NCBI GenBank assembly: GCA_900318645.1
Contig: ONLH01000011.1
Span: 1 to 64,000 of the forward strand
Length of the DNA stretch: 64,000 nt
Direction: 5' to 3'
Origin: an uncultured Prevotellaceae bacterium
GTDB taxonomy: Bacteria; Bacteroidota; Bacteroidia; Bacteroidales; Muribaculaceae
Below the pieces are notes generated by a model. The model was not told the DNA's origin and did no database searches. It saw nothing but the letters and a program-made list of their open reading frames with translations. The position numbers were made by a program, and so were the translations under genes. Below, piece after piece: positions 1 to 64,000 of the stretch; the first letter of the stretch is position 1; the number at the start of each line of letters is the position of its first letter.

Positions 1-1
1 C

Positions 2-538
2 CGTGTGGACGATACCACACGAATGCCCGCATCTGCTGATGTCATCACATTCATGGGCGGCACGAATGACGTGCGTAACCCGAACACCGTTCCGCTTGGC
101 ACGATGGCAGACCGAGGCACCGACACGTTCTACGGTGCGCTGCACACCATCATGCAGAAACTCTACACCAAGTACATCGCTGGCGCATCAGTTGCTAATG
201 GCAAGAAGGTTAAAATCGTGGTCTGCACGCCCATCAAGCTGCTCGACCCGGCAGAGTCGAGCCAAGCCAACACCGTAGCCAACAACGCTGGTGTGTTGTA
301 TGACTGGCGAGGTTTCATCACTGCGATTAAAGAGGTGGCTGCGTTCTATTCGCTACCCGTGCTGGACTTGCACAACTTGTCGGGCATTAACCCTCACCTT
401 GACCGCACCGTTCACGGAACTGAATCGGGTTACATGGGCTACTACAACCCCTATATAACCGACGGCACACACCCCACCCAAGAGGGCCACGAAATGATGG
501 CTGATTTATTGGTCGGATTTCTAAAGGGGCTGAAGTGA
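2..538 (+). CDS. SGNH/GDSL-type hydrolase, C-terminal part (cut by window edge)
   Basis: The frame is open into the left edge, so the N-terminus with the block I serine lies outside. Visible are a GGTND block near the start (the usual oxyanion-hole Asn block) and DGTHPTQEGH about 20 residues before the end, which fits block V with the Asp and His of the triad. Such hydrolases remove acyl groups from surface glycans. Its place beside tail-fibre genes makes a tail-borne esterase likely (inference). It is the only + strand gene in the structural region. Its TGA directly abuts the TAA of the convergent neighbour with no base between, which is odd for independent genes. Confidence 0.72.
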   Translation, partial: RVDDTTRMPASADVITFMGGTNDVRNPNTVPLGTMADRGTDTFYGALHTIMQKLYTKYIAGASVANGKKVKIVVCTPIKLLDPAESSQANTVANNAGVLYDWRGFITAIKEVAAFYSLPVLDLHNLSGINPHLDRTVHGTESGYMGYYNPYITDGTHPTQEGHEMMADLLVGFLKGLK

Positions 539-1588
539 TTACTCCATCACATTAGCATCCCGGTCAAGCAGAATGCCACCTACCACACGGGCGATGACGT
601 GTGCAGACGTGTTGCTCGACTGAACCATCAGACATTTGAGCAGGTCACCAAGACGCACGATGTCACCAGCCTTGAAGTCATAACCGCTTGGCGGCTGACG
701 GTCTGCCTCATGAATCGTCACCATTGTGTTGAGGTTGACAAAGTTTTCACATAGCAAGATAGCCGTCATAATCTTGCTCATCGAGCAGGGATAACCAACA
801 TAGTCCTTGTAGTAACTGAACAGGATGAGCGGGTCACCGTCTCCGCCAACTCGGTTTGCCCAGTCAAAGTTGTTCCACAAGGTCGGTGAGAACTGAGGCA
901 TAGAGATACATACGATACCACCTCTTGAGAATGTAGGCGCAGTGCCTGTCTGCCCGTCGACATAATCCAACACCTTCTTGCATTGGGCATACTTATTGTC
1001 GCTTGCACTCGTTCCCGTTGTTGTGTTCATGTCAACGATGGCATACACCTTGCCCGTTGATTTGGAGCGTGCGACAACCATTGTGGATAATGCGTTCAAC
1101 GGGTTCTGCGCATAAGTGCCACCCTTGACGAACAGCATATCATACGCTGCGGCGAGAATGGCCGACTGCGTGGTGAATGAACTGGAGTGGGTGATGGTCT
1201 CGCTCAGTGTGCTGCTGCCACGTTTTACAGGCATAGTGAACGAACTGATGTTCGTGGCGCACACGATAGAGGGGAACTGCACAGCGTACAGCATACAGCG
1301 CAGCGCATCGTATGCGCTCATCGTGTTGGCATCGCTGGTGAACAACTGAGGATAAAGGCTCGCATCAACACCTGATGCGGGTTGCGGCTGGTCACCAGCG
1401 GGCTCACGATAGGTTGTGTTGCTCATGCCCAGCATCACGGCCTTCTTGTTCATCTCCTGAACGAATCGAGTGCGGCACTCCGCATCGGTGTGCGATGACT
1501 GAGGGTTTGCGGCTTCGGCAAAATTGGCGTTCAGCTTGCGGAAAAATTCGCCACCATTATCTATATCGGTTGCTTGTAATATGTACAT
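539..1588 (-). CDS. Tail protein with a circularly permuted D-Ala-D-Ala carboxypeptidase-like (S11) domain
   Basis: 349 aa. Residues 1-30 look like the short N-terminal adaptor of Bacteroidales phage fibre proteins (FFRKLNANFAEA). Then follow pieces typical of S11 serine peptidases, but in rotated order: RFVQEMNKKAVMLGM (41-55) and KGG (155-157, in place of KTG) come first, and SMSK (269-272, SxxK) and SSN (324-326, SxN) come last, ending at VVGG. In ordinary DacA-type enzymes the order is SxxK, SxN, GG-FVxxMN, KTG. No signal peptide. I infer a tail-borne peptidoglycan-acting or peptidoglycan-binding module; activity is uncertain because KTG reads KGG. It is the last minus-strand tail gene in the window. 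Confidence 0.65.
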   Translation of the reverse strand: MYILQATDIDNGGEFFRKLNANFAEAANPQSSHTDAECRTRFVQEMNKKAVMLGMSNTTYREPAGDQPQPASGVDASLYPQLFTSDANTMSAYDALRCMLYAVQFPSIVCATNISSFTMPVKRGSSTLSETITHSSSFTTQSAILAAAYDMLFVKGGTYAQNPLNALSTMVVARSKSTGKVYAIVDMNTTTGTSASDNKYAQCKKVLDYVDGQTGTAPTFSRGGIVCISMPQFSPTLWNNFDWANRVGGDGDPLILFSYYKDYVGYPCSMSKIMTAILLCENFVNLNTMVTIHEADRQPPSGYDFKAGDIVRLGDLLKCLMVQSSNTSAHVIARVVGGILLDRDANVME

Positions 1589-1593
1589 ATCAG

Positions 1594-3372
1594 TTAGAGA
1601 TTAAAGCGTTTTTTGTCAACAATCCAGTTCTGTAGCTGCTGTTCTGCAGTGAGAACAGAGTGATATACGCGGATGGCTCGAACAGTCCCGTTGAGGAAAT
1701 TGTTTCCGCTGCCACGGAAACGTGCGCCAAGTGTGAGTTTCGTCTGTGTCGCCGAGTCAGTAAGGAGATTTCTTTTTTCGTTAACATCAAACGGAATGCC
1801 TTTGTTGTATCCTCGATTCACATTGAGCGACAATGCAAAATCAGTTGTGTTATTGCCTACTTTTCCAGCGCATGAACCTTGATAGTCATCAATACCATTT
1901 GGCGACATTGCTAAAGTAGCAGTCCTGTCTCCCGTGGCTGAAACTGTGTGGATAGATATGCCAACTACCATTTCTCCAGGATTGACAAGAATTGGGTTGA
2001 ACTGCGAATTTATACCGCTCGCTACGGCCTCAACTGTACATTCAGCGAATGCAAGAGCGAGCGCTGTGTTTGTTTCTCCATACGCATCAGTATCTCCGTC
2101 GAATACCACGCCTGTGTCGGCAGCAGTGACGCCGCTCTTGAGTGTGAAGTCGATGGGGGATTGGCCGTAGTTGACCAATGACTTCCAGTGCCCGCTGACA
2201 ACGGTGCCAGTGCCACCGCGATGTCGGCAGTCAAGATGGAGAACAAGATCATCCTGTACATAGGTCATGGCGTTGGCCTCAATGACCACGTTGTCCACAA
2301 CAGTAGGAATGGTAATTATGTCTGTGTTCTCGTTATAGTAGGTAGATGCCATGTCGACACCGCCCACCTTGACCTTCACGCTCGACGGGTTGATGACATA
2401 CAAGTCGTCGGAGGAGGACAGACGAACGGTGAGCGAGTCTCCGAGGTTGACTGAGCTGCCCTGGTAGTCGCTGACCACATGCGTCCCGAGCGTCTGCGTG
2501 ACACTGCAGGTAGTCGTACCTCCACCACCCCAGTCGAGTGTCGGCTTATCACCAGGGAAGGCATAGTTGCCTAAAGCAGCCCACAACATCATGATGTTTC
2601 TCTTGATAACCTTGCCCATCTCCGCGCTGAGGGCGTCGCCCTCTCCACCTGCAGTCAGGTTATTGACGACCTTGATGTCGCTGCCTGCAGGCACCCACTT
2701 GTTGGTGCTTGACTTCCAGGTGTAAATCATCCCCTTGTCACGGAAGAAATACAGGGCGTCAGGCAGCGGGTCGTAGGTCTTGGTGTTGCTCGCGTCAATC
2801 TTCACGGCAATCTTATGGCTCGACGGAACATAATACGAACCGCCGACGGGCAGTGTCGCAAACGCAACAGGCTCCGAATAGTCCACGAACAGCGGACATT
2901 CATCTGCCTTCAGTTCTTCCAAGTCGGTGCCGTTCCAGACGAACTTCTTGAAGTTGTTCTTGCTGATGTAGACCGCTCCGGCCTTCGGTGCTCCGAATAA
3001 ACCGTTAGGAAAATCGAAGATTTGCTTGTAGTCTGGTCTGTACTCAAGTCCTTCACCGCCATTGAGCGAATGTCCGTCAAGAATACCCATCGCGTCAAGG
3101 AAGACAACAGGAGCCTGATGGACTTCGACGAGTCCCCTCAAGTCCTTGTCGACCTTTTTCGTGTCAAGATATTCCCATGATTCCTGGGCTTCGTCATTGG
3201 ACATGTGATTGGCAAAAAGCACACCGTACGACACCTTACGCCCGCCATTCAGCTCGAGGAAGTCGGTATCCGACATCTCGCTGACGGGCGTGAGCTGATC
3301 AATCGACTTGCTGTTCGTCCTAATGGCAGCAAGCACCGCATTGATTATTTCTTGTTTCTCTTCGCTTGTCAT
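1594..3372 (-). CDS. Tail fibre/adhesin-like protein with C-terminal LamG-like domain
   Basis: 592 aa. The N-terminal ~250 residues are mixed with several short Gly/Trp segments. A central beta-rich part (~280-370) follows a Gly-rich hinge (WGGGG). The C-terminal ~210 residues resemble a laminin-G/concanavalin-like jelly roll, with an end (NGTVRAIRVYHSVLTAEQQ) typical of LamG_3 domains. Such domains bind carbohydrate, so receptor binding is the likely role (inference). It starts 3 bp before the stop of the upstream gene's region and is followed by the permuted carboxypeptidase gene 5 bp downstream, so the three fibre genes are probably co-transcribed. No catalytic motif seen. Confidence 0.6.
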   Translation of the reverse strand: MTSEEKQEIINAVLAAIRTNSKSIDQLTPVSEMSDTDFLELNGGRKVSYGVLFANHMSNDEAQESWEYLDTKKVDKDLRGLVEVHQAPVVFLDAMGILDGHSLNGGEGLEYRPDYKQIFDFPNGLFGAPKAGAVYISKNNFKKFVWNGTDLEELKADECPLFVDYSEPVAFATLPVGGSYYVPSSHKIAVKIDASNTKTYDPLPDALYFFRDKGMIYTWKSSTNKWVPAGSDIKVVNNLTAGGEGDALSAEMGKVIKRNIMMLWAALGNYAFPGDKPTLDWGGGGTTTCSVTQTLGTHVVSDYQGSSVNLGDSLTVRLSSSDDLYVINPSSVKVKVGGVDMASTYYNENTDIITIPTVVDNVVIEANAMTYVQDDLVLHLDCRHRGGTGTVVSGHWKSLVNYGQSPIDFTLKSGVTAADTGVVFDGDTDAYGETNTALALAFAECTVEAVASGINSQFNPILVNPGEMVVGISIHTVSATGDRTATLAMSPNGIDDYQGSCAGKVGNNTTDFALSLNVNRGYNKGIPFDVNEKRNLLTDSATQTKLTLGARFRGSGNNFLNGTVRAIRVYHSVLTAEQQLQNWIVDKKRFNL

Positions 3373-3375
3373 ATC

Positions 3376-4224
3376 TTAAATTATTAACCGGTTAGTATTC
3401 TCGCTTCCATTCTCGGCCTCACGGTAGTAGGTCGAGTCGATGCGCCTGATGGCAATGTGGTTGGCAGTCTCGATGACAGGGTCAAGCAGTGTTACCTTCT
3501 GCACGATTTGGGTGATGATGAAAGAGTTCAGCAGGTCGTCCTGGGCCGAGACCTCGGGGACATTGGACTCTTTCCTCGCATAGCGCACGCCGTCGAAATA
3601 GACGTAGCTGCACGTCAGCAGCCTGTTCAACAGCTCACCGAACCAGATGGGCACACCGTCGCCCTCGCCCATGGTGAACACCTTCGCCACGCTGTCCATG
3701 CCGTAAAGCTCGACGATGTCGGCGCTGTCGGTGACGAACTGCTCGTTCTCCACACCGAACTGCCAGCCGCTGTCCTTGAAGCCGCCGGGGACGCGGAAGT
3801 CAAAGAACAACGGCATGTGGTCGATGATGAACACGGCATCGTCACGCTGGCGGTTGTCCTTCATCGCATACTGGATGAGCGTCGTCTGGTTCAGCTCAGG
3901 CTCGTAGTCGGTGACCTTGAACGTCTCGCTGATGCCGACACCCTCCATGACGATGTGGTAGTAGCCGTTGCTCAACCCATGGATGGTGGCAAAGTACAGC
4001 AGGTCGTTGGCATTCATCTGCCACGAGCTCCACTCGACGGTGTAGAGCTCGCTGTCGTCGCAGGAGTTGTACACCTTTGTGACGGGCGCCGTCTCACCAG
4101 TCACGCCTATCAGCTGAAGCTGGATCATGTCTGACGGCGCGAAGGTCTGGACGTAGTGGCTCGGCACTCCGTTGCGACCCTTGCGCGGCTGGAAGAATAT
4201 CGGGCTGAATGGTGATAATATCAT
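3376..4224 (-). CDS. Putative distal tail protein
   Basis: 282 aa, no recognised motif. It overlaps the start of its position in the operon by ATGA with the large tail-tip gene upstream (4221-4224) and precedes the fibre gene. Composition is beta-rich with many aromatic residues and no membrane segment or signal peptide. Order tape measure - tail tip - this protein - fibres suggests a distal tail or baseplate hub component, but that rests only on position. No enzyme motif is visible. Confidence 0.5.
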   Translation of the reverse strand: MILSPFSPIFFQPRKGRNGVPSHYVQTFAPSDMIQLQLIGVTGETAPVTKVYNSCDDSELYTVEWSSWQMNANDLLYFATIHGLSNGYYHIVMEGVGISETFKVTDYEPELNQTTLIQYAMKDNRQRDDAVFIIDHMPLFFDFRVPGGFKDSGWQFGVENEQFVTDSADIVELYGMDSVAKVFTMGEGDGVPIWFGELLNRLLTCSYVYFDGVRYARKESNVPEVSAQDDLLNSFIITQIVQKVTLLDPVIETANHIAIRRIDSTYYREAENGSENTNRLII

Positions 4225-6323
4225 AGTTTCGTGATGTCTTTGATGATGAGTTCGTATTCCATTCCGTTCTGCCTGCCATATCGAGCATTGGCCTTGCTGA
4301 TGAAGCCGCGGAACCTGTAGCCGTCGTGGTCGATGCTGACGAGGCCGTCCCAGTCTTCGGGCAGTCTCATGTCATCGGTGGTGAACTCCAGCGCACCTGC
4401 GGTGAACAATGCGGTGCCGGCTGCGATGATGATGTTCTCTATCGCGTTGTTCCCGTCACTCGATGTCATCTCCAGCGTCACGGCCTTACCGTTGGCCAGT
4501 GCGGCAATGAAAGACTCGTTATTGGCAATGCACACGTCAGGCGAATAGGCGGCGTTCTTTGAGGCGTCATACTTCAGCGTGTCGTTATCGACATCGGCAC
4601 GCAGGAAGAAAACGTCCTCGTCGTTCTTGTCATCGGTGGACTCCTTCTGCGTCTCGCCCTTACGAAGTGTGAACTCGATGCCGTAGGAGTCTGCTCGGTA
4701 CTTGCTGATGAGCGACAGCTTCTTGTCGGTGACATGGTAGCCGGTGGAGTAGTAGTTGGTGAAGTTGGTCTCAAGGCGGCCGTTGATCTCTCCGTATTCC
4801 TTCTTGGTGTACCCTGCATCCACCTCTGTATAGATGAGGTTGTCCTCTATGCTGTACTTCACGTCGCGGACCTCTCCAATGTGCTTGACAGCGCTTTGGT
4901 TGAACACGGCCGAGCGGTGCACGAACTGCACCTGGTCACCTGCGACGCGGTAGGTGTAACCGAACACGGCCTCCATCCATCCGGCGAACTGCTGGAACGT
5001 GGTGAACACCTTCGCGTCACCCAACTGCCTCAGTGCCTCGGCAGGGAAGATGTAGGTCTTTGCCAGCAGACCTGCGGCATCGTCGGCAATGGTGGCCGTT
5101 GAGCCGGGAGAGATGGCATCAACCACCTTTTCGAGCAGCTCCACGGGGGAGATGCCGCCAAGTGTCACCTCGCCGTGGGCGAAGTCCTGCCATGTCATCG
5201 TCATCGTGCAGTTGAACAGCCTCATGGAGCCGGTGAGCTGCAGCATGGGATACTCGTTGGTGGCCAAGCCCTGGAACGATACGCCGGTGGACACAAGCCT
5301 GTCCTGGTAATAGTTGTTGGGTGTGCCCTTGGCAGTCCATGTGCTGCCGTTATACTCATACACCGTATTGGCGCTCCAATAGGCGGCATTGGGGTACTGG
5401 TTGCTTCCAACGACACCGAAACAGCCTGCATACAGGCCGATGATGTCGGTGTTGGCGGCCGCCGCAGCCTTCAGCGCGTCAAGCGACGCATAGTTGGCGT
5501 GGGTGGACTTCCCGATCCACAGGTTGCGGATGCTGCCGTTGATGAATTTCTTGGTGACGTCATTGTCGGTAATCTTGTACCACAGCTGGAAGTGCGGGTT
5601 GTCGTCATCTACCCAATAGCCCAACTGCAGCTCTGCAGGCGTTGGTGTGCTGTCGTTGTGGATGCTGAACGGGAACCTCACATAGCCGCTGAAGGAGATG
5701 CGGATGAGCGGTGACGGCGCGATGTTCACCTTGGCAAAGAAGCGGTTGATGCTCGTGCCGTCATAGCCTGAGCTCTCGTCGCGCGGCTCGACATAAGCGG
5801 TGGAAATCACCAGCGAACCTGCCTCGTTGATGCGGGCATCGACAAGTCCTGACGGGTAGTCCGTCCTGGGCAGGTTGTACTTCACCGAGTTGGCGAAGGC
5901 CATGCGGGCTAAGGACACCTGCGTCAGGTCAAACTCAGACACCGGGAACTCGTACTTCTGGCCCTTCTTGCTGCTCAGCATCCCGGCAAGGGTGTTGTCG
6001 ATGGAGTTGATGGTGAGCACGCCGCTCTCTATCTCAAGGCTTGAGAAGTCCAGCGGGCAACGGAACTGCTCGGTATAGGTCCAGTCGTCGTTCTTGGTGC
6101 TCACGGCAATCTCTGCGGATGCCAGGAAGCCGTCGGCAAGGTACAGGTCACGCAACAGCGTGAAGGCACGGCCGACGAACTTGAACTCGGAAGAGAACGA
6201 ACGCATCACGCCGCTGTAGTCCTTGCGCTCCAGCGTGAACTCTATCTCGTCCCAGTTCATGATGTCGGTGGATGCGACGTCGCGCGTCACACCGCCCGAA
6301 ATGATATGGAATTTCGTCTTCAT
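4221..6323 (-). CDS. Large tail-tip/baseplate protein
   Basis: 700 aa from the start MKTKFHIISGG. A longer open frame runs 22 codons upstream, but those codons contain the -7 box of a putative late promoter, so I place the start at 6323. Sequence is beta-rich, Ser/Thr/Tyr-rich, without signal peptide. Size and position between the tape-measure block and the fibre genes fit a tail-tip protein of Bacteroidales siphoviruses (inference from gene order). The last four bases overlap the next gene (ATGA), indicating translational coupling. Confidence 0.6.
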   Translation of the reverse strand: MKTKFHIISGGVTRDVASTDIMNWDEIEFTLERKDYSGVMRSFSSEFKFVGRAFTLLRDLYLADGFLASAEIAVSTKNDDWTYTEQFRCPLDFSSLEIESGVLTINSIDNTLAGMLSSKKGQKYEFPVSEFDLTQVSLARMAFANSVKYNLPRTDYPSGLVDARINEAGSLVISTAYVEPRDESSGYDGTSINRFFAKVNIAPSPLIRISFSGYVRFPFSIHNDSTPTPAELQLGYWVDDDNPHFQLWYKITDNDVTKKFINGSIRNLWIGKSTHANYASLDALKAAAAANTDIIGLYAGCFGVVGSNQYPNAAYWSANTVYEYNGSTWTAKGTPNNYYQDRLVSTGVSFQGLATNEYPMLQLTGSMRLFNCTMTMTWQDFAHGEVTLGGISPVELLEKVVDAISPGSTATIADDAAGLLAKTYIFPAEALRQLGDAKVFTTFQQFAGWMEAVFGYTYRVAGDQVQFVHRSAVFNQSAVKHIGEVRDVKYSIEDNLIYTEVDAGYTKKEYGEINGRLETNFTNYYSTGYHVTDKKLSLISKYRADSYGIEFTLRKGETQKESTDDKNDEDVFFLRADVDNDTLKYDASKNAAYSPDVCIANNESFIAALANGKAVTLEMTSSDGNNAIENIIIAAGTALFTAGALEFTTDDMRLPEDWDGLVSIDHDGYRFRGFISKANARYGRQNGMEYELIIKDITKL

Positions 6324-6339
6324 GCCTTGCCGTTTTGGG

Positions 6340-6387
6340 CAAATGTAAAAATAAAAGCAAACCGCAGCAGCGATTTGCTGAAATCTC
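6340..6387 (-). promoter_or_regulatory. Putative late promoter L1 (GAGATTTCA - 30 bp - TTACATTTG)
   Basis: TACATTTG fits the Bacteroidetes -7 consensus TAnnTTTG and lies 16 bp before the ATG of the tail-tip gene, followed by GCCCAAAACGGC. GAGATTTCA lies exactly 30 bp upstream. The same two blocks at the same spacing occur before the portal gene (19996-20043). No clear -33 TTG, so a phage factor may be needed. Confidence 0.5.
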
Positions 6388-6469
6388 ATTAAAAGACTGG
6401 TAAAAGAAACAATGCCTAACTGTTTGGTTTTCTTGAATCTATCATGCCGCAGTCAGCATCGCTCATTTT

Positions 6470-6754
6470 TCACTTCACCATCTCGCTCGGGCACATCACG
6501 ACATCGCCGCAGATGTAGTCCCATGGGAAGATGGCACGCTGCGCCTTGGCCATCACCGTGGCCATGACATTCATGGGCAGCACGTCCTTGCCATCCTCAT
6601 TGATCACCATGATGACCTTGTCGGTCACAGTCACTATCTCGATGCGGCCGTCAACGAGGCCCTGCAGCTCTTCCAGCTGGAAGTCCGAGCCATTGGCGGG
6701 GAAAATCCCCGCCGTGGTGGCATCGGCCTTGATCAGTATCGCTCCCTGGCTCAT
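6470..6754 (-). CDS. DUF3846-like small protein
   Basis: 94 aa. The pattern IKADATTAG...LQGLVDGRIEIVTV...NEDGK...PMNVMATV followed by ICGDVVMC near the end matches the DUF3846 family as I know it, usually small early proteins of phages and integrative elements, often near antirestriction genes; function unknown. It overlaps the WYL_2-like gene by 4 bp (ATGA) and shares its promoter. It stands out as an early-type gene in the middle of the tail genes. Confidence 0.6.
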   Translation of the reverse strand: MSQGAILIKADATTAGIFPANGSDFQLEELQGLVDGRIEIVTVTDKVIMVINEDGKDVLPMNVMATVMAKAQRAIFPWDYICGDVVMCPSEMVK

Positions 6755-7086
6755 ATGGCAATGGCGATGAAGTTCTCAACCTTGAAGCTGCGGAAGGCGT
6801 TCTTCTTGGTGTCCCAATAACGCATGGTGCCGAAGTTGGGCGCCTTGGTGGCACTGCGCCTCGATGTCACACCAGCGGGAAGGTCCTTGAGGGTGCCGTA
6901 GGCGACGCGGGCGCTGCCGTCGACTTTCTCGAAGTAAAACTTCACCACGCCCTTGCGCATCATCTTGGCAAGGCGGTACAGCGTCCAGGCTTTCTTCAAC
7001 GCTGCGCTCCAGGTGTACTCGCCGCTCACGAAAATGTGATGGGCATAACTCATGACTCTAACTCGGAAATTGAATGTGGTCTGCAT
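6751..7086 (-). CDS. WYL_2 (Sm-like SH3 fold) family small protein
   Basis: 111 aa. The core MMRKGVVKFYFEKVDGSAR...GTLKDLP with a C-terminal MRYWDTKKNAFRSFKVENFI follows the WYL_2/DUF2693 pattern (K-x-DGS-x-R followed by Y-x-D...RSFK). The family is small, basic and presumed nucleic-acid-binding. An early-type promoter cassette lies directly upstream (7098-7214). Coupled by ATGA to the DUF3846-like gene. An internal ATG at residue 12 is an alternative start. Confidence 0.6.
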   Translation of the reverse strand: MQTTFNFRVRVMSYAHHIFVSGEYTWSAALKKAWTLYRLAKMMRKGVVKFYFEKVDGSARVAYGTLKDLPAGVTSRRSATKAPNFGTMRYWDTKKNAFRSFKVENFIAIAI

Positions 7087-7097
7087 AACTTTAACAG

Positions 7098-7214
7098 TTT
7101 TAATTGGTTTGACTTAGTGTAATTCTTATTGAATTATCTACTGTAAAGTTAGCCAATATTTACGATAGACGCAAACAGAATGACCACCATTTTAGCACCT
7201 TAACTCTTTGTAAC
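7098..7214 (-). promoter_or_regulatory. Early promoter cassette P1
   Basis: Reading leftward: upstream box AAGAGTTAAGGTG with AAAATGGTGG (complement of 7184-7214), TTTG (7172-7175), 20 bp, TAACTTTA (complement of 7143-7151), an inverted repeat AATTC-N5-GAATT (7121-7135), then the leader box AAGTCAAACCAATTAAAA (7098-7115). TTTG-N20-TAnnTTTA fits Bacteroidetes promoters. Four more copies occur at about 30.9, 31.6, 37.3 and 45.3 kb. Confidence 0.65.
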
Positions 7215-7216
7215 GA

Positions 7217-7693
7217 TTAGTCCTCCAGCAGCTGGCGCAGGCGCTTCCTTGCGTAGTGGATGCGGCTCTTGACGGTGCCAGTCCTCGCCCCGGTGGCCTC
7301 GGCAATCTCGCCGTAGTCGTACCCCTCGGCATACAGCCACAGCGAACGCATGGCGATGTCGCGCCTGGCCATGTCACGGATGAGCGACACCAGTGTGCGC
7401 GAGGCGGCCACGTCCAGCGGATCGTGGGGGACAAGTGCGGCCACACCTTCCACCAGCGGGCAGAACGGGACACAGGACCGGTGGCGCTCGCGGCTCTTCC
7501 ATGTGTTGGTCATGATGGACAGCAGCCACGGCTTCAGGTCGCGGGAGCTGTCGAAACGCACGACAGCAAGCAAGGCCTTGATGATGGTGTCGTGTGCCAG
7601 GTCCTCGCCGTCGGCTTCATCACCGGCCATGCGGCATGCCACGCCCACTATCCACGGATAGAGGGCGGCAATCTCCAACTCAATACCGCTCAT
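7217..7693 (-). CDS. ECF-like sigma-70 family RNA polymerase sigma factor
   Basis: 158 aa. Region 2 at about residues 10-70 (YPWIVGVACRMAGDEADGED followed by AHDTIIKAL and PWLLSIMTNTW) and region 4 at about 105-155 with a helix-turn-helix (AEGYDYGEIAEATGARTGTV followed by KSRIHYARKRL). No region 3, so it is of the small group-4 type. Host ECF factors redirect polymerase; a phage copy could serve late or lysogenic genes (inference). It overlaps the 58-aa gene upstream by ATGA, and that pair is isolated from the structural operon by a terminator at 7927-7959. The two TTACATTTG promoters of this phage are candidate targets. Confidence 0.82.
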   Translation of the reverse strand: MSGIELEIAALYPWIVGVACRMAGDEADGEDLAHDTIIKALLAVVRFDSSRDLKPWLLSIMTNTWKSRERHRSCVPFCPLVEGVAALVPHDPLDVAASRTLVSLIRDMARRDIAMRSLWLYAEGYDYGEIAEATGARTGTVKSRIHYARKRLRQLLED

Positions 7694-7866
7694 CGCCTCC
7701 TGTCGTGCCTCATGGCCCGCGCCTGACGGTGCAGGCGGTCAATCAGTGCGTCCAGCCCTTCACGGGCACGGAGTGCGGACAACTGCGATAGGATTAAGTC
7801 ACATTTCTGGTCAATGACCGCCAGCCTGGCGGAGATGCGGTGTAGTTCTTTGGCTTCGTGCTTCAT
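7690..7866 (-). CDS. Small helical protein coupled to the sigma factor
   Basis: 58 aa, starts MKHEAKELHRISARLAVI; mostly helical, charged, with a Leu-rich heptad-like middle and a very basic end (RHDRRR). Its TGA overlaps the ATG of the sigma gene, so both are made together. A partner such as an anti-sigma or co-regulator is possible from position only. It is preceded by a perfect operator-like palindrome (7875-7889). Confidence 0.6.
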   Translation of the reverse strand: MKHEAKELHRISARLAVIDQKCDLILSQLSALRAREGLDALIDRLHRQARAMRHDRRR

Positions 7867-7874
7867 AATAATCT

Positions 7875-7889
7875 CAATGTTTTACATTG
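7875..7889. promoter_or_regulatory. Operator-like palindrome CAATGT-TTT-ACATTG
   Basis: Perfect 6-bp inverted repeat with 3-bp spacer, 9 bp upstream of the ATG of the 58-aa gene that leads the sigma cassette. It may bind a repressor dimer or the sigma-associated small protein. Confidence 0.4.
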
Positions 7890-7926
7890 GTATTACTCAC
7901 AAAGCAACCAAAAAGTTCATACACAC

Positions 7927-7959
7927 AAAAAGGCTGCATGACAATGTCGCCACGCAGCC
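7927..7959 (-). terminator. Factor-independent terminator after the tape-measure block
   Basis: On the minus strand GGCTGC...GCAGCC forms a stem with an inner GAC/GTC pairing, followed by TTTTTG. It lies 20 bp after the 195-aa gene and ends the structural transcript before the sigma cassette. Confidence 0.65.
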
Positions 7960-7979
7960 CCTTCAACTATTAGATAACA

Positions 7980-8567
7980 TCACTTCTTGGACTTGATTTT
8001 CTCGTTCAGCGCTTTAGCCATCTCGTTGGCCTTGTTGATCATCGAGGCGAACACGCTGGCACGGATGGTCTCGATGTCGATGCTCATCTTGTAGGCGAGC
8101 ATCAGGTCGGCCACCATGCCCTCGTAGCCCCTGCGCACCTCCTCGGGGGTGACATCCTCGGGCTTCGGTGCATCCAAGCCCATGCGCTTGAGCTCGAAGG
8201 TGACGTCGTTCAGCCGCTGCTCCACGTCAAGGCTCAGGCGTGCATTGTCAAACCTCGTGCAGTCAATCCCAGCAGACGACATGATTTGACGTACTTCGTC
8301 AAAGGCCTCAATGCCAACAAGCGACTTGAGCGCACCGAACAGGATTGCTTTCGCCCTCATCTTGGTCTTTTTCTCACGGTCAATGAGCATGGACTTGTAG
8401 GATGCCGGCGCGGCTATCTGCTGGAACTCCCTGGCGATGGCGCCGCGGGTCTCGATGAGCCGTTCCATGGGAACCACCTCGTGGTGGCTCTCTTTCAACA
8501 CGTCCAGCTTGCCGCACTCCAGGTCGATGAACTGGGCAAGCGTCAGTTCGCTGAGGTTCGTCTTCAT
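7980..8567 (-). CDS. Phage protein of unknown function downstream of the tape measure
   Basis: 195 aa, largely helical, charged, ends in a Lys-rich tail (EKIKSKK). No membrane segment, signal or enzyme motif. Its start overlaps the stop of the tape-measure gene (ATGA, 8564-8567), and it is the last gene before a terminator. A tail-assembly or minor tail role is the simplest guess from position. Confidence 0.55.
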   Translation of the reverse strand: MKTNLSELTLAQFIDLECGKLDVLKESHHEVVPMERLIETRGAIAREFQQIAAPASYKSMLIDREKKTKMRAKAILFGALKSLVGIEAFDEVRQIMSSAGIDCTRFDNARLSLDVEQRLNDVTFELKRMGLDAPKPEDVTPEEVRRGYEGMVADLMLAYKMSIDIETIRASVFASMINKANEMAKALNEKIKSKK

Positions 8568-11500
8568 ATCCTGTCCCTCCTGTAGCGTTCATATTTCGCG
8601 TCTGACGCATCTTTGTGCTGCTGACGTGTCATTGTCCTGATCAGCCGCCCAAGTTCCCTCACGTCGCGCTGCAGGGCCGTATAGTCGTTGTTCACGACAA
8701 CACTCTTGCCCTTCACTGACAAAAGCGGGGAGATATCGGGCAACGGCATGGCGGCTATCAGGTCGCCGTAGTTCACAGGAGCCTCGTTGGCGATGAAGTC
8801 CAGGTAGTCGGGGAACACCTTCGAGCCCTTGGGCATCTCAACCAGCGTGGGCACCTTCGGGGTGAGCCAGTACTTGCCGCCAGTCTCCACAACCTCACGC
8901 TTGCCGCCGTCACCGACGATGGCGAGACCGCCGGGGTGGTAGTCCGTACCAGCCTTGTAAGCTTTGATGGGCTGGGCAATGGCGGTGGCCAACTGGATGG
9001 CTCCCATGGCAGCGACAAGTGCCATGTTCACCCAGTTGGGCGAGGCCTTCATGATACCGAGGGCGGTGGCGATGCCGATTTGGGCGATACTGTTGGCCTT
9101 CTCGCCGACGGCACGCTTGTACTCAGCCTGCGCCTTCTTCTTGGCCAGTTCCTCCTCTCGCTTGGCGGTGGCCGCCTCGGCCTCACGCTTGCGGAGCTCT
9201 GCCTCTTCCTGGGTGATGGCGCCACGCTCGGCAAGAGCCTCGATGTTGGCTATCTGTTCATCGTACTGCGCCTGGTTGGCTTCCTGCTGCTCCTCAATCT
9301 TGGCAATCTGCCCGTCAAAGAGTGTGCCCACCAGGTCGGTGATGTTGCCGATGGCTTCCTGGGCAGCACCCAGCCATTTCTCGGCATTGGCGATGCGCCT
9401 GTCACGGGCTTTCTGGTCTGCCTCGTTCACACGTTCGATAGCTGCTATCTCCGCATCAGCCTCGGCATTGGCGATGTCGATTTGTGCGGTGGCCAGCTGC
9501 TTGGCCATGTTCAGTGCCTCAGCGTGAGCCATTCCGTAACCCTCAAGCAATGCGGCGTTGCCTTCAACATCCATCAGGTCGTTGAAGATGGCGCCAACAT
9601 CGCCAAGGCCAGAAACGGCTTTCAGCTGGTTAAGGTATGCCTCCATCTGCCTCTTGGCGGTCTCGATGGCATACTGTTCCTGCTTCTCGGCATTCAGATT
9701 GGCGTACTTTTCCCTGATGTCGGAAATCTTCTGCTCATTGTTACCTGCAAGCCTCAGTTCCTCGGCCATCTGCTCGTTGAGGGCGGTGAGCTCCATTTTG
9801 AGCTGGTTGTCGCGGATGACCTGTTCTGTAGCGGCGGCCTCTGTGAGTTTTTCCAGCCTGTTCTTGATTCGGGCCTCCAGTAACTCACGTTCCTGTTTAT
9901 CGTACTTGGCATTGATGAGAGAGATATCCGCATCGGTGCGCTCGGCTTCACGCAATTCGGCTTCCCGCTGCTTCCTGAGCTGTTCGAGTTTCAACTTGTA
10001 CTCTTCCTCGCTGCCATCCTTGACAGAGGCAAGGCGGTTGGCCAGGTCAGTCTCGTTGCGCTTCTGCTGGTAGTTGTACTCTGCTTCGGAGAGGGCGTGC
10101 TGCATCGCTGCCATCAGTTGGGTGCGTGCCACTCGCTCCTTCTCGCCCTCGCCCTTGATGGCATTGATTTTCTTGAGCCAGTTAAGACGGAGTTGTATCA
10201 TCTCCTTCTTGTGGTAGTTCTCTTCCAGTTCAAGCATCGCCTCAAGCTGTGCCTCCTCGGCCTTGAGGTCTTGTTGACGTTGTTTCTCTGCGGCTTTCTC
10301 TGCCGCCTTCCTGGCAGCCTCGGCAGCAGGGTCTTTGGCTTGGGTGGGATTGGCTACTGAGCCTCCCGAACCAGCCATACCGCCGTAACCGTCAGCGGTG
10401 TTCGCTCCGCCGACACTATTGGTGTCAAGGAAATTGAGGTGGCCTCTTGCTGTCTGGTTGAAACCATCGGCGAACGCCTGGCCCATGTTAGCACCTGCGC
10501 TCCTGATGTCGCCGAGGCTCTCACGGACATACTTGCCGACACTGGAGGTTATCTCGTTCCAGCCCTGCTTGATCTTGTCGACGTCGAAAGTCATTACACC
10601 TTGGATGATGTCTCCCAATCCCCTCATCTGGCGGCCTACGTTCTTGACAGCGTCAATGATGAGGTTGAACGCAGCCTTCAGGATTTCCCAGCCGACCTTG
10701 ACGGTGGTGAATATGCTGGCGATGACGGAACGCACAAGCATGCTCTCGTTGTACCAGTCGATGAAATAGTTGATGAGGTTGACCACCCACTTGATGGCCT
10801 TGATGAGGCCTTCCTGTATCCAAATTTTGGCCTTCTTGGTCATGGTCTCGAAACCGCCTTCACCCATATCGAACAGGGAGGCGACGACGTTGTTGAGCTC
10901 GGTCTGCGTCTCGACCTCCTTCACCTTCAGACGCTCGAGGCTGTTCTCTGCGCCCAACAGTTCCTCGGTGCCGCTCTTGGCATCAGCCAGGAAAGCGAGG
11001 AACTCTGTGCCAATCTGACTCTCGCCACGGGCACCGAACAGGTCCTTCATCACGGCGGCCGCCTCACGGCTGTTGGTGCCTGTCTCCTGCAGCTTCTGAG
11101 CAATCTCCTGCATGGCATCAATGGCACCCTTTTTGCCGGTCTGAATGTCGGCCGACATCTGCTTGGCGTTGATGCCGATGGCATTGAGGCTGTCGGCTGT
11201 GCCCTTGTTCATGGTGCGCAGCTGCATGGAGGCCTTGCCCATGGCGGTCATGGACTTGTTGGTGTCGGCTCCCGCTTTCTCGATCTGCCCGGCAAAGGCC
11301 ACGAACTCATCAGCGGACAAGCCCATCTTCTCCATGGTGGGAGCAAACCTCTGCAGGATGTTGAGGTACTGCTGCGAGTTCTCGCCGCCAGCGGCAAAGC
11401 CCTTGTTGATGAGGTCTAACGCCTCGTCGGCTGTGACACCCATGTTGTGAGATATGGCCGTCGCTGCCTTCAGCGTGTCGGCAAAGTCCTTGCCGTAGGT

Positions 11501-12565
11501 GTCGGCCACGGCCTGCGCCTTGTCACGCACGGCGGCCATGGCCTCACCTGTCAAGCCGGTGAAGAACTTGGTCTGACGGCTCGCCTCGACAAGCCCCTTG
11601 TTGTAGTCATACCACCATTTGGCGCCAGCAACGACACCTGCAATGCCGAGGAAGGCAAGCATGTAGGGATTGGACAACAGTGCCATGGCGGTCTGCCCGA
11701 AGGCCTTGACCTTGGTGGTAAGGCCAGTGAGGGCATTGCCGCCGTTGGAAGAGTCGGCCACAAGAGAGGCGAACGAGCTGCCCAACTTGCCGTTGACACC
11801 CACGGCACGCATGGCGGCGATGGCGTAGTTCCCGACATTGCGCTGGAACTCGCCCATGTCGGCCGCTGCGTCCTTCAGGTGGGCATCGAGTTTCTGTATC
11901 TCTGCGCCGAGGGTCTTGCCCTGGCCAGCACGCTTCTCTTCCTCGTTGAGCTGCTTGTAGGCCATCTTCATGCGCTCCAGCTGCAGCGACAGCTGCTTGT
12001 AGCTGCCGTCAGCGGCCTGCATCATCTTGGTCTCGTTGTTGAGGATGCGCTGGACCTCTGCCTTGGCGGTCTTGAGCTCCAGTTCCTTGCGGAGAAACTC
12101 GTCAGCGGTGATGGTGGAGTTCTTGTAGGCATCCTTGTTGTCCTTCATCTCCTTGTTGAGCCTTGCCAAAGCGGCCACGTTCTGGTCATAGGTGCCGAGG
12201 ATGTTCTTGGCGATGTCGAGCGCACTTTGGTTCAACTGGTAGGCCTCACGCTGCGTCTTGTTCAGCTTCTCCTGCTCGGCCAACTGACGGGAGATGGTGT
12301 TGGTTGTGTTGCCCAACGCGGTCTGCAACTGGTTGCTCGCCGTCTGCATCTGGTTGGTCGCCGTGACCATCTCACGCGACTGCACCTTGATGAGTTCATC
12401 AAGTTTCTCCACGTCGCCGACAACGGACACCTTGACATTGATGCCCTGGACCATAGACTGGCAGATATCCACATACTTTGACTTGACGCTCTCCATGGTG
12501 GCAAGGAAAGCGGTCAACTCCGCTTTCGCCTCGGGGGCGACAAGGTCGTCTATTCTAATACCCAT
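8564..12565 (-). CDS. Tail tape measure protein
   Basis: 1333 aa, by far the longest gene. Long coiled-coil stretches (about residues 30-230 and 700-1150, with many E/K/A/Q heptads), a hydrophobic stretch near residues 285-315 (LAFLGIAGVVAGAKWW) and a TP901-like region around 320-520 (SREAAAVMKDLFGARGESQ). These are hallmarks of tape-measure proteins, which set tail length and help deliver DNA through the inner membrane. At about 3 bases of tail per residue-scale this implies a long siphovirus tail. Lies between small tail-assembly genes and tail-tip genes as expected. Confidence 0.9.
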   Translation of the reverse strand: MGIRIDDLVAPEAKAELTAFLATMESVKSKYVDICQSMVQGINVKVSVVGDVEKLDELIKVQSREMVTATNQMQTASNQLQTALGNTTNTISRQLAEQEKLNKTQREAYQLNQSALDIAKNILGTYDQNVAALARLNKEMKDNKDAYKNSTITADEFLRKELELKTAKAEVQRILNNETKMMQAADGSYKQLSLQLERMKMAYKQLNEEEKRAGQGKTLGAEIQKLDAHLKDAAADMGEFQRNVGNYAIAAMRAVGVNGKLGSSFASLVADSSNGGNALTGLTTKVKAFGQTAMALLSNPYMLAFLGIAGVVAGAKWWYDYNKGLVEASRQTKFFTGLTGEAMAAVRDKAQAVADTYGKDFADTLKAATAISHNMGVTADEALDLINKGFAAGGENSQQYLNILQRFAPTMEKMGLSADEFVAFAGQIEKAGADTNKSMTAMGKASMQLRTMNKGTADSLNAIGINAKQMSADIQTGKKGAIDAMQEIAQKLQETGTNSREAAAVMKDLFGARGESQIGTEFLAFLADAKSGTEELLGAENSLERLKVKEVETQTELNNVVASLFDMGEGGFETMTKKAKIWIQEGLIKAIKWVVNLINYFIDWYNESMLVRSVIASIFTTVKVGWEILKAAFNLIIDAVKNVGRQMRGLGDIIQGVMTFDVDKIKQGWNEITSSVGKYVRESLGDIRSAGANMGQAFADGFNQTARGHLNFLDTNSVGGANTADGYGGMAGSGGSVANPTQAKDPAAEAARKAAEKAAEKQRQQDLKAEEAQLEAMLELEENYHKKEMIQLRLNWLKKINAIKGEGEKERVARTQLMAAMQHALSEAEYNYQQKRNETDLANRLASVKDGSEEEYKLKLEQLRKQREAELREAERTDADISLINAKYDKQERELLEARIKNRLEKLTEAAATEQVIRDNQLKMELTALNEQMAEELRLAGNNEQKISDIREKYANLNAEKQEQYAIETAKRQMEAYLNQLKAVSGLGDVGAIFNDLMDVEGNAALLEGYGMAHAEALNMAKQLATAQIDIANAEADAEIAAIERVNEADQKARDRRIANAEKWLGAAQEAIGNITDLVGTLFDGQIAKIEEQQEANQAQYDEQIANIEALAERGAITQEEAELRKREAEAATAKREEELAKKKAQAEYKRAVGEKANSIAQIGIATALGIMKASPNWVNMALVAAMGAIQLATAIAQPIKAYKAGTDYHPGGLAIVGDGGKREVVETGGKYWLTPKVPTLVEMPKGSKVFPDYLDFIANEAPVNYGDLIAAMPLPDISPLLSVKGKSVVVNNDYTALQRDVRELGRLIRTMTRQQHKDASDAKYERYRRDRI

Positions 12566-12577
12566 AATGATGTTATG

Positions 12578-12766
12578 CTATAAATAGTGAATGTACTCGA
12601 TAATCACACCGCTGCCGCCTGTGTCGCGGCAGTTGAATGTATACGTCCCGTCATCACGCAAGCGCAGCTCCATGATGCACTCGCTGAGGATGGCGGCTTT
12701 CTTGGCAAGCGACTTCATGCGCTCGTACTCGCTCGCCCGCTTCTTGTTCTCACACCCGCAACTCAT
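12578..12766 (-). CDS. Small Cys-containing phage protein before the tape measure
   Basis: 62 aa from MSCGCENKKRASEYERMKSL; the start is fixed by a 4-bp ATGA overlap with the stop of the gene upstream. A CGC motif at residues 3-5 is followed by a helix and a short beta-rich end. Position matches small tail-assembly accessory genes; function unknown. Confidence 0.55.
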   Translation of the reverse strand: MSCGCENKKRASEYERMKSLAKKAAILSECIMELRLRDDGTYTFNCRDTGGSGVIIEYIHYL

Positions 12767-13281
12767 AAGCCGCACTCGTTAAAGAAGTCCTGCAGATGAG
12801 GCAACAGGTACTCCTCGTTGAAGTATTGAACGGATGTGCCCACAAGGTCGAACAGCTCGTCACCGTACTTGCCGAGGATGCTCGGACCGTCACCGCTCTC
12901 GACAACACGCAACTCGATCTGCCTGTCGCCGCTGACGGTGTAAATCTCGCTGTAGAACTTGCCGTTGATGAACAGGTTCGGCACGTCATAGGGTCGGGGA
13001 GGAAGACCCAGCAAAGAACTCGACATGGGCGGCGTGATGGCGCCCTTCCATGCCTTGTAGCCCTCGCTGTCGTGGTACCACATGCCTGGCTCCTCAAAGA
13101 ACGGGTCATCGTCATACGACGGGGTGATGTACGTCCCGTCGCCGCGAAGACCGCTGTACATCTGCTCGGTGACGAGGTGGACGAACACGCCCTGGTTGCG
13201 CTCCATGCACTCCAGACACTTGTCGTCGAAGCCCTCCACCCAGCGCTTGACAGCCTCATATGCCTCATCTAATGTCGCCAT
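12763..13281 (-). CDS. Phage protein of unknown function, tail-assembly region
   Basis: 172 aa from MATLDEAYEAVKRWVEGF; an earlier ATG ten codons upstream would reach into a terminator hairpin, so this start is preferred. Acidic, mixed alpha/beta, no signal or membrane segment. It follows a terminator (13296-13329) and precedes the 62-aa gene and tape measure, the place of tail-assembly chaperones, but no frameshift site is evident. Confidence 0.55.
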   Translation of the reverse strand: MATLDEAYEAVKRWVEGFDDKCLECMERNQGVFVHLVTEQMYSGLRGDGTYITPSYDDDPFFEEPGMWYHDSEGYKAWKGAITPPMSSSLLGLPPRPYDVPNLFINGKFYSEIYTVSGDRQIELRVVESGDGPSILGKYGDELFDLVGTSVQYFNEEYLLPHLQDFFNECGL

Positions 13282-13295
13282 TGCTTTCTCAACTA

Positions 13296-13329
13296 AAAAC
13301 GGGCGGTGCAAACTCAGTCACACCGCCCG
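13296..13329 (-). terminator. Factor-independent terminator inside the tail block
   Basis: Minus-strand GGGCGGTG and CACCGCCC pair as an 8-bp stem around a 12-nt loop, followed by GTTTTTAG. It lies just after the 68-aa gene and may lower expression of tail-assembly genes relative to the tail-tube gene. Confidence 0.6.
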
Positions 13330-13333
13330 CTGG

Positions 13334-13540
13334 TTACTTGTTGTCCTCTTCCGAGGCGGACTTCTTTCTCTTGCCCTCCTTCTTGGGCGGGTTCATCATG
13401 TCGTAGGCGTCGCCAAGCATCTGCTTGCGGACGCTCTCGTCGCGGTCCTGCCAGAAGGCGTCCTTGTGGTGAGCGATGAACTCATCCCTGGACATCTTCC
13501 TGCAGGCGTCCTCGACGAAGTTCACACCCTCGACAATCAT
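13334..13540 (-). CDS. Small charged phage protein, probable tail-assembly factor
   Basis: 68 aa, ends in a Lys/Glu-rich tail. Overlaps the putative tail-tube gene by ATGA (13537-13540), so it is made in step with it. No motif; chaperone role is only inferred from the position between tail tube and tape measure. Confidence 0.5.
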   Translation of the reverse strand: MIVEGVNFVEDACRKMSRDEFIAHHKDAFWQDRDESVRKQMLGDAYDMMNPPKKEGKRKKSASEEDNK

Positions 13541-14370
13541 GCCGTGATGCCTTCAATGCCGGCATCGTAGAGTACCGACGGAGCCTTCAACGCAGGAGTG
13601 CTACCGCTGCTGACGGTCAGCGTCAGCGTCTCGGTGGTCTCGTCATAGGTGGCAGCGGTCACACCGTCCAGCACAGTGGCTGCGCTCTCGGTGATTATGC
13701 TGGCATACTTCGATGTCAGGTCATAGCCGCCGACCTTCTCGACGATCTTGTACTTGTTCGTGCCGGTGTTGGCCAGCTCGACCTCGGTCAGCATGACGAG
13801 ACTGTCCTTCAGGCTGAAGTCCAGTTGTACATAGTCGAACTCCTCGATGGCGTCGCGGGAGTTCTCGAACGCGAACGATACCGTGAGGGTGGCGGGGTTG
13901 CTGCTCGTGGGATGAGGGGTGACGGTGGGATACAGCGTGGTGATGGGGAAGCCACGGAGGGCGTCAGCAACACGACGGCCATAGACCACGTCATTCTCAT
14001 CGAAATAGAACACCTCGAAGGGAAGGTTCATGGCCTTGCTCAGCGAAGCCGCAAGTGCGGGGTCATGCTGGGCCATGGTGTAGGTGTCGGTCCTGGGGCT
14101 GACACCGGTTACCTGGTTGCCGCCGTAGCCGACAGCACTGATGCTGGCCTCGCCGCCTTCCTTGGAGTACTCAACAAACACCATGATGGGCATGATGCGG
14201 TTGGGACGGTCGGCATGGCAGGCCTGCTTGAGGGACGAAGCGGTAGCGTCTGCCGGGAACTCGAAGCCTCGGGGAACGACCATAGCGCCGATGATGTGCG
14301 CCAAATCGAGGGGGCACTGAGATTTACCGGTGTTCAGCTCACCGCGCTTACAATTACGAATAGGTCTCAT
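13537..14370 (-). CDS. Putative major tail (tube) protein
   Basis: 277 aa from MRPIRNCKRGE; this start makes a 4-bp ATGA overlap with the upstream gene, better than the ATG four codons earlier. Beta-rich, no signal peptide; the last ~90 residues (TLTLTVSSGSTPALKAPSV) resemble an Ig-like add-on domain often carried by tail-tube proteins. Position, directly after a tail-terminator-like gene and before assembly genes, supports the call. No direct motif proof. Confidence 0.55.
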   Translation of the reverse strand: MRPIRNCKRGELNTGKSQCPLDLAHIIGAMVVPRGFEFPADATASSLKQACHADRPNRIMPIMVFVEYSKEGGEASISAVGYGGNQVTGVSPRTDTYTMAQHDPALAASLSKAMNLPFEVFYFDENDVVYGRRVADALRGFPITTLYPTVTPHPTSSNPATLTVSFAFENSRDAIEEFDYVQLDFSLKDSLVMLTEVELANTGTNKYKIVEKVGGYDLTSKYASIITESAATVLDGVTAATYDETTETLTLTVSSGSTPALKAPSVLYDAGIEGITA

Positions 14371-14972
14371 TTTCTTGTGCAATTATTGATTTTGACTTTA
14401 ACTTGCAGATTTACGATGTTGATGGCGTCAATGGGCTCGCTCACCGCGTTGCCTGAGGCATCGGTGTAAGCCCCGTATCGGCCATAAGAGTAGTTCTCTG
14501 AGTACTCGTGCGGTATCTTGCCACCATAGCCCCAGTCGAGACGGCGGTCACGCTCCAGCTCCTCCATCAGCCGACGGTAGATCGGCCGCAGGACGTTCTC
14601 GAACGAATAGACCTTGCGCTGCTCGTTGCTCCACTCCTTCGTGCTCGAACAGGCGATAAGCAGATTGACCTTCGCCGTGGTGTAGAACTGGTGGCTCACG
14701 GGGTCCTCCTGGTTGCGCTTCTCCTTGATGGGGGCGAACAGGCAGACCACGGGGAACTTCCTCACCGTCGTCTCCTCGGCCTTCGTCTTGTCGTCCAGGT
14801 CATCCTTGAAGTACCGGGCATTGCCGAACACATAGGACACCTCGGGGTTATCGACATCGACAAAGGACTCGGGGACGGTGGAGAAGTCCATCGACTCGGG
14901 CATCGTGACGGTAAGACCTTCACTCAGCCTGGACACCACGTCGGCAAAGATGTCAACTATCTCGCTGCTCAT
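14367..14972 (-). CDS. Putative tail terminator/head-tail joining protein
   Basis: 201 aa, alpha/beta mix with a Trp/Tyr-rich C-terminal third. Linked to both neighbours by 4-bp overlaps. Third gene downstream of the capsid gene and immediately before the tail-tube candidate, which is where the tail terminator is usually encoded. No recognisable motif, so the role is inferred. Confidence 0.5.
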   Translation of the reverse strand: MSSEIVDIFADVVSRLSEGLTVTMPESMDFSTVPESFVDVDNPEVSYVFGNARYFKDDLDDKTKAEETTVRKFPVVCLFAPIKEKRNQEDPVSHQFYTTAKVNLLIACSSTKEWSNEQRKVYSFENVLRPIYRRLMEELERDRRLDWGYGGKIPHEYSENYSYGRYGAYTDASGNAVSEPIDAINIVNLQVKVKINNCTRK

Positions 14973-15496
14973 AGGTTGAAGGGATTGATGCGGGTTATCA
15001 TGTTGTCAGACACCACAGCAAGAGAGTAGGGAGTGGAGGACTGTGCCCCCGCCCATGCCTTGAAGCGGATGTTCCTGTTCACCATCTCGTTCCATACGGA
15101 TACCTGACGGCTGATGGGCGACACGACCTCGTTCTCATTCTTCCAGATCACAAGTCCCCTGTCGGTGGCCTGCGTGGATGCGTCACGGAGGATGTAGAAG
15201 AAGACGTAGTCGGCGAAGGACTCACGCAGCTTTGACATCAGCATCTCGTAACCGTCATTGACAGCGAAATCATTGTTGTTGTCATTCTCTGCGGCATCCT
15301 TCTCAGCCATGTAGTTGTTGAGCAGCAGCGCCAGTGCGTCACCGAGCATCTCGCAAAGGAATGCCATCTGGTAATGACTGACGTAGCCCATGATGGCCTT
15401 GTTGACACTCAACTGGTTCTGATTGGGCGATGCGTTTGCCGTGGCGTTCATAATGTGCCTCGGCCCGCTGGTGAAATATGAAACATCAATAAGCAT
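14969..15496 (-). CDS. Putative head-tail connector (DUF6712-like)
   Basis: 175 aa, helix-rich in the middle, with a C-terminal part (SVWNEMVNRNIRFKAWAGAQ) resembling Bacteroidetes phage connector proteins of the DUF6712 type as I recall them. Follows the capsid gene and an acidic repeat protein, precedes the tail-terminator candidate. ATGA overlap with the next gene. Moderate certainty. Confidence 0.5.
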   Translation of the reverse strand: MLIDVSYFTSGPRHIMNATANASPNQNQLSVNKAIMGYVSHYQMAFLCEMLGDALALLLNNYMAEKDAAENDNNNDFAVNDGYEMLMSKLRESFADYVFFYILRDASTQATDRGLVIWKNENEVVSPISRQVSVWNEMVNRNIRFKAWAGAQSSTPYSLAVVSDNMITRINPFNL

Positions 15497-15504
15497 GGTT
15501 ACTC

Positions 15505-15885
15505 CTACTTCTTTGCTTTCGTTGACTTCTTGGGTGCTGCTTCCTTGGTGTCCTCCTCTACGGGAGCATCCTTGGAGTCAGCGTTCTCGGTCACTTCCTT
15601 GCTGTCGCCCTCGGGCTCTTCCTTGGCGTCCTCCTCTACGGGAGCATCCTTGGAGTCAACATCGGGGACTTCTGGAGCCTCGGGAGCAACAGGTGCTTCG
15701 GGCTCTACAACGGGAGCCTCCTCGACGTGCTGCTCTTTGTCCTCGGACTCCACAACGGGAGCCTCTTCGGCGGGTTCCACCACCTCATCGGCAACGGGGG
15801 TGATTTTCACCATCCCCATTGCGATGCGGTTGCGGTTCTCCTGAAGCACCACGTCAGCCTGCGGACCTTCTAAGAGATACTTCAT
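15505..15885 (-). CDS. Acidic low-complexity protein with internal repeats
   Basis: 126 aa. Residues 1-30 look ordered; the rest is Pro/Glu/Val/Asp-rich with repeated SKDAPVEED blocks and ends in a basic AAPKKSTKAKK tail. Charge pattern suggests a disordered linker, perhaps a head decoration or scaffold-associated tail (inference). The DNA carries an exact 30-bp direct repeat (15551-15580 and 15629-15658), so the repeat number may vary by slippage. Starts 2 bp downstream of the capsid stop. Confidence 0.55.
   Translation of the reverse strand: MKYLLEGPQADVVLQENRNRIAMGMVKITPVADEVVEPAEEAPVVESEDKEQHVEEAPVVEPEAPVAPEAPEVPDVDSKDAPVEEDAKEEPEGDSKEVTENADSKDAPVEEDTKEAAPKKSTKAKK
15551..15658. repeat. 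30-bp direct repeat within the acidic protein gene
   Basis: Identical 30-bp copies at 15551-15580 and 15629-15658, 78 bp apart, both coding for DSKDAPVEED-type segments in the same frame. Confidence 0.8.
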
Positions 15886-15887
15886 AG

Positions 15888-17441
15888 TTACGATGCGGTG
15901 ATTGCGGTCTTCACGCTGGCAAGGCTGCCGTAAGCGAAGGCCCAGGGCATGTAAACGGGGAAGATTACCTCTTCCTGTGCGATGACAGCAACGTAGTTCT
16001 TCAACTTCGTGTTGACGTCCTCGGCGAACTCGATGCTCAGCGAGGTGTAGTCAATCAGGTCAGCTGCCTTCAGGAAGTCACCGACGAGGTACTTGCCGAT
16101 GGGCATGCTGTTCATCTCGATGACGGGAACACCGCCGATGTACTTCACGCCGTTGTTGCCAACGACGAGACCCAGGTTGCGGCCGGTCGTGTCCTTCTCA
16201 CACTCAATGGCGTTAAGCGTGATGGGGTTCAGCACGATGGCGTTGGGGTTGTACTGGGCATAGGACATCACGGCGATGATGGTCTTGATGACGTCTGCCG
16301 AGTTGGGCAGGACGATGCTGTGGTAAGCACCATGCAGCACGGTGGCGGTGGTGCTGGCAGCGGTCAGGTCGCTGCTGTAGGCGAGACCCTTCAGCAGAAT
16401 CTGACGGTCGTTCATCTTGATCACGTCGTAGGTGGTGTTGGCAGCACTCACGCCGGTAGCGGCGAGGGTGATCTTCATACCTTCCAGGATGTCGGGCTGG
16501 GGAGCGGCGAACTCAAGGATGGTGTCGGCACCACTGTTGTAGCTGGTGTACGAGCTCACACCGCCGGCTGCGATGCTCACGATGGGGCCAGTGATGATGG
16601 TCTCAACGGGAGTGCAACCGCTCATGTTGGTAACACCGAGCAGGTTCTCGCCTGCACCGTCACCGAACAACATACCCCAGTCCTCAGCGAGGTACATGCG
16701 TTCGGGCAGGGTGGAGATGAGCCACGAGCGCACGAAGATACGGCTCTTCAGCATGCGCTTCGACAGCTTCAGGTGCGTACCGATGCGGGCGGTGTTGGCG
16801 GTGACCTCCTTCAGCGAGAATGCGCTCTCGGGGAGTTCGCCGTTCTCAGTGACGTAGCGGAAGTTGCGGTCCACGCTGTCCACCTGACCGAAGGTGTGGG
16901 TGGGATGCTCGGGATCGCCCTGCAGCACGTTCACGATGTCACGCAAGTGCATCTTGGCGGGGTTGTACTTGCTGAAGTAGCGGTTGTCCTGACGCGAAAT
17001 CAGGTTGTCGCCGGTGTAGTTCGCACCGTCGGCTCCGTTGGCGGTGATGCTCACGATGTCCTTCAGGCTGAAGCCGTCGAAGGCACCCGACTTGCGGGTC
17101 TTGCCCTGGACGAAGTCCTGGAACTTCTCGCTGTCCATCATCTCGTCAATCTTCTCAGCGAACTTGCTGATCTGGTCATTGGTCATGCCAGACTGCTTCA
17201 TCTTGGAGATGCTCTCGCCGAGGGTCTTGATCTGCTTGGCCAGCTCCTGGATTTCCTCGTTGGCCTTTACCTGGTGCTCGTCCTCGAAGCCCTTGATGGC
17301 TTCGTTGACCTGCTTCGTCACCTCATCCTTGGAGATGAGGCCTGCGATGGCATTGTCAACAATAGACTGCATCTTACCCTCAATGCTCTTGAGGAATGCG
17401 TCCTGCTGCTGCTCAAGTTCTTTCTTCTCTTGTTCAGTCAT
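15888..17441 (-). CDS. HK97-fold major capsid protein
   Basis: 517 aa. The first ~110 residues are a helical, Glu/Lys/Gln-rich coiled coil like the scaffolding delta domain removed by the protease in HK97-type heads. From about 120 on (SLKDIVSITANGADGANYTG, then GDNLISRQ) the chain has the E-loop/P-domain pattern of HK97 capsids, with the usual AEDWGMLFGDG and ending near VYMPWAFAYGSL. Directly follows the prohead protease and portal genes, the canonical order. The protein is longer than HK97 gp5 and has an apparent insertion around residues 290-360. Confidence 0.88.
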   Translation of the reverse strand: MTEQEKKELEQQQDAFLKSIEGKMQSIVDNAIAGLISKDEVTKQVNEAIKGFEDEHQVKANEEIQELAKQIKTLGESISKMKQSGMTNDQISKFAEKIDEMMDSEKFQDFVQGKTRKSGAFDGFSLKDIVSITANGADGANYTGDNLISRQDNRYFSKYNPAKMHLRDIVNVLQGDPEHPTHTFGQVDSVDRNFRYVTENGELPESAFSLKEVTANTARIGTHLKLSKRMLKSRIFVRSWLISTLPERMYLAEDWGMLFGDGAGENLLGVTNMSGCTPVETIITGPIVSIAAGGVSSYTSYNSGADTILEFAAPQPDILEGMKITLAATGVSAANTTYDVIKMNDRQILLKGLAYSSDLTAASTTATVLHGAYHSIVLPNSADVIKTIIAVMSYAQYNPNAIVLNPITLNAIECEKDTTGRNLGLVVGNNGVKYIGGVPVIEMNSMPIGKYLVGDFLKAADLIDYTSLSIEFAEDVNTKLKNYVAVIAQEEVIFPVYMPWAFAYGSLASVKTAITAS

Positions 17442-17465
17442 TTTTTTGCGATTTTGAAAAGGTTA

Positions 17466-18542
17466 TTAACTAATCTTATCGCTCAGACCCTTGAAAAACA
17501 TGGAAGTGACACTGTCGGCTTCCTTGCTCGCGGTGTCGGGTTGCTCCTGCTTCGGAGTGTCGGTCAACGGCTCCTCAGTAGTGCCTCCCTCGCCGGGGGC
17601 GTCTTGCAATAATTTGTTGGCTTGGTATACCTTGCCCCAGCAATGGGGGCAACGGACGTAGTTCATGAAATCCTCAATGCTCTTGGTAGTGATGTTCTGC
17701 ACTCCGCCCTCTTTGGATGCGATGGCGTCAATAAGGGCAATCACCTCGGCACGGATTTCGGGCGCAAGCTCGTTAATGCGGTCCCATGCGGCATCCTCGG
17801 CCACCCAGCCGATGTAACGGTTGGCGACCTCGATAACCTGCTGCTGGAACGTGTGCAACTCTGCATCGTCAAAGTCGAACTGATGGCCGCAATAGGGGCA
17901 GGTGACGATGTTCCCGCCGTTCAGGGCCTTCAACATCAATGTCAAGTCCATATCGAATTTCCTGCTTAACTGGTCGGTGAGATTGCACTTTGTCAAGGCC
18001 TGTCGCATGTACTCAACGGCGTGGCGCACCTGCTCGTCGGTGGCCGTCTTGATGTCCACCAGGAACGTCGAAGGATTGGCACCCCAGCCCATCAGGGTGG
18101 AGTACTCGTACAGACGCCACTCAAGCACCTTGGCGCGGTTCTCCTCGTCACGCTTGATGGCCGTCACGCCGATGCTGTGCTCCATCTCGTGGCCGCACTC
18201 GGCATTCAGCTTGTACAGCTCCAGCACGTCGTGACCCAGCGCGGTGTTCTTGGCAATCCTGCCCGTCATCACCAGGTGGGTGTCGGTCTCGTAGCCATCG
18301 ACGGGCACACCGATCTGCTTGTGCACGTCATGGTCGAGGAACCACTTCAAACGCTTGAAGCCCTCCTTCAGTGTCTTCTTGAACGAGCCGGGCATGGAAA
18401 TGTCGCCCTGGCTGTCCATGATGTTAAACCCGTTGACCGCAACAGTTACCAATCCTTCCTGCTCGTCAACATCCTTGGTCTGAACGCCGTACCAGTTACC
18501 CTTGTACAGCACTTCCTTCTTTTGGTTGTTGGTTTGTCCCAT
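17466..18542 (-). CDS. HK97-type prohead protease with C-terminal Cys-rich extension
   Basis: 358 aa from MGQTNNQKKEV. The N-terminal ~190 residues carry the U35 protease pattern: NGFNIMDSQGDISMPGSF, a His in FLDHDVH and the nucleophile Ser in HEMEHSIGV. The protein then has a ~165-residue extension with CPYCGHQF and CPHC pairs that could form a zinc ribbon, and an acidic/Gln-rich tail. It would cleave the capsid delta domain. The start overlaps the end of the portal gene by 47 bp in another frame. Confidence 0.85.
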   Translation of the reverse strand: MGQTNNQKKEVLYKGNWYGVQTKDVDEQEGLVTVAVNGFNIMDSQGDISMPGSFKKTLKEGFKRLKWFLDHDVHKQIGVPVDGYETDTHLVMTGRIAKNTALGHDVLELYKLNAECGHEMEHSIGVTAIKRDEENRAKVLEWRLYEYSTLMGWGANPSTFLVDIKTATDEQVRHAVEYMRQALTKCNLTDQLSRKFDMDLTLMLKALNGGNIVTCPYCGHQFDFDDAELHTFQQQVIEVANRYIGWVAEDAAWDRINELAPEIRAEVIALIDAIASKEGGVQNITTKSIEDFMNYVRCPHCWGKVYQANKLLQDAPGEGGTTEEPLTDTPKQEQPDTASKEADSVTSMFFKGLSDKIS

Positions 18543-19980
18543 CTTCCTGTTGTTGATTATTGTTAGTAAATGATGAATTGAAAATCTTCGCCACTGTCGC
18601 AAGTTCCTCATCGGTCATCTGCCACTTCAGCTTGCTCGCCAGCGAAAGCTCCGACTCCTCAATCATGGCCTCGCCGATTTGGCCGCGCCAGTCGTTGAGG
18701 GTGATGAGGCCCTTGTTGAACTGCTCCAGGCAACGCTCGTTGACGAGCTTCTTCACTTCCTCCGCCTCCTTCAGACCCTCCTGCAGACAGTCAACGCCGG
18801 AGAAGTCGCAGTCAAGGTAATACTTGCTGCCGCCCTCTTCCATGCGCAGGAAGGTCGTGAAGTCCTTGCAGAAACGCTTGGCCAACGGGATGACGACTGA
18901 TGAGTACACAGCCTTCTCCGCTGTCGCCTGGTTGCTGAACGTCGCCTGGTCCTTGCGGGGAACAAGCACGCTCGGGATGCCGTAGGCACCCGCTATGGTG
19001 ATCGCATCAGCCAAGGTCTCGTCAAAAGGCTGCAGCTCGCTGATGCTGAGGTTCGTCCTAACAAATGACATGGGGATGTTCGAGACACCGAACGGGAACT
19101 GGCCCTCGCTGAAGCCGTAGGTGTCGGTGAGTTCCTTCACGAACGCCTTCTTCTCGTCGCTGGTCATGGCCACCGTGCCCGCCTTGTCCTGCTGCTGCTG
19201 GACGATGAAGCCCACACCGCCGCGCTTGACGTAGATGATGTTTCGTGCGGAGTACACGGCAATCAGGTTGCCGATGGGCTTCTTCAACGGGGCGAGACGG
19301 CTCATGGCCTTCAGGAAGCCGACGCGGCCGCCGTAGCTGGGCAGTCCGTCACGGTCATGCCACACCTGGTACGTCGGGATCAGCTCGGTCAGTTTCGAGC
19401 CGAAGGCGATGCGGTAGCCCTTCACGATGTCCTCTATGCCGCCGGGCGTGACGCCGAACAGCGGAACCGAATACATGTTCTTGGGCTCGATTTTTACTCG
19501 AGTGGCGGGCAGGTTCCAGTAGGTGTCGCAGTACTTCCACTTCAAGGCTTCCGCATCCAGGTGGTCACCCATCGCGGCACGCACAAAGGCGTTGCCGGTG
19601 CAGAGCTTGTACACGAAGTGGTTGTAGATGAACTCGTACCAGCCCATCAGGCAGTTCGGGTTGCTCAGTATGCCGTTCACGGGATGTGACAGACGCCACA
19701 CCACGCTGTCGTCACTCGAACGCCTAACGACGAAACTCGCACCAGCGACGCGGCTGGCGATGAAGTCTATCGGCCAGAACACCTCGGGGACCGTGGCGAA
19801 CAGCGTCAGGAAATTGTCGCCGGCATACTTCGGGTGGAGGATGCCCTCCAGTACATCAGGAGCCAGGACGCTGTAGTTCGTCGCGCTCGGTGCGTTGGTG
19901 ACAACAGGAACGTCGGACAGCTGCTGGCCGCTGCCGTCCTTCTTCCTCATCGGGAATATGTCTCGTAAGTTAAATCCCAT
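18496..19980 (-). CDS. Phage portal protein (HK97 family)
   Basis: 494 aa from MGFNLRDIFPMRKKDG; an upstream in-frame ATG overlaps the -7 box of promoter L2 and is rejected. Typical portal features: early hydrophobic/Trp segment (EVFWPIDFIASRVAG), NPNCLMGWYEF, a central PTYQVWH block and a Gln/Asn-rich C-terminus. Forms the dodecameric vertex for DNA entry. Separated from the terminase gene by 138 bp that hold L2 and an inverted repeat, so head genes may be transcribed independently of terminase. Confidence 0.88.
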   Translation of the reverse strand: MGFNLRDIFPMRKKDGSGQQLSDVPVVTNAPSATNYSVLAPDVLEGILHPKYAGDNFLTLFATVPEVFWPIDFIASRVAGASFVVRRSSDDSVVWRLSHPVNGILSNPNCLMGWYEFIYNHFVYKLCTGNAFVRAAMGDHLDAEALKWKYCDTYWNLPATRVKIEPKNMYSVPLFGVTPGGIEDIVKGYRIAFGSKLTELIPTYQVWHDRDGLPSYGGRVGFLKAMSRLAPLKKPIGNLIAVYSARNIIYVKRGGVGFIVQQQQDKAGTVAMTSDEKKAFVKELTDTYGFSEGQFPFGVSNIPMSFVRTNLSISELQPFDETLADAITIAGAYGIPSVLVPRKDQATFSNQATAEKAVYSSVVIPLAKRFCKDFTTFLRMEEGGSKYYLDCDFSGVDCLQEGLKEAEEVKKLVNERCLEQFNKGLITLNDWRGQIGEAMIEESELSLASKLKWQMTDEELATVAKIFNSSFTNNNQQQEDGTNQQPKEGSAVQG

Positions 19981-19995
19981 GTCAGTCGTTTTGTG

Positions 19996-20043
19996 CAAAT
20001 GTAAATTTTTCGCTTTTCGGTTACTTCAATTTCTTGAAATCTC
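19996..20043 (-). promoter_or_regulatory. Putative late promoter L2 before portal
   Basis: TTACATTTG followed by GCACAAAACGAC lies 16 bp before the portal ATG, and GAGATTTCA lies 30 bp upstream, the same layout as L1 (6340-6387). TACATTTG fits TAnnTTTG. Confidence 0.5.
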
Positions 20044-20085
20044 AAAAAGCGAAACAGTTACAAAACAGTATCTAAAAAGCTATGA

Positions 20086-20106
20086 AACACGAAATTATAT
20101 CGTGTT
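20086..20106. promoter_or_regulatory. Inverted repeat AACACGA-N7-TCGTGTT
   Basis: Perfect 7-bp arms around AATTATA, between terminase stop and portal. Not followed by a T run on the minus strand, so an operator or weak attenuator rather than a clear terminator. Confidence 0.4.
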
Positions 20107-20118
20107 GAACCGCAAAGT

Positions 20119-23100
20119 CTAATTTTTTATGACATACGAAACAAAGCCGCTGAGCAGCACGCTGGCCTCTATGTCACGGCCCTTGTCTGCATTGTAGTCC
20201 AGCAGGTGGGTGACGAACTCCGAATAGTCGGGGCTATCGTTGACTGCCGTCTCGTTGAACAGCACACGGGATTTGACGAAGTCGCTCGTCGCCGCTATGC
20301 GCCTGGCAGGATCGTGTTCCTCATCGCATATCCTCACGGGCATGCCTGCCGTCGCCCTCAGCCTGCGGACGAACTGGTAATAGGCGTCACCGCACTCGAC
20401 GATGCACATGTCACCGTCGCGGCTCTCGATGGCACCGGCTATCTCATCAGTCGAGGTGTTCTCACGGTACACCACATCCACCACACGCCAGTGATTGCCG
20501 ACCAGCACACCCTCAAGCAGACAGAAGCGCCCGCCGATGTTCGGCAGCACATACAGCACACGTCGGGTGGCCACCGCACTGTCGGCCGTCGCGGGATTGT
20601 AGAAGTGGATGGCACCGTCACGGGCGAACAGGTTGCGCTTGCGGCGGTTGCTGAACAGGACGTAGTTCTCACGCAGCAGGTCATGGACCACATAGCGGAA
20701 CGTGTCGCAGTTGTGAACTAAGATGTTGTTTGCAAAGAACTCCCCGTCATCCACGGAGATGTCATACACTGCCGCCTCTCCACCTACTGAGAGCGGCACA
20801 CCGTTTAGAGCAACACTCTTTTTTAGAGTACTTATTGACCTTAAATTTTGCACCACACACCCTACAAGTGCGTTCAACATCATCGAGGCCATTGTCTCTG
20901 CGCCACTTTGATTTGCAGCTGTTTGAGCAGAACTTTGCGCCTTGAATAGCCCTCGATGTGAACTCTCTGCCGCACACAATACACTTGAAAGTCCTGTACT
21001 CCCTGTTTTCCATCTGCTTTTTAGAGTTTTGAGAATGCCATTTGCGACCCTCTTCGGATTTATGCCAGTCAGCAGCTTTCTGCCTGTTGTCTTCGAGAAC
21101 TTTGCGAAGTTTGGCTTTACGCCCATCTGAAATGTTTTCATGGTGGTGTTTAACATGATTTTCATTAAGCACAAGGGCGAAATTATCAAGTGTGTTGTTA
21201 TCGTGATTGCCATCAATATGATGAACATCATAGCCTTTAGGAATAGGCCCGTTTGCACACTCCCACATATAGCGGTGCAGGTACTCTTTGACGGTTTTCC
21301 CGTCTCTCTTAATCCATCCACGATAGTACGACCTATCACTTTGAGATTTTGACTCAGGATAGCGAATAAATCTGAAACCGTTGTACTCGATAGTCTCTCT
21401 TTGCATGGTTTTCCGTTTTTGATGGTGGTTATTTTGTCTGTTGATTTTAGCTGATTTGCGGGTATAAAACCACGCTCGGTATATATGGGATGGTTGTCAG
21501 TACACCTCAATTTACCGACACACAAAGATACGATAATTATTTGAGATTTGCAACTTGTACAGAAAGAATTATACACCTTTGAATAACCTTTTCTTGTCAA
21601 TACATAATCTCCAATTTTTACATCAACAATCGGAACATCACCACGCTTAGTTGCTACTATTGTGTCAGCTGTGAAACACAGGTGGCCGTGCTCCTCATAG
21701 GTCTGGTTGGTGGTCTTGTTCTTGACCTTGGTCTTGAGGATGGCGCCGTTGGCATCCTTCTGCACGCTCAGGTAATCCTCTATCGACACCGGGCACTCCT
21801 TGCCGATGGTGATGGAGATGTCGGGAACTGTACCCTCGAAGATGGCGTTGATGAACTCACCCGTCATGGCCACCGACGGGTTCTTGTCACAAACACAGTC
21901 AACAACCTCCACGCCTTCACCCTCCAGCGTGAAGATGAACAGGTCGAGCCACGACCGCTTGTCATCGTCGATGGTGTTCGCTGCCCTGGTACTGGCGTCA
22001 CCATGGAGGTACAGCTTGTCGCTGTACCCGATGGAGCGCAGCCGCTGTGCCGTGGCCTTGGCGGCACGCTTGACGGTGTTGTCGGGACTCTCGGCGCACA
22101 GCTCACCGAACTGCACGATGCGCTGGCTATCCTCGGTGATGTACTGCCAGAACGAGATGGAGATGTAGGGCAGCACGTTGTTGTCGACACTGACGTGGAT
22201 GGGATAGTCGGGGTCGTATGCCGTGGCGGCGGTGTGCATGCCGGTGTTGAACGAGCCGAAGAACTCGCTGCCCGTGCGGATGACGCCCCACTCGCCGAGG
22301 GCATAGATGCGGTAGTAGTCGGGGTCGCTCTGCCTGTCCTTCTCGAAGTCGGCCACACACTGCTCATCGTAGTAGCCATACGTCCCATCAGGGGAACCGA
22401 CTACCCAAAAGTTGTTCATGTAGGTGGACTGGATGATGACGGTGTCTGGCGCATGGTCCTCCATGGCTCCTGTGCTCGGGTTGATGTAGGTCTTCGGCTC
22501 GTTCATCCGCAGGGACTTCACCTCGGTGAACCTGGCAGGGATGCGGCGGCCGTCGATGGTGACACGCATGGAGACGTCGTGCCACTTCTCGCTGTCAAAC
22601 CATGACTTCTTTATCCAGTGCGTCTCACGGATGGGGTTGAAGGTGGCGCTGATCTGCTGGCCTTCCTTACCGCGCAGGCGCTTGCGTATCTGCTTGAAGT
22701 CGCTCTCCTCGAACTCGCTGAACTCCTCCAGGTGCACGCGCTTGTAGTTGGAGATACCCTTGATTTTCTCGGGGTCGTCGAGGCCGCTGAAGTCTATCCT
22801 CGCGCCGTTGTAGCCGCAGCGGATGGAGTTGCGGGTGAACTTGAACCACTCGTCCATGTGCAGTTGCTTGCACGCCACACGGAAGTCCTCATAGATGGAC
22901 TTCTCGATGGATGCGCCGACCTTACGGAAGACGAGGGTGTTCTCTCCGTCGAACATCGTCATCATCAGGATCACCTGGGCGGCGCTGTACGACTTGGCGG
23001 ACGATGAGCCGCCATAGAGGATGATGAAACGCACGGACGGCTCACGCATGAAGCGCATGAGCTGCCACCCGTTCGGATTGAACATCCGGTAATCGTAGCG

Positions 23101-23121
23101 AAAAACCACCTCTTTTGACAT
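20119..23121 (-). CDS. Terminase large subunit precursor, interrupted by an intein
   Basis: 1000-codon frame. Extein residues 1-481 and 805-1000 (677 aa after splicing) form a PBSX/Terminase_3-like packaging motor: Walker A GGSSSAKS (37-44), Walker B hydrophobics with EE at RVHLEEF (128-134), coupling motif SATFNP (158-163), and a nuclease half. The intein (residues 482-804) sits in the nuclease domain at HGHL|CDTFRYV, just before a conserved Asp of the H-x-x-D-x-x-RY motif, a typical choice of an essential site. Splicing would restore HGHLCDTFRYV. ATPase packages DNA into the prohead; the nuclease cuts concatemers. The small subunit gene lies 88 bp upstream. Confidence 0.92.
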   Translation of the reverse strand: MSKEVVFRYDYRMFNPNGWQLMRFMREPSVRFIILYGGSSSAKSYSAAQVILMMTMFDGENTLVFRKVGASIEKSIYEDFRVACKQLHMDEWFKFTRNSIRCGYNGARIDFSGLDDPEKIKGISNYKRVHLEEFSEFEESDFKQIRKRLRGKEGQQISATFNPIRETHWIKKSWFDSEKWHDVSMRVTIDGRRIPARFTEVKSLRMNEPKTYINPSTGAMEDHAPDTVIIQSTYMNNFWVVGSPDGTYGYYDEQCVADFEKDRQSDPDYYRIYALGEWGVIRTGSEFFGSFNTGMHTAATAYDPDYPIHVSVDNNVLPYISISFWQYITEDSQRIVQFGELCAESPDNTVKRAAKATAQRLRSIGYSDKLYLHGDASTRAANTIDDDKRSWLDLFIFTLEGEGVEVVDCVCDKNPSVAMTGEFINAIFEGTVPDISITIGKECPVSIEDYLSVQKDANGAILKTKVKNKTTNQTYEEHGHLCFTADTIVATKRGDVPIVDVKIGDYVLTRKGYSKVYNSFCTSCKSQIIIVSLCVGKLRCTDNHPIYTERGFIPANQLKSTDKITTIKNGKPCKERLSSTTVSDLFAILSQNLKVIGRTIVDGLRETGKPSKSTCTAICGSVQTGLFLKAMMFIILMAITITTHLIISPLCLMKIMLNTTMKTFQMGVKPNFAKFSKTTGRKLLTGINPKRVANGILKTLKSRWKTGSTGLSSVLCAAESSHRGLFKAQSSAQTAANQSGAETMASMMLNALVGCVVQNLRSISTLKKSVALNGVPLSVGGEAAVYDISVDDGEFFANNILVHNCDTFRYVVHDLLRENYVLFSNRRKRNLFARDGAIHFYNPATADSAVATRRVLYVLPNIGGRFCLLEGVLVGNHWRVVDVVYRENTSTDEIAGAIESRDGDMCIVECGDAYYQFVRRLRATAGMPVRICDEEHDPARRIAATSDFVKSRVLFNETAVNDSPDYSEFVTHLLDYNADKGRDIEASVLLSGFVSYVIKN
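20710..21678 (-). mobile_element. Intein in terminase large subunit (323 codons)
   Basis: Starts with Cys (CFTADTIVATKRGDVPIVDV, block A), has block B (RCTDNHPIYT, with the conserved T-x-x-H), block F (VYDISVDDGEFFANNILV) and ends HN followed by extein Cys, block G. All residues needed for class 1 splicing are seen. Blocks A/B lie in the first ~90 residues and F/G in the last ~22; the ~215 residues between have no DOD or HNH motif in this frame, because that DNA encodes an HNH enzyme in the -1 frame. The segment is clearly more AT-rich than the flanking terminase, a sign of recent arrival. Confidence 0.9.
20762..21406 (-). CDS. HNH endonuclease nested in the intein in the -1 frame
   Basis: 214 aa with its own ATG. 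N-terminal NUMOD-like part (GFRFIRYPESK...YLHRYMWE) typical of free-standing phage HNH enzymes; HNH core YDVHHIDGNHDNNTLDNF with HH at 62-63 and downstream N and H (N82-H84); then two zinc-ribbon-like units (C142/C145-C160/C164 and C181/C184-C199/C203) and stop. The whole gene lies inside the intein coding region, in the frame shifted by -1, and stops just inside block F. It presumably makes the homing cut that spreads the intein. No strong Shine-Dalgarno; a weak slippery run (C AAA AAC) lies 12 bp before the ATG. Confidence 0.88.
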   Translation of the reverse strand: MQRETIEYNGFRFIRYPESKSQSDRSYYRGWIKRDGKTVKEYLHRYMWECANGPIPKGYDVHHIDGNHDNNTLDNFALVLNENHVKHHHENISDGRKAKLRKVLEDNRQKAADWHKSEEGRKWHSQNSKKQMENREYRTFKCIVCGREFTSRAIQGAKFCSNSCKSKWRRDNGLDDVERTCRVCGAKFKVNKYSKKECCSKRCAALSRWRGGSV

Positions 23122-23209
23122 TTTGCTCTATCTCCCTTATTTGACACTTGCCACACTTTTGCCGAGTTTTGACAACATTTTGCCAAAACTTCCCTTGTGT
23201 GACATTTTG

Positions 23210-23767
23210 CTATTGCTCGGGCTCGTCATCCTCGGGCAGTTCCGAGAAGTCCATGACGTGCTTGCCCTCGATGGCCATGTTGCCGCCCATCTCGACTTTC
23301 TTCGGTGCCTCCCAGCCGTTCATCGAGGCAAGCAGCTTGGCGGCTTCGGTCTTGCCGTTGAACTCATAGGATACCTCACCGCGCTTGTTCTTGATCTTCT
23401 TCAAGGCTTTGCGCAGGTGCACCGGCATCTGGTTGGGTGCCTTCAGCTTCGGCTTGCCTGTCGCCTCGTCGATGTAGTACATGTCGGTGGGGTCAACCTC
23501 CACGATGCCCATGAGGACTTTCTCGACCTTCGCACGGTCCACCCTGGTGGCCTCGGCATACTCCTCCTGCAGCTCTGCTATCCTTGTGGCAACCTTGCGG
23601 TTGCTGAGCAGCTTGCTTGCGCACTCCCAGACGGTGCTCTGCTTCATTTTGGCGCAGTTGTAGGCAAGGCGGTAGGCCTCGCTTGCGTTGCCTATCTCGA
23701 CATAGTTGCGGCAGAACTTCTCCTGCTTGGGCGTTAATGGTCTTGTGTTGTCTTTTTGCTGTGCCAT
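23210..23767 (-). CDS. Terminase small subunit
   Basis: 185 aa. N-terminal helix-turn-helix-like segment LTPKQEKFCRNYVEIGNASE followed by AYRLAYNC is the hallmark of the Terminase_2 small-subunit family; a central coiled region and an acidic C-terminal tail (FSELPEDDEPEQ) follow. It binds the packaging site and stimulates the motor. The 88 bp to the large subunit repeat short GCAAAA/TGTCA words and could be part of a packaging site (speculative). Confidence 0.85.
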   Translation of the reverse strand: MAQQKDNTRPLTPKQEKFCRNYVEIGNASEAYRLAYNCAKMKQSTVWECASKLLSNRKVATRIAELQEEYAEATRVDRAKVEKVLMGIVEVDPTDMYYIDEATGKPKLKAPNQMPVHLRKALKKIKNKRGEVSYEFNGKTEAAKLLASMNGWEAPKKVEMGGNMAIEGKHVMDFSELPEDDEPEQ

Positions 23768-23993
23768 GATGTTGCGTATAATTTAGGCGTTGATTTGCGT
23801 ATAAAAAGCGACGGAAAATGAGAAAAAGTCTCAATAAAGTGAACGAAACGCTAATAAATTGCCTGTTTTGGCACTTTTGTTTCCTTTCTCCCGATTTTTA
23901 TTTCCCGTTTCAGACGATTTCCCCCGAAAAAAGGGGATACCGAGGACGGCTTTCCCGCCCCCGGCTCCCCGAGTTCTCGACAGGGGGATGGCG

Positions 23994-24830
23994 TCACACA
24001 CCGATGTTGACATCGTCAATCTTAATTCCGTCACGCTCGCCAAGAATGGCGTCCAGTCCCTCCTGCACGGTTTTGTAGTGCAAAGATAGTGAAATAATCC
24101 CTTGTTCCACCTTTTGCCTGTAATTGTCGCGTGCCCGAAGGCCGCCGATGAAGCGCAGCTTGGTCCCGAAACGGGCGCTCACCTCGGTGGCGAAAACGGC
24201 CACCTTCATCTCCTCGGGGTTCGCCACGTTGATAATGCGGACCTTCAGCGTTTGGTAGCCGAACTCCTCGGGCGGCATGATCATCACCTGGTAGAGTCCG
24301 TTCACCGCATCGTCGATGTGGGTGAAGTGGCGCGTGTTCTCGCCCATGTTGTAGATGTCCACAACGTCATCGTTCAACAGATGCCAAAGTAGAGTCCCCC
24401 GACGCGGGTCAGGGCCGTAGACGTTGTGGAGACGCACACCCCAAGCGTCATCGTGGTAGAGGCGTGCGTAGAGCTCGTCGAAACGCTTGCTGATGCCGTA
24501 CATCGACGTGGCGTTTCCCGGGGCCGCGGTGGACGACGAGGCGTACACCAGACGGATGCCCGCATTGGCGCACTGGGCGCACACGGTGATGAACGTGTCG
24601 ATGTTGTCCTTGCGGATCTGCTCGGTCTCGGTATTGAACACCGAGGTCTGGGCGGCCAGGTGGAACACACCGTCCACGTTCTCGTTGCTGACGAGGAACT
24701 TGCCGATGTCGGACGCCTCGTCGCCGTTCTTCCGGTCTATGCCGATAACCTCATGGCCACCGGCCACAAGGAAAGCAACGAGGGCCTTTCCGATGAAGCC
24801 CTCGCTGCCGGTCACTATATACTTCGCCAT
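23994..24830 (-). CDS. NAD-dependent epimerase/dehydratase (extended SDR)
   Basis: 278 aa from MAKYIVTGSEGFIG; the longer open frame upstream belongs to other genes. Rossmann motif TGSEGFIG (7-14), FHLAAQTS, active-site-like SSS (98-100) and YGISK (Y111, K115), then NVYGPDPR: the pattern of UDP-sugar 4-epimerases and GDP/dTDP-sugar dehydratases. Shorter than GalE of the host (63004 on). It lies between lysis-type membrane genes and terminase, an odd place for a metabolic gene. Likely provides or alters a nucleotide sugar for glycosylation of phage or host structures (inference). Confidence 0.85.
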   Translation of the reverse strand: MAKYIVTGSEGFIGKALVAFLVAGGHEVIGIDRKNGDEASDIGKFLVSNENVDGVFHLAAQTSVFNTETEQIRKDNIDTFITVCAQCANAGIRLVYASSSTAAPGNATSMYGISKRFDELYARLYHDDAWGVRLHNVYGPDPRRGTLLWHLLNDDVVDIYNMGENTRHFTHIDDAVNGLYQVMIMPPEEFGYQTLKVRIINVANPEEMKVAVFATEVSARFGTKLRFIGGLRARDNYRQKVEQGIISLSLHYKTVQEGLDAILGERDGIKIDDVNIGV

Positions 24831-24832
24831 GG

Positions 24833-25033
24833 TCAGGAAAAGTTCTTGAACACGCCGGCGCCCCACAGGAGCACCATGGCGACAACCCACAGCACGATGC
24901 CGGGAACCAGCGACAGCTTGACGAACTCGCCGCGCGTCGATGTCGCCTTCCAGCCTTGGACTGTGGTGTAGATTACACTTGCTGTCGGTATCAGGATGAT
25001 GATCACCGAACAGATGATTGAAAACACTCTCAT
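24833..25033 (-). CDS. Small two-TM membrane protein, holin candidate
   Basis: 66 aa with hydrophobic segments at about 5-24 and 44-60 separated by a short basic loop. Starts with an ATGA overlap to the 32-aa gene upstream. A cluster of four tiny membrane proteins upstream of terminase is the usual site of lysis genes, so holin is plausible but unproved. Confidence 0.55.
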   Translation of the reverse strand: MRVFSIICSVIIILIPTASVIYTTVQGWKATSTRGEFVKLSLVPGIVLWVVAMVLLWGAGVFKNFS

Positions 25034-25128
25034 TTGTCTTTCTTGTTTTTCCTGTAGGCGCGGTAGAAGGCGTATGCCATGGCACAGGCCAGCACGGCAC
25101 CCACGATGTAGTTGATATATTCAGGCAT
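25030..25128 (-). CDS. 32-aa single-TM peptide
   Basis: MPEYINYIVGAVLACAMAYA followed by a basic tail YRKNKKDK; one membrane segment, N-out/C-in by charge. Its TGA overlaps the next ATG. Possibly a holin partner or pinholin. Confidence 0.5.
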   Translation of the reverse strand: MPEYINYIVGAVLACAMAYAFYRAYRKNKKDK

Positions 25129-25147
25129 GGTCTTGTGAATTGGTTTG

Positions 25148-25330
25148 TTACTTGTTAATAGGGCATCCCCGCAGCGACTCGTCGCAGACGCGGACTGGCG
25201 GGGATGACTCGGTCAGCTCCTTGACACGCTGCTCCAGCTCAGCGATGCGCTGGTCGCGGTCCTTGCGTGCCCTCTTGTCGACGATGATGCCGAGGACGAG
25301 GCCGACGGCGAATGCTATCGTCACGTTCAT
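25148..25330 (-). CDS. 60-aa membrane-anchored coiled-coil protein
   Basis: N-terminal membrane segment (MNVTIAFAVGLVLGIIV) followed by a basic stop-transfer and a short coiled coil (DRDQRIAELEQRVKELTES), then a Cys/Pro end. This is the layout of small inner-membrane spanin-like or holin-associated proteins. ATGA overlap with the 104-aa gene upstream. Confidence 0.5.
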   Translation of the reverse strand: MNVTIAFAVGLVLGIIVDKRARKDRDQRIAELEQRVKELTESSPPVRVCDESLRGCPINK

Positions 25331-25641
25331 GGCTGCTGGCGCAGTTTGGTGATCAGCGTGTCGACGTAGCGCAGGACGGTGTTGGCCAGCTCTTCCTCGT
25401 TGGGCAGTCCGCTGTCACCGGACGCGAAGTAGGTCTTCAGCACCTCTGCTGCGGTGTCATGCCTGAGCAGCTGCCAGTACTCCTCGTCCTCTTCCAGGGG
25501 CGTGCCGTAGGGGTTGGAGGACATCAGTTCGGCGAGGATTTCGTTGCGCGTTTCCTCGAGTTTCTTGTTCATCTTGCGTCCTTCGATGTACTGGAAGACG
25601 CACACGACGGCCACGATGGCCATGAAAATTGTTACGGTCAT
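25327..25641 (-). CDS. 104-aa membrane-anchored protein
   Basis: Single N-terminal membrane segment (about 3-18) then a charged, soluble helical domain with a conserved-looking acidic patch (GTPLEEDEEYW). No enzyme motif. First of the small membrane genes; role unknown, lysis or envelope-linked by context. Confidence 0.5.
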   Translation of the reverse strand: MTVTIFMAIVAVVCVFQYIEGRKMNKKLEETRNEILAELMSSNPYGTPLEEDEEYWQLLRHDTAAEVLKTYFASGDSGLPNEEELANTVLRYVDTLITKLRQQP

Positions 25642-25671
25642 AGTTGGTGAATGATTAGTGGTTGGTAAATG

Positions 25672-26238
25672 TTAGTATCTCTTCCCGTGGAGTCGTTCAC
25701 GGGTGCGGTTGTACTGCATCTTGAGGCGGATGTGCTCCATCAGGTCGAAGCCCATGACGTCGGCCAACAGGAACAGGTCAAACATGGCGATGTCGCAGCC
25801 AGCGGTAATGATGTCATCGACGATCATGTAGATGGACTCGGTAAATCTCTCACGCCTGTAGAACTCATCCTCGAGGAAGTTGTCAGCCTCTTTTGCCCTT
25901 TTGCAGACGTCCTCAAATCCCTCTCCGATGTCGTCGCCAGTCGTTCCGGCGAGGTCCAGTATGCGGATGGCAGCATCGGCCAGCTCGTCCTCTACGGTGT
26001 CCTTGATGTAGGCTTCAAAGGCCACCTCGCAGTCGAAGCCGTCCAAAGCTGCGTTGAAAGTCTTGATGTCGGCATGTCTGCCTTTTCGGTCAGCCTCCAC
26101 TGCCTCCATCAGTTCACTGATAACTAAACACAGGAAGTGCCGCTCGGACAACTTCTCGTCGTGGAAGCCGTGTTCACAGGCAATCTTGTAGCACTCATCG
26201 CGCAGGGCGTTGAGTTGTTGTTTTGTCGGTTTGTTCAT
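25672..26238 (-). CDS. MazG-like nucleotide pyrophosphohydrolase family protein
   Basis: 188 aa from MNKPTKQQLNALRDE; the in-frame start 19 codons upstream is poorer. All-helical, with SELMEAVEADRKGR and DTVEDELADAAIRILDLAG, which follow the E-x-x-E ... D-E-x-x-D metal-site pattern of MazG-like enzymes. These hydrolyse (d)NTPs to monophosphates, and phage copies may adjust nucleotide or alarmone pools. The C-terminal ~90 residues are an extra helical part. Confidence 0.65.
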   Translation of the reverse strand: MNKPTKQQLNALRDECYKIACEHGFHDEKLSERHFLCLVISELMEAVEADRKGRHADIKTFNAALDGFDCEVAFEAYIKDTVEDELADAAIRILDLAGTTGDDIGEGFEDVCKRAKEADNFLEDEFYRRERFTESIYMIVDDIITAGCDIAMFDLFLLADVMGFDLMEHIRLKMQYNRTRERLHGKRY

Positions 26239-26254
26239 TTCTGATAATTTGTTG

Positions 26255-26491
26255 TTAGTTCTCTCCAGCCCTGAAATAGGCCCTGTTCTCTTCAAACTTG
26301 ACCATCACCTCGGTGATCTTGATGAAATCGCCGTTGGTCTCAACGTAGGTGTCCTGATGGACAACCTCGCTGATGCGGTGAAGGTCGATGTTGTAGCCGT
26401 CATCGTCAACCTCCAACTCGTCGGGGACGATGAACACCTGGGCGTCCTTGGGTAAACGCCGCAGGCGGTTGATAAGTTCCTTTACTGTCAT
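26255..26491 (-). CDS. Small acidic phage protein
   Basis: 78 aa from MTVKELINRLRRLPKDAQVF, a start shared by a common family of small Bacteroidales phage/ICE proteins of unknown function. ATGA overlap with the Cys/Lys-rich repeat protein upstream supports this start over the longer frame. Confidence 0.5.
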   Translation of the reverse strand: MTVKELINRLRRLPKDAQVFIVPDELEVDDDGYNIDLHRISEVVHQDTYVETNGDFIKITEVMVKFEENRAYFRAGEN

Positions 26492-27729
26492 GATGCAGCC
26501 TCCTTTCTGTGATACTTCTGGCACGTCAGGGCGAGATTGCAGCTGATGCTGTCCATGCCGTCGAAACACGGGTACAGCCAGCAGTCGCAGCACAGGCGGG
26601 CTTCACCTGCCATGCAGCCCTCACGCTCGATTACATGCTTCACTCGCTCGACGCCGACCATGCAGCGCGAGGCGATGTCATTCGGCGAGTAGCCCTTCTC
26701 GAACAGCATGACGATGCGCTTGTCGGTGGTCACGGCAATGGGTGTGCTGGAGCTCTCGCATCGCTTGGCTTTGATTTTCTCCTTGTTCTCCTGATAGTAC
26801 TGGCGGTGGTACTCGCATCTATCGCCGGTGCCGTGAGGGCTCTTGGGCTTCTGCCCGAGTTCCTGTCTCTTCGTGTGACGGGCGCGGCACTCGTTGCAGA
26901 CCTTGTACTGCTTGCCGTCAGTGATGAAATCACCAACAGGCTTGACGGTGTTGCAGTCGGTGCACAGGAAGCGCTCGACGGGCTTCTGCTCTTCGCGGGA
27001 TTTCACCCTCGTCTGCTTGATCCTCTCGGCGCTCCTGGCGTTGAGCTGCTTCTTGTGCTCATGATAGTACCTGCGCTGATACTCACGGATGCGGTCGCGG
27101 TTCTTTTCGTCCCACTTGCGCTGAGACTCACGCCGACGTTCCTTTTTCTCGTCTTCGGTGAGTTTCGCACGCTTTGGCTTGGGATTGGAACGATTTTCGT
27201 TAGAATTGGAACGATTTTCGTTAATTTCAGCACGCTTTTCGTCAGTTTTGGAACGCTCGGGCGGTTCTACGCCTTTCCTCAGGTAGTAACGCTTGCGCTG
27301 ATATTCCCTGATTTGTTCCCTGTGTTCCTCATTCCAACGGCGGGCGTATTCCCGCCGACGGGCAATGCGCTCCTCTTCGGTGAGCTTTGGCTTTGGACCA
27401 CGCTTCTGCGGTTCCTCGGGCGGCTCCTCGCCTTTCCTGCGATAATAGGACTTTCTGGTGGACTCACGCTTCCTGTCACGGTGCTTTTCCCTGTAGCGGC
27501 GCTGGTACTCCAGCTGCGCAGCCTTGCGCTCCTCCTCGGTGGCGAACTTGCGCCGCTTTGGCTCCGGCTTCGGCTTGGGGATGCAGGAGTGCCCCAGCGG
27601 GTGGCAGTCGCGGCACGCCTTGTAGCGGGCGTACTTCATCCCTGGCTTGAGGGGGAAATAAGTGATGGGGAGGTTCCTGTGGCAATAGCAACATTCCCTC
27701 CCCTCAACTGTTCGTTTGGTCTCGCTCAT
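26488..27729 (-). CDS. Basic repeat protein with zinc-finger-like ends
   Basis: 413 aa, strongly basic. CCYCHRN...CRDCH near the N-terminus and CTDC...CNEC around residues 255-280 look like treble-clef/zinc-ribbon units. Between them are at least three ~40-residue units of the type RRREYARRWNEEHREQIREY with Pro/Lys linkers. Near the C-terminus a helix-turn-helix-like segment (EKGYSPNDIASRCMVGVERV) and a Cys-rich end (CCDCWLYPC...CNLALTC) follow. Similar basic repeats accompany zinc fingers in phage HNH proteins, but no HNH core is seen here. Likely nucleic-acid-binding. Confidence 0.55.
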   Translation of the reverse strand: MSETKRTVEGRECCYCHRNLPITYFPLKPGMKYARYKACRDCHPLGHSCIPKPKPEPKRRKFATEEERKAAQLEYQRRYREKHRDRKRESTRKSYYRRKGEEPPEEPQKRGPKPKLTEEERIARRREYARRWNEEHREQIREYQRKRYYLRKGVEPPERSKTDEKRAEINENRSNSNENRSNPKPKRAKLTEDEKKERRRESQRKWDEKNRDRIREYQRRYYHEHKKQLNARSAERIKQTRVKSREEQKPVERFLCTDCNTVKPVGDFITDGKQYKVCNECRARHTKRQELGQKPKSPHGTGDRCEYHRQYYQENKEKIKAKRCESSSTPIAVTTDKRIVMLFEKGYSPNDIASRCMVGVERVKHVIEREGCMAGEARLCCDCWLYPCFDGMDSISCNLALTCQKYHRKEAAS

Positions 27730-27893
27730 GACTTCTTCTCTTCGATGTTATACCATTCCACGTCGGGAGCCTCAAGGCCGAAATGCTCTCTCACATCGTC
27801 GAGGTCATAGGGGCCGTGCATCTCGGTGTGGATGGGTAGTTCCCTGGCCACTTCCTTGATGGTGACCTTCCATTTGCGGTATGGCTTGCTCAT
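27726..27893 (-). CDS. 55-aa phage protein of unknown function
   Basis: MSKPYRKWKVTIKEV..., ends in NIEEKKS. Joined to both neighbours by ATGA overlaps (27726-27729 and 27890-27893), so it is surely translated. Acidic second half; no motif. Confidence 0.55.
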   Translation of the reverse strand: MSKPYRKWKVTIKEVARELPIHTEMHGPYDLDDVREHFGLEAPDVEWYNIEEKKS

Positions 27894-28222
27894 AGCTTGT
27901 CGTGGTCATAAATTTCAAGTCCGTAAATCTTGGCGGCTCGATACTCGAGGTTGCAGCCTCTGGACTGCAGCCAGCCGTGGTCGAGGTAGATGGCGTCGCT
28001 GCTCAGCACCAGTGTGATGCAGTCGCCCATCGCCTTGGCCTCTGACGGCATGGTGCCGTGATGGATGTCGAACGTGCTCACGAACTCGCATCCCTTGAAG
28101 GCGGGTTCATCTCTAAGGACCTGCTTGAGGACGCCTACACGATGCTTTGCAAAAGTGAGTTTCTCGTTGAAGTCGCGTCCGTCGTGTCTGCCGTTAATCG
28201 GCGTTGCTATGTATACTCTCAT
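27890..28222 (-). CDS. DUF4406/nucleoside deoxyribosyltransferase-like protein
   Basis: 110 aa. Starts MRVYIATPINGRHDG, the N-terminal signature of DUF4406, and has a second conserved block LQSRGCNLEYRAAKIYG like the Glu block of nucleoside 2-deoxyribosyltransferases. Those enzymes swap or hydrolyse bases of deoxynucleosides; here a role in phage nucleotide metabolism is an inference. Overlaps the 55-aa gene by ATGA. Confidence 0.65.
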   Translation of the reverse strand: MRVYIATPINGRHDGRDFNEKLTFAKHRVGVLKQVLRDEPAFKGCEFVSTFDIHHGTMPSEAKAMGDCITLVLSSDAIYLDHGWLQSRGCNLEYRAAKIYGLEIYDHDKL

Positions 28223-28241
28223 GTCAATATCGGTTGAATGG

Positions 28242-28472
28242 TTAATCTTTCTTGACTATCACGACATCGCCGCCGATGGCCAACGCCTTCTCGAACAGTT
28301 CCCGGCATCGCTTCGGCGGTGAGTCGTAGTAATTCTTGTTTTTGCCGAATAGCACGCAGTAGGTCTTGCCGCCTGACTGCCGCATATTGGAGTTGATGCC
28401 GCATTCGCAGGCACCGCAGTAGCATGGTACCTCGTTAAAGGACCACTTGCCGTTAATCGTCACCCGTGCCAT
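28242..28472 (-). CDS. 76-aa Cys-containing phage protein
   Basis: CYCGACECG in the N-terminal third, then a short alpha/beta part ending VVIVKKD. Four close Cys suggest a metal site. Unknown function; part of the run of small early genes. Confidence 0.5.
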   Translation of the reverse strand: MARVTINGKWSFNEVPCYCGACECGINSNMRQSGGKTYCVLFGKNKNYYDSPPKRCRELFEKALAIGGDVVIVKKD

Positions 28473-28485
28473 GGCTCACTTCCTT

Positions 28486-28680
28486 TCATCTTGGCTGGCT
28501 CTTATATGGATACTTGGCCACCTTCGGATATTTGTTCTCACGACGGTATGCAGGCGTTTGGTTTTCCATCTCGCACCACGCCTCTGCACGTTCTTTGGTC
28601 ATGGGGCCGCTTATGGCTTCCCTCATTCCGTTAACAGTGGCGACCACGCAATACATTTGTTCACTGCTCTTGATCATCAT
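28486..28680 (-). CDS. 64-aa phage protein of unknown function
   Basis: MMIKSSEQMYCVVATVNGMR..., basic Tyr/Lys-rich end. Overlaps the 147-aa gene upstream by 20 bp. No motif. Confidence 0.45.
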   Translation of the reverse strand: MMIKSSEQMYCVVATVNGMREAISGPMTKERAEAWCEMENQTPAYRRENKYPKVAKYPYKSQPR

Positions 28681-29104
28681 GCACTCCTTTTGTCAGTTCT
28701 TCGATAACATTATTGATGCGGTCGCGCTCATCTTTTAGCACGTCGATATTCTTTTGCAGTTCAATCTGCATGAGGTCGGCGACTGCGTTTAGGATTTCGT
28801 CTTGGTGTTGGTTGAGATACTGGTCAAAGCAACGCCAAAACAATATTTCGCTTCCAATACTCAAGATGCTTGTACTGCCGCTATTGCCATAGGTTCCTTT
28901 CCACGAATTGTATCGAATTGTGTGTGGCGAGCAAGCGTTGAACCGATCATCCTTGTTGAACCCTCTGCCAAACTTGTCAATGTTTGGGTTTTCTTCGTTC
29001 TCGCCATTTGGACGACCAATAGCATTGAGATAACCTCCGTTGGCAAAGTTCTTCAATCGGTTGATGTCTTTAAGTGCTGACATCATATCTTCTCGTGTCA
29101 TCAT
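28661..29104 (-). CDS. 147-aa phage protein of unknown function
   Basis: Helical N- and C-termini (last ~45 residues look like a coiled coil, ELQKNIDVLKDERDRINNVI) around a Gly/Asn-rich middle. No signal or catalytic motif. ATGA overlap with the next upstream gene. Confidence 0.5.
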   Translation of the reverse strand: MMTREDMMSALKDINRLKNFANGGYLNAIGRPNGENEENPNIDKFGRGFNKDDRFNACSPHTIRYNSWKGTYGNSGSTSILSIGSEILFWRCFDQYLNQHQDEILNAVADLMQIELQKNIDVLKDERDRINNVIEELTKGVHDDQEQ

Positions 29105-29367
29105 GCCTCACCTCCTTCCTCGTAAAGATGCAGGTCAACATTCGTGGTGACGTTGTCTCGCACGTCATGACGGCCCTGGACTGTGTACTGCATAGGAAAC
29201 TCCGACTTGCCGTCGCTGTCCATGATGAGCGCGATGACAGGACGGTAGCCCTTGGCATCGGTGCAGACGATCCTCGCGGGCAGACCGTCACTGGTCTCGA
29301 TAAGCCCGAACTTCTCGCCCTTCTGGATGGCAAGGGCAACATTCAAATTGAACTTGATTTCTACCAT
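29101..29367 (-). CDS. 88-aa phage protein of unknown function
   Basis: Beta-rich: MVEIKFNLNVALAIQKGEKF..., with a DGLPARIVCTDAKGYRPVIA block seen in small Bacteroidales phage/ICE proteins. Function unknown. Coupled by ATGA to the 147-aa gene. Confidence 0.5.
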   Translation of the reverse strand: MVEIKFNLNVALAIQKGEKFGLIETSDGLPARIVCTDAKGYRPVIALIMDSDGKSEFPMQYTVQGRHDVRDNVTTNVDLHLYEEGGEA

Positions 29368-29379
29368 AACTCTCTTGGT

Positions 29380-29541
29380 TTAGAATATTGATTTGACTAT
29401 TTCGATTGCTCCAATGACGATGGCCAGCATGACGAAGGCTGCAAAGAACAGCAGAAAACAGGTGACGGCAGCCTTGGCCTCAAGGTTCTCGTCGGGGTGA
29501 GGCACACCCTCATTCAGCATTTGCTTCTCTTCTCGTGTCAT
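29380..29541 (-). CDS. 53-aa single-TM protein
   Basis: MTREEKQMLNEGVPHPDENL then one long hydrophobic segment (about 27-47) and EIVKSIF. Start overlaps the 3' end of the 131-aa gene. Unknown function; envelope-located. Confidence 0.5.
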   Translation of the reverse strand: MTREEKQMLNEGVPHPDENLEAKAAVTCFLLFFAAFVMLAIVIGAIEIVKSIF

Positions 29542-29905
29542 GGCTCTCTTCCATTGGGTGGTTCATTAACTCTCTGATACCCGCATCAGCCAGCACCCTG
29601 GCTGTATTGGCAATCTGCTTGTTACTTGCCTGTAACTTGCCGAGGACGACACTGCGGCGTTCCTGGGCAAGGAGCATCTTCATCAGTTCGAAGCGCCGCT
29701 GCTCCCAGTCGGGGTCGGCAGGCTCTTTCTTCTCGACTTCCTGCACCTGCACCGGGGCGGGTACGGACTTCGGCAACTCTTGCGGCTCGGGCTGCTGCAC
29801 CTGCATGGGCGGCATCGGCGATGTGAACAATGGCTTGTTGCCTTTGCCATAGTAAGAGGACGCATAATTCTTGCGTCTGAATAGATTGCGTATAGACTCA
29901 AACAT
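29510..29905 (-). CDS. 131-aa Pro/Gln-rich phage protein
   Basis: Basic N-terminus, Pro/Gln/Glu-rich linker (~30-65), then a helical domain (RRFELMKMLLAQERRSVVLG). No enzyme motif. Overlaps both neighbours by a few bases. Confidence 0.5.
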   Translation of the reverse strand: MFESIRNLFRRKNYASSYYGKGNKPLFTSPMPPMQVQQPEPQELPKSVPAPVQVQEVEKKEPADPDWEQRRFELMKMLLAQERRSVVLGKLQASNKQIANTARVLADAGIRELMNHPMEESHDTRREANAE

Positions 29906-30296
29906 TGTGATGATGATTTTTTTGGTTGATGATGTTTAGCCACTCGCCGTACTGCTGCTCCATGGAGGCACGGACAGCACTGATGGCCTGCTCTCGGCCT
30001 TTCAGCGAGTCGATGTAGTCGGACATCTCATCCGGGCTGGTGGCGACATAGTACCCCTTGCTCGTGGCGACAAGGCACTTGACATAACCGCAGCACCGGA
30101 TGTGGTTGATGATTTTGCGCAACCGCGCCTCGCTGAGCTCATAGTGGGCCTTGCGCATGGCAGACACAATCTCCTTGTTGCGTATGGCACGCTTGACGCC
30201 GACACGCTTCATCAGGCCCTTGGCGATGACGGGCAGCAGGACGTTGCGCTCATAGTCGGTCAGGGGCTCGGTCTGTTTATCAAATCCGTTCAGCAT
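29898..30296 (-). CDS. Putative winged-helix protein
   Basis: 132 aa. Residues ~35-85 read as a winged helix (IRNKEIVSAMRKAHYELSEA then LRKIINHIRCCG and a wing GYYVATSPDE). The type is common in Bacteroidales phages and ICEs; regulatory role not shown. Ends in a His-rich tail. Confidence 0.5.
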   Translation of the reverse strand: MLNGFDKQTEPLTDYERNVLLPVIAKGLMKRVGVKRAIRNKEIVSAMRKAHYELSEARLRKIINHIRCCGYVKCLVATSKGYYVATSPDEMSDYIDSLKGREQAISAVRASMEQQYGEWLNIINQKNHHHNV

Positions 30297-30307
30297 GATT
30301 TCGTGGT

Positions 30308-30856
30308 TTAGCGGTTGTACAAACGGTTGAGGTTCTCCTCGGTGGCGGGGAGCACTTTCTTGTAGGAGCGGGGGAACTTGTACTTCGCATCGCCGGTGGG
30401 CTTGCAGATGTACACCTCTTTCAGCGTGTCGCGGTAAAGGAACTCGACTTCCTCTTTGGGGTAGCCGTTATAGACACCGATGACGGTCTCGCCGCTCTTG
30501 ATCACTGTACCGTTGAGGAACTTCACCTCATAGCGCTTGAACCGCTCGAAGAAGGCATCGTAGTCGAAGAGGTCACTCACGTCATTGCCGTCCTCGTCGG
30601 TGAGGCTCACAGCCTCAATATCCTCAAGGTTGCCGCACTCGTAGTGGTAACCGTACTCGGTGCCGAACGCATGGTCGAAGCTGTCATCCACAAACTCGAC
30701 TTCGAAGGTGGCCTCCAGGTTCACATAGAAGCCCTCAAAGTCTTCAAAGTCCATGTTGCAGTGGCAATCGTCCTCGTCATCAGGCTCAAAGCCGTAATTG
30801 ATGATCTTGTCGTACAGTTTCTCGTAGAACTCGGGTGATAAACTTGTCGGTTTCAT
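30308..30856 (-). CDS. Acidic phage protein, first gene of operon P2
   Basis: 182 aa, strongly acidic (Asp/Glu/Tyr/Phe-rich) with MDFEDFEGFYVNLEATFEVE and a long run of negative charges up to residue ~100. DNA-mimic function is conceivable from charge alone but there is no motif to support it. Preceded at 11-76 bp by early promoter cassette P2. Confidence 0.55.
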   Translation of the reverse strand: MKPTSLSPEFYEKLYDKIINYGFEPDDEDDCHCNMDFEDFEGFYVNLEATFEVEFVDDSFDHAFGTEYGYHYECGNLEDIEAVSLTDEDGNDVSDLFDYDAFFERFKRYEVKFLNGTVIKSGETVIGVYNGYPKEEVEFLYRDTLKEVYICKPTGDAKYKFPRSYKKVLPATEENLNRLYNR

Positions 30857-30866
30857 AACTTCTTGG

Positions 30867-30972
30867 TTTTAATTGGTTTGACTTATTTAATTATCTACTG
30901 TAAAGTTAGCGTTTTATGACGATATATGCAATCGTCGCATACCGCCATTTTATCACCTTAACTCTTGGTAAC
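30867..30972 (-). promoter_or_regulatory. Early promoter cassette P2
   Basis: Upstream box AAGAGTTAAGGTG/AAAATGGCGG (30942-30972), TTG (30929-30931), 20 bp, TAACTTTA (30900-30908), then leader box AAGTCAAACCAATTAAAA (30867-30884) before the ATG at 30856. Second of five related copies. Confidence 0.65.
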
Positions 30973-30980
30973 AGTTGAGT

Positions 30981-31016
30981 GAAAAAGAGGCACCGCCACG
31001 TCATTGCAGCGGTGCC
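30981..31016 (-). terminator. Factor-independent terminator after the RarA-C-like gene
   Basis: Minus strand GGCACCGC and GCGGTGCC form an 8-bp stem, followed by TCTTTTTC. It closes the P3 operon just upstream of cassette P2. Confidence 0.7.
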
Positions 31017-31022
31017 GAAACA

Positions 31023-31553
31023 TTAAACCAGATCGTCGAACAGGCCGGGGACTCTCGGACGGAGCGCCTCAAGTTCCTCCCTGAAGAACTCCTCCTTTGT
31101 CCTGCCCATCCGCTTACCCTTGCGGGTGTGGATGTCGAAAGAGTATTCCGGGACAGGCAGCGGGTGCAGCCTCACGTCCTCAATCCACCGCTCCACGTCC
31201 ACGTCCTGGCGGTCGTAGATGAAGTTCTGCAGGTGGTCGGCGTCGCGGCACTTGCGGCAGTCGCACAGCAGCAGCACCGCCTTGCTCACGAAAATACGGC
31301 CTTTCGGCTCCTTGGCGCCCTTGTTCACCAGCTCGTGCCCCTGCCACAGCGACTCCACCTCATGGGTGATGAGGCCGTAACAGTCTTCGGCACTGATGGT
31401 GAACAGACGCTTCCAAACATAGTCACGATAGCCGCTGGACCACAGCTCCAGGGCGAAGAAACCAGCAGCACGCACGTCGGCTCGCCTGATGGCCTTCTGC
31501 ATGGCCGACGAGCACTCGAAGAAATCATATCCGTTCTTTGTTCTCAGTATCAT
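31023..31553 (-). CDS. RarA/MgsA C-terminal-domain-like protein without ATPase domain
   Basis: 176 aa from MILRTKNGYDFFE; AAAGGAG lies 6 bp upstream of this ATG. The segment YDFFECSSAMQKAIRRADVR with FFALELWSSGYRDYVWKRL and ISAEDCYGL matches the C-terminal tetramerisation/SSB-interaction domain pattern of RarA/MgsA (SALQKSIRRGD...ARRL..AsEDIG). The AAA+ part is absent. It may bind or block host RarA or SSB at forks (inference). Own promoter P3 and own terminator: a single-gene unit. Confidence 0.6.
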   Translation of the reverse strand: MILRTKNGYDFFECSSAMQKAIRRADVRAAGFFALELWSSGYRDYVWKRLFTISAEDCYGLITHEVESLWQGHELVNKGAKEPKGRIFVSKAVLLLCDCRKCRDADHLQNFIYDRQDVDVERWIEDVRLHPLPVPEYSFDIHTRKGKRMGRTKEEFFREELEALRPRVPGLFDDLV

Positions 31554-31565
31554 ATCAACTCCTTT

Positions 31566-31649
31566 CGTTTGACACATAAAGTTAGGCATAATTGACGGAT
31601 GACGGGCAACGCAAGTGCCGCCATTTTCAACACCTTAACTCTTGTTGAC
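31566..31649 (-). promoter_or_regulatory. Early promoter cassette P3
   Basis: Upstream box AAGAGTTAAGGTG/GAAAATGGCGG (31618-31649), CGTTGCCCGTCATCCG shared with P5, then TAACTTTA (31577-31584) and a shortened leader GTCAAACGAAAGGAG before the ATG at 31553. Spacing from TTG is 22 bp rather than 20. Confidence 0.6.
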
Positions 31650-31650
31650 A

Positions 31651-32403
31651 TTAGAATTTGAACTTGGCCGATATATTGTACTGGACCATCGAGCGGGTCT
31701 TGTCCTTCCCGTTGTTCGTCGGGCCCTTCAGGCCGATGCTGTCACCGAAATGCTTCTTGATGAACAGTATCGAGCGGCGCTCCTCTTCCACGTTGCGGAT
31801 GGCGGCAAGACCGCCGGCATTGACGAACGTCCCCTTTTGGGAGAAGTTGTAGCGCAGGTCGGTGAGGATTTTCCGCTCCTTGAACTTCATGTAGCAGCTG
31901 ATCCAAAAGTCCTCCTTGAGCTTCAGCTCCTCGTTCCACCAGACATTCTTGTCATAGCGGACGCCATAGGCGCAGCCGGTGATCATCTTGCTCAGGGAGT
32001 AGTAGCCGTTCTCATCGTACATCACGGGGCTGATGCGTGACGTGAAGCCGAACAGGTGGACGTCCAGCATGCACGCCAGCTCATACAGGCTCTCGATGAT
32101 GTGGGTGATTTTCTCGGGGTCGCGGATGACACCGGACTCGCCCTTCTCCACGACGAGGCTCTTGACGACATGGACGTCATCATCAATCATGAACAGGTCA
32201 CCGAAGTGCCTGGCCATCCAGTTGCGCTTGGGTATCAGCCCCACCACGTCATCGGGATGGGTGACAATCTCACACTCGGGGTTGTACTCCCTGTAGATGT
32301 CAGCCTGGCTCTCGGCGACGCAGATGATGGGGTCAACGACCAGACGCTTGGACAGCACCATGTCATGACGCTTGTGGCTGGGGATGACTATCTTCAAGGG
32401 CAT
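31651..32403 (-). CDS. TAGT-type (TET/JBP-associated) glycosyltransferase-like protein
   Basis: 250 aa from MPLKIVIPSHKRHD. GT-A-like: IVIPSHKRHDMV, VVGLIPKRNWMARHFGD and the metal motif IDDDV around residue 80, then a later acceptor half with WWNEELKLKEDFWISC. This series (PSxKR ... KRNW ... DDDV) is what I know from the TAGT family found in phages with modified DNA bases and in eukaryotic base-J/TET settings. It starts inside the end of the ParB-like gene (41-bp overlap), so both are likely one functional unit. Confidence 0.65.
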   Translation of the reverse strand: MPLKIVIPSHKRHDMVLSKRLVVDPIICVAESQADIYREYNPECEIVTHPDDVVGLIPKRNWMARHFGDLFMIDDDVHVVKSLVVEKGESGVIRDPEKITHIIESLYELACMLDVHLFGFTSRISPVMYDENGYYSLSKMITGCAYGVRYDKNVWWNEELKLKEDFWISCYMKFKERKILTDLRYNFSQKGTFVNAGGLAAIRNVEEERRSILFIKKHFGDSIGLKGPTNNGKDKTRSMVQYNISAKFKF

Positions 32404-33028
32404 GGCGCACGTCTTTGATGTCGATAACATTGCTCTTGCTCACCTTCCCGGTCTTGTACGAGCGCATGCGCTGCATGCCCAGGCGCTCACGGAGCCAGTT
32501 GCTGTCAACCTCGCTCGCCGACTGGATGATGAACAGCTCATGCTTCTCGTCGTACTTCGGGATCAGCGGATACAGGGCGGTGTCGTCCGTGATGGCGTCG
32601 AACCGTTCCTTGAACTCGTCAGTCTCCTTCTCGGGGGCGAACTCGACGCCCCAGTCCTGCAACTCGCTCTTGTCCCACTCGTTGTTCAGGATGTCCTGGT
32701 CGGTCTCGCCGAAGCTCACGTTGTCCTTGGTGGCGTATTCCCTCAGTTTCTTGGGTTTGGTCTTGGCGTCAAGCACCTTGCACGGCAGCTCGGCATAGCC
32801 AAGTTCCCTGCAGGCACGCAGACGCAGGTTGCCGCACACGACGACGTAGCGGCCGTTGTCGTAGGGGAACACGATGAGTTCCCGCAGTTCAAGCATCTCT
32901 GGGCTTTCCTCGATGCTCTTCTTCATGGCCTCGAAGCGGTAGTCCCGGAAAAATCTCGGGTTCTTGGGCAGGCCCTTCAGCTGGCCCTTGTTGTAGTCCA
33001 GCAGCGCGATAGAAATGTTCTGTGTCAT
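32363..33028 (-). CDS. ParB-like nuclease/CTPase-fold domain protein
   Basis: 221 aa. N-terminal ParB/Srx-fold: NPRFFRDYRFEAMKKSIEES followed by ELRELIVFPYDNGRYVVVCG and GNLRLRACRELGY, with the GNxRLRA box in place of GERRxRA. C-terminal ~110 residues have no clear HTH. Small ParB proteins occur next to TAGT glycosyltransferases and methylases in Bacteroidales phages; whether this one acts in modification, or in DNA handling, is not known. Confidence 0.65.
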   Translation of the reverse strand: MTQNISIALLDYNKGQLKGLPKNPRFFRDYRFEAMKKSIEESPEMLELRELIVFPYDNGRYVVVCGNLRLRACRELGYAELPCKVLDAKTKPKKLREYATKDNVSFGETDQDILNNEWDKSELQDWGVEFAPEKETDEFKERFDAITDDTALYPLIPKYDEKHELFIIQSASEVDSNWLRERLGMQRMRSYKTGKVSKSNVIDIKDVRHALEDSHPQPQAS

Positions 33029-33080
33029 TTGTTGTCATCATCACTAAAAATACATCATCACTCAACAACCGACACAGCCA

Positions 33081-33374
33081 CTATTGCTCTACGATGCGAC
33101 GGATGAGCCCCTCGATGTCCTTGCAGCCGATGTGCTGCATGTACTCCATCATGGAGACGATAACCTCGGCGGCGGCCTCCTCACGCAGGGTGTAGCCCTC
33201 GAAGCGTGACAGCGCCTCGGGCTGCACCTTGCTGTCCATCTGCGCCTGGTGGAGTTTGCACCAGGCTTTTGTTTCTTTCAGGACGACAGCCATAGCGGAG
33301 CTGTTCTCGGAGTACTCCCGCCGAGCGATGGACTTCCCATGGGACTTCATCGCAAGAATGTTTAGCTTTATCAT
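33081..33374 (-). CDS. 97-aa phage protein of unknown function
   Basis: Helical, with LREEAAAEVIVSMMEYMQHI in the C-terminal half; EE-x3-E spacing is faintly MazG-like but too short to claim. Between integrase and ParB-like gene. Function unknown. Confidence 0.45.
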   Translation of the reverse strand: MIKLNILAMKSHGKSIARREYSENSSAMAVVLKETKAWCKLHQAQMDSKVQPEALSRFEGYTLREEAAAEVIVSMMEYMQHIGCKDIEGLIRRIVEQ

Positions 33375-33462
33375 CGTGACTATGTTTTAATGGTTGTCTG
33401 TTAATTACACTCGTTAAGGCTAACTGGTGAGCCTGGTGGGTGGTCTGATTTGTTTCATATCG

Positions 33463-34440
33463 TTATAGGTATTTAGCGTGTGATTGTTTTACTACGTCCA
33501 TGCTTTCTTCGGCATAGATGGTCGTTGTTTCGATGCTCTCGTGGCCAAGCATCAATCGAACTTGGTCAATAGGCATTCCACGATGCAGGGCCATTGTCGC
33601 ACAGGTGCGGCGGAAACGGTGCGGATGCACTTTTTCAATTCCGCACTTCCTTCCAAGTTCACGAAGTAATGTGCCTACGGAACTGATATTAAGCCTTCCA
33701 TGTGGTTTCTGTTGGCCAACAAAAAGAGGCGGCTCGTTATCCGTCCTTGTGGATAGATAATTCTTGATATACAGGACACACTTTGGAGTCAAAAACACCG
33801 TCCTGTACTTTTTCCCTTTGCCGAGAACAACTGCCTCCCCTTTTTCAAGGTCAACATCACTCAAGTCGAGACCGACCATTTCAGCGACACGGCAACCCGT
33901 TGAATACAGGAACTCGATAATCGCTTTTTCTCGAATGCCTGCGTTAAGTTTCAGCGTTTCCAGTTGAAGTTCAGTTAGCGGTTTTTTTAATTTTCTCGGC
34001 TCCTTGATTTTTGCAATCCTCGCCACGGGGTTGGCGGTTATTTCCCCTTCTTTCATGAGAAACCCGAAAAACGAGGACAAAACAAGCCTGTCGTTATTCA
34101 TCGTCCGTTCACTACAACCCCGCAACTTCATCTTCACGAGGTGCGCCCGTATGTCATTTGTCGTGATGTCCTTGATGTGTTTATTCATCGAGGGCAACAC
34201 GGTCTTTAGACACTCCCGATAGCGGGCCAAAGTTCTTTCAGCAAGCCCTTGCGTCACTTTCGCAACAAAGAATTTCTGCACAAGCTCAACATCGGACTGC
34301 TCGTATACGACAAGCCCTGTCTGCTTTGGTTGAACGTCATAATGCTGTAGCACTACGGTGACAAGGTCGGTGATGGTGCCGACTTCGGCTGGCTTGTAAT
34401 GCTCAAGCAATATTGCTTTGATGTCATCTATGAAATCCAT
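33463..34440 (-). CDS. Tyrosine recombinase/integrase (XerC/D-like)
   Basis: 325 aa from MDFIDDIKAILLEHYK; codons upstream overlap the methylase-like gene. N-terminal SAM-like core-binding domain (~60-160), catalytic domain with Arg in STGCRVAEMVGL, Lys in GKGKKYRTV, HPHRFRRTCAT (H-x-x-R), LGHESIETTTIYAEE (His, nucleophile Tyr). All five catalytic residues are present. Likely phage integrase, though it sits mid-genome among early genes rather than at a prophage end. Base composition is lower in GC than the neighbours, suggesting a separate origin. Confidence 0.85.
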   Translation of the reverse strand: MDFIDDIKAILLEHYKPAEVGTITDLVTVVLQHYDVQPKQTGLVVYEQSDVELVQKFFVAKVTQGLAERTLARYRECLKTVLPSMNKHIKDITTNDIRAHLVKMKLRGCSERTMNNDRLVLSSFFGFLMKEGEITANPVARIAKIKEPRKLKKPLTELQLETLKLNAGIREKAIIEFLYSTGCRVAEMVGLDLSDVDLEKGEAVVLGKGKKYRTVFLTPKCVLYIKNYLSTRTDNEPPLFVGQQKPHGRLNISSVGTLLRELGRKCGIEKVHPHRFRRTCATMALHRGMPIDQVRLMLGHESIETTTIYAEESMDVVKQSHAKYL

Positions 34441-34441
34441 G

Positions 34442-35272
34442 TCACAGCTCGTCAAGGTTGAATAGTGAAAGTTGTATCGGCTGTTGTGGCTGCTGTTGTG
34501 GCTCGCTGGGTACCGCGACAGGTTCAACAACCTGTGTGTCAATCTTTACTGCTTGTTGTTCGCTGCCGTCATCGTCTTTCGGAGTAATAGACCTCGCATA
34601 GGCAAGGTTCTTGCGACACTCCAGTTCATCAGCCACACGGATAGACGGGATTGCACACGGGAACGGGTAACACATCTCGTTGATGACGTAACCGCCAAAG
34701 AAGTCCATCCTCAGCGCATCACGCCTCTCGACGATGCCGAACATACCGTGCAGCATCATGTTCAGCGCACTCATCTTGCAGCTCAGCGGGTCGAGGTCGC
34801 CAAGCACGAAGTAGTGGAACTTGTCTTTGTCGATATTCCCCCACATGGCAAGAGGCAGACGCCCGCTGCCACATGCTGGATCGTATACGAACGTCCGCTC
34901 TTTCGTGTATAGCATTTTGGCAATGCCGTCACATAAGCTCTCTGGCGTAAAGAACTGCCCCATGCTTGATGCCTTGTAGCCGCTTTTGACTTTTTCCTCG
35001 TAGAGAGTACCGAAAGCGTCATACCAGCCTTTCTGCTCGATGTTGTGTGCGGTATCTTCTGCAATGAGTTTGAAGCATTCAAAGAACGTCTCATTGTCTT
35101 TCATCATCTCGTCAGTGATGACGATGAAGTCACATTCCTTTGAGCGGATATAGGCAGGGTCGAACCATCTTATCGTCCAGTCCAGCCATTGGTCAAACAG
35201 TTGGGCAAAGTCAGCACCACGTTTGTAAGCATAACCGCTCAACAACTTGTCAATATCTTTGATATGGTTCAT
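34442..35272 (-). CDS. N6 DNA methylase-like protein lacking a visible NPP(Y/F) motif
   Basis: 276 aa from MNHIKDIDKLLSGYAYKRG. HsdM-type motif GQFFTPESLCDGIAKML and SAM motif I DPACGSGRLPLAM are clear, also LGDLDPLSCKMSALNMMLHG. The expected catalytic NPPF/Y after the next strand is not seen; that place reads MDFFGGYVINEMCYPFPCAI. C-terminal tail is Pro/Gln/Val-rich, ending LSLFNLDEL. It may be a divergent or inactive methylase, or act with a partner. Nearly abuts the integrase gene. Confidence 0.72.
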   Translation of the reverse strand: MNHIKDIDKLLSGYAYKRGADFAQLFDQWLDWTIRWFDPAYIRSKECDFIVITDEMMKDNETFFECFKLIAEDTAHNIEQKGWYDAFGTLYEEKVKSGYKASSMGQFFTPESLCDGIAKMLYTKERTFVYDPACGSGRLPLAMWGNIDKDKFHYFVLGDLDPLSCKMSALNMMLHGMFGIVERRDALRMDFFGGYVINEMCYPFPCAIPSIRVADELECRKNLAYARSITPKDDDGSEQQAVKIDTQVVEPVAVPSEPQQQPQQPIQLSLFNLDEL

Positions 35273-35333
35273 GTGCAACAATGAAGCGAGTGCCGGCACG
35301 GATGCCGACACTCACAATGGATGATTACATGAT

Positions 35334-37289
35334 TTACTTCTTGCGCTTGGTCGTCTTTTCGGGCATATCCAGCTGATCGCAGATGGCCACCCGCAGGCCA
35401 GCCCTCGTCAGCATGGGCAGGTACTTGTCGAGCGCATGGTGCGGGAAACCTGCCATGTTGGTGGTCCCGTTGCGCTTGGTCAGCACGATGCCCAGTGTAT
35501 TGCTCACGGTCACGGCATCCTGGAAATAGGACTCGTAGAAGTCACCGACACGGAACAGGATCACCGCGTCGGGATGCTTCTCCTTCATGGCCTTGTATTG
35601 CGGAGCGACAGGTGGCAGCTTGGGCTTCTCGGATTCCTTCTTGGGTTTCTTCTTGCCGTCGGTGGTGTAGCCCATATCGTCAAGTTCCTTGGCGGTCTTG
35701 GAGCACTTCTTCTCCACATCGGCGGTGAAGTTCTGCTCAATTTTGGCGGCCTCATCACCGCACCACTTTCCGGCAATTTTCTGCTGAACAGTGCAGGCCA
35801 TGCTGGGCAAGGCTCCATTCAGGTGCTCTCTCAATGCGTCACGGAAGATGACATTGCGCTGCTCTGGATGCTTCAGCACATAATCGTAGGCGACTTCGAC
35901 AGGCGGCTGCATGGAGTTGCCGAGCAGTTTGTTTCGCACATAGTAGTTGGAGTGCCTGAGCATGTAGGCTGCAAGGACATTCAACTCGTCCTCGTCCAGC
36001 GGGTCACCGTTCAGTTTGTCAACATCCCAACTGAACAGGCCGGCGTAAGCCTGAGCACGTCGCTCCAGACATTTGTCGTGGGCCTTCTTGTATTTCTCGG
36101 CCAGCTTGGCGACGGTGGCACTCTCGGTGATGGTCTCGCTGTCGGCTCCGGCAAGGTCTTTTTTGAAGGTGTAGTAGCGCTCGGTCAGGTCAACACCGCC
36201 ATAGTAGCCGCTGATGCACATGCAGCGGTAAATCTCATGGTTGGCGAGTTTCTCTTTCAGTCGTTCATCTTCCTTGCTATACCATGAGTAGTTCTCGAAG
36301 ACGTCCTCTCGGTTGAAGACCGCATAACCTGCAGCCTTGACCATCTTCACGAACTCCTCGACTTCGTCCTTGTCGCGTTGGGTGCCGTAACTGGTCTCCA
36401 GGATGACCGCTGTCTTGCCGAACTCCAGCGTGGCGTCCTCCTGTTTGACGATCACATCATCCTGCTCGATGATGAGGTCCATGAGGAAGGCCATCTTCTT
36501 GTCGAGGAAGCGTTCCTTGTCAATGCACCTCGCATTCTCGTCCTCTGCCTTCATCTCGTAGAAGATGCAGCCGACGTTCTTGGTGTTGTACTCGCACTGG
36601 GAGCACGGCTTGCCACAGCCGCCGTCATAGTCTGGGCGCTTGGCCTTCACCCAGTCACTGTTGCTGATGTAGGCAAACAGGCTGTTGCAGAAACGCTCAG
36701 CATAGTACTTGTTGATAAAGGTGTCGTTCCTGTTGGAACTGTGGAATTTCTGCTGCTGTTCCTCGTCCAGCTTGCAGATGATCATCGCGGCACTGAGGGC
36801 CATGGTGCCGTCCTTGACACGCAGCATCAGTTCCGGGATGAGTTTGTTCAGCTTGATGCGGTCAAGCACGAAGCGGGTGGACTTGCCGAAGCGAAGGGCG
36901 ATTTCCTCGGTGGTCTGGCCACGCTTGGCCAACTCGCCGAAGGCAAAGGCCTCCTCGGTGGGGTCAACGTCCTTCCTTTGCAGGTTCTCGGTGATCATCG
37001 CGTCGAAGGCCTGCTCGTCGGTGAGTTCACGGACAATGCAGGGGATGGTCTTGGAACCGTTCAGCTTGACGGCGCGGTAACGTCGCTCACCGCAGACGAC
37101 CTCATAGTGGCAGACCGTGCCGTCCACGTTGAGCAGCTCATCGACAGGGCGCACGGTGATGGGCTGGAGTAGCCCCTGGGACTTGATGTTGTCGGCCAGT
37201 TCCTGCAAGGCCTCCTTGTCGAAGGTCTTGCGTGGGTTCATCGCCGACGGCCTGATTTCATACAGGTTGATTTCTTGGATTTTCTCCAC
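35334..37289 (-). CDS. ParB-family protein fused to a MutS domain I
   Basis: 651 aa. N-terminal Par[32 protein letters not shown], then [20 protein letters not shown] and a KorB/ParB HTH ([20 protein letters not shown]). A Cys cluster ([12 protein letters not shown]) near residue 235. The last ~90 residues ([45 protein letters not shown]) match MutS domain I, including the F-x-E mismatch wedge (F-Y-E). So a site-specific or spreading DNA binder carries a mismatch-reading module. Driven by promoter cassette P4; transcribed ahead of the methylase and integrase. Confidence 0.82.
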
Positions 37290-37298
37290 ACTTCTTGG

Positions 37299-37402
37299 TT
37301 TTTAATTGGTTTGACTTGTAGTGTAAATGTGTCTCATTTACATCAGTAAAGTTAGTCAGTTTTGACAAGATTACCAAACAAAATAGCCACCATTTTTACA
37401 CC
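37299..37402 (-). promoter_or_regulatory. Early promoter cassette P4 with operator
   Basis: Box AAAAATGGTGG (37387-37402), TTTG (37375-37378), 20 bp, TAACTTTA (37346-37354), perfect palindrome GTAAATG-N5-CATTTAC (37323-37341) at the start-site region, and leader box AAGTCAAACCAATTAAA (37299-37317). The palindrome also occurs in P5. Confidence 0.68.
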
Positions 37403-37586
37403 ATTTTTTCATGCGGATGGAGAGGAACCCTCGTTCCTCGCATTGCCGCAGCAGCTTCATCTGCTCCTCGTCCACCTCGCAGGGGCTCTCCCCGTTGATG
37501 GTGGTGTAGTTCGGGATGCCGAACTTCGCACGGATGGACCGGATGGCAGACGGGTCGCACTTTTTCCAATAGACTACGCATTTCAT
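37371..37586 (-). CDS. 71-aa phage protein of unknown function
   Basis: Starts MKCVVYWKKCDPSAIRSIRA, fixed by ATGA overlap with the gene upstream. Helical, ends in Lys/Trp-rich MKKWCKNGGYFVW. Its last codons coincide with the upstream box and -33 box of promoter P4, so coding and promoter sequence are shared. Confidence 0.5.
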   Translation of the reverse strand: MKCVVYWKKCDPSAIRSIRAKFGIPNYTTINGESPCEVDEEQMKLLRQCEERGFLSIRMKKWCKNGGYFVW

Positions 37587-38305
37587 AAGGCACACACGAT
37601 TTTGTGTAGAACACCGATGGCGTAAACGAGTGCTTCTATATGGTTGATGATGCGGTCACGCATGTGATAGACTTCGATGGCTGAATGGCACTCTGGCAAG
37701 CCTGTTTGCCGGCACCAGTCCTCAGGACTGATTTTCGGCAATGCGTTCTCCATTGACCGCTTTTCCTCTTCCTTCTTCTCGTGCTGGTCGATGATCCTGT
37801 TGCGCTCTTCAACGAAACTGCGTATGGCAATCATGATAACCATCGGGTCAACATTGCCATAGAAGCGGCCGTAGCGGCCACACTTGAAGCGGTAGAAGAA
37901 TAGCAGCAGCTCAGTGACCTTGAGGAAACCATACTCCTCGGCAATCATTCCGGCAAGAAACTCGCCCTGGCCACCATCGAGTTTACCACGGCTGTTGGTG
38001 AACTCGGACAAATCCCATATTTGTGGCATCAGCCACTGTATAGGAGTATTCTCTCCGTAGGCGTGGCGCAGCAGCCCGAGAACCGGAGCCTCACCAAAGA
38101 AGGCCCTGTCCTCATGCCTGGCAACACTCAGTTGAAGCGACGGGGAAAACGTGGTGAGGAAGTTCTCACGGCTTCCGTAACGCTGCAGCACGAGCGTCGT
38201 CTTCTGCTGCAAGGCGGGCGATACGCTGGGCATAGTCTGCGGCGCGCTGTTCGCGCCCCTCGTCGCCAGTGTGGTAGTAATTTGATTGAGTTGTCGCGGT
38301 TCCAT
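37583..38305 (-). CDS. DUF6633-like replication-associated protein
   Basis: 240 aa (start uncertain; MPSVSPALQQKTT at 38233 is an alternative). The block LKVTELLLFFYRFKCGRYGRFYGNVDP is typical of a family that follows replication-initiator genes in Bacteroidales phages and ICEs; a helicase-loader-like role has been supposed from position. Helical C-terminus. Overlaps the initiator gene in another frame. Confidence 0.6.
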   Translation of the reverse strand: MEPRQLNQITTTLATRGANSAPQTMPSVSPALQQKTTLVLQRYGSRENFLTTFSPSLQLSVARHEDRAFFGEAPVLGLLRHAYGENTPIQWLMPQIWDLSEFTNSRGKLDGGQGEFLAGMIAEEYGFLKVTELLLFFYRFKCGRYGRFYGNVDPMVIMIAIRSFVEERNRIIDQHEKKEEEKRSMENALPKISPEDWCRQTGLPECHSAIEVYHMRDRIINHIEALVYAIGVLHKIVCAL

Positions 38306-39143
38306 TGGTCTGTCCGTTATCGTAGTTGCCTTCTAATACTTTCTGGAAATTGGTCGGAAGGAAGAGCCATGAAAAATCAGCACGCCAGCCTTTCCTGTTC
38401 TTCCCATTCAGGAAATCGCTTTGGCTCGCTTTGGTGATCATCTCATAGACCTTCTCAAGTCCGTACTCTCTAATCCGTGCACGGACATTTCCTTCACGTT
38501 TTCCGTTTATCGAAACTATACGGGGGATGATGGCTTTCGCCTCATTCATTGTGTTGTTGAAAAAAGTTATCAACCCAACAAAATCCACTTTTGCAGATTG
38601 GTCGGGTTGGTCGGGTGATTGATCGCCCGACACACTCTCGTTAGAGAGTGAATTATTTTCTTTTTTCTTCTTTTTATTCTCCCCATTCTTTTCTTCTTGT
38701 TCGGGTATGCCTGGTGGTGTACTTGGTAGTTTACTTAGTGGTGTATCTACTGGTATACCTGGTGGTGTAGCAGGTGGTGTACTTGGTAGTTTACTTAGTG
38801 GTGTATCTATTACACTACTTTCTTTGCTATCTCCTTGATAAAAACAATAATTACAAATAATCGTTTTTACACCATTCGCATACTTTTCGCGTTTGATTTC
38901 TCCAGTGTCTTCAAGAATTTTCAGAGCCTTAATGACAGTCCTTCTCGATAACCCGGTGTTGTACTCAAGCGAGGAGATGGATATCATCGTTTCACCTCTA
39001 TTTATTTGCTTCCCGTGGAAAAATCTTGCCTTGCTGTTCACAGCAAACAACAGGTCCTCAAAAACCATCCTGACTGACGGGTTTTGATAATGTTGCCACT
39101 CGCGCATTTTGCGGTGCAACTTAATCCATCCATTGTCATTCAT
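38166..39143 (-). CDS. Phage replication initiator (O-protein-like)
   Basis: 325 aa. N-terminal winged helix (HRKMREWQHY...LEYNTGLSRRTVIKALKILE) as in phage replication proteins; a Pro-rich linker repeating DTPLSKLPSTPP; then a Lys/Asn run and a C-terminal domain with DFLNGKNRKGWRADFSWLF, a hallmark of DnaD/O-like initiators of this group. The linker DNA contains iteron-like repeats and an AT-rich tract, like lambda ori inside gene O. ATGA overlap with the VRR-NUC gene. Confidence 0.8.
   Translation of the reverse strand: MNDNGWIKLHRKMREWQHYQNPSVRMVFEDLLFAVNSKARFFHGKQINRGETMISISSLEYNTGLSRRTVIKALKILEDTGEIKREKYANGVKTIICNYCFYQGDSKESSVIDTPLSKLPSTPPATPPGIPVDTPLSKLPSTPPGIPEQEEKNGENKKKKKENNSLSNESVSGDQSPDQPDQSAKVDFVGLITFFNNTMNEAKAIIPRIVSINGKREGNVRARIREYGLEKVYEMITKASQSDFLNGKNRKGWRADFSWLFLPTNFQKVLEGNYDNGQTNGTATTQSNYYHTGDEGREQRAADYAQRIARLAAEDDARAAALRKP
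38633..38650. repeat. Perfect hairpin beside AT-rich tract in initiator gene
   Basis: CACTCTC-GTTA-GAGAGTG, 7-bp arms. Followed on the + strand by ~50 bp of T/C-rich, GC-poor DNA (38651-38700), then the direct repeats. Candidate part of a replication origin. Confidence 0.5.
38713..38809. repeat. Iteron-like 37-bp direct repeats (candidate origin)
   Basis: Identical 37-bp copies at 38713-38749 and 38773-38809 (60-bp period), with extra partial GGTGGTGTA copies between. They encode the repeated linker of the initiator. Position inside the initiator gene is the lambda-type origin layout. Confidence 0.6.
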
Positions 39144-39589
39144 CGGTACATCGGGTATTGGTCCAGGACCTTGGCGATGTACGGCTCAGGGGCAAGCCCG
39201 AGGTACATACACACGGCGGTCACGAACTCAAAGATGCCGTGGCATACCTTATACACACTGCCGTGACTCTCGACAAGCTGCTGCCATGCCTTCTGCTTGT
39301 CACTCTGTGAACCAACAGACGCACCCTTGCGCTTCGGTGTCTTCATCTCGATGCACAACGTGGCCTTGCCGCCGCAGGGGAAAAGCAGTATCAGGTCAGC
39401 AACGCCGCTCACGGCTCCCTCATACTTCATCATCGCACCGGTCCTGCTGTCACGCCGCCCGCCGTTGGGGACAGCAAAGAGCAGGTCGCCGACATGGGGG
39501 AACGTCTGGCGGAACCAGCAGACACAGGTGTGCTGTATCTTGCTCTCGCTGTAGGTGCGCTCAATCTTCAGAATTTCTTCTTGTGTCAT
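39140..39589 (-). CDS. VRR-NUC domain nuclease
   Basis: 149 aa. VPNGGRRDSRTGAMMKYEGA, GVADLILLFP and LCIEMKTPKRKGASVGSQSD with a final Q form the PD-(D/E)XK VRR-NUC pattern (D...E-x-K...Q). Such phage nucleases act on branched or nicked DNA, sometimes with a SNF2 helicase; here the SNF2 gene is directly upstream. ATGA overlap with the initiator. Confidence 0.82.
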   Translation of the reverse strand: MTQEEILKIERTYSESKIQHTCVCWFRQTFPHVGDLLFAVPNGGRRDSRTGAMMKYEGAVSGVADLILLFPCGGKATLCIEMKTPKRKGASVGSQSDKQKAWQQLVESHGSVYKVCHGIFEFVTAVCMYLGLAPEPYIAKVLDQYPMYR

Positions 39590-39604
39590 TGTCCTGTGAT
39601 GTTA

Positions 39605-41341
39605 TCAGAGCCTGTCCTGGAACAGGTTCATGGTGATGTTAACAATGTCCTCGTCAATCTGCGTAGTCGTTCCGGTGACCTCGTTGGCGATGTCCTTCTT
39701 GGTCTGTATGACCTTGTACATGTAGCGGTCGATGGTCTTGCTGCCGAGGAAGTAGTAACAGTTGACGTTGTTCTTCTGCCCGTTGCGGTGGGCTCGGTCC
39801 TCGGCCTGCTCGCAGTCGCTGTACGTCCAGGGGAACTCGATGAACGCCACACGGCTGGAGGCGGTGAGCGTCAAGCCCGTGCCGCCGCTCTTGTAGTTGA
39901 GGATGATCAGCTTGCACTCGGGGTCGTTCTGGAACTTGTCCACGGCACGCTGCTTCTCACGCACGTTGTCGCTGCCGGTGACGGTAACGGCATCGGGGAA
40001 CTCCTTCTTCAACGCATCGACAACCTCCTTCAGGTAGGCGAACAGTATCAGCTTCTCGCCACCGTCTATGACATCGTGGACGAAGTCGGCGACGGCATGT
40101 ATCTTGCCCCTGGCCGCTATCTGCTTGAGGATGCCCATCTGCACCATGATCTGCCCGCGCATGGCACGCTGCACCTTGTCATCGTCAGCGTTCTTGTACG
40201 TCCGCAGGTACTTGATGACATCGTTCTCGGCATCCTGGTACTCCTTGCGGTTGGTGATGTCGCACTCGATGTACTGTCTGGACTTGTCGGGCAGCTGGGT
40301 GAGCACCGCTTTCTTCTCCCTGCGGAAGAAGCAGCAGTTCCACAGCCTCCAGTTCAGCTCCTTCATGTTGCTGGACATCTTGGGGCCGTCGCAGTAGCGT
40401 GAGACGAATTTACGGTAGCCCCCGAACTCATCAAGGCGGTTGAGTATCCTGAGCTGCTGGATGAGGTCGGTGTTGTTGTTCACCACCGGCGTACCCGTCA
40501 GCTCGAACACCCACTGCTTTCCCTTGCAGATACCCTCGACGAACTTGCTCTGCTGCGTCTTCGGCGACTTGCACTTGTGGCTCTCGTCGATGATCACCGA
40601 CTTGAACAGCTTGATGCGTGGGTCAAAGACGATGGACCGCATGGTCAGCTTGGCATGCTCCTTGATTTCCGTGACGAAGAACTTCTTCAGGCTCTCGTAG
40701 TTGGTGATGAAGATGTCGCACAGCGGCTCGCCGTCGGGCTTCTTCATCTCAATGAAGCGGTGCCAGTTGTAGCGGTTGTTGTCGTCGAGGATGATGGCGT
40801 TGCGGCCAGCGAACTTCTTGAACTCACGCTGCCAGTTGATCTTCAGCGACGCGGGGCAGATGATGAGTGTGGGAAGTGTCTCACCGTATTTCGCCGCCTC
40901 GTTGTGGGCCTTGATGACGGCACATATCGCCTGCAGCGTCTTGCCGAGTCCCGGCTGGTCGCCGAAGATGCAGCGCTTGTGTTGCAGGGCGTACTGCACG
41001 CCCTCCAGTTGGTACTGGTAAGGGTCGAGCAGCATGTAGTGGTCGCCATCAATGCCCGACAGCGTGGGCAGCTCATAGGTGATGTCCTTGGCATCCTCCC
41101 GCCGCTTGACCTCGCTGCAATAGCGGTTGTTCACCGCCCATTGGGCAAGTGCCTCGACATACCAGCGTGCGTCGCGGTTTGGAGGGTAGAACGGGTCTTC
41201 CTTCTGCACGATCCATGCCCTGTCGGTGCCGTCCCACTTCGGATGCGATGGGATGCGCTTGACAAGGTCTATCATGCGCGGGTTGTAGTCGAACTGCAGC
41301 TTGAAGGTGTTGGGAGTCTCCGTCAGGAAGAACGGTCTCAT
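39605..41341 (-). CDS. SNF2-family DEAD/DEAH helicase
   Basis: 578 aa. Motif I GDQPGLGKTLQ, Ia ICPASLKINWQ, II IIDESHKCKS (DESH), III ELTGTPVVNN, IV region, V SGGTGLTLTASS, VI EQAEDRAHRNGQ. Full SF2 SNF2 core with a ~100-aa N-terminal region like those of SMARCAL1-type phage enzymes. Probably remodels forks or recombination intermediates. ATGA overlap with the 180-aa gene; next to VRR-NUC, SSB and recombinase genes. Confidence 0.9.
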   Translation of the reverse strand: MRPFFLTETPNTFKLQFDYNPRMIDLVKRIPSHPKWDGTDRAWIVQKEDPFYPPNRDARWYVEALAQWAVNNRYCSEVKRREDAKDITYELPTLSGIDGDHYMLLDPYQYQLEGVQYALQHKRCIFGDQPGLGKTLQAICAVIKAHNEAAKYGETLPTLIICPASLKINWQREFKKFAGRNAIILDDNNRYNWHRFIEMKKPDGEPLCDIFITNYESLKKFFVTEIKEHAKLTMRSIVFDPRIKLFKSVIIDESHKCKSPKTQQSKFVEGICKGKQWVFELTGTPVVNNNTDLIQQLRILNRLDEFGGYRKFVSRYCDGPKMSSNMKELNWRLWNCCFFRREKKAVLTQLPDKSRQYIECDITNRKEYQDAENDVIKYLRTYKNADDDKVQRAMRGQIMVQMGILKQIAARGKIHAVADFVHDVIDGGEKLILFAYLKEVVDALKKEFPDAVTVTGSDNVREKQRAVDKFQNDPECKLIILNYKSGGTGLTLTASSRVAFIEFPWTYSDCEQAEDRAHRNGQKNNVNCYYFLGSKTIDRYMYKVIQTKKDIANEVTGTTTQIDEDIVNITMNLFQDRL

Positions 41342-41880
41342 GCGGTAACGGCTTCAGGCGCCTCCACCTTCTCGAACGGGTCACCCTCGTTATCGTTGTC
41401 GAAGGGGATTTCCGCCACTACCATGCCCCACTTCTTCTCGGTGAGGTAGAGCTGGCACTCATAGATGAAGGCGTCAACGGTGTCTCTCAAGTCCTCGCAG
41501 CGCTCGTAGGACTCCATCTCGGGGTCGAAGCCGGTGAGCGGTGCGGTCACGTTCAGCACCTTGCTGGTGGCCAGGGTGCGCTTGCCGATGAGGACGCACT
41601 GGCGGTCGAGGTCGTCGGTACCGGTGATGGAGACGCCAGTCACCGAGATGCGGTGAAGCAGTTCCTGTGTCTCGTCGCCTCCGGGATTGCGCCAGTCGAT
41701 CATCGGCGCCTCACGCTGTTCGGTCAACTCGGCAAAGTAGGGGATGAGGGCGTTAAGGCGGTTGCGCAGGTCCTCATGCACGATGTTCTTGCCCTTCATG
41801 GTGACGTCGTTGCCGTCATCATCAACAAAGGCGACCTCCAATGTGCCGCCTTTGGTCAGTTTTGCTTTACTAATCTTCAT
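41338..41880 (-). CDS. 180-aa phage protein of unknown function
   Basis: Starts MKISKAKLTKGGTLEVAFVD; beta-rich N-terminal half, acidic C-terminus. Between NinB-like and SNF2 genes, overlapping the latter by ATGA. No enzyme motif; a recombination accessory role would be a guess. Confidence 0.5.
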   Translation of the reverse strand: MKISKAKLTKGGTLEVAFVDDDGNDVTMKGKNIVHEDLRNRLNALIPYFAELTEQREAPMIDWRNPGGDETQELLHRISVTGVSITGTDDLDRQCVLIGKRTLATSKVLNVTAPLTGFDPEMESYERCEDLRDTVDAFIYECQLYLTEKKWGMVVAEIPFDNDNEGDPFEKVEAPEAVTA

Positions 41881-41900
41881 TGCTTGATTGTTATTAAAGG

Positions 41901-42317
41901 TTATCTGTAACGATAGTGTTGTATGAACTCCTGATAGTACCTGTCAGCCGGAAGCGGCAGGGTGATGCCCCATTCGGTCGCGGCATCCGCCTGCACCTTG
42001 TTCATGAAGTCCGTCATCTGGACGGTGTTCAGTGTGCTTGTGCCGCCGACCACCGAGAAGCGCTTGCGGCCGAAGTTCGCCTCACGCATCAGGAACTTGG
42101 CGCAGTAGTAGTCGTGCCAGTCCTGTTTCTCGGTGCCTGTGTTGTCCTCCATGCACTTGAACCACATCCACATGAGCGCGTTCTGGCTCACAGTCCGTGG
42201 CTCGGTCTTGCGTTTGATGGAGAGGACATACACCCCGTCACGGAGAAGTGAGCACAGGAAGTCGAAGGGCTTCTCCATGGTCACTTTCCCGTCACGTTTG
42301 GTGAGGATGTAGTCCAT
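41901..42317 (-). CDS. NinB-like recombination protein
   Basis: 138 aa from MDYILTKRDGKVTMEKPFDF; the longer frame upstream is an out-of-frame read of ssb. Contains RKTEPRTVSQNALMWMWFKC and KQDWHDYYCAKFL, resembling the R-x-x-QN-x-x-W ... W-K pattern of NinB/YbcN (Orf) recombination mediators. TGA of ssb overlaps its ATG (TGATG). Moderate confidence in the family, good confidence that it is a gene. Confidence 0.6.
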   Translation of the reverse strand: MDYILTKRDGKVTMEKPFDFLCSLLRDGVYVLSIKRKTEPRTVSQNALMWMWFKCMEDNTGTEKQDWHDYYCAKFLMREANFGRKRFSVVGGTSTLNTVQMTDFMNKVQADAATEWGITLPLPADRYYQEFIQHYRYR

Positions 42318-42844
42318 CAGTAGGGCAGGTCGTTCACCCCAGGGCCTTGGAAAGGCTGCTGCGGCTGTTGGTACTGCTGTTGCTGCTGCATCGGTGCCGC
42401 TGCACCGGGCATCGGCGCGGGTGCGGGCTGCTGGTATTGCGGCTGCTGATAGGCAGGCTGTGCGGGTGCGGGCTGAGGCTGATAGCCTTGCTGGTATCCA
42501 TGTTGGCTCTGCTGCGGCTTGTCGCACAACTCAAGGTTCTCGATGACCACCTCGGTGCGGTACTGCTTGGTGCCGTCGCGGCCGTCCCAGGATCGTGTGG
42601 TCAGCTTGCCCTCGATGTAGATTTTGGAACCTTTGCGGACATAGCGCTCGCACACGTCTGCGATGCCTCGCCATGCAACTACATTGTGCCACTCGGTGCG
42701 CTCAGGCACCTGTGTGCCGTCGTGCTTGGTATAGGCGCGGTCGGTGGTGGCCAGCGTGAACTGGGCGACCTTGACGCCCTGCACGTCTCTTATTTCGGGG
42801 TCCTTGCCGCAGTTACCAAGTAAAATCACTTTATTTACTGACAT
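42317..42844 (-). CDS. ssb: Single-stranded DNA-binding protein
   Basis: 175 aa. OB-fold: MSVNKVILLGNCGKDPEIRD, TERTEWHNVVAWRGIADVCE, KGSKIYIEGKLTTRSW. Long Gln/Pro/Tyr-rich linker and C-terminal GVNDLPY, a variant of the DDDIPF partner-binding tip. Protects ssDNA during phage replication and recombination. Between an HNH gene and the NinB-like gene. Confidence 0.93.
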   Translation of the reverse strand: MSVNKVILLGNCGKDPEIRDVQGVKVAQFTLATTDRAYTKHDGTQVPERTEWHNVVAWRGIADVCERYVRKGSKIYIEGKLTTRSWDGRDGTKQYRTEVVIENLELCDKPQQSQHGYQQGYQPQPAPAQPAYQQPQYQQPAPAPMPGAAAPMQQQQQYQQPQQPFQGPGVNDLPY

Positions 42845-42848
42845 ATCT

Positions 42849-43457
42849 TTATGTTTTTAGTGGTGTTGTTAATGCTTCTTCAAGTGTCATTCCGCGTTTC
42901 AAGCGCATACTCAACGTAGGGGGCTTTAAGCCGTAGTGCTTCGCCATTTGACTAAATGGCAGTGTCATCCCATTAAATGTGAGATATTTTCGATTATCTC
43001 TTCTCTCGCCTGGAGGTGTGGTAAGTGCGGACTCAAGAGACCATCCACGTTTAAGCCTAAGTGATACGGTGGTCTTGTCTAAACCATATTTTTCGGCCAT
43101 TTGTTTCAAGCTGAGAGTCTCTCCCATGAATGTCACACGTCTGGTTTTTCTCGTGTTGCTCATTTGCTCTGATTGAGTAATCCACCGACAATTTCCAGGC
43201 TCATAGTTGCCATTAACATCAATCCTGTCAATGGTCAACTCGTCGTTGTATCCGTTTTGTAAAGCCCAGGACCGAAAAGCGGAGAAACTATTCTTCCACC
43301 CATCACATACGGTAATACCCCTATCCCCATAGAAGGGATAGTTCTTGTCGTCTTTATCAAGGCATCTTGCCTTGATATGTGCCCATATGCAATAAAGTCG
43401 AGAACCGTATCCACCATGAGACTCACGATGGCTCATTTTGTCGGTTGCTTCTCTCAT
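42849..43457 (-). CDS. HNH/AP2-type homing endonuclease-like protein
   Basis: 202 aa; ATGA overlap with the exonuclease gene (an inner start MSHRESHGG is possible). N-terminal block YGDRGITVCDGWKNSFSAF, TIDRIDVNGNYEPGNCRW and TQSEQMSNTR is the phage HNH-like signature. Then two ~45-residue helix-turn-helix units (LKQMAEKYGLDKTTVSLRLK and the copy FSQMAKHYGLKPPTLSMRLK), each closing with ALTTP, likely DNA-recognition repeats. Lower GC than exo and ssb, so probably a recent insertion between them without breaking either. Confidence 0.75.
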   Translation of the reverse strand: MREATDKMSHRESHGGYGSRLYCIWAHIKARCLDKDDKNYPFYGDRGITVCDGWKNSFSAFRSWALQNGYNDELTIDRIDVNGNYEPGNCRWITQSEQMSNTRKTRRVTFMGETLSLKQMAEKYGLDKTTVSLRLKRGWSLESALTTPPGERRDNRKYLTFNGMTLPFSQMAKHYGLKPPTLSMRLKRGMTLEEALTTPLKT

Positions 43458-44512
43458 TTCTCTTTCAGTTTAAGTGTGAAACTCCCCGACCTGAGGCTCT
43501 CTTTGCTGTACTCATGGTAGAGGTCGGGATGGTCTACCTTGAATTTCTTGCTGTCAAACGACGTGACGATGCTCGACGCGCCGATGGTGGCCTTGAAGCC
43601 GTCGCACTCGAACGACTTGATGCCGTGCTCGATCATCTTGGCCTTGAGTCCCTTCTTGAACTCGTCCATGGCCTGCTCGATTTCCTGTGCACGCCTCAGC
43701 AGGTTGGTGATGGTCTCAATGGTCTGCTTGGTGACGATGTCGCTTTGCTCGACATTGGCAGGCAGCGCCGTGCCCTTCATGATGGAGAGCATGTCGGGGT
43801 CGCCCGTCCACTCATACTTCCATCCGTAGTTGAATGTGGCTTTGGTATGCTTCAGCAGGGCCTCTACGAAGTCGTCGGGCTGGCGTTCGATGATCCAGAA
43901 CTCGCCCTCGTCGTGGCGCAGCCAGTTGGCAGCGAGTCCTTCAACCTTGCGTCCCGTCTGACGCTCATACAGGAAGGCGTAGATGCTGAGCTGCCACGAG
44001 AGGTAGAGCTTCAGCGCTTCCTTGCCACCAGGGTAGTAGTCCAGGTTGTTGGTCTTGGTGTCGACCAGCCAGTCACCGCCGGTGGAAATCTTCTCCCACA
44101 CGTTGTCGATGTTGGACGCATACTGCTCTTCATCGCTGATGGTGTACTCGTTGGCGATGGGTCTGAAGCCTTCCTTGTGCCGGATGTAGGTCTCAAGTTC
44201 CTGCGACACGTCGAAGGGCCCGAAGACCTGTGTGCCGTAGTTCTTGGTGACCACCTCGACAGCGGGGTGCTTGGTGTCCTTGATGCCGATTTCGTCGTAC
44301 AGCTCGATGGACTTGTGCACGGCCGAGCCGTAGGCTCCAGCCCTGGGGATGGCCACCTGCTTGACGAAGTCGTTGGCATCAGGGTAAACGCCGAGGTCGA
44401 GTATCGCGTGGATAAGTCCCGTGATACCGCTCAGGCGCTTACCCTCCAGCCAGTAGCCGTGAGGGTTTTCCTCAAAGACTACTGGCGAAGCGGGTAATTG
44501 GATTGTGCTCAT
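43454..44512 (-). CDS. PD-(D/E)XK exonuclease (Exo/YqaJ-like)
   Basis: 352 aa. N-terminal ENPHGYWLEGKRLSGITGLI, then the nuclease core with ASNIDNVWE, DWLVDTKTN (D-x-K style motif: WLVDTKT) and QLSIYAFLYERQTG. Pairs with the Rad52-like annealing gene directly upstream (ATGA overlap), a classic Exo-Beta type recombination module that chews dsDNA ends 5' to 3'. Confidence 0.8.
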   Translation of the reverse strand: MSTIQLPASPVVFEENPHGYWLEGKRLSGITGLIHAILDLGVYPDANDFVKQVAIPRAGAYGSAVHKSIELYDEIGIKDTKHPAVEVVTKNYGTQVFGPFDVSQELETYIRHKEGFRPIANEYTISDEEQYASNIDNVWEKISTGGDWLVDTKTNNLDYYPGGKEALKLYLSWQLSIYAFLYERQTGRKVEGLAANWLRHDEGEFWIIERQPDDFVEALLKHTKATFNYGWKYEWTGDPDMLSIMKGTALPANVEQSDIVTKQTIETITNLLRRAQEIEQAMDEFKKGLKAKMIEHGIKSFECDGFKATIGASSIVTSFDSKKFKVDHPDLYHEYSKESLRSGSFTLKLKEK

Positions 44513-45228
44513 GATTGCAATTCGTTAGCCTTCTTGATGCAGGCGTTGTAGAACTCGGTTCCCTTCTGGCACATGGCCGGGAACTGTGTGGAGTACTTCG
44601 TCCATACGGCGCCGTACTCATCATTGGTCTTGGCTGCTGCAAGGTCGGCAAGTGCCTGTTTCAAATCGGCACCGGTGAAAGCAATGCCCTGCGTCCCTCG
44701 TGATTGGGTTGCCTGGCTTGCCTGACCCTCATCCCTGTACTTCGAGTCGCCGGGGTTGAGGTTGTTTCCGTCCTTTGCGTAGTAGATGTCTGCTGCGATG
44801 CCGAGAGCCTTCATTGCTACGCTCATCGCATCGGTGAGGCTCATTTTGTAGCACTCATCGCTGACGTATGCACCCTTGCTCTCCATTGATACGAAAGCAG
44901 CGCCTCCGATACCTGGAATTGCTTCTGACCACTCGCCATCCCATTTGATGTAGAGATTGATGTGGGTGAAGGCCTTGACCTCGTTTCCGTAGGGCTCAAG
45001 CCACTGCTTGACGATTTCATACCGCCAGCCAATTCCGCAGGGACCGAAGATTTCGGTCATGCGCTTGATGCGGTAAACAGGGTTGATGTCGCTCTTTCCT
45101 TTCAGGCGACCATTCACGATGGGTTTGATGGCGCTCTCAGGCACCAGTCTCGCTCTCTCATAGATTGAGAGGTTCTTAGCAGTCTGCTCGTCGATGGGCT
45201 GCTGCTCTTCTTCTTTTTTCTTTGCCAT
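44509..45228 (-). CDS. Rad52-like single-strand annealing protein
   Basis: 239 aa. NPVYRIKRMTEIFGPCGIGW, THINLYIKWDGEWSE, IPGIGGAAFVS and CYKMSLTDAMSVAMKALGIA, with YYAKDGN, follow the Rad52/Sak3-like SSAP pattern. A Ser/Gln-rich linker (~170-180) leads to a helical C-terminal part. Anneals ssDNA produced by the neighbouring exonuclease. First gene of the P5 operon. Confidence 0.8.
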   Translation of the reverse strand: MAKKKEEEQQPIDEQTAKNLSIYERARLVPESAIKPIVNGRLKGKSDINPVYRIKRMTEIFGPCGIGWRYEIVKQWLEPYGNEVKAFTHINLYIKWDGEWSEAIPGIGGAAFVSMESKGAYVSDECYKMSLTDAMSVAMKALGIAADIYYAKDGNNLNPGDSKYRDEGQASQATQSRGTQGIAFTGADLKQALADLAAAKTNDEYGAVWTKYSTQFPAMCQKGTEFYNACIKKANELQS

Positions 45229-45238
45229 AATCGGTCAG

Positions 45239-45356
45239 TTTAATTGGTTTGACTTGTATAGTAAATGTGTTTCATTTACTGGTGTAAAGTTAGTGAGAAA
45301 AAGCGGATGACGGGCAACGGATTGGCCGCCATTTTTGCGCCTTAACTCTTGTTGAC
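45239..45356 (-). promoter_or_regulatory. Early promoter cassette P5 with operator
   Basis: Upstream box AAGAGTTAAGGCG/AAAAATGGCGG (45326-45356, overlapping the 3' end of the PUR-like gene), CGTTGCCCGTCATCCG, TAACTTTA (45284-45292), perfect palindrome GTAAATG-N5-CATTTAC (45261-45279), leader box AAGTCAAACCAATTAAA (45239-45255). Confidence 0.68.
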
Positions 45357-45584
45357 GTTTTGCCCGAACTGCTCCAGGCACTGGTCGATTACCCTGCAGA
45401 CGGTCTCCTTGAACTTGGCAAGGTCGTTGGCATGGATGAAGATGCGCTGGCGCTTTCCTTTGCCGCCGCCCGTGGGGGTCTCCACGATCTGCAAATAGGG
45501 GTCGCCCTTCACATCCTCACGGGCATCGAAATGATATACCCGTGTGCCAGCGAACTGCGACTCGGTGAATAAGACATTCTCCAT
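45342..45584 (-). CDS. PUR-alpha-like (DUF3276) nucleic-acid-binding protein
   Basis: 80 aa. YHFDAREDVKGDPYLQIVET then RQRIFIHANDLAKFKETVCR is the bacterial PUR-repeat (DUF3276) pattern, a small ssDNA/RNA-binding fold common in Bacteroidetes. Stands alone between the gene-free hairpin region and the P5 cassette. Its stop codon lies inside the P5 upstream box. Confidence 0.65.
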   Translation of the reverse strand: MENVLFTESQFAGTRVYHFDAREDVKGDPYLQIVETPTGGGKGKRQRIFIHANDLAKFKETVCRVIDQCLEQFGQNVNKS

Positions 45585-45842
45585 TGTGATGATGATTTAT
45601 ATTGTGATGATGAATTGTCGGAGAAAAGCCATCCGTGCATCACTGCAGGGGTGGTTACGATTGATAGGAAATTTTGAAAAAGTTGCGTTATTGCTATTGC
45701 CCTTCCCGGAGCCAGGTGATGTTTACCCGCTTTGCCTGTCTCAGGTGAGCGGGATTGTTTAACTAATTAACCTTCTAATACCATTAACAAAAACCTTAAA
45801 ACTTAAAAACTATTATCATGAAAAACTACAATGTGATGCGTT

Positions 45843-45902
45843 CATGGAGGTGTGCGAGACTTTTAATTCCGAGCGGTTTCTCACGATAACCGCCACCTCC
45901 AT
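45843..45902. ncRNA. Hairpin unit 1 (three-way-junction-like)
   Basis: ATGGAGGTG pairs with CACCTCCAT (9 bp); inside are CGAGA-CTTTTAA-TTCCG and GCGGTT-TCTCACGAT-AACCGC. On + the first loop looks like a Lys(UUU) anticodon loop, but no D arm exists. Strand and function unknown. Confidence 0.4.
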
Positions 45903-45910
45903 GTGATACG

Positions 45911-45973
45911 ATCAGCAGGGGTCCTGGTCTTTTAAACCGTGATGGCCATTACTGAGCCATCCACCCTGCTGTG
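45911..45973. ncRNA. Hairpin unit 2 (three-way-junction-like)
   Basis: CAGCAGGG pairs with CCCTGCTG; inside are GGT-CTTTTAA-ACC and GATGGC-N9-GCCATC. Same architecture and same CTTTTAA loop as unit 1. Confidence 0.4.
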
Positions 45974-46288
45974 ATGTGTTGCTCACCTCATTGACAAGGC
46001 GAGCAAATGTGGAAAATTAGAAAAAGTATAAATTCGTTATCCCTGCGAAAAGCAACTATGGTAAGGACGCGGTCTTTTGTCCCACGGTCGTTAATAATTA
46101 TAGTTGTTAATCTCAGCCCCTACTCGTAGGGGGGGGTGTTCCACGGCTCGCTGCCGTTCCCGGTGTGAATTGCGCTGCTACCCGCAGCTGGGTGATGTGG
46201 CCGCCGCATCTCACGACGCAGCGGAAAACCCTAAACATTAAATCTAATAAACTATGGCATACACCCTAAAAGTGTAAGTGATGCGGTG

Positions 46289-46347
46289 TCGCTGCTGCCC
46301 AGTGGTTATTACCACAGCGTGTTCGCTCCGACGCCACAGCAGCGACG
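46289..46347. ncRNA. Hairpin unit 3 (three-way-junction-like)
   Basis: GTCGCTGCTG pairs with CAGCAGCGAC (10 bp), enclosing GTGG-TTATTA-CCAC and GCGT-N10-ACGC. No protein coding seen. Confidence 0.4.
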
Positions 46348-46444
46348 AGGTTTCCTGCTTGTACCCGAACAGGACGGGTGATAGTGCAGCCCCTGTCTCA
46401 CGACAAGGGCAAACAACCATTACTAAGCTGTAAGAAAATTAGAG

Positions 46445-46523
46445 TCGGCAAGTGCTGAATTGAACAGCTGCTCAGACCAAATCTTAATACCAGCATCGCC
46501 CATCGCGCTGGTCTTTCTCGCCG
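46445..46523 (-). tRNA. tRNA-like element (possible Gln-type, degenerate)
   Basis: Minus strand: acceptor CGGCGAG/CTTGCCG (7 bp), long D-like arm ACCAGC-N12-GCTGGT with GG in the loop, anticodon-like arm with ATTTGGT loop (T33, TTG), T arm GCTG-TTCAATT-CAGC. The anticodon stem has mismatches and the variable loop is nearly absent, so function as a normal tRNA is doubtful. Confidence 0.4.
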
Positions 46524-46568
46524 AGGTACCGCCACCGCTTCACAGCGACAGCGGGAAATTGTAGAATT

Positions 46569-46585
46569 AAAAAGTCCTTACGGAC
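46569..46585 (-). terminator. Short factor-independent terminator
   Basis: Minus strand GTCC-GTAA-GGAC (GNRA tetraloop) followed by TTTTTAA. Upstream on that strand lies the tRNA-like element at 46713-46787. Confidence 0.45.
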
Positions 46586-46712
46586 GACCTCTAACAGTAT
46601 CAGCCCGGTGAACCGCTTAGGGCGAGCAAGAGCCCATCATGGCGGAGCATACCCCGTTCGACTTGAAAGAAGCCTATGAAAAATATTACTTTTCAGCACT
46701 TTTGATGCGCTT

Positions 46713-46787
46713 GTGGGACCCGTGGAATTGAACCACATTCTCCTGGACAATCAACGCCAGGCGTGCTACCGTTACACCATAGCCCCA
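46713..46787 (-). tRNA. tRNA-Gln-like element with a 10-nt anticodon loop
   Basis: Minus strand: acceptor TGGGGCT/GGTCCCA with U1-A72 as in tRNA-Gln, D region GGTGTAACGGTAGCAC, T arm TGTGG-TTCAATT-CCACG. The anticodon stem CCTGG/CCAGG is perfect but its loop is CGTTGATTGT, 10 nt instead of 7, containing TTG. All other arms look sound. Confidence 0.55.
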
Positions 46788-46958
46788 GCCACCGCCAGGC
46801 ATCGCTGCCCAGCGGGACTCCAATTTAATTATTAACTTTTAAACCTATGTATTATGAAAAGAAATTTACTCGCGCCCTACCCGGGCCAGGTTTGTGGGCC
46901 CCGACATGCGGGGCAGTAAGTTTGTTTGTTTGGAATAGACACCCTCACGGGCTATTAG

Positions 46959-47035
46959 TGATGCCGGGTGGATTTGCGCCACCGCTCATTTCCGGTATTA
47001 TCATCCCGTTGCCTCGGTTACGGGCTTACGGCACC
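46959..47035 (-). tRNA. tRNA-like element with unpaired antic​odon region
   Basis: Minus strand: acceptor GGTGCCG/CGGCATC, D arm CCCGT-N10-ACGGG with GG in the loop, T arm GGTGG-CGCAAAT-CCACC (perfect stem, loop lacking TTC). The region between, about 21 nt, does not form a proper anticodon stem. Confidence 0.4.
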
Positions 47036-47044
47036 AGTTGAGGA

Positions 47045-47275
47045 TTAAAGCGTGATATCCTCTTCATCAATGCTGAACACTTTCAGCTCAGGCATCTTGC
47101 CGTCCCAACGCTTGGCCAGCGTGTGGGTGTAATAACCCAGGACGACGGCAATGACTTTGCTGAGAAAGAACAGCACAATGTCGTCGCTGTCGCTGACAGC
47201 AAATGCGAGTGTCAAGGCGGCAAGGATCGTGATGACGTCGATGCGCCAGTTCAGAAGGATGGATAAGTACTTCAT
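47045..47275 (-). CDS. 76-aa two-TM membrane protein
   Basis: MKYLSILLNWRIDVITILAA with two hydrophobic segments (about 13-28 and 33-52), then a cytosolic acidic tail (DEEDITL). A family of this look (LLNWRIDV start) is common in Bacteroidales phages and ICEs; function unknown. Leader AAGTCAAACCAATAA before its ATG matches the leader box of the P cassettes. Confidence 0.6.
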   Translation of the reverse strand: MKYLSILLNWRIDVITILAALTLAFAVSDSDDIVLFFLSKVIAVVLGYYTHTLAKRWDGKMPELKVFSIDEEDITL

Positions 47276-47303
47276 AGTTCTACAGTGTTATTGGTTTGAC
47301 TTG

Positions 47304-47525
47304 TTATTTCCTCATGTTCCTGCAATGCCTCAGCACATCGGCAGCATTGCAGTACCATCTGCCGTTCTGCCTGACTGACTTCTTGTCGGCGCGTATCTCG
47401 CCGCTCTCGATGAGCCTCACAAGACGGGCACGGCCACCGACGATGCGGGCGGCCTCGGTCTTGCCGAAGTACTTGTCAGCCATGGCCAGCAGGATGTTCT
47501 CCAGTTGGATCGCTGCGGTGTTCAT
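47304..47525 (-). CDS. Excisionase/AlpA-like HTH protein
   Basis: 73 aa. MADKYFGKTEAARIVGGRAR followed by RLIESGEIRADK and WYCNAADVLRH gives the winged-helix pattern of MerR/excisionase-type small DNA binders. Overlaps the 65-aa gene by ATGA. Could be the directionality factor for the integrase, or a repressor antagonist. Confidence 0.55.
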   Translation of the reverse strand: MNTAAIQLENILLAMADKYFGKTEAARIVGGRARLVRLIESGEIRADKKSVRQNGRWYCNAADVLRHCRNMRK

Positions 47526-47719
47526 GCCGTCCTCGTGACAGTGACGGTGCTGCTGTCGTAGTCCGTCGAGGTGGTGAACCTGACACCGCGTGCCCTCTCG
47601 GGGGCGAGGTGACCGTAGATGGTGGTGCTCAGCATCGACTTCTTCTCGATGGGAAGCACAAGGGTGCCGCCCACCTCAAGGTCGCGGAGCTGTTGTGTGA
47701 TAGGTTTGTCTTTGCACAT
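47522..47719 (-). CDS. 65-aa phage/ICE protein of unknown function
   Basis: MCKDKPITQQLRDLEVGGTL ... TTSTDYDSSTVTVTRTA; this start-and-end pattern is shared by a small family in Bacteroidales mobile elements. Beta-rich. The longer frame upstream runs into a tRNA-like element and is rejected. Confidence 0.55.
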   Translation of the reverse strand: MCKDKPITQQLRDLEVGGTLVLPIEKKSMLSTTIYGHLAPERARGVRFTTSTDYDSSTVTVTRTA

Positions 47720-47745
47720 AATATCAAGAATTGGTAAATAATTTG

Positions 47746-47837
47746 GACTGGCGGCGGGACTCGAACCCGCATTCCTCACAACCCCTGTCGCCGTTAACGT
47801 CCTCCCTATCACAGGAGAGGACCGGGGTCACACCAGC
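47746..47837 (-). tRNA. tRNA-like element with long, irregular centre
   Basis: Minus strand: acceptor GCTGGTG/CGCCAGT (two G-T pairs), perfect T arm GCGGG-TTCGAGT-CCCGC, 3' end C-CA. The ~58 nt between do not fold as D plus anticodon arms; instead ACCCC/GGGGT encloses a strong hairpin (GTCCTC/GAGGAC with loop TGTGATA inside). Confidence 0.45.
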
Positions 47838-48099
47838 CTATATTCAGTGAATTAAAAAAAAGGTTCATTACTCATAGGTGGACTTCGCACGCCACCTATC
47901 TCGTGGCCAGCTGTGTAGCTGGACTTGTCGCAGGCACGGCCTTTCGCTCTCGCTCTGGCTTCACCCTTATTGCGTTCACCGCTCACCCGTGAGGGGTCAT
48001 GGCGGTTAGGCTACTCCCGGCTCTGCTCATCGCTCGGGTTGCATCACGGATGATGCACTTCCAGCGGATTGCCAACATGTCAAGGGACTCTACTTTGGC

Positions 48100-48117
48100 G
48101 CCCTTGCGGGCTTTTTT
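48100..48117 (+). terminator. Factor-independent terminator on + strand
   Basis: GCCC-TTGC-GGGC followed by TTTTTT. No + strand gene lies just upstream, so it may end a non-coding + transcript, or block read-through into the minus-strand tRNA-like gene that begins right after it. Confidence 0.5.
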
Positions 48118-48118
48118 G

Positions 48119-48192
48119 TTCCGCTTATCGGGATTGCACCGACGACCTCTCACGGGCTTGTGAGCGCTCTCTCGTCGCTGAGCTAAAGCGGA
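48119..48192 (-). tRNA. tRNA-like element with a 6-nt anticodon loop
   Basis: Minus strand: acceptor TCCGCTT/AAGCGGA (perfect), TA, D arm GCTC-AGCGACGAGA-GAGC, anticodon stem CTCAC/GTGAG (perfect) with loop AAGCCC (6 nt, no U33), variable AGGTC, T arm GTCGG-TGCAATC-CCGAT. An otherwise well-formed cloverleaf whose anticodon loop cannot read a codon normally. Confidence 0.55.
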
Positions 48193-48223
48193 CTATAAGG
48201 ATGGTTTGTTTGACTTACGGCGG

Positions 48224-48541
48224 TTACTTCGACAGGTTCATCAGCAGGGAGTCGAGGTCGATGCTGTTGCTCTCAAGCAGCACCTCGTACATGTCGCCCA
48301 GCTTCATGTTGTTGGACTCCATGAGGGCCTTCAGCGCCTTCTTCAGGATCTCCGCCTGACGGTAGTACTGCAGGTGGTACTTGTTCGACGACTCGGCCTT
48401 GGCCTTGGTGTCGGCCAGTTCCTTCTCCAGTTCCGCGATGCGCTTGTTCGCCTCTTGGAGTGACTGTGCCACGTCGATAGCGGTCTCGGTTACCTGGGTG
48501 TTCTCGTTCTCGGGTTGGGTGGTTTTGTTCTCTTGTTCCAT
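48224..48541 (-). CDS. 105-aa coiled-coil protein, leftward immunity-region gene
   Basis: Gln/Glu/Thr-rich disordered N-terminus, then a coiled coil (ANKRIAELEKELADTKAKAE) and an acidic helical end. First leftward gene opposite the repressor, the position of an early lytic gene. Function unknown. Confidence 0.55.
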   Translation of the reverse strand: MEQENKTTQPENENTQVTETAIDVAQSLQEANKRIAELEKELADTKAKAESSNKYHLQYYRQAEILKKALKALMESNNMKLGDMYEVLLESNSIDLDSLLMNLSK

Positions 48542-48566
48542 GACGGTTAATTTTTTGAGTTATACG

Positions 48567-48598
48567 TTTGTTAGTTCCAAACAAAAGCACTATATTTG
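48567..48598 (+). promoter_or_regulatory. Rightward promoter for the repressor gene
   Basis: TTTG (48567-48570), 20 bp, TATATTTG (48591-48598), a perfect Bacteroidetes -33/-7 pair. GTTTG...CAAAC around 48566-48582 and further GTTTGTTT copies at ~48605 and 48703-48722, plus the palindrome AATCC-ATTT-GGATT near 48629-48642, are candidate operators. Confidence 0.65.
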
Positions 48599-48724
48599 TG
48601 CGTTAGTTTGTTTGTTGGTGCAAAGTAAATCCATTTGGATTAAATAGAAAAATATTTTGGACTCTTTTTGCATCGTATTGGATTTATTTAACATTGCTAA
48701 AGGTTTGTTTACAGTTTGTTTGTT

Positions 48725-49081
48725 ATGGAAATTAGAGAAAGAATATCGGATTTTATCATTGCCCAAGGACTCAGCGTGAGGGCTTTCGCCAATGTATGCG
48801 GCATCCACCAGGCCACGCTTGACAAGCAGTTGAAGGGATTAAGGGATGTCAGCCTCGACACCGTGATGAAAATCGCCTCGGCATATCCAAATGTCTCGGC
48901 AGAATGGCTGCTCAGGGGAGAAGGCCCGACAAGCCGCACGGACATCACCAACCAGTCTGACGAGCGCCTGAACAAGCTGATCGCCACCATCGGCGAGATG
49001 CAGTCCATCATCGAGGAGAAGATGCAGGCCATCACGGCACTGCAGGCAGAGAACGAGAAACTCAAAAAACAAATCAAATAA
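48725..49081 (+). CDS. HTH-type phage repressor (cI-like)
   Basis: 118 aa from MEIRERISDFIIAQGLSVRA; HTH FANVCGIHQATLDKQLKGLR, then SLDTVMKIASAYPNVSAEWL with LLRGEG, a common Bacteroidales phage/plasmid regulator pattern. C-terminal ~45 residues form a coiled coil (TIGEMQSIIEEKMQAITALQ) for oligomerisation; no peptidase domain, so release is not LexA-like. Divergent from the leftward genes, with operator-like repeats between: the lysis/lysogeny switch (inference). Confidence 0.75.
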   Translation: MEIRERISDFIIAQGLSVRAFANVCGIHQATLDKQLKGLRDVSLDTVMKIASAYPNVSAEWLLRGEGPTSRTDITNQSDERLNKLIATIGEMQSIIEEKMQAITALQAENEKLKKQIK

Positions 49082-49093
49082 AATCAACGCATC

Positions 49094-49702
49094 ATGAAAA
49101 AGTTATTAGTAATCCTTTTCGCGCTGCTGCCCATCATGGCCAGCGCAGTGATCACACTCGGAGATGTCACGACCAGTGGAAAGCAGTACACGGTCGAGGT
49201 GCTGATGAAAAAGAACAAGCCGTATTACTACTGCATACCATGCCCGTCAAATGAGGGAGGCACGCATGAGATATGGCTGAAGCCAGACAAGGTGGCAAAG
49301 TTCCGCACAGCACTATTTGAGGCAAAGGCGAAGTTCAAAGAGTGGAAACAGGTAGCCCAGGACAACAACGTCGGCGAGTTCGAGAAAGAGATGCCGGTGA
49401 AGTTCCCCAACGTGAAGTACGCATGGGGCCATGGTGATCTGTTTTTCTGCGACGCTCCGTTCAAGCTGATATTTTGCAGGTCAAAAGAGGGCGTCAATTT
49501 CGCTGCTCTTGTAACCCATGTTACTTCAGACACAAACAGGTTTGTCGATGAGAAATTTATGTTCTCGTTTTACAGTGAGAGAGAATTCGACTCATGGCTT
49601 GAGGTGCTGTCAAGCAAAAACATCGAAAAGGTGATGCTTGAAAATGCCGACTATGACACGTCAACAGACAAGAGGACTGTTGACGATAACCTGTTCCATT
49701 GA
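49094..49702 (+). CDS. Exported protein co-transcribed with the repressor
   Basis: 202 aa. Signal peptide MKKLLVILFALLPIMASA (cleavage after ASA), mature domain mixed alpha/beta with two Cys (CIPC, FCRS). Starts 12 bp after the repressor stop on the same strand, so it should be expressed in the lysogen: a lysogenic-conversion or superinfection-exclusion candidate. No family recognised. Last phage gene before the host. Confidence 0.6.
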   Translation: MKKLLVILFALLPIMASAVITLGDVTTSGKQYTVEVLMKKNKPYYYCIPCPSNEGGTHEIWLKPDKVAKFRTALFEAKAKFKEWKQVAQDNNVGEFEKEMPVKFPNVKYAWGHGDLFFCDAPFKLIFCRSKEGVNFAALVTHVTSDTNRFVDEKFMFSFYSEREFDSWLEVLSSKNIEKVMLENADYDTSTDKRTVDDNLFH

Positions 49703-49777
49703 TGAGAAAATTACCGAATTATTGTCGCGCAAAATAACAAAATCCACCAAAACACCGATATTTTCTGCGATTTTGGC

Positions 49778-49806
49778 TTGATTATAGAAATATTTCCTTA
49801 ATTTTG
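49778..49806 (+). promoter_or_regulatory. Putative host promoter upstream of the DUF4293 gene
   Basis: TTG (49778-49780) and TAATTTTG (49799-49806, fits TAnnTTTG) with an 18-bp spacer, about 34 bp before the ATG at 49840. Confidence 0.5.
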
Positions 49807-49839
49807 CCGCAAAATTATCAAACACATTTTTTACACATT

Positions 49840-50289
49840 ATGGTTATTCAACGCATTCAATCGGTTTATCTTATCATTGCTGTCATTTTGATGGCTGTGT
49901 TTGCTTTCTTCCCCGCATTGACTTTTGAACTTGGTGGCAGGGAGTTTGTCTATGGTGCTCTCGAGGCTGGCAAGGTCGGTGTGACACATATCGATCCCTT
50001 GATGTTGATGCTTGTGGTTTTGATATCTCTGCTTGCCTTCATCGACATTTTCTTGTACAAGAACCTGCAACGTCAGATGACAGTCTGCTTTGTGGATATT
50101 ATCATTGGGCTGGCTATGCTTGTCGCCATCGGAATCCAGGCATTTTATGTCAGCGGCAAGGAGGGTGTCACCTTGACATGTCAGTGGTATCTTATCCTGC
50201 CCATTTTGTCCATCGTTTTCCTGATGCTGGCTCACAAGGCTATGTCGCGTGACAAGAAGACCTTGCGTGACGCTGATCGCCTCAGGTGA
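49840..50289 (+). CDS. DUF4293 family membrane protein
   Basis: 149 aa from MVIQRIQSVYLIIAVILMAV, the DUF4293 start; four membrane segments (about 7-27, 55-75, 85-103, 115-133) and a basic C-terminal tail. Conserved across Bacteroidetes, function unknown. First host gene after the phage; 55 bp before nhaD on the same strand. Confidence 0.8.
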   Translation: MVIQRIQSVYLIIAVILMAVFAFFPALTFELGGREFVYGALEAGKVGVTHIDPLMLMLVVLISLLAFIDIFLYKNLQRQMTVCFVDIIIGLAMLVAIGIQAFYVSGKEGVTLTCQWYLILPILSIVFLMLAHKAMSRDKKTLRDADRLR

Positions 50290-50344
50290 TTATCATACTT
50301 TATTTATTACTAAAAGATAAACGGCTCAAATTTCTCTTTAGGTC

Positions 50345-51682
50345 ATGATTACTGCAATGATCGTCATTTTTGTGATTGGTTATGTGCTGATCACATTGGA
50401 GCATACCCTTCACATGAACAAGGCCACCTTTGCATTGCTCACGTGTGGTGTGCTATGGACTATCTATGCCTTGTGTGGCAATGATCCTCACATGCATGAG
50501 GCGATAGTCAATCAATTGGGCGATGCCTGCGAGATTGTAGTATTCCTTATTGGTGCCATGACCATTGTGGAAATCATTGACCGTTATGGTGGTTTCGCGT
50601 TTATTACCGAGAATATCAACGCCAAGAGCAAGCGGCACTTGTTATGGATTATGTGCTCGTTGTCGTTTGTTATGTCGGCTGTGCTCGATAACATGACGAC
50701 TACAATCATCATGGTGATGATGTTGCGCCGTCTGCTCAGTGACCAGAAAGACCGATGGCTCTTTGCCGGACTCATTGTCATTGCAGCCAATGCCGGTGGT
50801 GCATTTTCGCCCATCGGTGACGTTACTACCATCATGCTGTGGATGGATGAAAAAGTTTCATCCGCTGGATTGATTGTCAATCTGTTGATTCCCAGTATAA
50901 TTGCTATGGTGGTTCCCGTCCTGATAGCCCAATACTCTATCAAAGAGGGAAAAATGCAGACGGTGACCCGCATGGCCGACAAGAACCCTGATCTGCATGA
51001 TCGTCATCCGCACTTGAGCAAAGCTATGCTCATCATCGGTGTCTCAGGACTGCTGTTTGTGCCTCTTTTCAAGACGTTGACGGGACTGCCTCCCTTTATG
51101 GGTATCATGATTTCGTTGGGCGTGATTTGGGGTGTGACCGAGTTCTGGGTGAAGCATTTCAAGATTGACTCCAAGATGGGTGGCCGTGTTTCATCGGCGT
51201 TGCACACCATCGATATGCCTACCATTCTTTTCTTCCTGGGCATCTTGATGGCTGTGTCGGCGCTCTCCGAGGTGGGTATCCTTAACACGCTTGCCGATGA
51301 GATGAACAACAAGATTCATGAACCGGTTACGATGACGTCCATTATCGGCGTCTTGTCATCGATTGTCGATAACGTCCCGCTGGTGTCGGCTTGTATCAAG
51401 ATGTTCGAGAACATGGCTCCTGCAGGAACGGTCGATCCCTATCTGCTCGCCTTTGTGGAAGATGGCCTGTTCTGGCATCTGTTGACCTTCTGCGCCGGTG
51501 TCGGCGGTTCGTTGCTCATTATCGGCTCGGCAGCTGGTGTGGTGGCAATGGGCATCGAGAAGATTCCGTTCTTCTGGTATTTCAAGCGCATTTCATGGCT
51601 CGCCCTGGCAGGTTATGTGGCAGGCATTCTCATCATTTGGCTTGAGAGCCTCTGCCCATTCTTCATGCAAACGGGAGGCTGA
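50345..51682 (+). CDS. nhaD: Na+/H+ antiporter NhaD family
   Basis: 445 aa, about 11-12 membrane segments. Characteristic blocks: LEHTLHMNKATFALLTCG, VLDNMTTTIIMVMMLRRLL, NAGGAFSPIGDVTTIMLW and SSIVDNVPLVSACIKMF, of the ion transporter/ArsB-NhaD superfamily. Exchanges Na+ or Li+ for H+ across the inner membrane. Converges with the Y-family polymerase gene across a hairpin-rich spacer. Confidence 0.88.
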   Translation: MITAMIVIFVIGYVLITLEHTLHMNKATFALLTCGVLWTIYALCGNDPHMHEAIVNQLGDACEIVVFLIGAMTIVEIIDRYGGFAFITENINAKSKRHLLWIMCSLSFVMSAVLDNMTTTIIMVMMLRRLLSDQKDRWLFAGLIVIAANAGGAFSPIGDVTTIMLWMDEKVSSAGLIVNLLIPSIIAMVVPVLIAQYSIKEGKMQTVTRMADKNPDLHDRHPHLSKAMLIIGVSGLLFVPLFKTLTGLPPFMGIMISLGVIWGVTEFWVKHFKIDSKMGGRVSSALHTIDMPTILFFLGILMAVSALSEVGILNTLADEMNNKIHEPVTMTSIIGVLSSIVDNVPLVSACIKMFENMAPAGTVDPYLLAFVEDGLFWHLLTFCAGVGGSLLIIGSAAGVVAMGIEKIPFFWYFKRISWLALAGYVAGILIIWLESLCPFFMQTGG

Positions 51683-51713
51683 CAAGAATAAAGTACTGAA
51701 ACTCAATTCATCT

Positions 51714-51753
51714 GCTGCCCTCGAGATGCAAACTTTTGCGTCTCGAGGGCAGC
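51714..51753. terminator. Long near-perfect hairpin between convergent genes
   Basis: GCTGCCCTCGAGATGCAAA pairs with TTTGCGTCTCGAGGGCAGC: 19 bp with one G-T pair and a 2-nt loop. It lies between nhaD (+) and the polymerase gene (-), so a bidirectional terminator is likely even without a T run. Confidence 0.6.
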
Positions 51754-51777
51754 ATTTTGGCTAATGCCTAACGACTG

Positions 51778-51799
51778 GAGACGCAAAATTCTGCATCTC
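51778..51799. repeat. Inverted near-copy of the hairpin core
   Basis: GAGACGCA-AAATTC-TGCATCTC is close to the reverse complement of 51723-51744, so the spacer holds the core element twice in opposite orientation. Confidence 0.5.
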
Positions 51800-51878
51800 T
51801 ATAGTACTCAGTAGGCTAAGAGCATATTTTTGTCTAAATCTCTTTAAAAATAAAATGGCTTGTCGGCTTAGCGTGGGG

Positions 51879-53144
51879 TCACCGGTGGATCATGCCGGTA
51901 TAGAAGTGGAGCGTTTGGCTTTTGGTGTTAAAGTGATTCTGATTGGGTGACCATTCGCCACGTTGCAGACCAGGGGCCAACTTAACTGAACGGTTGCCAT
52001 ACATATTATTGATGCCGTCGATGCTGGTCATCAAACGGCGCAGCTTGCCATGATCATCGGGGTCAAACACGTTGAGTTGGATGCCTCCGCCGTGTTGGAT
52101 GTCGAGTGCCATGACGCCTGCCTTGCGGTAAGTAAAACCGTCGCGCCAGATGTTGTTGAATGCGTTGAGTGCTTGCCGTGCGATGGTCATCGTGTCGTTC
52201 GTCGGCGTGTCAAGCTGCAGTTGGCATGAGTTGGAATAGAAAGGCAGGTCTTCGCGGAAACGGTCGCCACGCACGTAGGTCATCACGCTGCCTGCCACGC
52301 TGCCCTCGTCACGCAGTTGGCGTGCTGTGCGCTCGGCAAAACTGACAATCGCGTCGGCTATCTCATCACGGTCGGTCAACACCTTTCCGAAGGTGCGCGA
52401 TGTCATGATGGTCTTGTGGGCGATATCCACGGGGTTAGCAATCTGGCAATCATGGCCCATGAGTTCACGTTGGGTACGTTCCAGAGTTACCGAGTATAGC
52501 GACCTCACTAACGACGGTGGCATTTTCACGAAGTCGGCTGCCGTCCTGATGCCGCGGCCTTGCAGCGATGCCGACAAACGTCGCCCGATGCCCCACACAT
52601 CCTCGATAGGCGTACGCCGCAGGATGATATCGATGGCTTCGGGACGCACGAGCCAATAGACGCCATCGGTGATGCGACGGTCCTTTTTAGCGATATGGTT
52701 GGCGACTTTGGCAAGTGTGCGCGTGGGGGCGAACCCTACACTAACGGGGATACCAACATATTGTTTGACCTTTTTCACCACTTCGGCCATCACACGATGG
52801 CTTGTCTCGACATCCTCGTGTGGCAGGAGAAAAAAGGCCTCATCGACCGAATACTGTTGCAGGTTTTCGACTTCCTGGCCCATCAGGTGCATGACACGGT
52901 CCGACAGGTCGCGGTACAGGATGTGGCGCGCCGACAGCTGAATGACTTGCCGTGGATCGGTGTATTCCTTGATTTTAAACGCTGGGCAACCCATGGGGAT
53001 ACCGGCTGCCTTGGCCTCGTTGCTACGGGCGATGACGCAACCGTCGTTGTTTGACAGCACAACAACGGTCTTCCCATTGAGACGAGGGTCAAAGACCCGC
53101 TCACAGGAAACAAAAAAATTATTGCAGTCTATCAGCCCGTACAC
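51879..53144 (-). CDS. umuC: Y-family DNA polymerase, UmuC-like
   Basis: 421 aa. MYGLIDCNNFFVSCERVFDP (first catalytic Asp), NNDGCVIARSNEAKAAGIPM, YSVDEAFF with the D-E pair, VSVGFAPTRTLAKVANHIAK and GIGRRL; C-terminal little-finger and UmuC tail (DUF4113-like). Error-prone translesion polymerase. No umuD lies beside it. Usual length for the UmuC group. Confidence 0.88.
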   Translation of the reverse strand: MYGLIDCNNFFVSCERVFDPRLNGKTVVVLSNNDGCVIARSNEAKAAGIPMGCPAFKIKEYTDPRQVIQLSARHILYRDLSDRVMHLMGQEVENLQQYSVDEAFFLLPHEDVETSHRVMAEVVKKVKQYVGIPVSVGFAPTRTLAKVANHIAKKDRRITDGVYWLVRPEAIDIILRRTPIEDVWGIGRRLSASLQGRGIRTAADFVKMPPSLVRSLYSVTLERTQRELMGHDCQIANPVDIAHKTIMTSRTFGKVLTDRDEIADAIVSFAERTARQLRDEGSVAGSVMTYVRGDRFREDLPFYSNSCQLQLDTPTNDTMTIARQALNAFNNIWRDGFTYRKAGVMALDIQHGGGIQLNVFDPDDHGKLRRLMTSIDGINNMYGNRSVKLAPGLQRGEWSPNQNHFNTKSQTLHFYTGMIHR

Positions 53145-53202
53145 AGTTAAAGTAATAGATAATAGATCCTAGATAAAAGATAATAGATAGTAGATCGTAG
53201 TC

Positions 53203-53315
53203 AACTCCTCACTTCTAACACCTCACTTCTAACTCTTCACTTCTCACTTCTCACTCCTAACTCCTCACTCCTCACTTCTCACTCCTCACTCCTCACTCCT
53301 CACTTCTAACTCCTA
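53203..53315. repeat. Degenerate tandem repeat (CTCCTCACTTCTAA type)
   Basis: About a dozen imperfect 7-14-bp units of CTCCTCACTTCT/CTCACTCCT/CTAACTCCT between the polymerase and ABC-F genes. Similar low-order arrays are scattered between genes in Prevotella/Bacteroides-type genomes. Confidence 0.7.
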
Positions 53316-55181
53316 ACTCTCAGAAAGTTCCAGCCAGCGCATTTCTTTCTCATCAAGCAAGTCCTTGACTTCCTGATAACGGGCGGCCTTGGCAGCTACA
53401 TCGTCAAGGGTCTCACCGCTGGCAAAAAGGGCGTCCAATTCGGCTTTTTCCTTGTTGAGAGCTTCAATATCCTTGTTGAGTTGTTCAAGCTCTCGTTGTT
53501 CCTTGTAAGTGAGGCGTTTCTGCTCGCTGCGATTGGCCCAGGTGTTCTCCTTGGGTTTGGCGACTTCCTGTTCCTTAGCGGCCTGTGCGGCTTCCTGCTC
53601 GTGGCGCTGTTTCCATGCTCGGTACTCGCTATAGTTGCCTGGGAAGTCCTTGACATGGCCATTTCCCGTGAAGACAAACGTATGGTCCACCGTGCGGTCC
53701 ATGAAGAAACGGTCATGACTCACGATGATGACACAGCCGTTGAATTGCGACAGATATTCCTCAAGGATCTCCAGCGTGGAGATATCCAGGTCGTTGGTCG
53801 GCTCATCAAGGATGAGAAAATTGGGCTTGGTCATCAGTACCATAGCCAGATAGAGCCTGCGCCGCTCACCACCGCTCAGCTTGGCAATGAACTTCTGTTG
53901 GTCTTGGGGTGTGAACAGGAAATGGTTGAGCCATGCCATGGCTGTGTAGTGGTGTTTCTCGTCAAAGTAGATGTACTCTGCCACGTCACGCACGGCATCA
54001 ATCACGCGCTTGCCTTCATCAAAGTGCATTCCCTCCTGACTGTAGTGGGCAAATTTCACTGTCTCGCCGATCTCGAAGTAGCCGCTGTCAGGCTTGACAA
54101 TGTCGAGCAGCAGTTTGATAAAGGTGGTCTTGCCCACACCGTTGTCGCCCACAATACCTAGTTTCTCGTAACGGGCGAAAGTGTAGTTGAAATCATCAAG
54201 AATCACCTTGTCGCCGAAGCGCTTATTGACATGGTGGGCGGTAAAAATCTTTTTACCGATATAGGCGCTCTTGACGTTCAACTCCACTTCGCCATCGTCA
54301 CGTCGTTGTTGGGCTCGCTCTTGCAGGTCATAGAAGGCATCGATGCGGTATTGCGCTTTGTGGGCACGTGCCTGTGGTTGGCGGCGCATCCAGTCCAGTT
54401 CGGTACGCAGCAGGTTGCGGGCTCGTTCTACCTGGACGTTTTGGGCCTCTATGCGCTCGGCGCGCTTTTCTAGATAGTAATTGTAGTTGCCGCTATAGGA
54501 GAAGATGCTGTGTTGGTCCATCTCCAAGATGCGGTTGCAGATGTTGTCCAGGAAATAGCGGTCGTGAGTCACCATCAGCAGGGTCACTCGGCTACGTTGC
54601 AGGTAGTTTTCCAGCCACTCGATCATGTCGATGTCAAGGTGGTTGGTCGGCTCATCGAGAATGAGCATCTGCGGCTCGTCAATCAGGAGCCGAGCCAGGG
54701 CGACACGTTTCACCTGACCGCCACTCAGCTCTTTGACAGGTTGATTGTAGTCGGTGATTTTGAGTTGGGTAAGAATCTGCTTGAAACGCTCCTCGTAGTC
54801 CCATGCCGTGTTGGCATCCATCGCCTGGATTGCGGCTGTCATAGCATCGCTGTCGCCAGAGCGAAGGGCCTCCTCATAGTCATGGATAGCGCCCGACCGA
54901 GGGTCATCGCCGTGCAGACAGGCGTCAAGCACGGTGTGTGCCCCAGCAAGGTCGGGCAATTGTGGCAGGTAACCCACGCGCAGGTTGTTGCGGTAGATGA
55001 CAGTGCCGCTGTCTGCCGAGGAGATGCCGGCAAGGATGTCGAGTAGGGTGGACTTGCCGGTACCGTTTTTGGCAATAAGACCGATTTTCTCACCCTCGGC
55101 AATACCGAAGGTCAGATCTTCAAAGAGCACATCGACGCCAAACGCCTTGCTCAACCCCTCTACCTGCAAATAACTCACCAT
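53313..55181 (-). CDS. ABC-F family ATPase (Uup-like)
   Basis: 622 aa from MVSYLQVEGLSKAFGVDVLF; 16 in-frame codons upstream are rejected. Two ABC domains: Walker A GLIAKNGTGKSTLL and GIVGDNGVGKTTFI, signatures LSGGQVKRVALARLL and LSGGERRRLYLAMVL, Walker B LILDEPTNHLDI and LILDEPTNDLDI, with the ABC-F linker between. C-terminal coiled coil (~545-622) as in Uup. No membrane segments. ABC-F proteins act on ribosomes; Uup also affects DNA transposon excision in E. coli. Confidence 0.88.
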   Translation of the reverse strand: MVSYLQVEGLSKAFGVDVLFEDLTFGIAEGEKIGLIAKNGTGKSTLLDILAGISSADSGTVIYRNNLRVGYLPQLPDLAGAHTVLDACLHGDDPRSGAIHDYEEALRSGDSDAMTAAIQAMDANTAWDYEERFKQILTQLKITDYNQPVKELSGGQVKRVALARLLIDEPQMLILDEPTNHLDIDMIEWLENYLQRSRVTLLMVTHDRYFLDNICNRILEMDQHSIFSYSGNYNYYLEKRAERIEAQNVQVERARNLLRTELDWMRRQPQARAHKAQYRIDAFYDLQERAQQRRDDGEVELNVKSAYIGKKIFTAHHVNKRFGDKVILDDFNYTFARYEKLGIVGDNGVGKTTFIKLLLDIVKPDSGYFEIGETVKFAHYSQEGMHFDEGKRVIDAVRDVAEYIYFDEKHHYTAMAWLNHFLFTPQDQQKFIAKLSGGERRRLYLAMVLMTKPNFLILDEPTNDLDISTLEILEEYLSQFNGCVIIVSHDRFFMDRTVDHTFVFTGNGHVKDFPGNYSEYRAWKQRHEQEAAQAAKEQEVAKPKENTWANRSEQKRLTYKEQRELEQLNKDIEALNKEKAELDALFASGETLDDVAAKAARYQEVKDLLDEKEMRWLELSES

Positions 55182-55238
55182 AGTATGTATCCTGTTCTGT
55201 GGATGTTCAGTGGACCGTGGCTCTGCCACGGTAATGGA

Positions 55239-56540
55239 TCAACTGAAGAATTGCTTCATCACCTTGATCATGTTCACGTGGTCGTCACATGAGCCGGTCT
55301 CGCGCACCGAGTGCATCGCCAGCACAGGATTACCCACGTCAACACCCTCAATATCAAGTTGTCCCGTCAAGATATTACCCAGCGTAGAACCGCCTGCCAC
55401 ATCGCTGTGGTTCACGAAGTACTGGAATGGTGCTCCAGCCTTCTCGCACAGACTCTTGAAGATGGCTGCCGAGTGGGCGTCGCTCATGTACTTGCAGTTG
55501 GCATTGACCTTGATGCACGGGCCACCACCCAGTGAGGGATGGTTGGTCGGGTCATACTTCTCAGGATAGTTGGGGTGGAAAGCATGGGCGTTGTCGGCCG
55601 ATACCATGAAGGTGCGGTGTACAGCACGACCAAAGTCCTCAAAGTCACCTCCCAATGCCATGACCAGGCGAAGCAACATGTTACCCAATACGGGTGAATG
55701 AGCTCCTTGCTTGGTGCCGCTGCCTGTTTCCTCGTTGTCAAAGATAGCGGCTACGAGCGTAGCGTTCTTATCCTTGGCCTCGGTGATGGCGGTGATGGCT
55801 GCATGGACCATGCTCAGGTCGTCAAGGCGGCCAGCTGAGATGAATTCGTTGTTCAGACCAAACAGGCTTGCCTTGCTCACATCATAGAGCATCAGGTCAA
55901 AGTCCAGAATATCAGCAGCCTCGACCTGCAACTCGTCGGCAACAAGGTTGACGAGGGCGTTCCTCCATTCAAAGTCGCTGTTGATTTTGGCAAGAATGGG
56001 CAGCATGTCCTTCTGTTTGGACAGGCAGTTGCCCTCGTTGACGGCGCGGTTGAAATGGATAGCAAGGTGAGAGATACACATCAGCGGACGGTCGATCTTC
56101 AGCAGTTTGGTAACAGGATGCAGTGCGTCCTTGCCCTTGAGCAACACGCGCCCAGCCAATGACAGGGGACGGTCAAACCACGTATAGAGAATCGGGCCTC
56201 CATAGACCTCGGTGTTCAGGCGCAGGATGCCGCCGTCGCTGGGCATCTCGCTGGCTGGCTTGATGCGGAAGCACGGTGAGTCACTGTGTGCAGCAATAAT
56301 CTTGAAACCGGTTTCGGCCGGCTGTTTCTTGCCCACTTGTACGGCAAAGATGGCGCTGTCGTTCTTGGTGAAGAAGAACTTTTCACCTGCCTTGGCGGTC
56401 ATCTTGTCATCAATTTTCTTCTCCTTGAAGCCGTTAGCTGTCAAGATTTTCTTCACAGTGTCCACAGCCAGGAAATTGCAGGGACTGTTATCAAGGAACT
56501 CCAGCAGTGAGTTCACATAATTGTCGTTTGTATTCTTCAT
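55239..56540 (-). CDS. apeB: M18 family aminopeptidase
   Basis: 433 aa. AAHSDSPCFRIKP (metal His/Asp), GGRLDDLSMVHAAI-type block (AGRLDDLSMV), FDNEETGSGTKQGAHSP (Glu pair), MVSADNAHAFHPNYPEKYDP and a final GGSTLGNI with HSVRE: all M18 metal-site blocks. Two-zinc cytosolic aminopeptidase of dodecameric type. Ordinary length. Confidence 0.92.
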   Translation of the reverse strand: MKNTNDNYVNSLLEFLDNSPCNFLAVDTVKKILTANGFKEKKIDDKMTAKAGEKFFFTKNDSAIFAVQVGKKQPAETGFKIIAAHSDSPCFRIKPASEMPSDGGILRLNTEVYGGPILYTWFDRPLSLAGRVLLKGKDALHPVTKLLKIDRPLMCISHLAIHFNRAVNEGNCLSKQKDMLPILAKINSDFEWRNALVNLVADELQVEAADILDFDLMLYDVSKASLFGLNNEFISAGRLDDLSMVHAAITAITEAKDKNATLVAAIFDNEETGSGTKQGAHSPVLGNMLLRLVMALGGDFEDFGRAVHRTFMVSADNAHAFHPNYPEKYDPTNHPSLGGGPCIKVNANCKYMSDAHSAAIFKSLCEKAGAPFQYFVNHSDVAGGSTLGNILTGQLDIEGVDVGNPVLAMHSVRETGSCDDHVNMIKVMKQFFS

Positions 56541-56577
56541 AATTACAAATTATCTAATCTCTATTAACTATCAACTA

Positions 56578-57075
56578 TTAACTATAGAAGGCGTTGTTCA
56601 GAGCTCTCAACACGTTGCACAGCGTCTGTCCCCAGTAATTGATGAAGTTGATTTTGCACTGGCATAGCATTTCGTGTTGGGTCTCGGTCAAAGCGTCTTG
56701 TATGGAATGAATCAGATTGAAAAACTCCTGATACAAGTCCGCAAGATTTTCGGAGATGGAGGCCGAGATGGGTGTATCACTGTACTTCATATCCTCGAGG
56801 AATACCTCCAGATAGATATCTTCTTCGGCCATAATCTGAGCTACGCGTTCTCTCACCAGGTCATAAAAGTCTTCTTCCAGCGCCGAGTCGATAAACTCCT
56901 CGCTATAGGCATCATCATCAATGTCACTGATGGTGATGTAGAGGCGCGGTAGCAGTTTAAGCATCTGGGCGACGAACTGGTCACGTGTTTCACATTCATG
57001 AGCACGCTCCAGCGCATGGCAATATTCATTGGCAAGGGCGATAAACGCCAGCTCGTTAGGTGTCAGTTTCTCCAT
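56578..57075 (-). CDS. DUF5063-like protein
   Basis: 165 aa from MEKLTPNELAFIALANEYCH. All-helical and acidic; IDDDAYSEEFIDSALEEDFY and FLEDMKYSDTPISASISENL match what I know as DUF5063 in Bacteroidales. Function unknown. Upstream neighbour of nadD in the same direction. Confidence 0.65.
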   Translation of the reverse strand: MEKLTPNELAFIALANEYCHALERAHECETRDQFVAQMLKLLPRLYITISDIDDDAYSEEFIDSALEEDFYDLVRERVAQIMAEEDIYLEVFLEDMKYSDTPISASISENLADLYQEFFNLIHSIQDALTETQHEMLCQCKINFINYWGQTLCNVLRALNNAFYS

Positions 57076-57123
57076 GATTTGATATTCTTTTGATATATGT
57101 AGGGCCAAGCCTTGGCGTAGCCG

Positions 57124-57720
57124 TCAGTCTTCAATGATTTTGTCGGAGTAGAGGTCGTGTCGTTCAATGTACCCCAGTACTTCATCAGGCACGTAGTAGC
57201 GTACACTCTGTCCTTTGGCCAGTCGCTCGCGTATCTCGGTCGATGACAATTCAATAATGGGTGCATCAACCAGTATTACACGTTCTTTCAACTCGTCAGG
57301 AATATTCACCTGATAACCTAGGCGGGGATAGACAAGAAGGTGATACTTGGCAAGGATTTCATCACTGTTACGCCACTTGCTGAATACTTCCCAGTTGTCG
57401 CCACCGATGACCAGATAGAAGTCATCATCGGGAAATTTGGCTTGTAATGCGTTGAGCGTGTCGATAGTGTAGGATGGACGGGGCATTGTGAACTCAAAAG
57501 CCGATGTTTCCACGCCATCCATCGGATGTGATACCATCTCGACCATGCGCAGCCGATCGGTGTCGGCAACCTGTCGCATTTTACCCACCTTCAACGGGTT
57601 GACAGGCGATACCATAAACCATAACCGGTCCACAGCACCACTGCTGATGATGTGCTGTGCAATGATTGCATGACCAATATGTATCGGGTCAAATGACCCT
57701 CCAAATATCCCGATTCTCAT
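57124..57720 (-). CDS. nadD: Nicotinate-nucleotide adenylyltransferase
   Basis: 198 aa. MRIGIFGGSFDPIHIGHAII with the (H/T)xGH motif, VIGGDNWEVFSKW, and ISSTEIR-like IELSSTEIRERL near the C-terminus, all typical of NadD. Converts NaMN and ATP to NaAD in NAD synthesis. Clustered with gmk and yicC, as usual in Bacteroidales. Confidence 0.94.
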   Translation of the reverse strand: MRIGIFGGSFDPIHIGHAIIAQHIISSGAVDRLWFMVSPVNPLKVGKMRQVADTDRLRMVEMVSHPMDGVETSAFEFTMPRPSYTIDTLNALQAKFPDDDFYLVIGGDNWEVFSKWRNSDEILAKYHLLVYPRLGYQVNIPDELKERVILVDAPIIELSSTEIRERLAKGQSVRYYVPDEVLGYIERHDLYSDKIIED

Positions 57721-57749
57721 AGGATAGCCATGATTTGTGATGCTATGGT

Positions 57750-58337
57750 CTAAAGTCCCTCTAGGGGCGTTGAGACAAATTCGGCGATGAGATTGTGGAC
57801 CTCGTTGACGGCGGTGTCCAGGTCATCGTTGATGACGGTGTGGTCAAACTGCGGGCCGATTGAGATTTCAAATTCAGCCTTATCAACGCGGGCTTGGATG
57901 TCCTCCATGCTGTCGGTGCCACGTTTAATCAGTCGCTGACGCAATACTTCCACGCTGGGCGGTTGGATAAAGATGCTGATGGCGCGGTCGCCATACATCT
58001 TCTTGACATTCACTCCGCCAAGCACGTCCAGGTCAAGCACTACGTTCTTGCCCATGCCGGTGATGCGTTCCACCTCGCTCTTGGGAGTGCCGTAGTAACG
58101 TCCTTCATAGACCTCCTGATATTCTATCAACTCGTCATTTTCAATCATCTGCTTGAATTCGTCGATAGACTTATAGTAGTAATCCACGCCATGGACTTCC
58201 TGGCCGCGGCGGGGGCGGGTAGTGGCCGACACCGAGAATGCCAGCTTCAGCGACTCGTCCTGCATGATGCGTCCGATGATGGTCGATTTGCCCGACCCTG
58301 ATGGTGCCGAGATGATAATGAGTTTGCCCTGTACCAT
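57750..58337 (-). CDS. gmk: Guanylate kinase
   Basis: 195 aa. P-loop APSGSGKSTI, SATTRPRRGQEVHGVDYYY, EVYEGRYYGTP, VLDLDVLGGVNVKK and a lid with RQRLIKRGTDSMEDIQARV. Phosphorylates GMP to GDP. Normal length; 29 bp from nadD, same strand. Confidence 0.95.
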   Translation of the reverse strand: MVQGKLIIISAPSGSGKSTIIGRIMQDESLKLAFSVSATTRPRRGQEVHGVDYYYKSIDEFKQMIENDELIEYQEVYEGRYYGTPKSEVERITGMGKNVVLDLDVLGGVNVKKMYGDRAISIFIQPPSVEVLRQRLIKRGTDSMEDIQARVDKAEFEISIGPQFDHTVINDDLDTAVNEVHNLIAEFVSTPLEGL

Positions 58338-58350
58338 GAATTCTTCTCGC

Positions 58351-58821
58351 TTAGAAAGTATACTTCAAGCCCAGCACAGTCACCGACTGGTTGAAGTTCT
58401 TTATGATCTGAAAGCGCTCCTCGGTGAAGAAGTACAGCTTATCCTGCACGCGGTACTGGGCACCTACGCCCACATTGGCACCACAATGGTCCTCAGACTG
58501 ATCTATCTGGGTGTTTTTATAATGGCCAAAAGTGAAGCCGACGAGCGGATAGAGAGCAAATGTACTGCTTGTCTTAATGAGATAATGCAAATTCAGATTG
58601 GCATTAAAGGCGGTTCTGTGCTTGTTCTCGAAAAAGTAGATAAATTCAGGAGCAAGACGGAAATTTGTAACAGGCTCGTACTGAATTTGTGCACCGAGGC
58701 CTGCCATGGAATACTTGGAAGCATAAACAAATTGTGCTGCTGCTGAAACATCACTTTGTTCAGCATATGCATTAAGGGTAGCGACAAGGGCCACGACGGC
58801 CATTAAAATGTACTTTTTCAT
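58351..58821 (-). CDS. Small outer-membrane beta-barrel protein
   Basis: 156 aa. Signal peptide MKKYILMAVVALVATLNAYA, then alternating strands (about eight) ending in the aromatic LKYTF, the classic OMP C-terminus. OmpA/OmpW-size barrel, no partner domain. Lies between yicC and gmk, an insertion in the usual cluster. Confidence 0.75.
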   Translation of the reverse strand: MKKYILMAVVALVATLNAYAEQSDVSAAAQFVYASKYSMAGLGAQIQYEPVTNFRLAPEFIYFFENKHRTAFNANLNLHYLIKTSSTFALYPLVGFTFGHYKNTQIDQSEDHCGANVGVGAQYRVQDKLYFFTEERFQIIKNFNQSVTVLGLKYTF

Positions 58822-58858
58822 ATCTCACTATTTAATTTGTTGAAAATTTTTTTATTAT

Positions 58859-58940
58859 AACGTCTAAAGCCTAACGCCTAACATCTAACATCTAACGCCT
58901 AATGTCTAACGTCTAAAGTCTAAAGTCTAACATCTAAAGT
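58859..58940. repeat. Degenerate tandem repeat (CTAACRTCTAA type)
   Basis: About ten imperfect 8-9-bp units such as CTAACATCTAA, CTAACGCCTAA and CTAAAGTCTAA between the barrel gene and yicC. Confidence 0.75.
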
Positions 58941-58941
58941 C

Positions 58942-59823
58942 TTACAAAACATTCAGCACCTGTTCCTTAATCTGTTCCAAATGGTCCTTCATGCGCACCA
59001 CCAGGTTCTGCAGGTCGGCTTGGTTGGCCTTGGAACCCATCGTGTTCACCTCACGTCCGATTTCCTGGCTGATGAACCCCAGTTTCTTGCCTTGGCCCGG
59101 CTCGTCACTATTCATGGTCTCCAGGAAGTACTTCAGGTGGTTCTGTAAACGTATCTTTTCCTCGGTGATATCGAGCTTCTCGATATAATATATTAGCTCC
59201 TGCTCAAAGCGGTTTTTGTCGTAGTCCACTTCTTTGATCTTGGAAAGGGCATCCAGGATGCGGCCTTTGATCTTCAGGATGCGCGGCTCCTCATAGCGGG
59301 GCACCTCGTTGAGCAAGGCTTGGATAGCTGCAATCTTTTCTTCAAAGAAAGATGCCAATCTCGCGCCTTCCTGACGGCGGAACTCGATCAACTGCTCCGT
59401 GGCCTTGGCAACAACCTGTTTGACAACCTTCAATTCCTCCTCATCGGCCTCAGTGGATTTGGCATCGGTTTTCAGGGCATCAGGCATGCGCAGCAGGGTG
59501 GCGTACCAATCTTCAGGTTCAGGAAGTTCCAGTTCCCTTGCCATATTCTCAATCTGCGCTTTATATTGCTTCAACATCGGCACGTTGATGGTACCTGATG
59601 TTGCTCCCTCTATGGGCTCGCAATAGATAAACAAATCAATCTTACCGCGCATCAAAGCCTTAGAAACGGTGTTGCGCAGCTCCATTTCAATCTCACGATG
59701 ATTCTGGGGAGTGCGAACCCCAAAATCGAGTTGTTTGCTGTTCAGTGATTTGACTTCGGCGGTGATTTTCTTGTTGTTATACACCATGGCAGCCTTGCCA
59801 AATCCAGTCATTGATAGTATCAT
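58942..59823 (-). CDS. yicC: YicC family endoribonuclease-like protein
   Basis: 293 aa from MILSMTGFGKAAMVYNNKKI. Family hallmarks: SMTGFG start, EVKSLNSKQLD, EIEMELRNTVSKALMRGKID, and the C-terminal DUF1732 part GQGKKLGFISQEIGREVNTM then SKANQADLQNLVVRMKDHLE with LEQIKEQVLNVL. E. coli YicC is an RNase acting on structured RNA. Opposite in direction to the surface-polysaccharide block. Confidence 0.92.
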   Translation of the reverse strand: MILSMTGFGKAAMVYNNKKITAEVKSLNSKQLDFGVRTPQNHREIEMELRNTVSKALMRGKIDLFIYCEPIEGATSGTINVPMLKQYKAQIENMARELELPEPEDWYATLLRMPDALKTDAKSTEADEEELKVVKQVVAKATEQLIEFRRQEGARLASFFEEKIAAIQALLNEVPRYEEPRILKIKGRILDALSKIKEVDYDKNRFEQELIYYIEKLDITEEKIRLQNHLKYFLETMNSDEPGQGKKLGFISQEIGREVNTMGSKANQADLQNLVVRMKDHLEQIKEQVLNVL

Positions 59824-60025
59824 TGTCAATAAGATTTTTTACTATATCAAGGCAAAATTACAAAAAAAAGTAATGCGACAAATCTATCAACTGCCAAAAA
59901 TCCAGAAAAACATCACATTGTCAAACAAGTGCAAGAAAAAAATCAACATTCTGAATTTTGTTTTGTTGAATTCGTCCAAAAAAACTAATTTTGCAAGTTA
60001 GACTAATTTGTTCTTGAGAAGAGAT

Positions 60026-60973
60026 ATGGAAAACTCTATTTTAGCCATTGTTGTTCCTTGTTTCAACGAGGAGGAATCATTGCCTAAGAGCAACGAGCGT
60101 TTGCTCGGTCTGCTTGACTCCATGATACTGGAGCGGCAGGTGAGTAACGAGAGTTACATCCTCTATGTTGATGACGGTTCGCGCGACCGCACATGGCAAC
60201 TCATTGCAGGCTATTGTCAGACCGATGCCCATGTGAGAGGTCTCAAACTCGCTGGTAACGTGGGGCATCAGAATGCCCTCATGGCTGGTCTTGAAACCGC
60301 GCGAGAAGATTCCGACATGACTATTTCGATCGATGCAGATCTGCAAGACGATATCCATTCCATACCCGAGATGGTTAAGAAATATGACGATGGCTGTGAT
60401 ATTGTCTATGGAGTGCGTCGCAAGCGTACGACCGACACCTTCTTCAAGCGCACAACTGCCCAGATGTTCTACAAGTTCATGAGCGGCATGGGCGTGAAGT
60501 CGGTCTATAACCACGCTGACTTCAGGTTGATGAGCCGTCGAGCCGTCAATGCCTTGTGCCAGTATGAGGAGCGCAACCTCTTTCTGCGCGGTCTGGTGCC
60601 GTTGTTGGGTTACAAGACGGATTCTGTCTATTATGATCGGTTGGAGCGTGAGTCAGGCGAGAGTAAGTATCCGTTGAGCAAGATGCTGTCGTTTGCCATC
60701 GATGGCGTGACTTCATTCAGCGTGAAGCCATTGCGTCTCATCTTCGACTTGGGTCTCATTTTCCTTCTCATCAGCCTTATCATCCTGGTCTATGTGATTG
60801 TTGCCTTGTGTAGAGGTAATGGTGTGCAGGGATGGGCGTCGTTGATGCTGTCCATCTGGTTCGTCGGAGGCTGTGTCCTCATCTGCCTGAGTATCATTGC
60901 GGCTTATATCGGTCGCATCTATACCGAGGGCAAGCATCGTCCGCGATACAATATCGAGAAATATATGAAGTAG
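60026..60973 (+). CDS. Family 2 glycosyltransferase (DPM1/GtrB-like)
   Basis: 315 aa from MENSILAIVVPCFNEEESLP. GT-A: VVPCFNEEE, LYVDDGSRDRTW, LAGNVGHQNALMAGL, ISIDADLQDD, YGVRRKR. Two membrane segments near the C-terminus (about 235-260, 270-295). Transfers a sugar to polyprenyl phosphate at the inner membrane. First gene of a + strand envelope-sugar cluster. Confidence 0.9.
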   Translation: MENSILAIVVPCFNEEESLPKSNERLLGLLDSMILERQVSNESYILYVDDGSRDRTWQLIAGYCQTDAHVRGLKLAGNVGHQNALMAGLETAREDSDMTISIDADLQDDIHSIPEMVKKYDDGCDIVYGVRRKRTTDTFFKRTTAQMFYKFMSGMGVKSVYNHADFRLMSRRAVNALCQYEERNLFLRGLVPLLGYKTDSVYYDRLERESGESKYPLSKMLSFAIDGVTSFSVKPLRLIFDLGLIFLLISLIILVYVIVALCRGNGVQGWASLMLSIWFVGGCVLICLSIIAAYIGRIYTEGKHRPRYNIEKYMK

Positions 60974-60999
60974 TTTGCTGCTATCGAGGTTTTAAGAAT

Positions 61000-61524
61000 A
61001 TGAGTGAAGTTATATCAAAAATAAATACCCTTGATGCCGTGCCCTCAACAGGCGACATCCGCCTCTTCCTGACCGATGTTGACGGCACGCTAACCGACGG
61101 TGGCATGTACTATGGCACTGACGGCACCGAGTTCAAGAAATTCAATACCCGCGACGGTATGGGCCTGCAGATGTTGCAGCGCACAGGTGTCAAGGTGGGC
61201 ATTGTCACCAGCGAGAATGTCGCTATCAACGAGAATCGGGCCCGCAAATTGGGGCTTGACTACCTCAAGCAGGGTGCACGCGACGGCGGCAAGTTGGCAG
61301 CAGCCCGTGAGATTTGCGAGGAAATGGGTATCACGATGCAGCAGGTGGCTTACATCGGTGACGATGTCAACTGCTACGACTTGCTCTCGGCTGTAGGGTG
61401 GGCTGCTTGTCCTGCCGATGCCTGTGAAAAGGTGAAAAGGATTCCACGGATTCTCGTTCTGCAACGCCGCGGTGGTGATGCCTGTGTGCGTGAGTGGATA
61501 GACATGATATTGGCACAGCAATGA
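61000..61524 (+). CDS. KdsC-like KDO-8-phosphate phosphatase (HAD)
   Basis: 174 aa from MSEVISKINTLDAVPS. HAD motif I LFLTDVDGTLTDGGMYY, motif II GIVTSENV, Lys in LDYLKQGARDGG, motif III AYIGDDVNCYDLL. Size and DVDGTLTDG fit KdsC; related 8-phosphatases (e.g. for acylneuraminate) are possible. ATGA overlap with the flippase gene. Confidence 0.85.
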   Translation: MSEVISKINTLDAVPSTGDIRLFLTDVDGTLTDGGMYYGTDGTEFKKFNTRDGMGLQMLQRTGVKVGIVTSENVAINENRARKLGLDYLKQGARDGGKLAAAREICEEMGITMQQVAYIGDDVNCYDLLSAVGWAACPADACEKVKRIPRILVLQRRGGDACVREWIDMILAQQ

Positions 61525-63014
61525 ACAACGAGGGCATCGATAATCAGAACCTGAAAGAGAAAACCGCTCAGGGCTTGTTCTGGGCGTTCCTCAGCAGTGG
61601 CGGCATCCAGCTGCTCAATCTGGTTATCGGTATCTTTCTGGCCCGTCTGCTCTCGCCTGGGGAATATGGTATCGTGGGCATGCTCGCCATCTTCACGCTT
61701 CTTGCCAATAACCTGCAGGAGAGCGGATTTGGAGTGGCGCTTGTCAACATCAAGGATATCAAGCACAATGACTACAACTCGGTGTTCTGGTTCAATGTCG
61801 GGATGAGCCTCCTGCTCTATCTGATTTTGTTCTTTTGTGCCCCGTTGATTGCCGACTTTTTCCACCAGCCATGCCTTGTCCCTCTATCCCGGTTTGTATT
61901 TCTGGGTTTCATCATCGCCTCGTTATGTATTTCGCCCAATGCGATGCTCGTCAGGGCGTTGAAGATGAAGGAAAAAGCAATTACTTCACTGGCGGCGTTG
62001 GTTATCTCAGGAACAGTCGGCGTGGTAATGGCGTTCAAGGGCTTTTCCTATTGGAGTTTGGCCACCCAACAGGTACTTTATAATGTGGTCATTTGTTTCG
62101 GACGTTATTATTATACCCGTTGGTGCCCCACATTGAAAGTGGATTTCACGCCAGTCAAGCAGATGTTCACATTCAGCTATAAGGTGCTGATTACTGCAGT
62201 ATTGACCACCATCAACAACAATGTGTTGACTGTCATTTTCGGACGTCTGTTTCCTGCCCAGGCTGTGGGTAATTTCACTCAGGCCAATAAATGGAATACG
62301 ATGGCCAACCAATTGGTTACCAATACAGTGGCACAGGTAGCACAACCTGTTCTTACTCGTGTCAACGACGAAAAGGAACGTCAACGCAGGGTCTTTGGTA
62401 AGATGTTGCGTTTCACGGCATTCCTGTCTTTTCCTGCCATGTTTGGCTTGGCTCTGGTCGCTCCGCAACTTATCCTTGTCGCCATCGGTGACAAGTGGAT
62501 TGACAGTATCCCGTTGTTGCAGATCTTGTGCGTCAGTGGCGCGTTTATCCCTATTTATACGGTTTATCAGAATCTGTTCCTGAGCCGAGGCAAGTCCGAT
62601 ACCTATATGTGGCTGAGTATTGGCCAGATAGCCATCATGTTGACGGCTGTGTTGACAAGTCACACCCTGGGTTTCACAGCGATGGTTGCTGCGTTTGCAG
62701 GCGTCAACATCCTTTGGCTGTTGGCATGGCAAGTGTTCGCTTCGCGGCTTATCGGTTATCGTTTCATGAGCATGCTGCGGGATCTGTTGCCGTTCATGGT
62801 CATCGCTTTAGCCGTGATGGCCGTTACTTATTTTGTGACACTTCCCATCAGTAATATCTACCTTCTGCTCGTTGTTCGCATTATCATCGCAGCATTATTA
62901 TATGCGCTGATCATGAAGTTGCTGAAGGCTCGAATCTTTGAGGAGTGTATTGAATTTATCCGTTCTAGGAAATCGAATCATCAACATAATACTTTAAAAG
63001 AAAATGAAAGGTAA
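61521..63014 (+). CDS. Polysaccharide flippase (Wzx/MOP, oligosaccharide_trans type)
   Basis: 497 aa from MNNEGIDNQNLKEKTAQGLF; 12-14 membrane segments; GIFLARLLSPGEYGIVGMLA near the N-terminus is typical of Wzx/TuaB-like lipid-linked sugar flippases. Ends with a 11-bp overlap with galE. Moves undecaprenyl-linked glycans across the inner membrane. Confidence 0.85.
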   Translation: MNNEGIDNQNLKEKTAQGLFWAFLSSGGIQLLNLVIGIFLARLLSPGEYGIVGMLAIFTLLANNLQESGFGVALVNIKDIKHNDYNSVFWFNVGMSLLLYLILFFCAPLIADFFHQPCLVPLSRFVFLGFIIASLCISPNAMLVRALKMKEKAITSLAALVISGTVGVVMAFKGFSYWSLATQQVLYNVVICFGRYYYTRWCPTLKVDFTPVKQMFTFSYKVLITAVLTTINNNVLTVIFGRLFPAQAVGNFTQANKWNTMANQLVTNTVAQVAQPVLTRVNDEKERQRRVFGKMLRFTAFLSFPAMFGLALVAPQLILVAIGDKWIDSIPLLQILCVSGAFIPIYTVYQNLFLSRGKSDTYMWLSIGQIAIMLTAVLTSHTLGFTAMVAAFAGVNILWLLAWQVFASRLIGYRFMSMLRDLLPFMVIALAVMAVTYFVTLPISNIYLLLVVRIIIAALLYALIMKLLKARIFEECIEFIRSRKSNHQHNTLKENER

Positions 63015-64000
63015 AATTTTAGTGACAGGTGGTACCGGTTTCATCGGTTCCCACACGACAGTAGAGTTGCAACAGGCAGGTTATGAGGTAGTCATCATCG
63101 ACAACCTGAGCAATAGTAATGTGGAAGTACTTGACGGCATTGAACGCATCACGGGCATTCGCCCCGTGTTTGTTGAGGGCGACTGCACCGACCGTGCTGT
63201 GGTGCGAAAGCTGTTTGAGGACAATCCCGGCATCAGCGGCATTATCAATTTTGCTGCAAGCAAGGCAGTGGGCGAGAGCATCGAGAAGCCCATCATGTAC
63301 TACCGCAATAACCTCAACATCCTGCTCAACCTGCTCGAGCTCATGCCCGAGTTCGGCGTGAAGGGCTTTGTGTTCTCATCATCATGCACCGTTTATGGCG
63401 AGCCTGACAAGAACCCCATCACCGAGGACGCCCCCACCAAGAAGGCGACCTCGCCCTACGGTGCCACCAAGCAGATCTGCGAGGATATCATCGCCGACGT
63501 CATTCGCAGCGGTAGCCCCATCAAGGCCATCCTGTTGCGCTACTTCAATCCCATCGGTGCACATCCCAGTGCCGAGATCGGTGAGTTGCCCAACGGCGTT
63601 CCTCAGAACTTGGTACCTTATCTGACGCAGACTGCCATTGGCGTTCGCAAAGAGTTGAGCATCTTTGGTGACGACTATCCTACCCGCGATGGCTCCTGCA
63701 TCCGCGACTTTATCAACGTCGTTGACCTGGCCAAGGCCCACGTTAAGGCCCTTGAGCGTATGCTTGAGGACAAGAGCGACGAGGCGCTGGAGATTTTCAA
63801 CATCGGTACCGGCAATGGCGCTTCGGTGCTTGAGTTGCTGCACTCGTTTGAACGTGCAACTGGCGTGAAGGTGCCTCACAAGATTGCACCGCGTCGTCCT
63901 GGCGACATCGTCCAAATCTGGGCCGACCCCAAACGCGCCAATGAAGTCTTGGGCTGGCATGCCGAGATTTCCCTCGACGACACCATGCTCAGCGCTTGGA
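63004..64000 (+). CDS. galE: UDP-glucose 4-epimerase (cut by window edge)
   Basis: Frame from MKGKILVTGGTGFIGSHTTV runs open to the end (about 332 codons). Rossmann GGTGFIGSH, FAASKAVGESIEKP, SSSCTVYG, YGATKQICE (Tyr/Lys), RYFNPIGAHPS, VYGDDYPTRDGSCIRDFI-like IFGDDYPTRDGSC. All GalE features. Interconverts UDP-glucose and UDP-galactose. Much closer to standard GalE than the phage epimerase at 23994-24830. Confidence 0.94.
   Translation, partial: MKGKILVTGGTGFIGSHTTVELQQAGYEVVIIDNLSNSNVEVLDGIERITGIRPVFVEGDCTDRAVVRKLFEDNPGISGIINFAASKAVGESIEKPIMYYRNNLNILLNLLELMPEFGVKGFVFSSSCTVYGEPDKNPITEDAPTKKATSPYGATKQICEDIIADVIRSGSPIKAILLRYFNPIGAHPSAEIGELPNGVPQNLVPYLTQTAIGVRKELSIFGDDYPTRDGSCIRDFINVVDLAKAHVKALERMLEDKSDEALEIFNIGTGNGASVLELLHSFERATGVKVPHKIAPRRPGDIVQIWADPKRANEVLGWHAEISLDDTMLSAW

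What the first reader, a model, noticed from the sequence alone, without database searches (positions are those of the whole stretch)
20710..21678. Intein whose homing endonuclease is a separate gene nested in the -1 frame
Seen: the terminase frame is open for 1000 codons and has intact intein blocks A, B, F and G, but its central ~215 residues show no endonuclease motif. The same DNA, shifted by -1, encodes a complete 214-aa HNH protein with its own ATG (21406) and stop (20762), which ends inside block F. Known: inteins normally carry DOD or HNH domains in frame. Inference: a free-standing HNH gene landed in a mini-intein and both frames are kept open; a random 214-codon stretch without stop has chance of order (61/64)^214, about 3e-5. 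Selection would act on both frames at once.
Basis: partly seen in the sequence, partly recalled or inferred. Interest (0 to 1): 0.92.

Follow-up and report, generated by a model that had tools for sequence, protein, structure and literature searches.

The report
Endonuclease gene overprinted inside terminase intein
A self-splicing insert in a phage DNA-packaging gene carries its likely DNA-cutting spreading enzyme as a second gene written over the same DNA in another reading frame, an arrangement that recurs in viruses of many bacteria and some archaea.

Summary
The window holds a terminase large-subunit gene with a 323-aa class-1-type intein. The middle of the intein, in the -1 frame, is a complete 214-aa HNH endonuclease with its own ATG. 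A relative has the same frames, with the intein 97.7% identical while the exteins are 78-79% identical. A near-identical empty site exists too. I collected 141 distinct HNH sequences nested in -1 in an open frame; in 134 both intein halves score in that frame. They come from viral contigs and from genomes of many bacterial phyla and three archaeal groups. HNH frames start at an ATG (73 of 85), often with a Shine-Dalgarno signal. The HNH frame is conserved; in the overlap the intein frame is kept only free of stops. AlphaFold gives a confident Hint fold around a mostly low-confidence middle, and a confident HNH in the other frame. Relatives whose intein frame is closed look like split terminase inteins with the HNH between the halves. 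Best reading: a mobile intein whose homing endonuclease is separately translated by overprinting. Splicing and cleavage are untested. Closest print found: an out-of-frame HNH in a non-intein insert (ShiLan domain). One relevant preprint could not be read.

The parts
21679..23121 (-). TerL N-extein (codons 1-481)
   Evidence: Terminase_3 2.2e-40, phrog_2
20710..21678 (-). Intein, 323 aa, Cys1 ... His-Asn | Cys+1, in frame with TerL
   Evidence: Hint_2 9.6e-7, Intein_splicing 5.2e-5 (below its curated cut-off); profile of 50 relatives matches gp41-1, a bacterial intein-like domain, NrdJ-1, DnaX and DnaB inteins in PDB
21409..21678 (-). N-terminal splicing region (residues 1-90; blocks A and B)
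   Evidence: mean pLDDT 90-97 for residues 1-80, 78 for 81-90; blocks in A4
20762..21406 (-). HNH homing endonuclease gene, 214 aa, -1 frame to TerL, ATG start, TGA stop inside block F
   Evidence: HNH_3 5e-12, phrog_15471 6.7e-43, I-HmuI in PDB by sequence and, weakly, by fold, mean pLDDT 90
21161..21283 (-). HNH_3 core (residues 42-82 of the HNH protein; H62, H63, N70, N71, N75 invariant in 32 relatives)
20798..20983 (-). Two Cys4 zinc-finger-like modules (C142/C145/C160/C164 and C181/C184/C199/C203), invariant in 32 relatives
   Evidence: DNA-binding role inferred
20710..20802 (-). C-terminal splicing region (residues 293-323; blocks F and G)
   Evidence: mean pLDDT 94-96 from residue 301 on, 72 for 291-300
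20119..20709 (-). TerL C-extein, starts CDTFRYVV; uninvaded relatives read SDTFRYVV
23210..23767 (-). terminase small subunit (context)
   Evidence: phrog_51 2.2e-30

Best explanation
It is a mobile terminase intein whose homing endonuclease is encoded as a separate, overprinted gene. The terminase frame is translated straight through; the two splicing regions fold together as a Hint domain, excise the intein and join the exteins. The roughly 200 residues read off the back of the HNH gene are a largely unstructured, stop-free linker. Independently, ribosomes start at an internal ATG in the -1 frame and make an I-HmuI-like HNH endonuclease with two zinc-finger-like modules. This cuts intein-less terminase genes at the insertion site in the nuclease motif (HL|SDTFRY), and repair copies the intein, with a short flank, into them. 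Shown by sequence: both frames open here and in relatives, start signals in relatives, purifying selection on the HNH frame, empty sites, the near-identical intein in diverged terminases. Inferred: splicing, cleavage, site specificity, and independent initiation in this particular phage.
For: Recurrence: of 134 HNH-family ORFs with score >=100 in 195 records (18 lower-scoring hits dropped), 92 (86 distinct) have no stop in the +1 frame, none has one stop, and 42 have 2-17; 85 of the 86 have an intein block G in that open frame (the 86th, L098, is a degenerate copy). Two scans keyed on block F/G plus C-extein, not on the HNH, gave 76 of 80 and 78 of 80 (overlapping sets) with the HNH in -1, none in another frame, the rest small inteins without it. 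Stop avoidance: 0 stops where own-codon shuffling predicts 2.19 per gene in the 86, against 8.3 observed and 8.2 predicted in the 40 others (the 86 were picked for zero stops, so the unpicked 78 of 78 is the fairer count). Initiation: an ATG in the HNH frame within -12..+4 codons of the domain start in 73 of 85, against 14 of 85 in the equal window upstream and 18 and 27 of 85 in the other frames; Shine-Dalgarno tetramers peak at -8 to -14. Selection: substitutions by HNH codon position 1694/1370/2894 over 52 non-independent pairs; window against L001 1/3/13, p 0.0003. Mobility: window and L001 share the intein at 97.7% but exteins at 78-79%; L010 is an empty site with exteins 96.7 and 97.3% identical to the window. 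Fold contrast.
Against: No splicing, cleavage or translation data exist for any member examined here. The window's own HNH start has no Shine-Dalgarno motif; Bacteroidota often lack one (recalled). The window's open frame alone is not improbable given its codons (11%). In L147, the nearest relative with a named host, the N-half lies in another frame than the rest, so that copy is split or has a base error. The two closest pairs show no third-position excess (4/1/3 and 3/4/3). The window's block F has Gly where most relatives have His, which might slow splicing. The fold match to I-HmuI is loose (rmsd 10.7, no hit at E<=0.001).
Confidence: 0.86

Rival explanations
1. The HNH is made as a fusion to the intein N-half by programmed -1 frameshifting near 21410, not from its own start.
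For: The frame relation is -1 in every overprinted copy, and the -1 frame is open for 30 codons upstream of the ATG in the window (ORF 244 aa from stop to stop).
Against: Start-codon and Shine-Dalgarno peaks at the domain start in relatives. The preference for -1 is explained by base composition: the +1 frame of this HNH family has far fewer stops than the +2 frame in the 40 genes not in an open intein (8.3 against 21.6). In 22 naturally split relatives the HNH frame relative to the N-half is 0 in 2, 1 in 11 and 2 in 9. I did not search for slippery sites.
Confidence: 0.05
2. The HNH is a packaging cofactor of the terminase (as proposed for HNH genes beside terminases), not the intein's homing enzyme.
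For: HNH proteins are described as components of phage packaging machines (title of Kala 2014 seen in a reference list). Free-standing relatives lie beside terminase genes in two phages.
Against: The HNH comes and goes with the intein: five close relatives (L010-L014) with uninterrupted TerL lack both at this site. The only solved structure matched by sequence is the homing enzyme I-HmuI. Whether the uninvaded phages carry another HNH elsewhere was not checked.
Confidence: 0.06
3. Fossil: an in-frame HNH intein shifted by indels, or an assembly error, with the HNH no longer made.
For: Degenerate or shifted members exist (L098, L249, L216, L147).
Against: 134 of 141 nested copies have both intein halves in one open frame with the HNH in -1; catalytic residues are invariant in 32; HNH codon position 3 changes most. 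No in-frame relative of this HNH family was seen.
Confidence: 0.02
4. The stretch is a group I or II intron with an HNH ORF, removed from RNA.
For: HNH ORFs are common in phage introns (recalled).
Against: No Rfam intron match even at E<=1 in 19900-23300; a Hint fold flanks the HNH; the frame is open throughout.
Confidence: 0.01

Closest known systems
ShiLan domain and the Pacc40 gp60 insertion (PMC11855218; abstract, sections 3.6 and 4.3 and passages read)
   Same: A hidden HNH endonuclease in another frame of an insertion that stays open in the host-gene frame, in phages; spread suggests homing.
   Different: For the ShiLan insertion no splicing domain was found, and it sits in a DNA methylase; here the HNH is inside an intein with intact splicing blocks in terminase.
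Inteins with an in-frame HNH domain, e.g. dCTP deaminase intein of cyanophage CL131 with HintN and HNH_3 (PMC6293099, passages read)
   Same: Hint domain plus HNH_3 endonuclease in one intein; that intein was shown to excise.
   Different: There the HNH is in the same frame and part of the intein protein; here it is a separate product.
Fractured genes: split inteins with a free-standing endonuclease gene between the halves (Dassa 2009, title only, content recalled; phage MIJ3 PolB split intein with an HNH ORF, PMC6892783, passages read)
   Same: Endonuclease as an independent gene within an intein gene; closest PDB inteins to this family include gp41-1 and NrdJ-1, which come from such genes (recalled).
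   Different: In the window the intein is not split; both halves stay in one frame because the endonuclease is overprinted.
I-HmuI (PDB 1u3e)
   Same: HNH homing endonuclease; profile match E 4e-4, best Foldseek hit, probability 1.00 but E 1.2e-3 and rmsd 10.7.
   Different: Encoded in a group I intron (recalled); 16% identity.

Membership tests
Class 1 intein | Cys1, block B TxxH, block G HN followed by C/S/T | tested here: met
Class 1 intein | precise insertion: uninterrupted homologues continue across the junction | tested here: met
   L010-L014 read EEHGHL|SDTFRYVV
Class 1 intein | Hint fold | tested here: met
   predicted model only
Class 1 intein | autocatalytic protein splicing | not testable with these tools
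   needs expression
HNH homing endonuclease (I-HmuI-like) | HNH motif residues | tested here: met
   invariant in 32 relatives, HNH_3 in 32 of 32
HNH homing endonuclease (I-HmuI-like) | spread of the element between diverged alleles | tested here: met
   intein 97.7%, exteins 78-79%
HNH homing endonuclease (I-HmuI-like) | co-conversion of flanks | tested here: inconclusive
   N flank 97 and 93% in the last 60 bases, 73-80% farther out; C flank shows no clear tract (87, 77, 87%)
HNH homing endonuclease (I-HmuI-like) | cuts the intein-less site | not testable with these tools
   biochemistry needed
Canonical endonuclease-bearing intein | endonuclease in the same frame as the splicing domain | tested here: not met
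Fractured-gene split intein | intein halves on separate ORFs with an endonuclease gene between | tested here: not met
   window TerL frame open; both halves flank the HNH in 21 of 40 related loci without an open intein frame
ShiLan-type hidden HNH insertion | out-of-frame HNH in an open insertion | tested here: met
ShiLan-type hidden HNH insertion | no splicing domain in the insertion | tested here: not met
   Hint domain present
Group I/II intron | intron RNA structure | tested here: not met
   no Rfam intron match

The most novel reading that the evidence does not exclude
Overprinting is the standard and ancient way in which terminase inteins of tailed viruses of bacteria and archaea carry their endonuclease, with initiation (in some, possibly transcription) signals for the HNH embedded in the codons of the splicing domain. 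Split inteins arise when the intein frame, no longer kept open, gains stops, so that overprinted inteins are the missing step between contiguous inteins and fractured genes.
Probability: 0.4. Interest if true: 0.92.

Novelty: new variant of a known kind. Interest (0 to 1): 0.84.

Why it matters
In the passages of intein papers that I saw, the endonuclease is in frame, absent, or a separate gene between split halves. An intein class that overprints the endonuclease uncouples splicing from homing: the two proteins can evolve, be expressed and be lost separately, on one stretch of DNA. It gives a large natural set for studying overlapping genes where one frame is selected for sequence and the other mainly for staying open, and it makes the origin of split inteins testable. 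Annotators miss these genes: in three named phage records the terminase is annotated and the HNH is not.

Tried and rejected
Intron reading: no Rfam match. Chance or error: rejected by recurrence. Circularity: the 86 and 141 sets were picked as open in the +1 frame or as lying inside an open container, so their openness is partly by construction; the count made without that choice is. Promoter lead: TATAAT-like hexamers 6 bases before the HNH start in 8 of 83 elements at <=1 mismatch looked like leaderless promoters, but they fall on a conserved intein motif (GD-I-I). At the fixed position 23 of 127 have <=1 mismatch, and Ile codon ATA is used 14 of 18 against 42% elsewhere in the splicing domain, p 0.0025 (one search used a column one off and is superseded). 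Kept as a lead only. Tree (quick method, 168 of 181 distinct HNHs after thinning): 10 changes overprinted versus others, only 3 forced by well supported branches, 16 with three states; direction unresolved. Window's own order: 23 of 149 genomes matched at E<=0.001, only the window's own over the whole profile; the partial matches were not examined. Papers: bioRxiv 2025.01.02.630785 and Dassa 2009 are not held; their content was not seen.

Full report
What is there. On the minus strand the window has a terminase small subunit (23210-23767), a terminase large subunit (TerL, 20119-23121, 1000 codons), portal, head protease and major head protein. TerL is interrupted by an intein of 323 residues, 20710-21678, beginning CFTADTIVAT and ending ILVHN, followed by Cys. 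Pfam finds only Hint/intein families in the intein frame (same for 50 relatives at 0.001); PDB comparison with a profile of the 50 gives gp41-1 (7.5e-22), a bacterial intein-like domain, NrdJ-1, DnaX and DnaB inteins. The DNA from 21406 to 20762, shifted by -1, is a 214-aa protein with HNH_3 (5e-12) and two Cys4 modules; 32 of 32 HNH relatives match HNH_3, and the profile's only PDB hit at 0.01 is I-HmuI. G+C is 42% in the intein against 58-59% in the exteins, which suggests foreign origin.

Two frames, two folds. AlphaFold on the intein frame gives mean pLDDT 90-97 for residues 1-80 and 94-96 for 301-323, and about 37-57 for most of the part overlapped by the HNH, apart from a helix at 144-186 reaching 79-81; the HNH frame of the same DNA gives mean pLDDT 90, though pTM only 0.45. 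Foldseek: gp41-1 intein first for the former; I-HmuI first for the latter, but loosely (E 1.2e-3, rmsd 10.7).

It moves. L001, a viral contig, has TerL exteins 79.4 and 78.0% identical to the window but an intein 97.7% identical. The N flank is 97 and 93% identical in the last two 30-base steps and 73-80% beyond; the C flank shows no such tract. L010 is the empty site: exteins 96.7 and 97.3% identical to the window, EEHGHL|SDTFRYVV without intein, +1 residue Ser where both invaded genes have Cys. Over 200 bases L001's C flank is 99% identical to uninvaded L013, its N flank 86%.

It is a family. I searched with the HNH protein and with an alignment of 13 relatives. In 195 records (window included), 152 ORFs hit the profile and 134 score at least 100. 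Of these, 92 have no stop in the +1 frame, none has one, and 42 have 2-17; none is open in the +2 frame (fewest stops there 1, in L061 and L154). After removing identical DNA: 86 and 40. Of the 86, 85 have intein block G in the open frame, with the HNH stop 11-30 codons before the splice junction in 83 and about 1 codon before in two; L098 is degenerate. By eye most sit at the TerL nuclease motif (DH|C.DA.RY). L160 has two overprinted inteins in one TerL (the second HNH scores 90), one beside a DELD motif; L179 from a Nitrosotalea bin has two further inteins by eye in the same frame, at least one with LAGLIDADG-like motifs. Named records: Acinetobacter phage Highwayman, Tetrasphaera phage TJE1, Rhodobacteraceae phage LS06-2018-MD07, gut phage MT838676 and a Halobacterium plasmid. 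Eighteen of the 48 genome-contig loci are of this kind, titled as Bacteroidota, Pseudomonadota, Bacillota, Actinomycetota, Acidobacteriota, Myxococcota, Nitrospirota, Thermodesulfobacteriota, Patescibacteria and the archaea Thermoplasmatales and Nitrosotalea; most are draft or metagenome bins, so hosts are as titled. With loci of a second set, 141 distinct nested sequences. In 134 of the 141 both intein halves score in one open frame with the HNH in -1; in 6 one half is not scored (two cut by contig ends); in L147, a Prevotellaceae bin and near relative of the window, the N-half lies in another frame, so that copy is split or has a base error.

How common. A scan by block F/G and C-extein (21-row alignment without HNH letters) kept 80 of 561 loci: 76 have the HNH in -1 (among them a remnant in L216, a deleted copy in L249 and copies cut by contig ends), 0 in frame, and 4 none: L222, L237, L264 and L240, by eye mini-inteins. 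A second scan with other rows kept 80 of 464; HNHs in any frame were accepted and stops counted afterwards: 78 in -1 with no stop in the intein frame, 2 mini-inteins; many contigs are shared with the first.

How the HNH is made. An ATG in the HNH frame within -12..+4 codons of the profile's domain start occurs in 73 of 85, against 14 of 85 in the equal window upstream and 18 and 27 of 85 in the two other frames; Shine-Dalgarno tetramers peak 8-14 bases before the chosen starts, which were chosen without reference to them. The window and L001 have the ATG but no such motif.

Closed frames and split inteins. Of the 40 HNHs without an open intein frame, 21 have an intein N-half before and a C-half after, 3 have one half, 16 none. 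Lactobacillus phage CL2 is one: annotated terL, HNH endonuclease, then a small unannotated ORF with HN|CMDATRY. In Vibrio phage 1.238.A the HNH is in -1 as here, but the TerL frame has many stops and the C-half is annotated as a hint domain protein; 1.245.O has the same annotation layout, its frames were not translated. In 22 split loci the HNH frame relative to the N-half is 0, 1 and 2 in 2, 11 and 9. L085, split, groups with overprinted genes on the tree, in the same frame relation. The tree needs 16 changes among three states; few are forced, so direction is open. Trans-splicing of these halves is inferred.

In print. Seven full-text searches listed no paper that by title, abstract start or the passages I opened describes an intein with an out-of-frame endonuclease. 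The nearest is the ShiLan domain (PMC11855218), an out-of-frame HNH in a methylase insertion without splicing domains; one genome announcement repeats it (PMC12613952, listing only). Its reference 7, a preprint on actinobacteriophage inteins with 'Non-Canonical Architecture' in the title, is not held and may overlap. In-frame HNH_3 inteins are known (PMC6293099), as is a split PolB intein around an HNH gene (PMC6892783). Passages of PMC5050341, PMC7156551, PMC10448857, PMC3229294 and PMC8228797 were also looked at and do not describe it.

Noticed in passing
L065:1955-2771, L062:2196-2604, L294:2887-3874: Terminase genes that look naturally split by an intein with an HNH gene between the halves: Lactobacillus phage CL2 (C-half unannotated), Brochothrix phage BL3 (only a 74-aa HNH remnant; C-half is gp3) and Vibrio phage 1.238.A (C-half annotated as hint domain protein).
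   Followed up: partly
intein residue 81 region; L103, L084, L081, L130, L109: TGATATAAT-like stretches in the splicing domain, in some ending exactly 6 bases before the HNH start, as a leaderless promoter would; confounded by the conserved GD-I-I motif.
   Followed up: partly
L160:1331-4732: One terminase gene with two inteins, each with its own out-of-frame HNH in the same -1 relation.
   Followed up: no
L179:1-4320: Archaeal (Nitrosotalea bin) terminase frame with three inteins by eye, at least one LAGLIDADG-like in frame, one overprinted HNH.
   Followed up: no
L222, L237, L264, L240, L335, L216, L249: Mini-inteins (125-135 aa where measured) and apparently decaying HNH copies at the same terminase site, as a gain-decay-loss cycle would leave.
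   Followed up: no
L147:3218-4197: Prevotellaceae bin, near relative of the window's element: intein N-half in a different frame from HNH-C-half, so either a young split intein or a base error.
   Followed up: no
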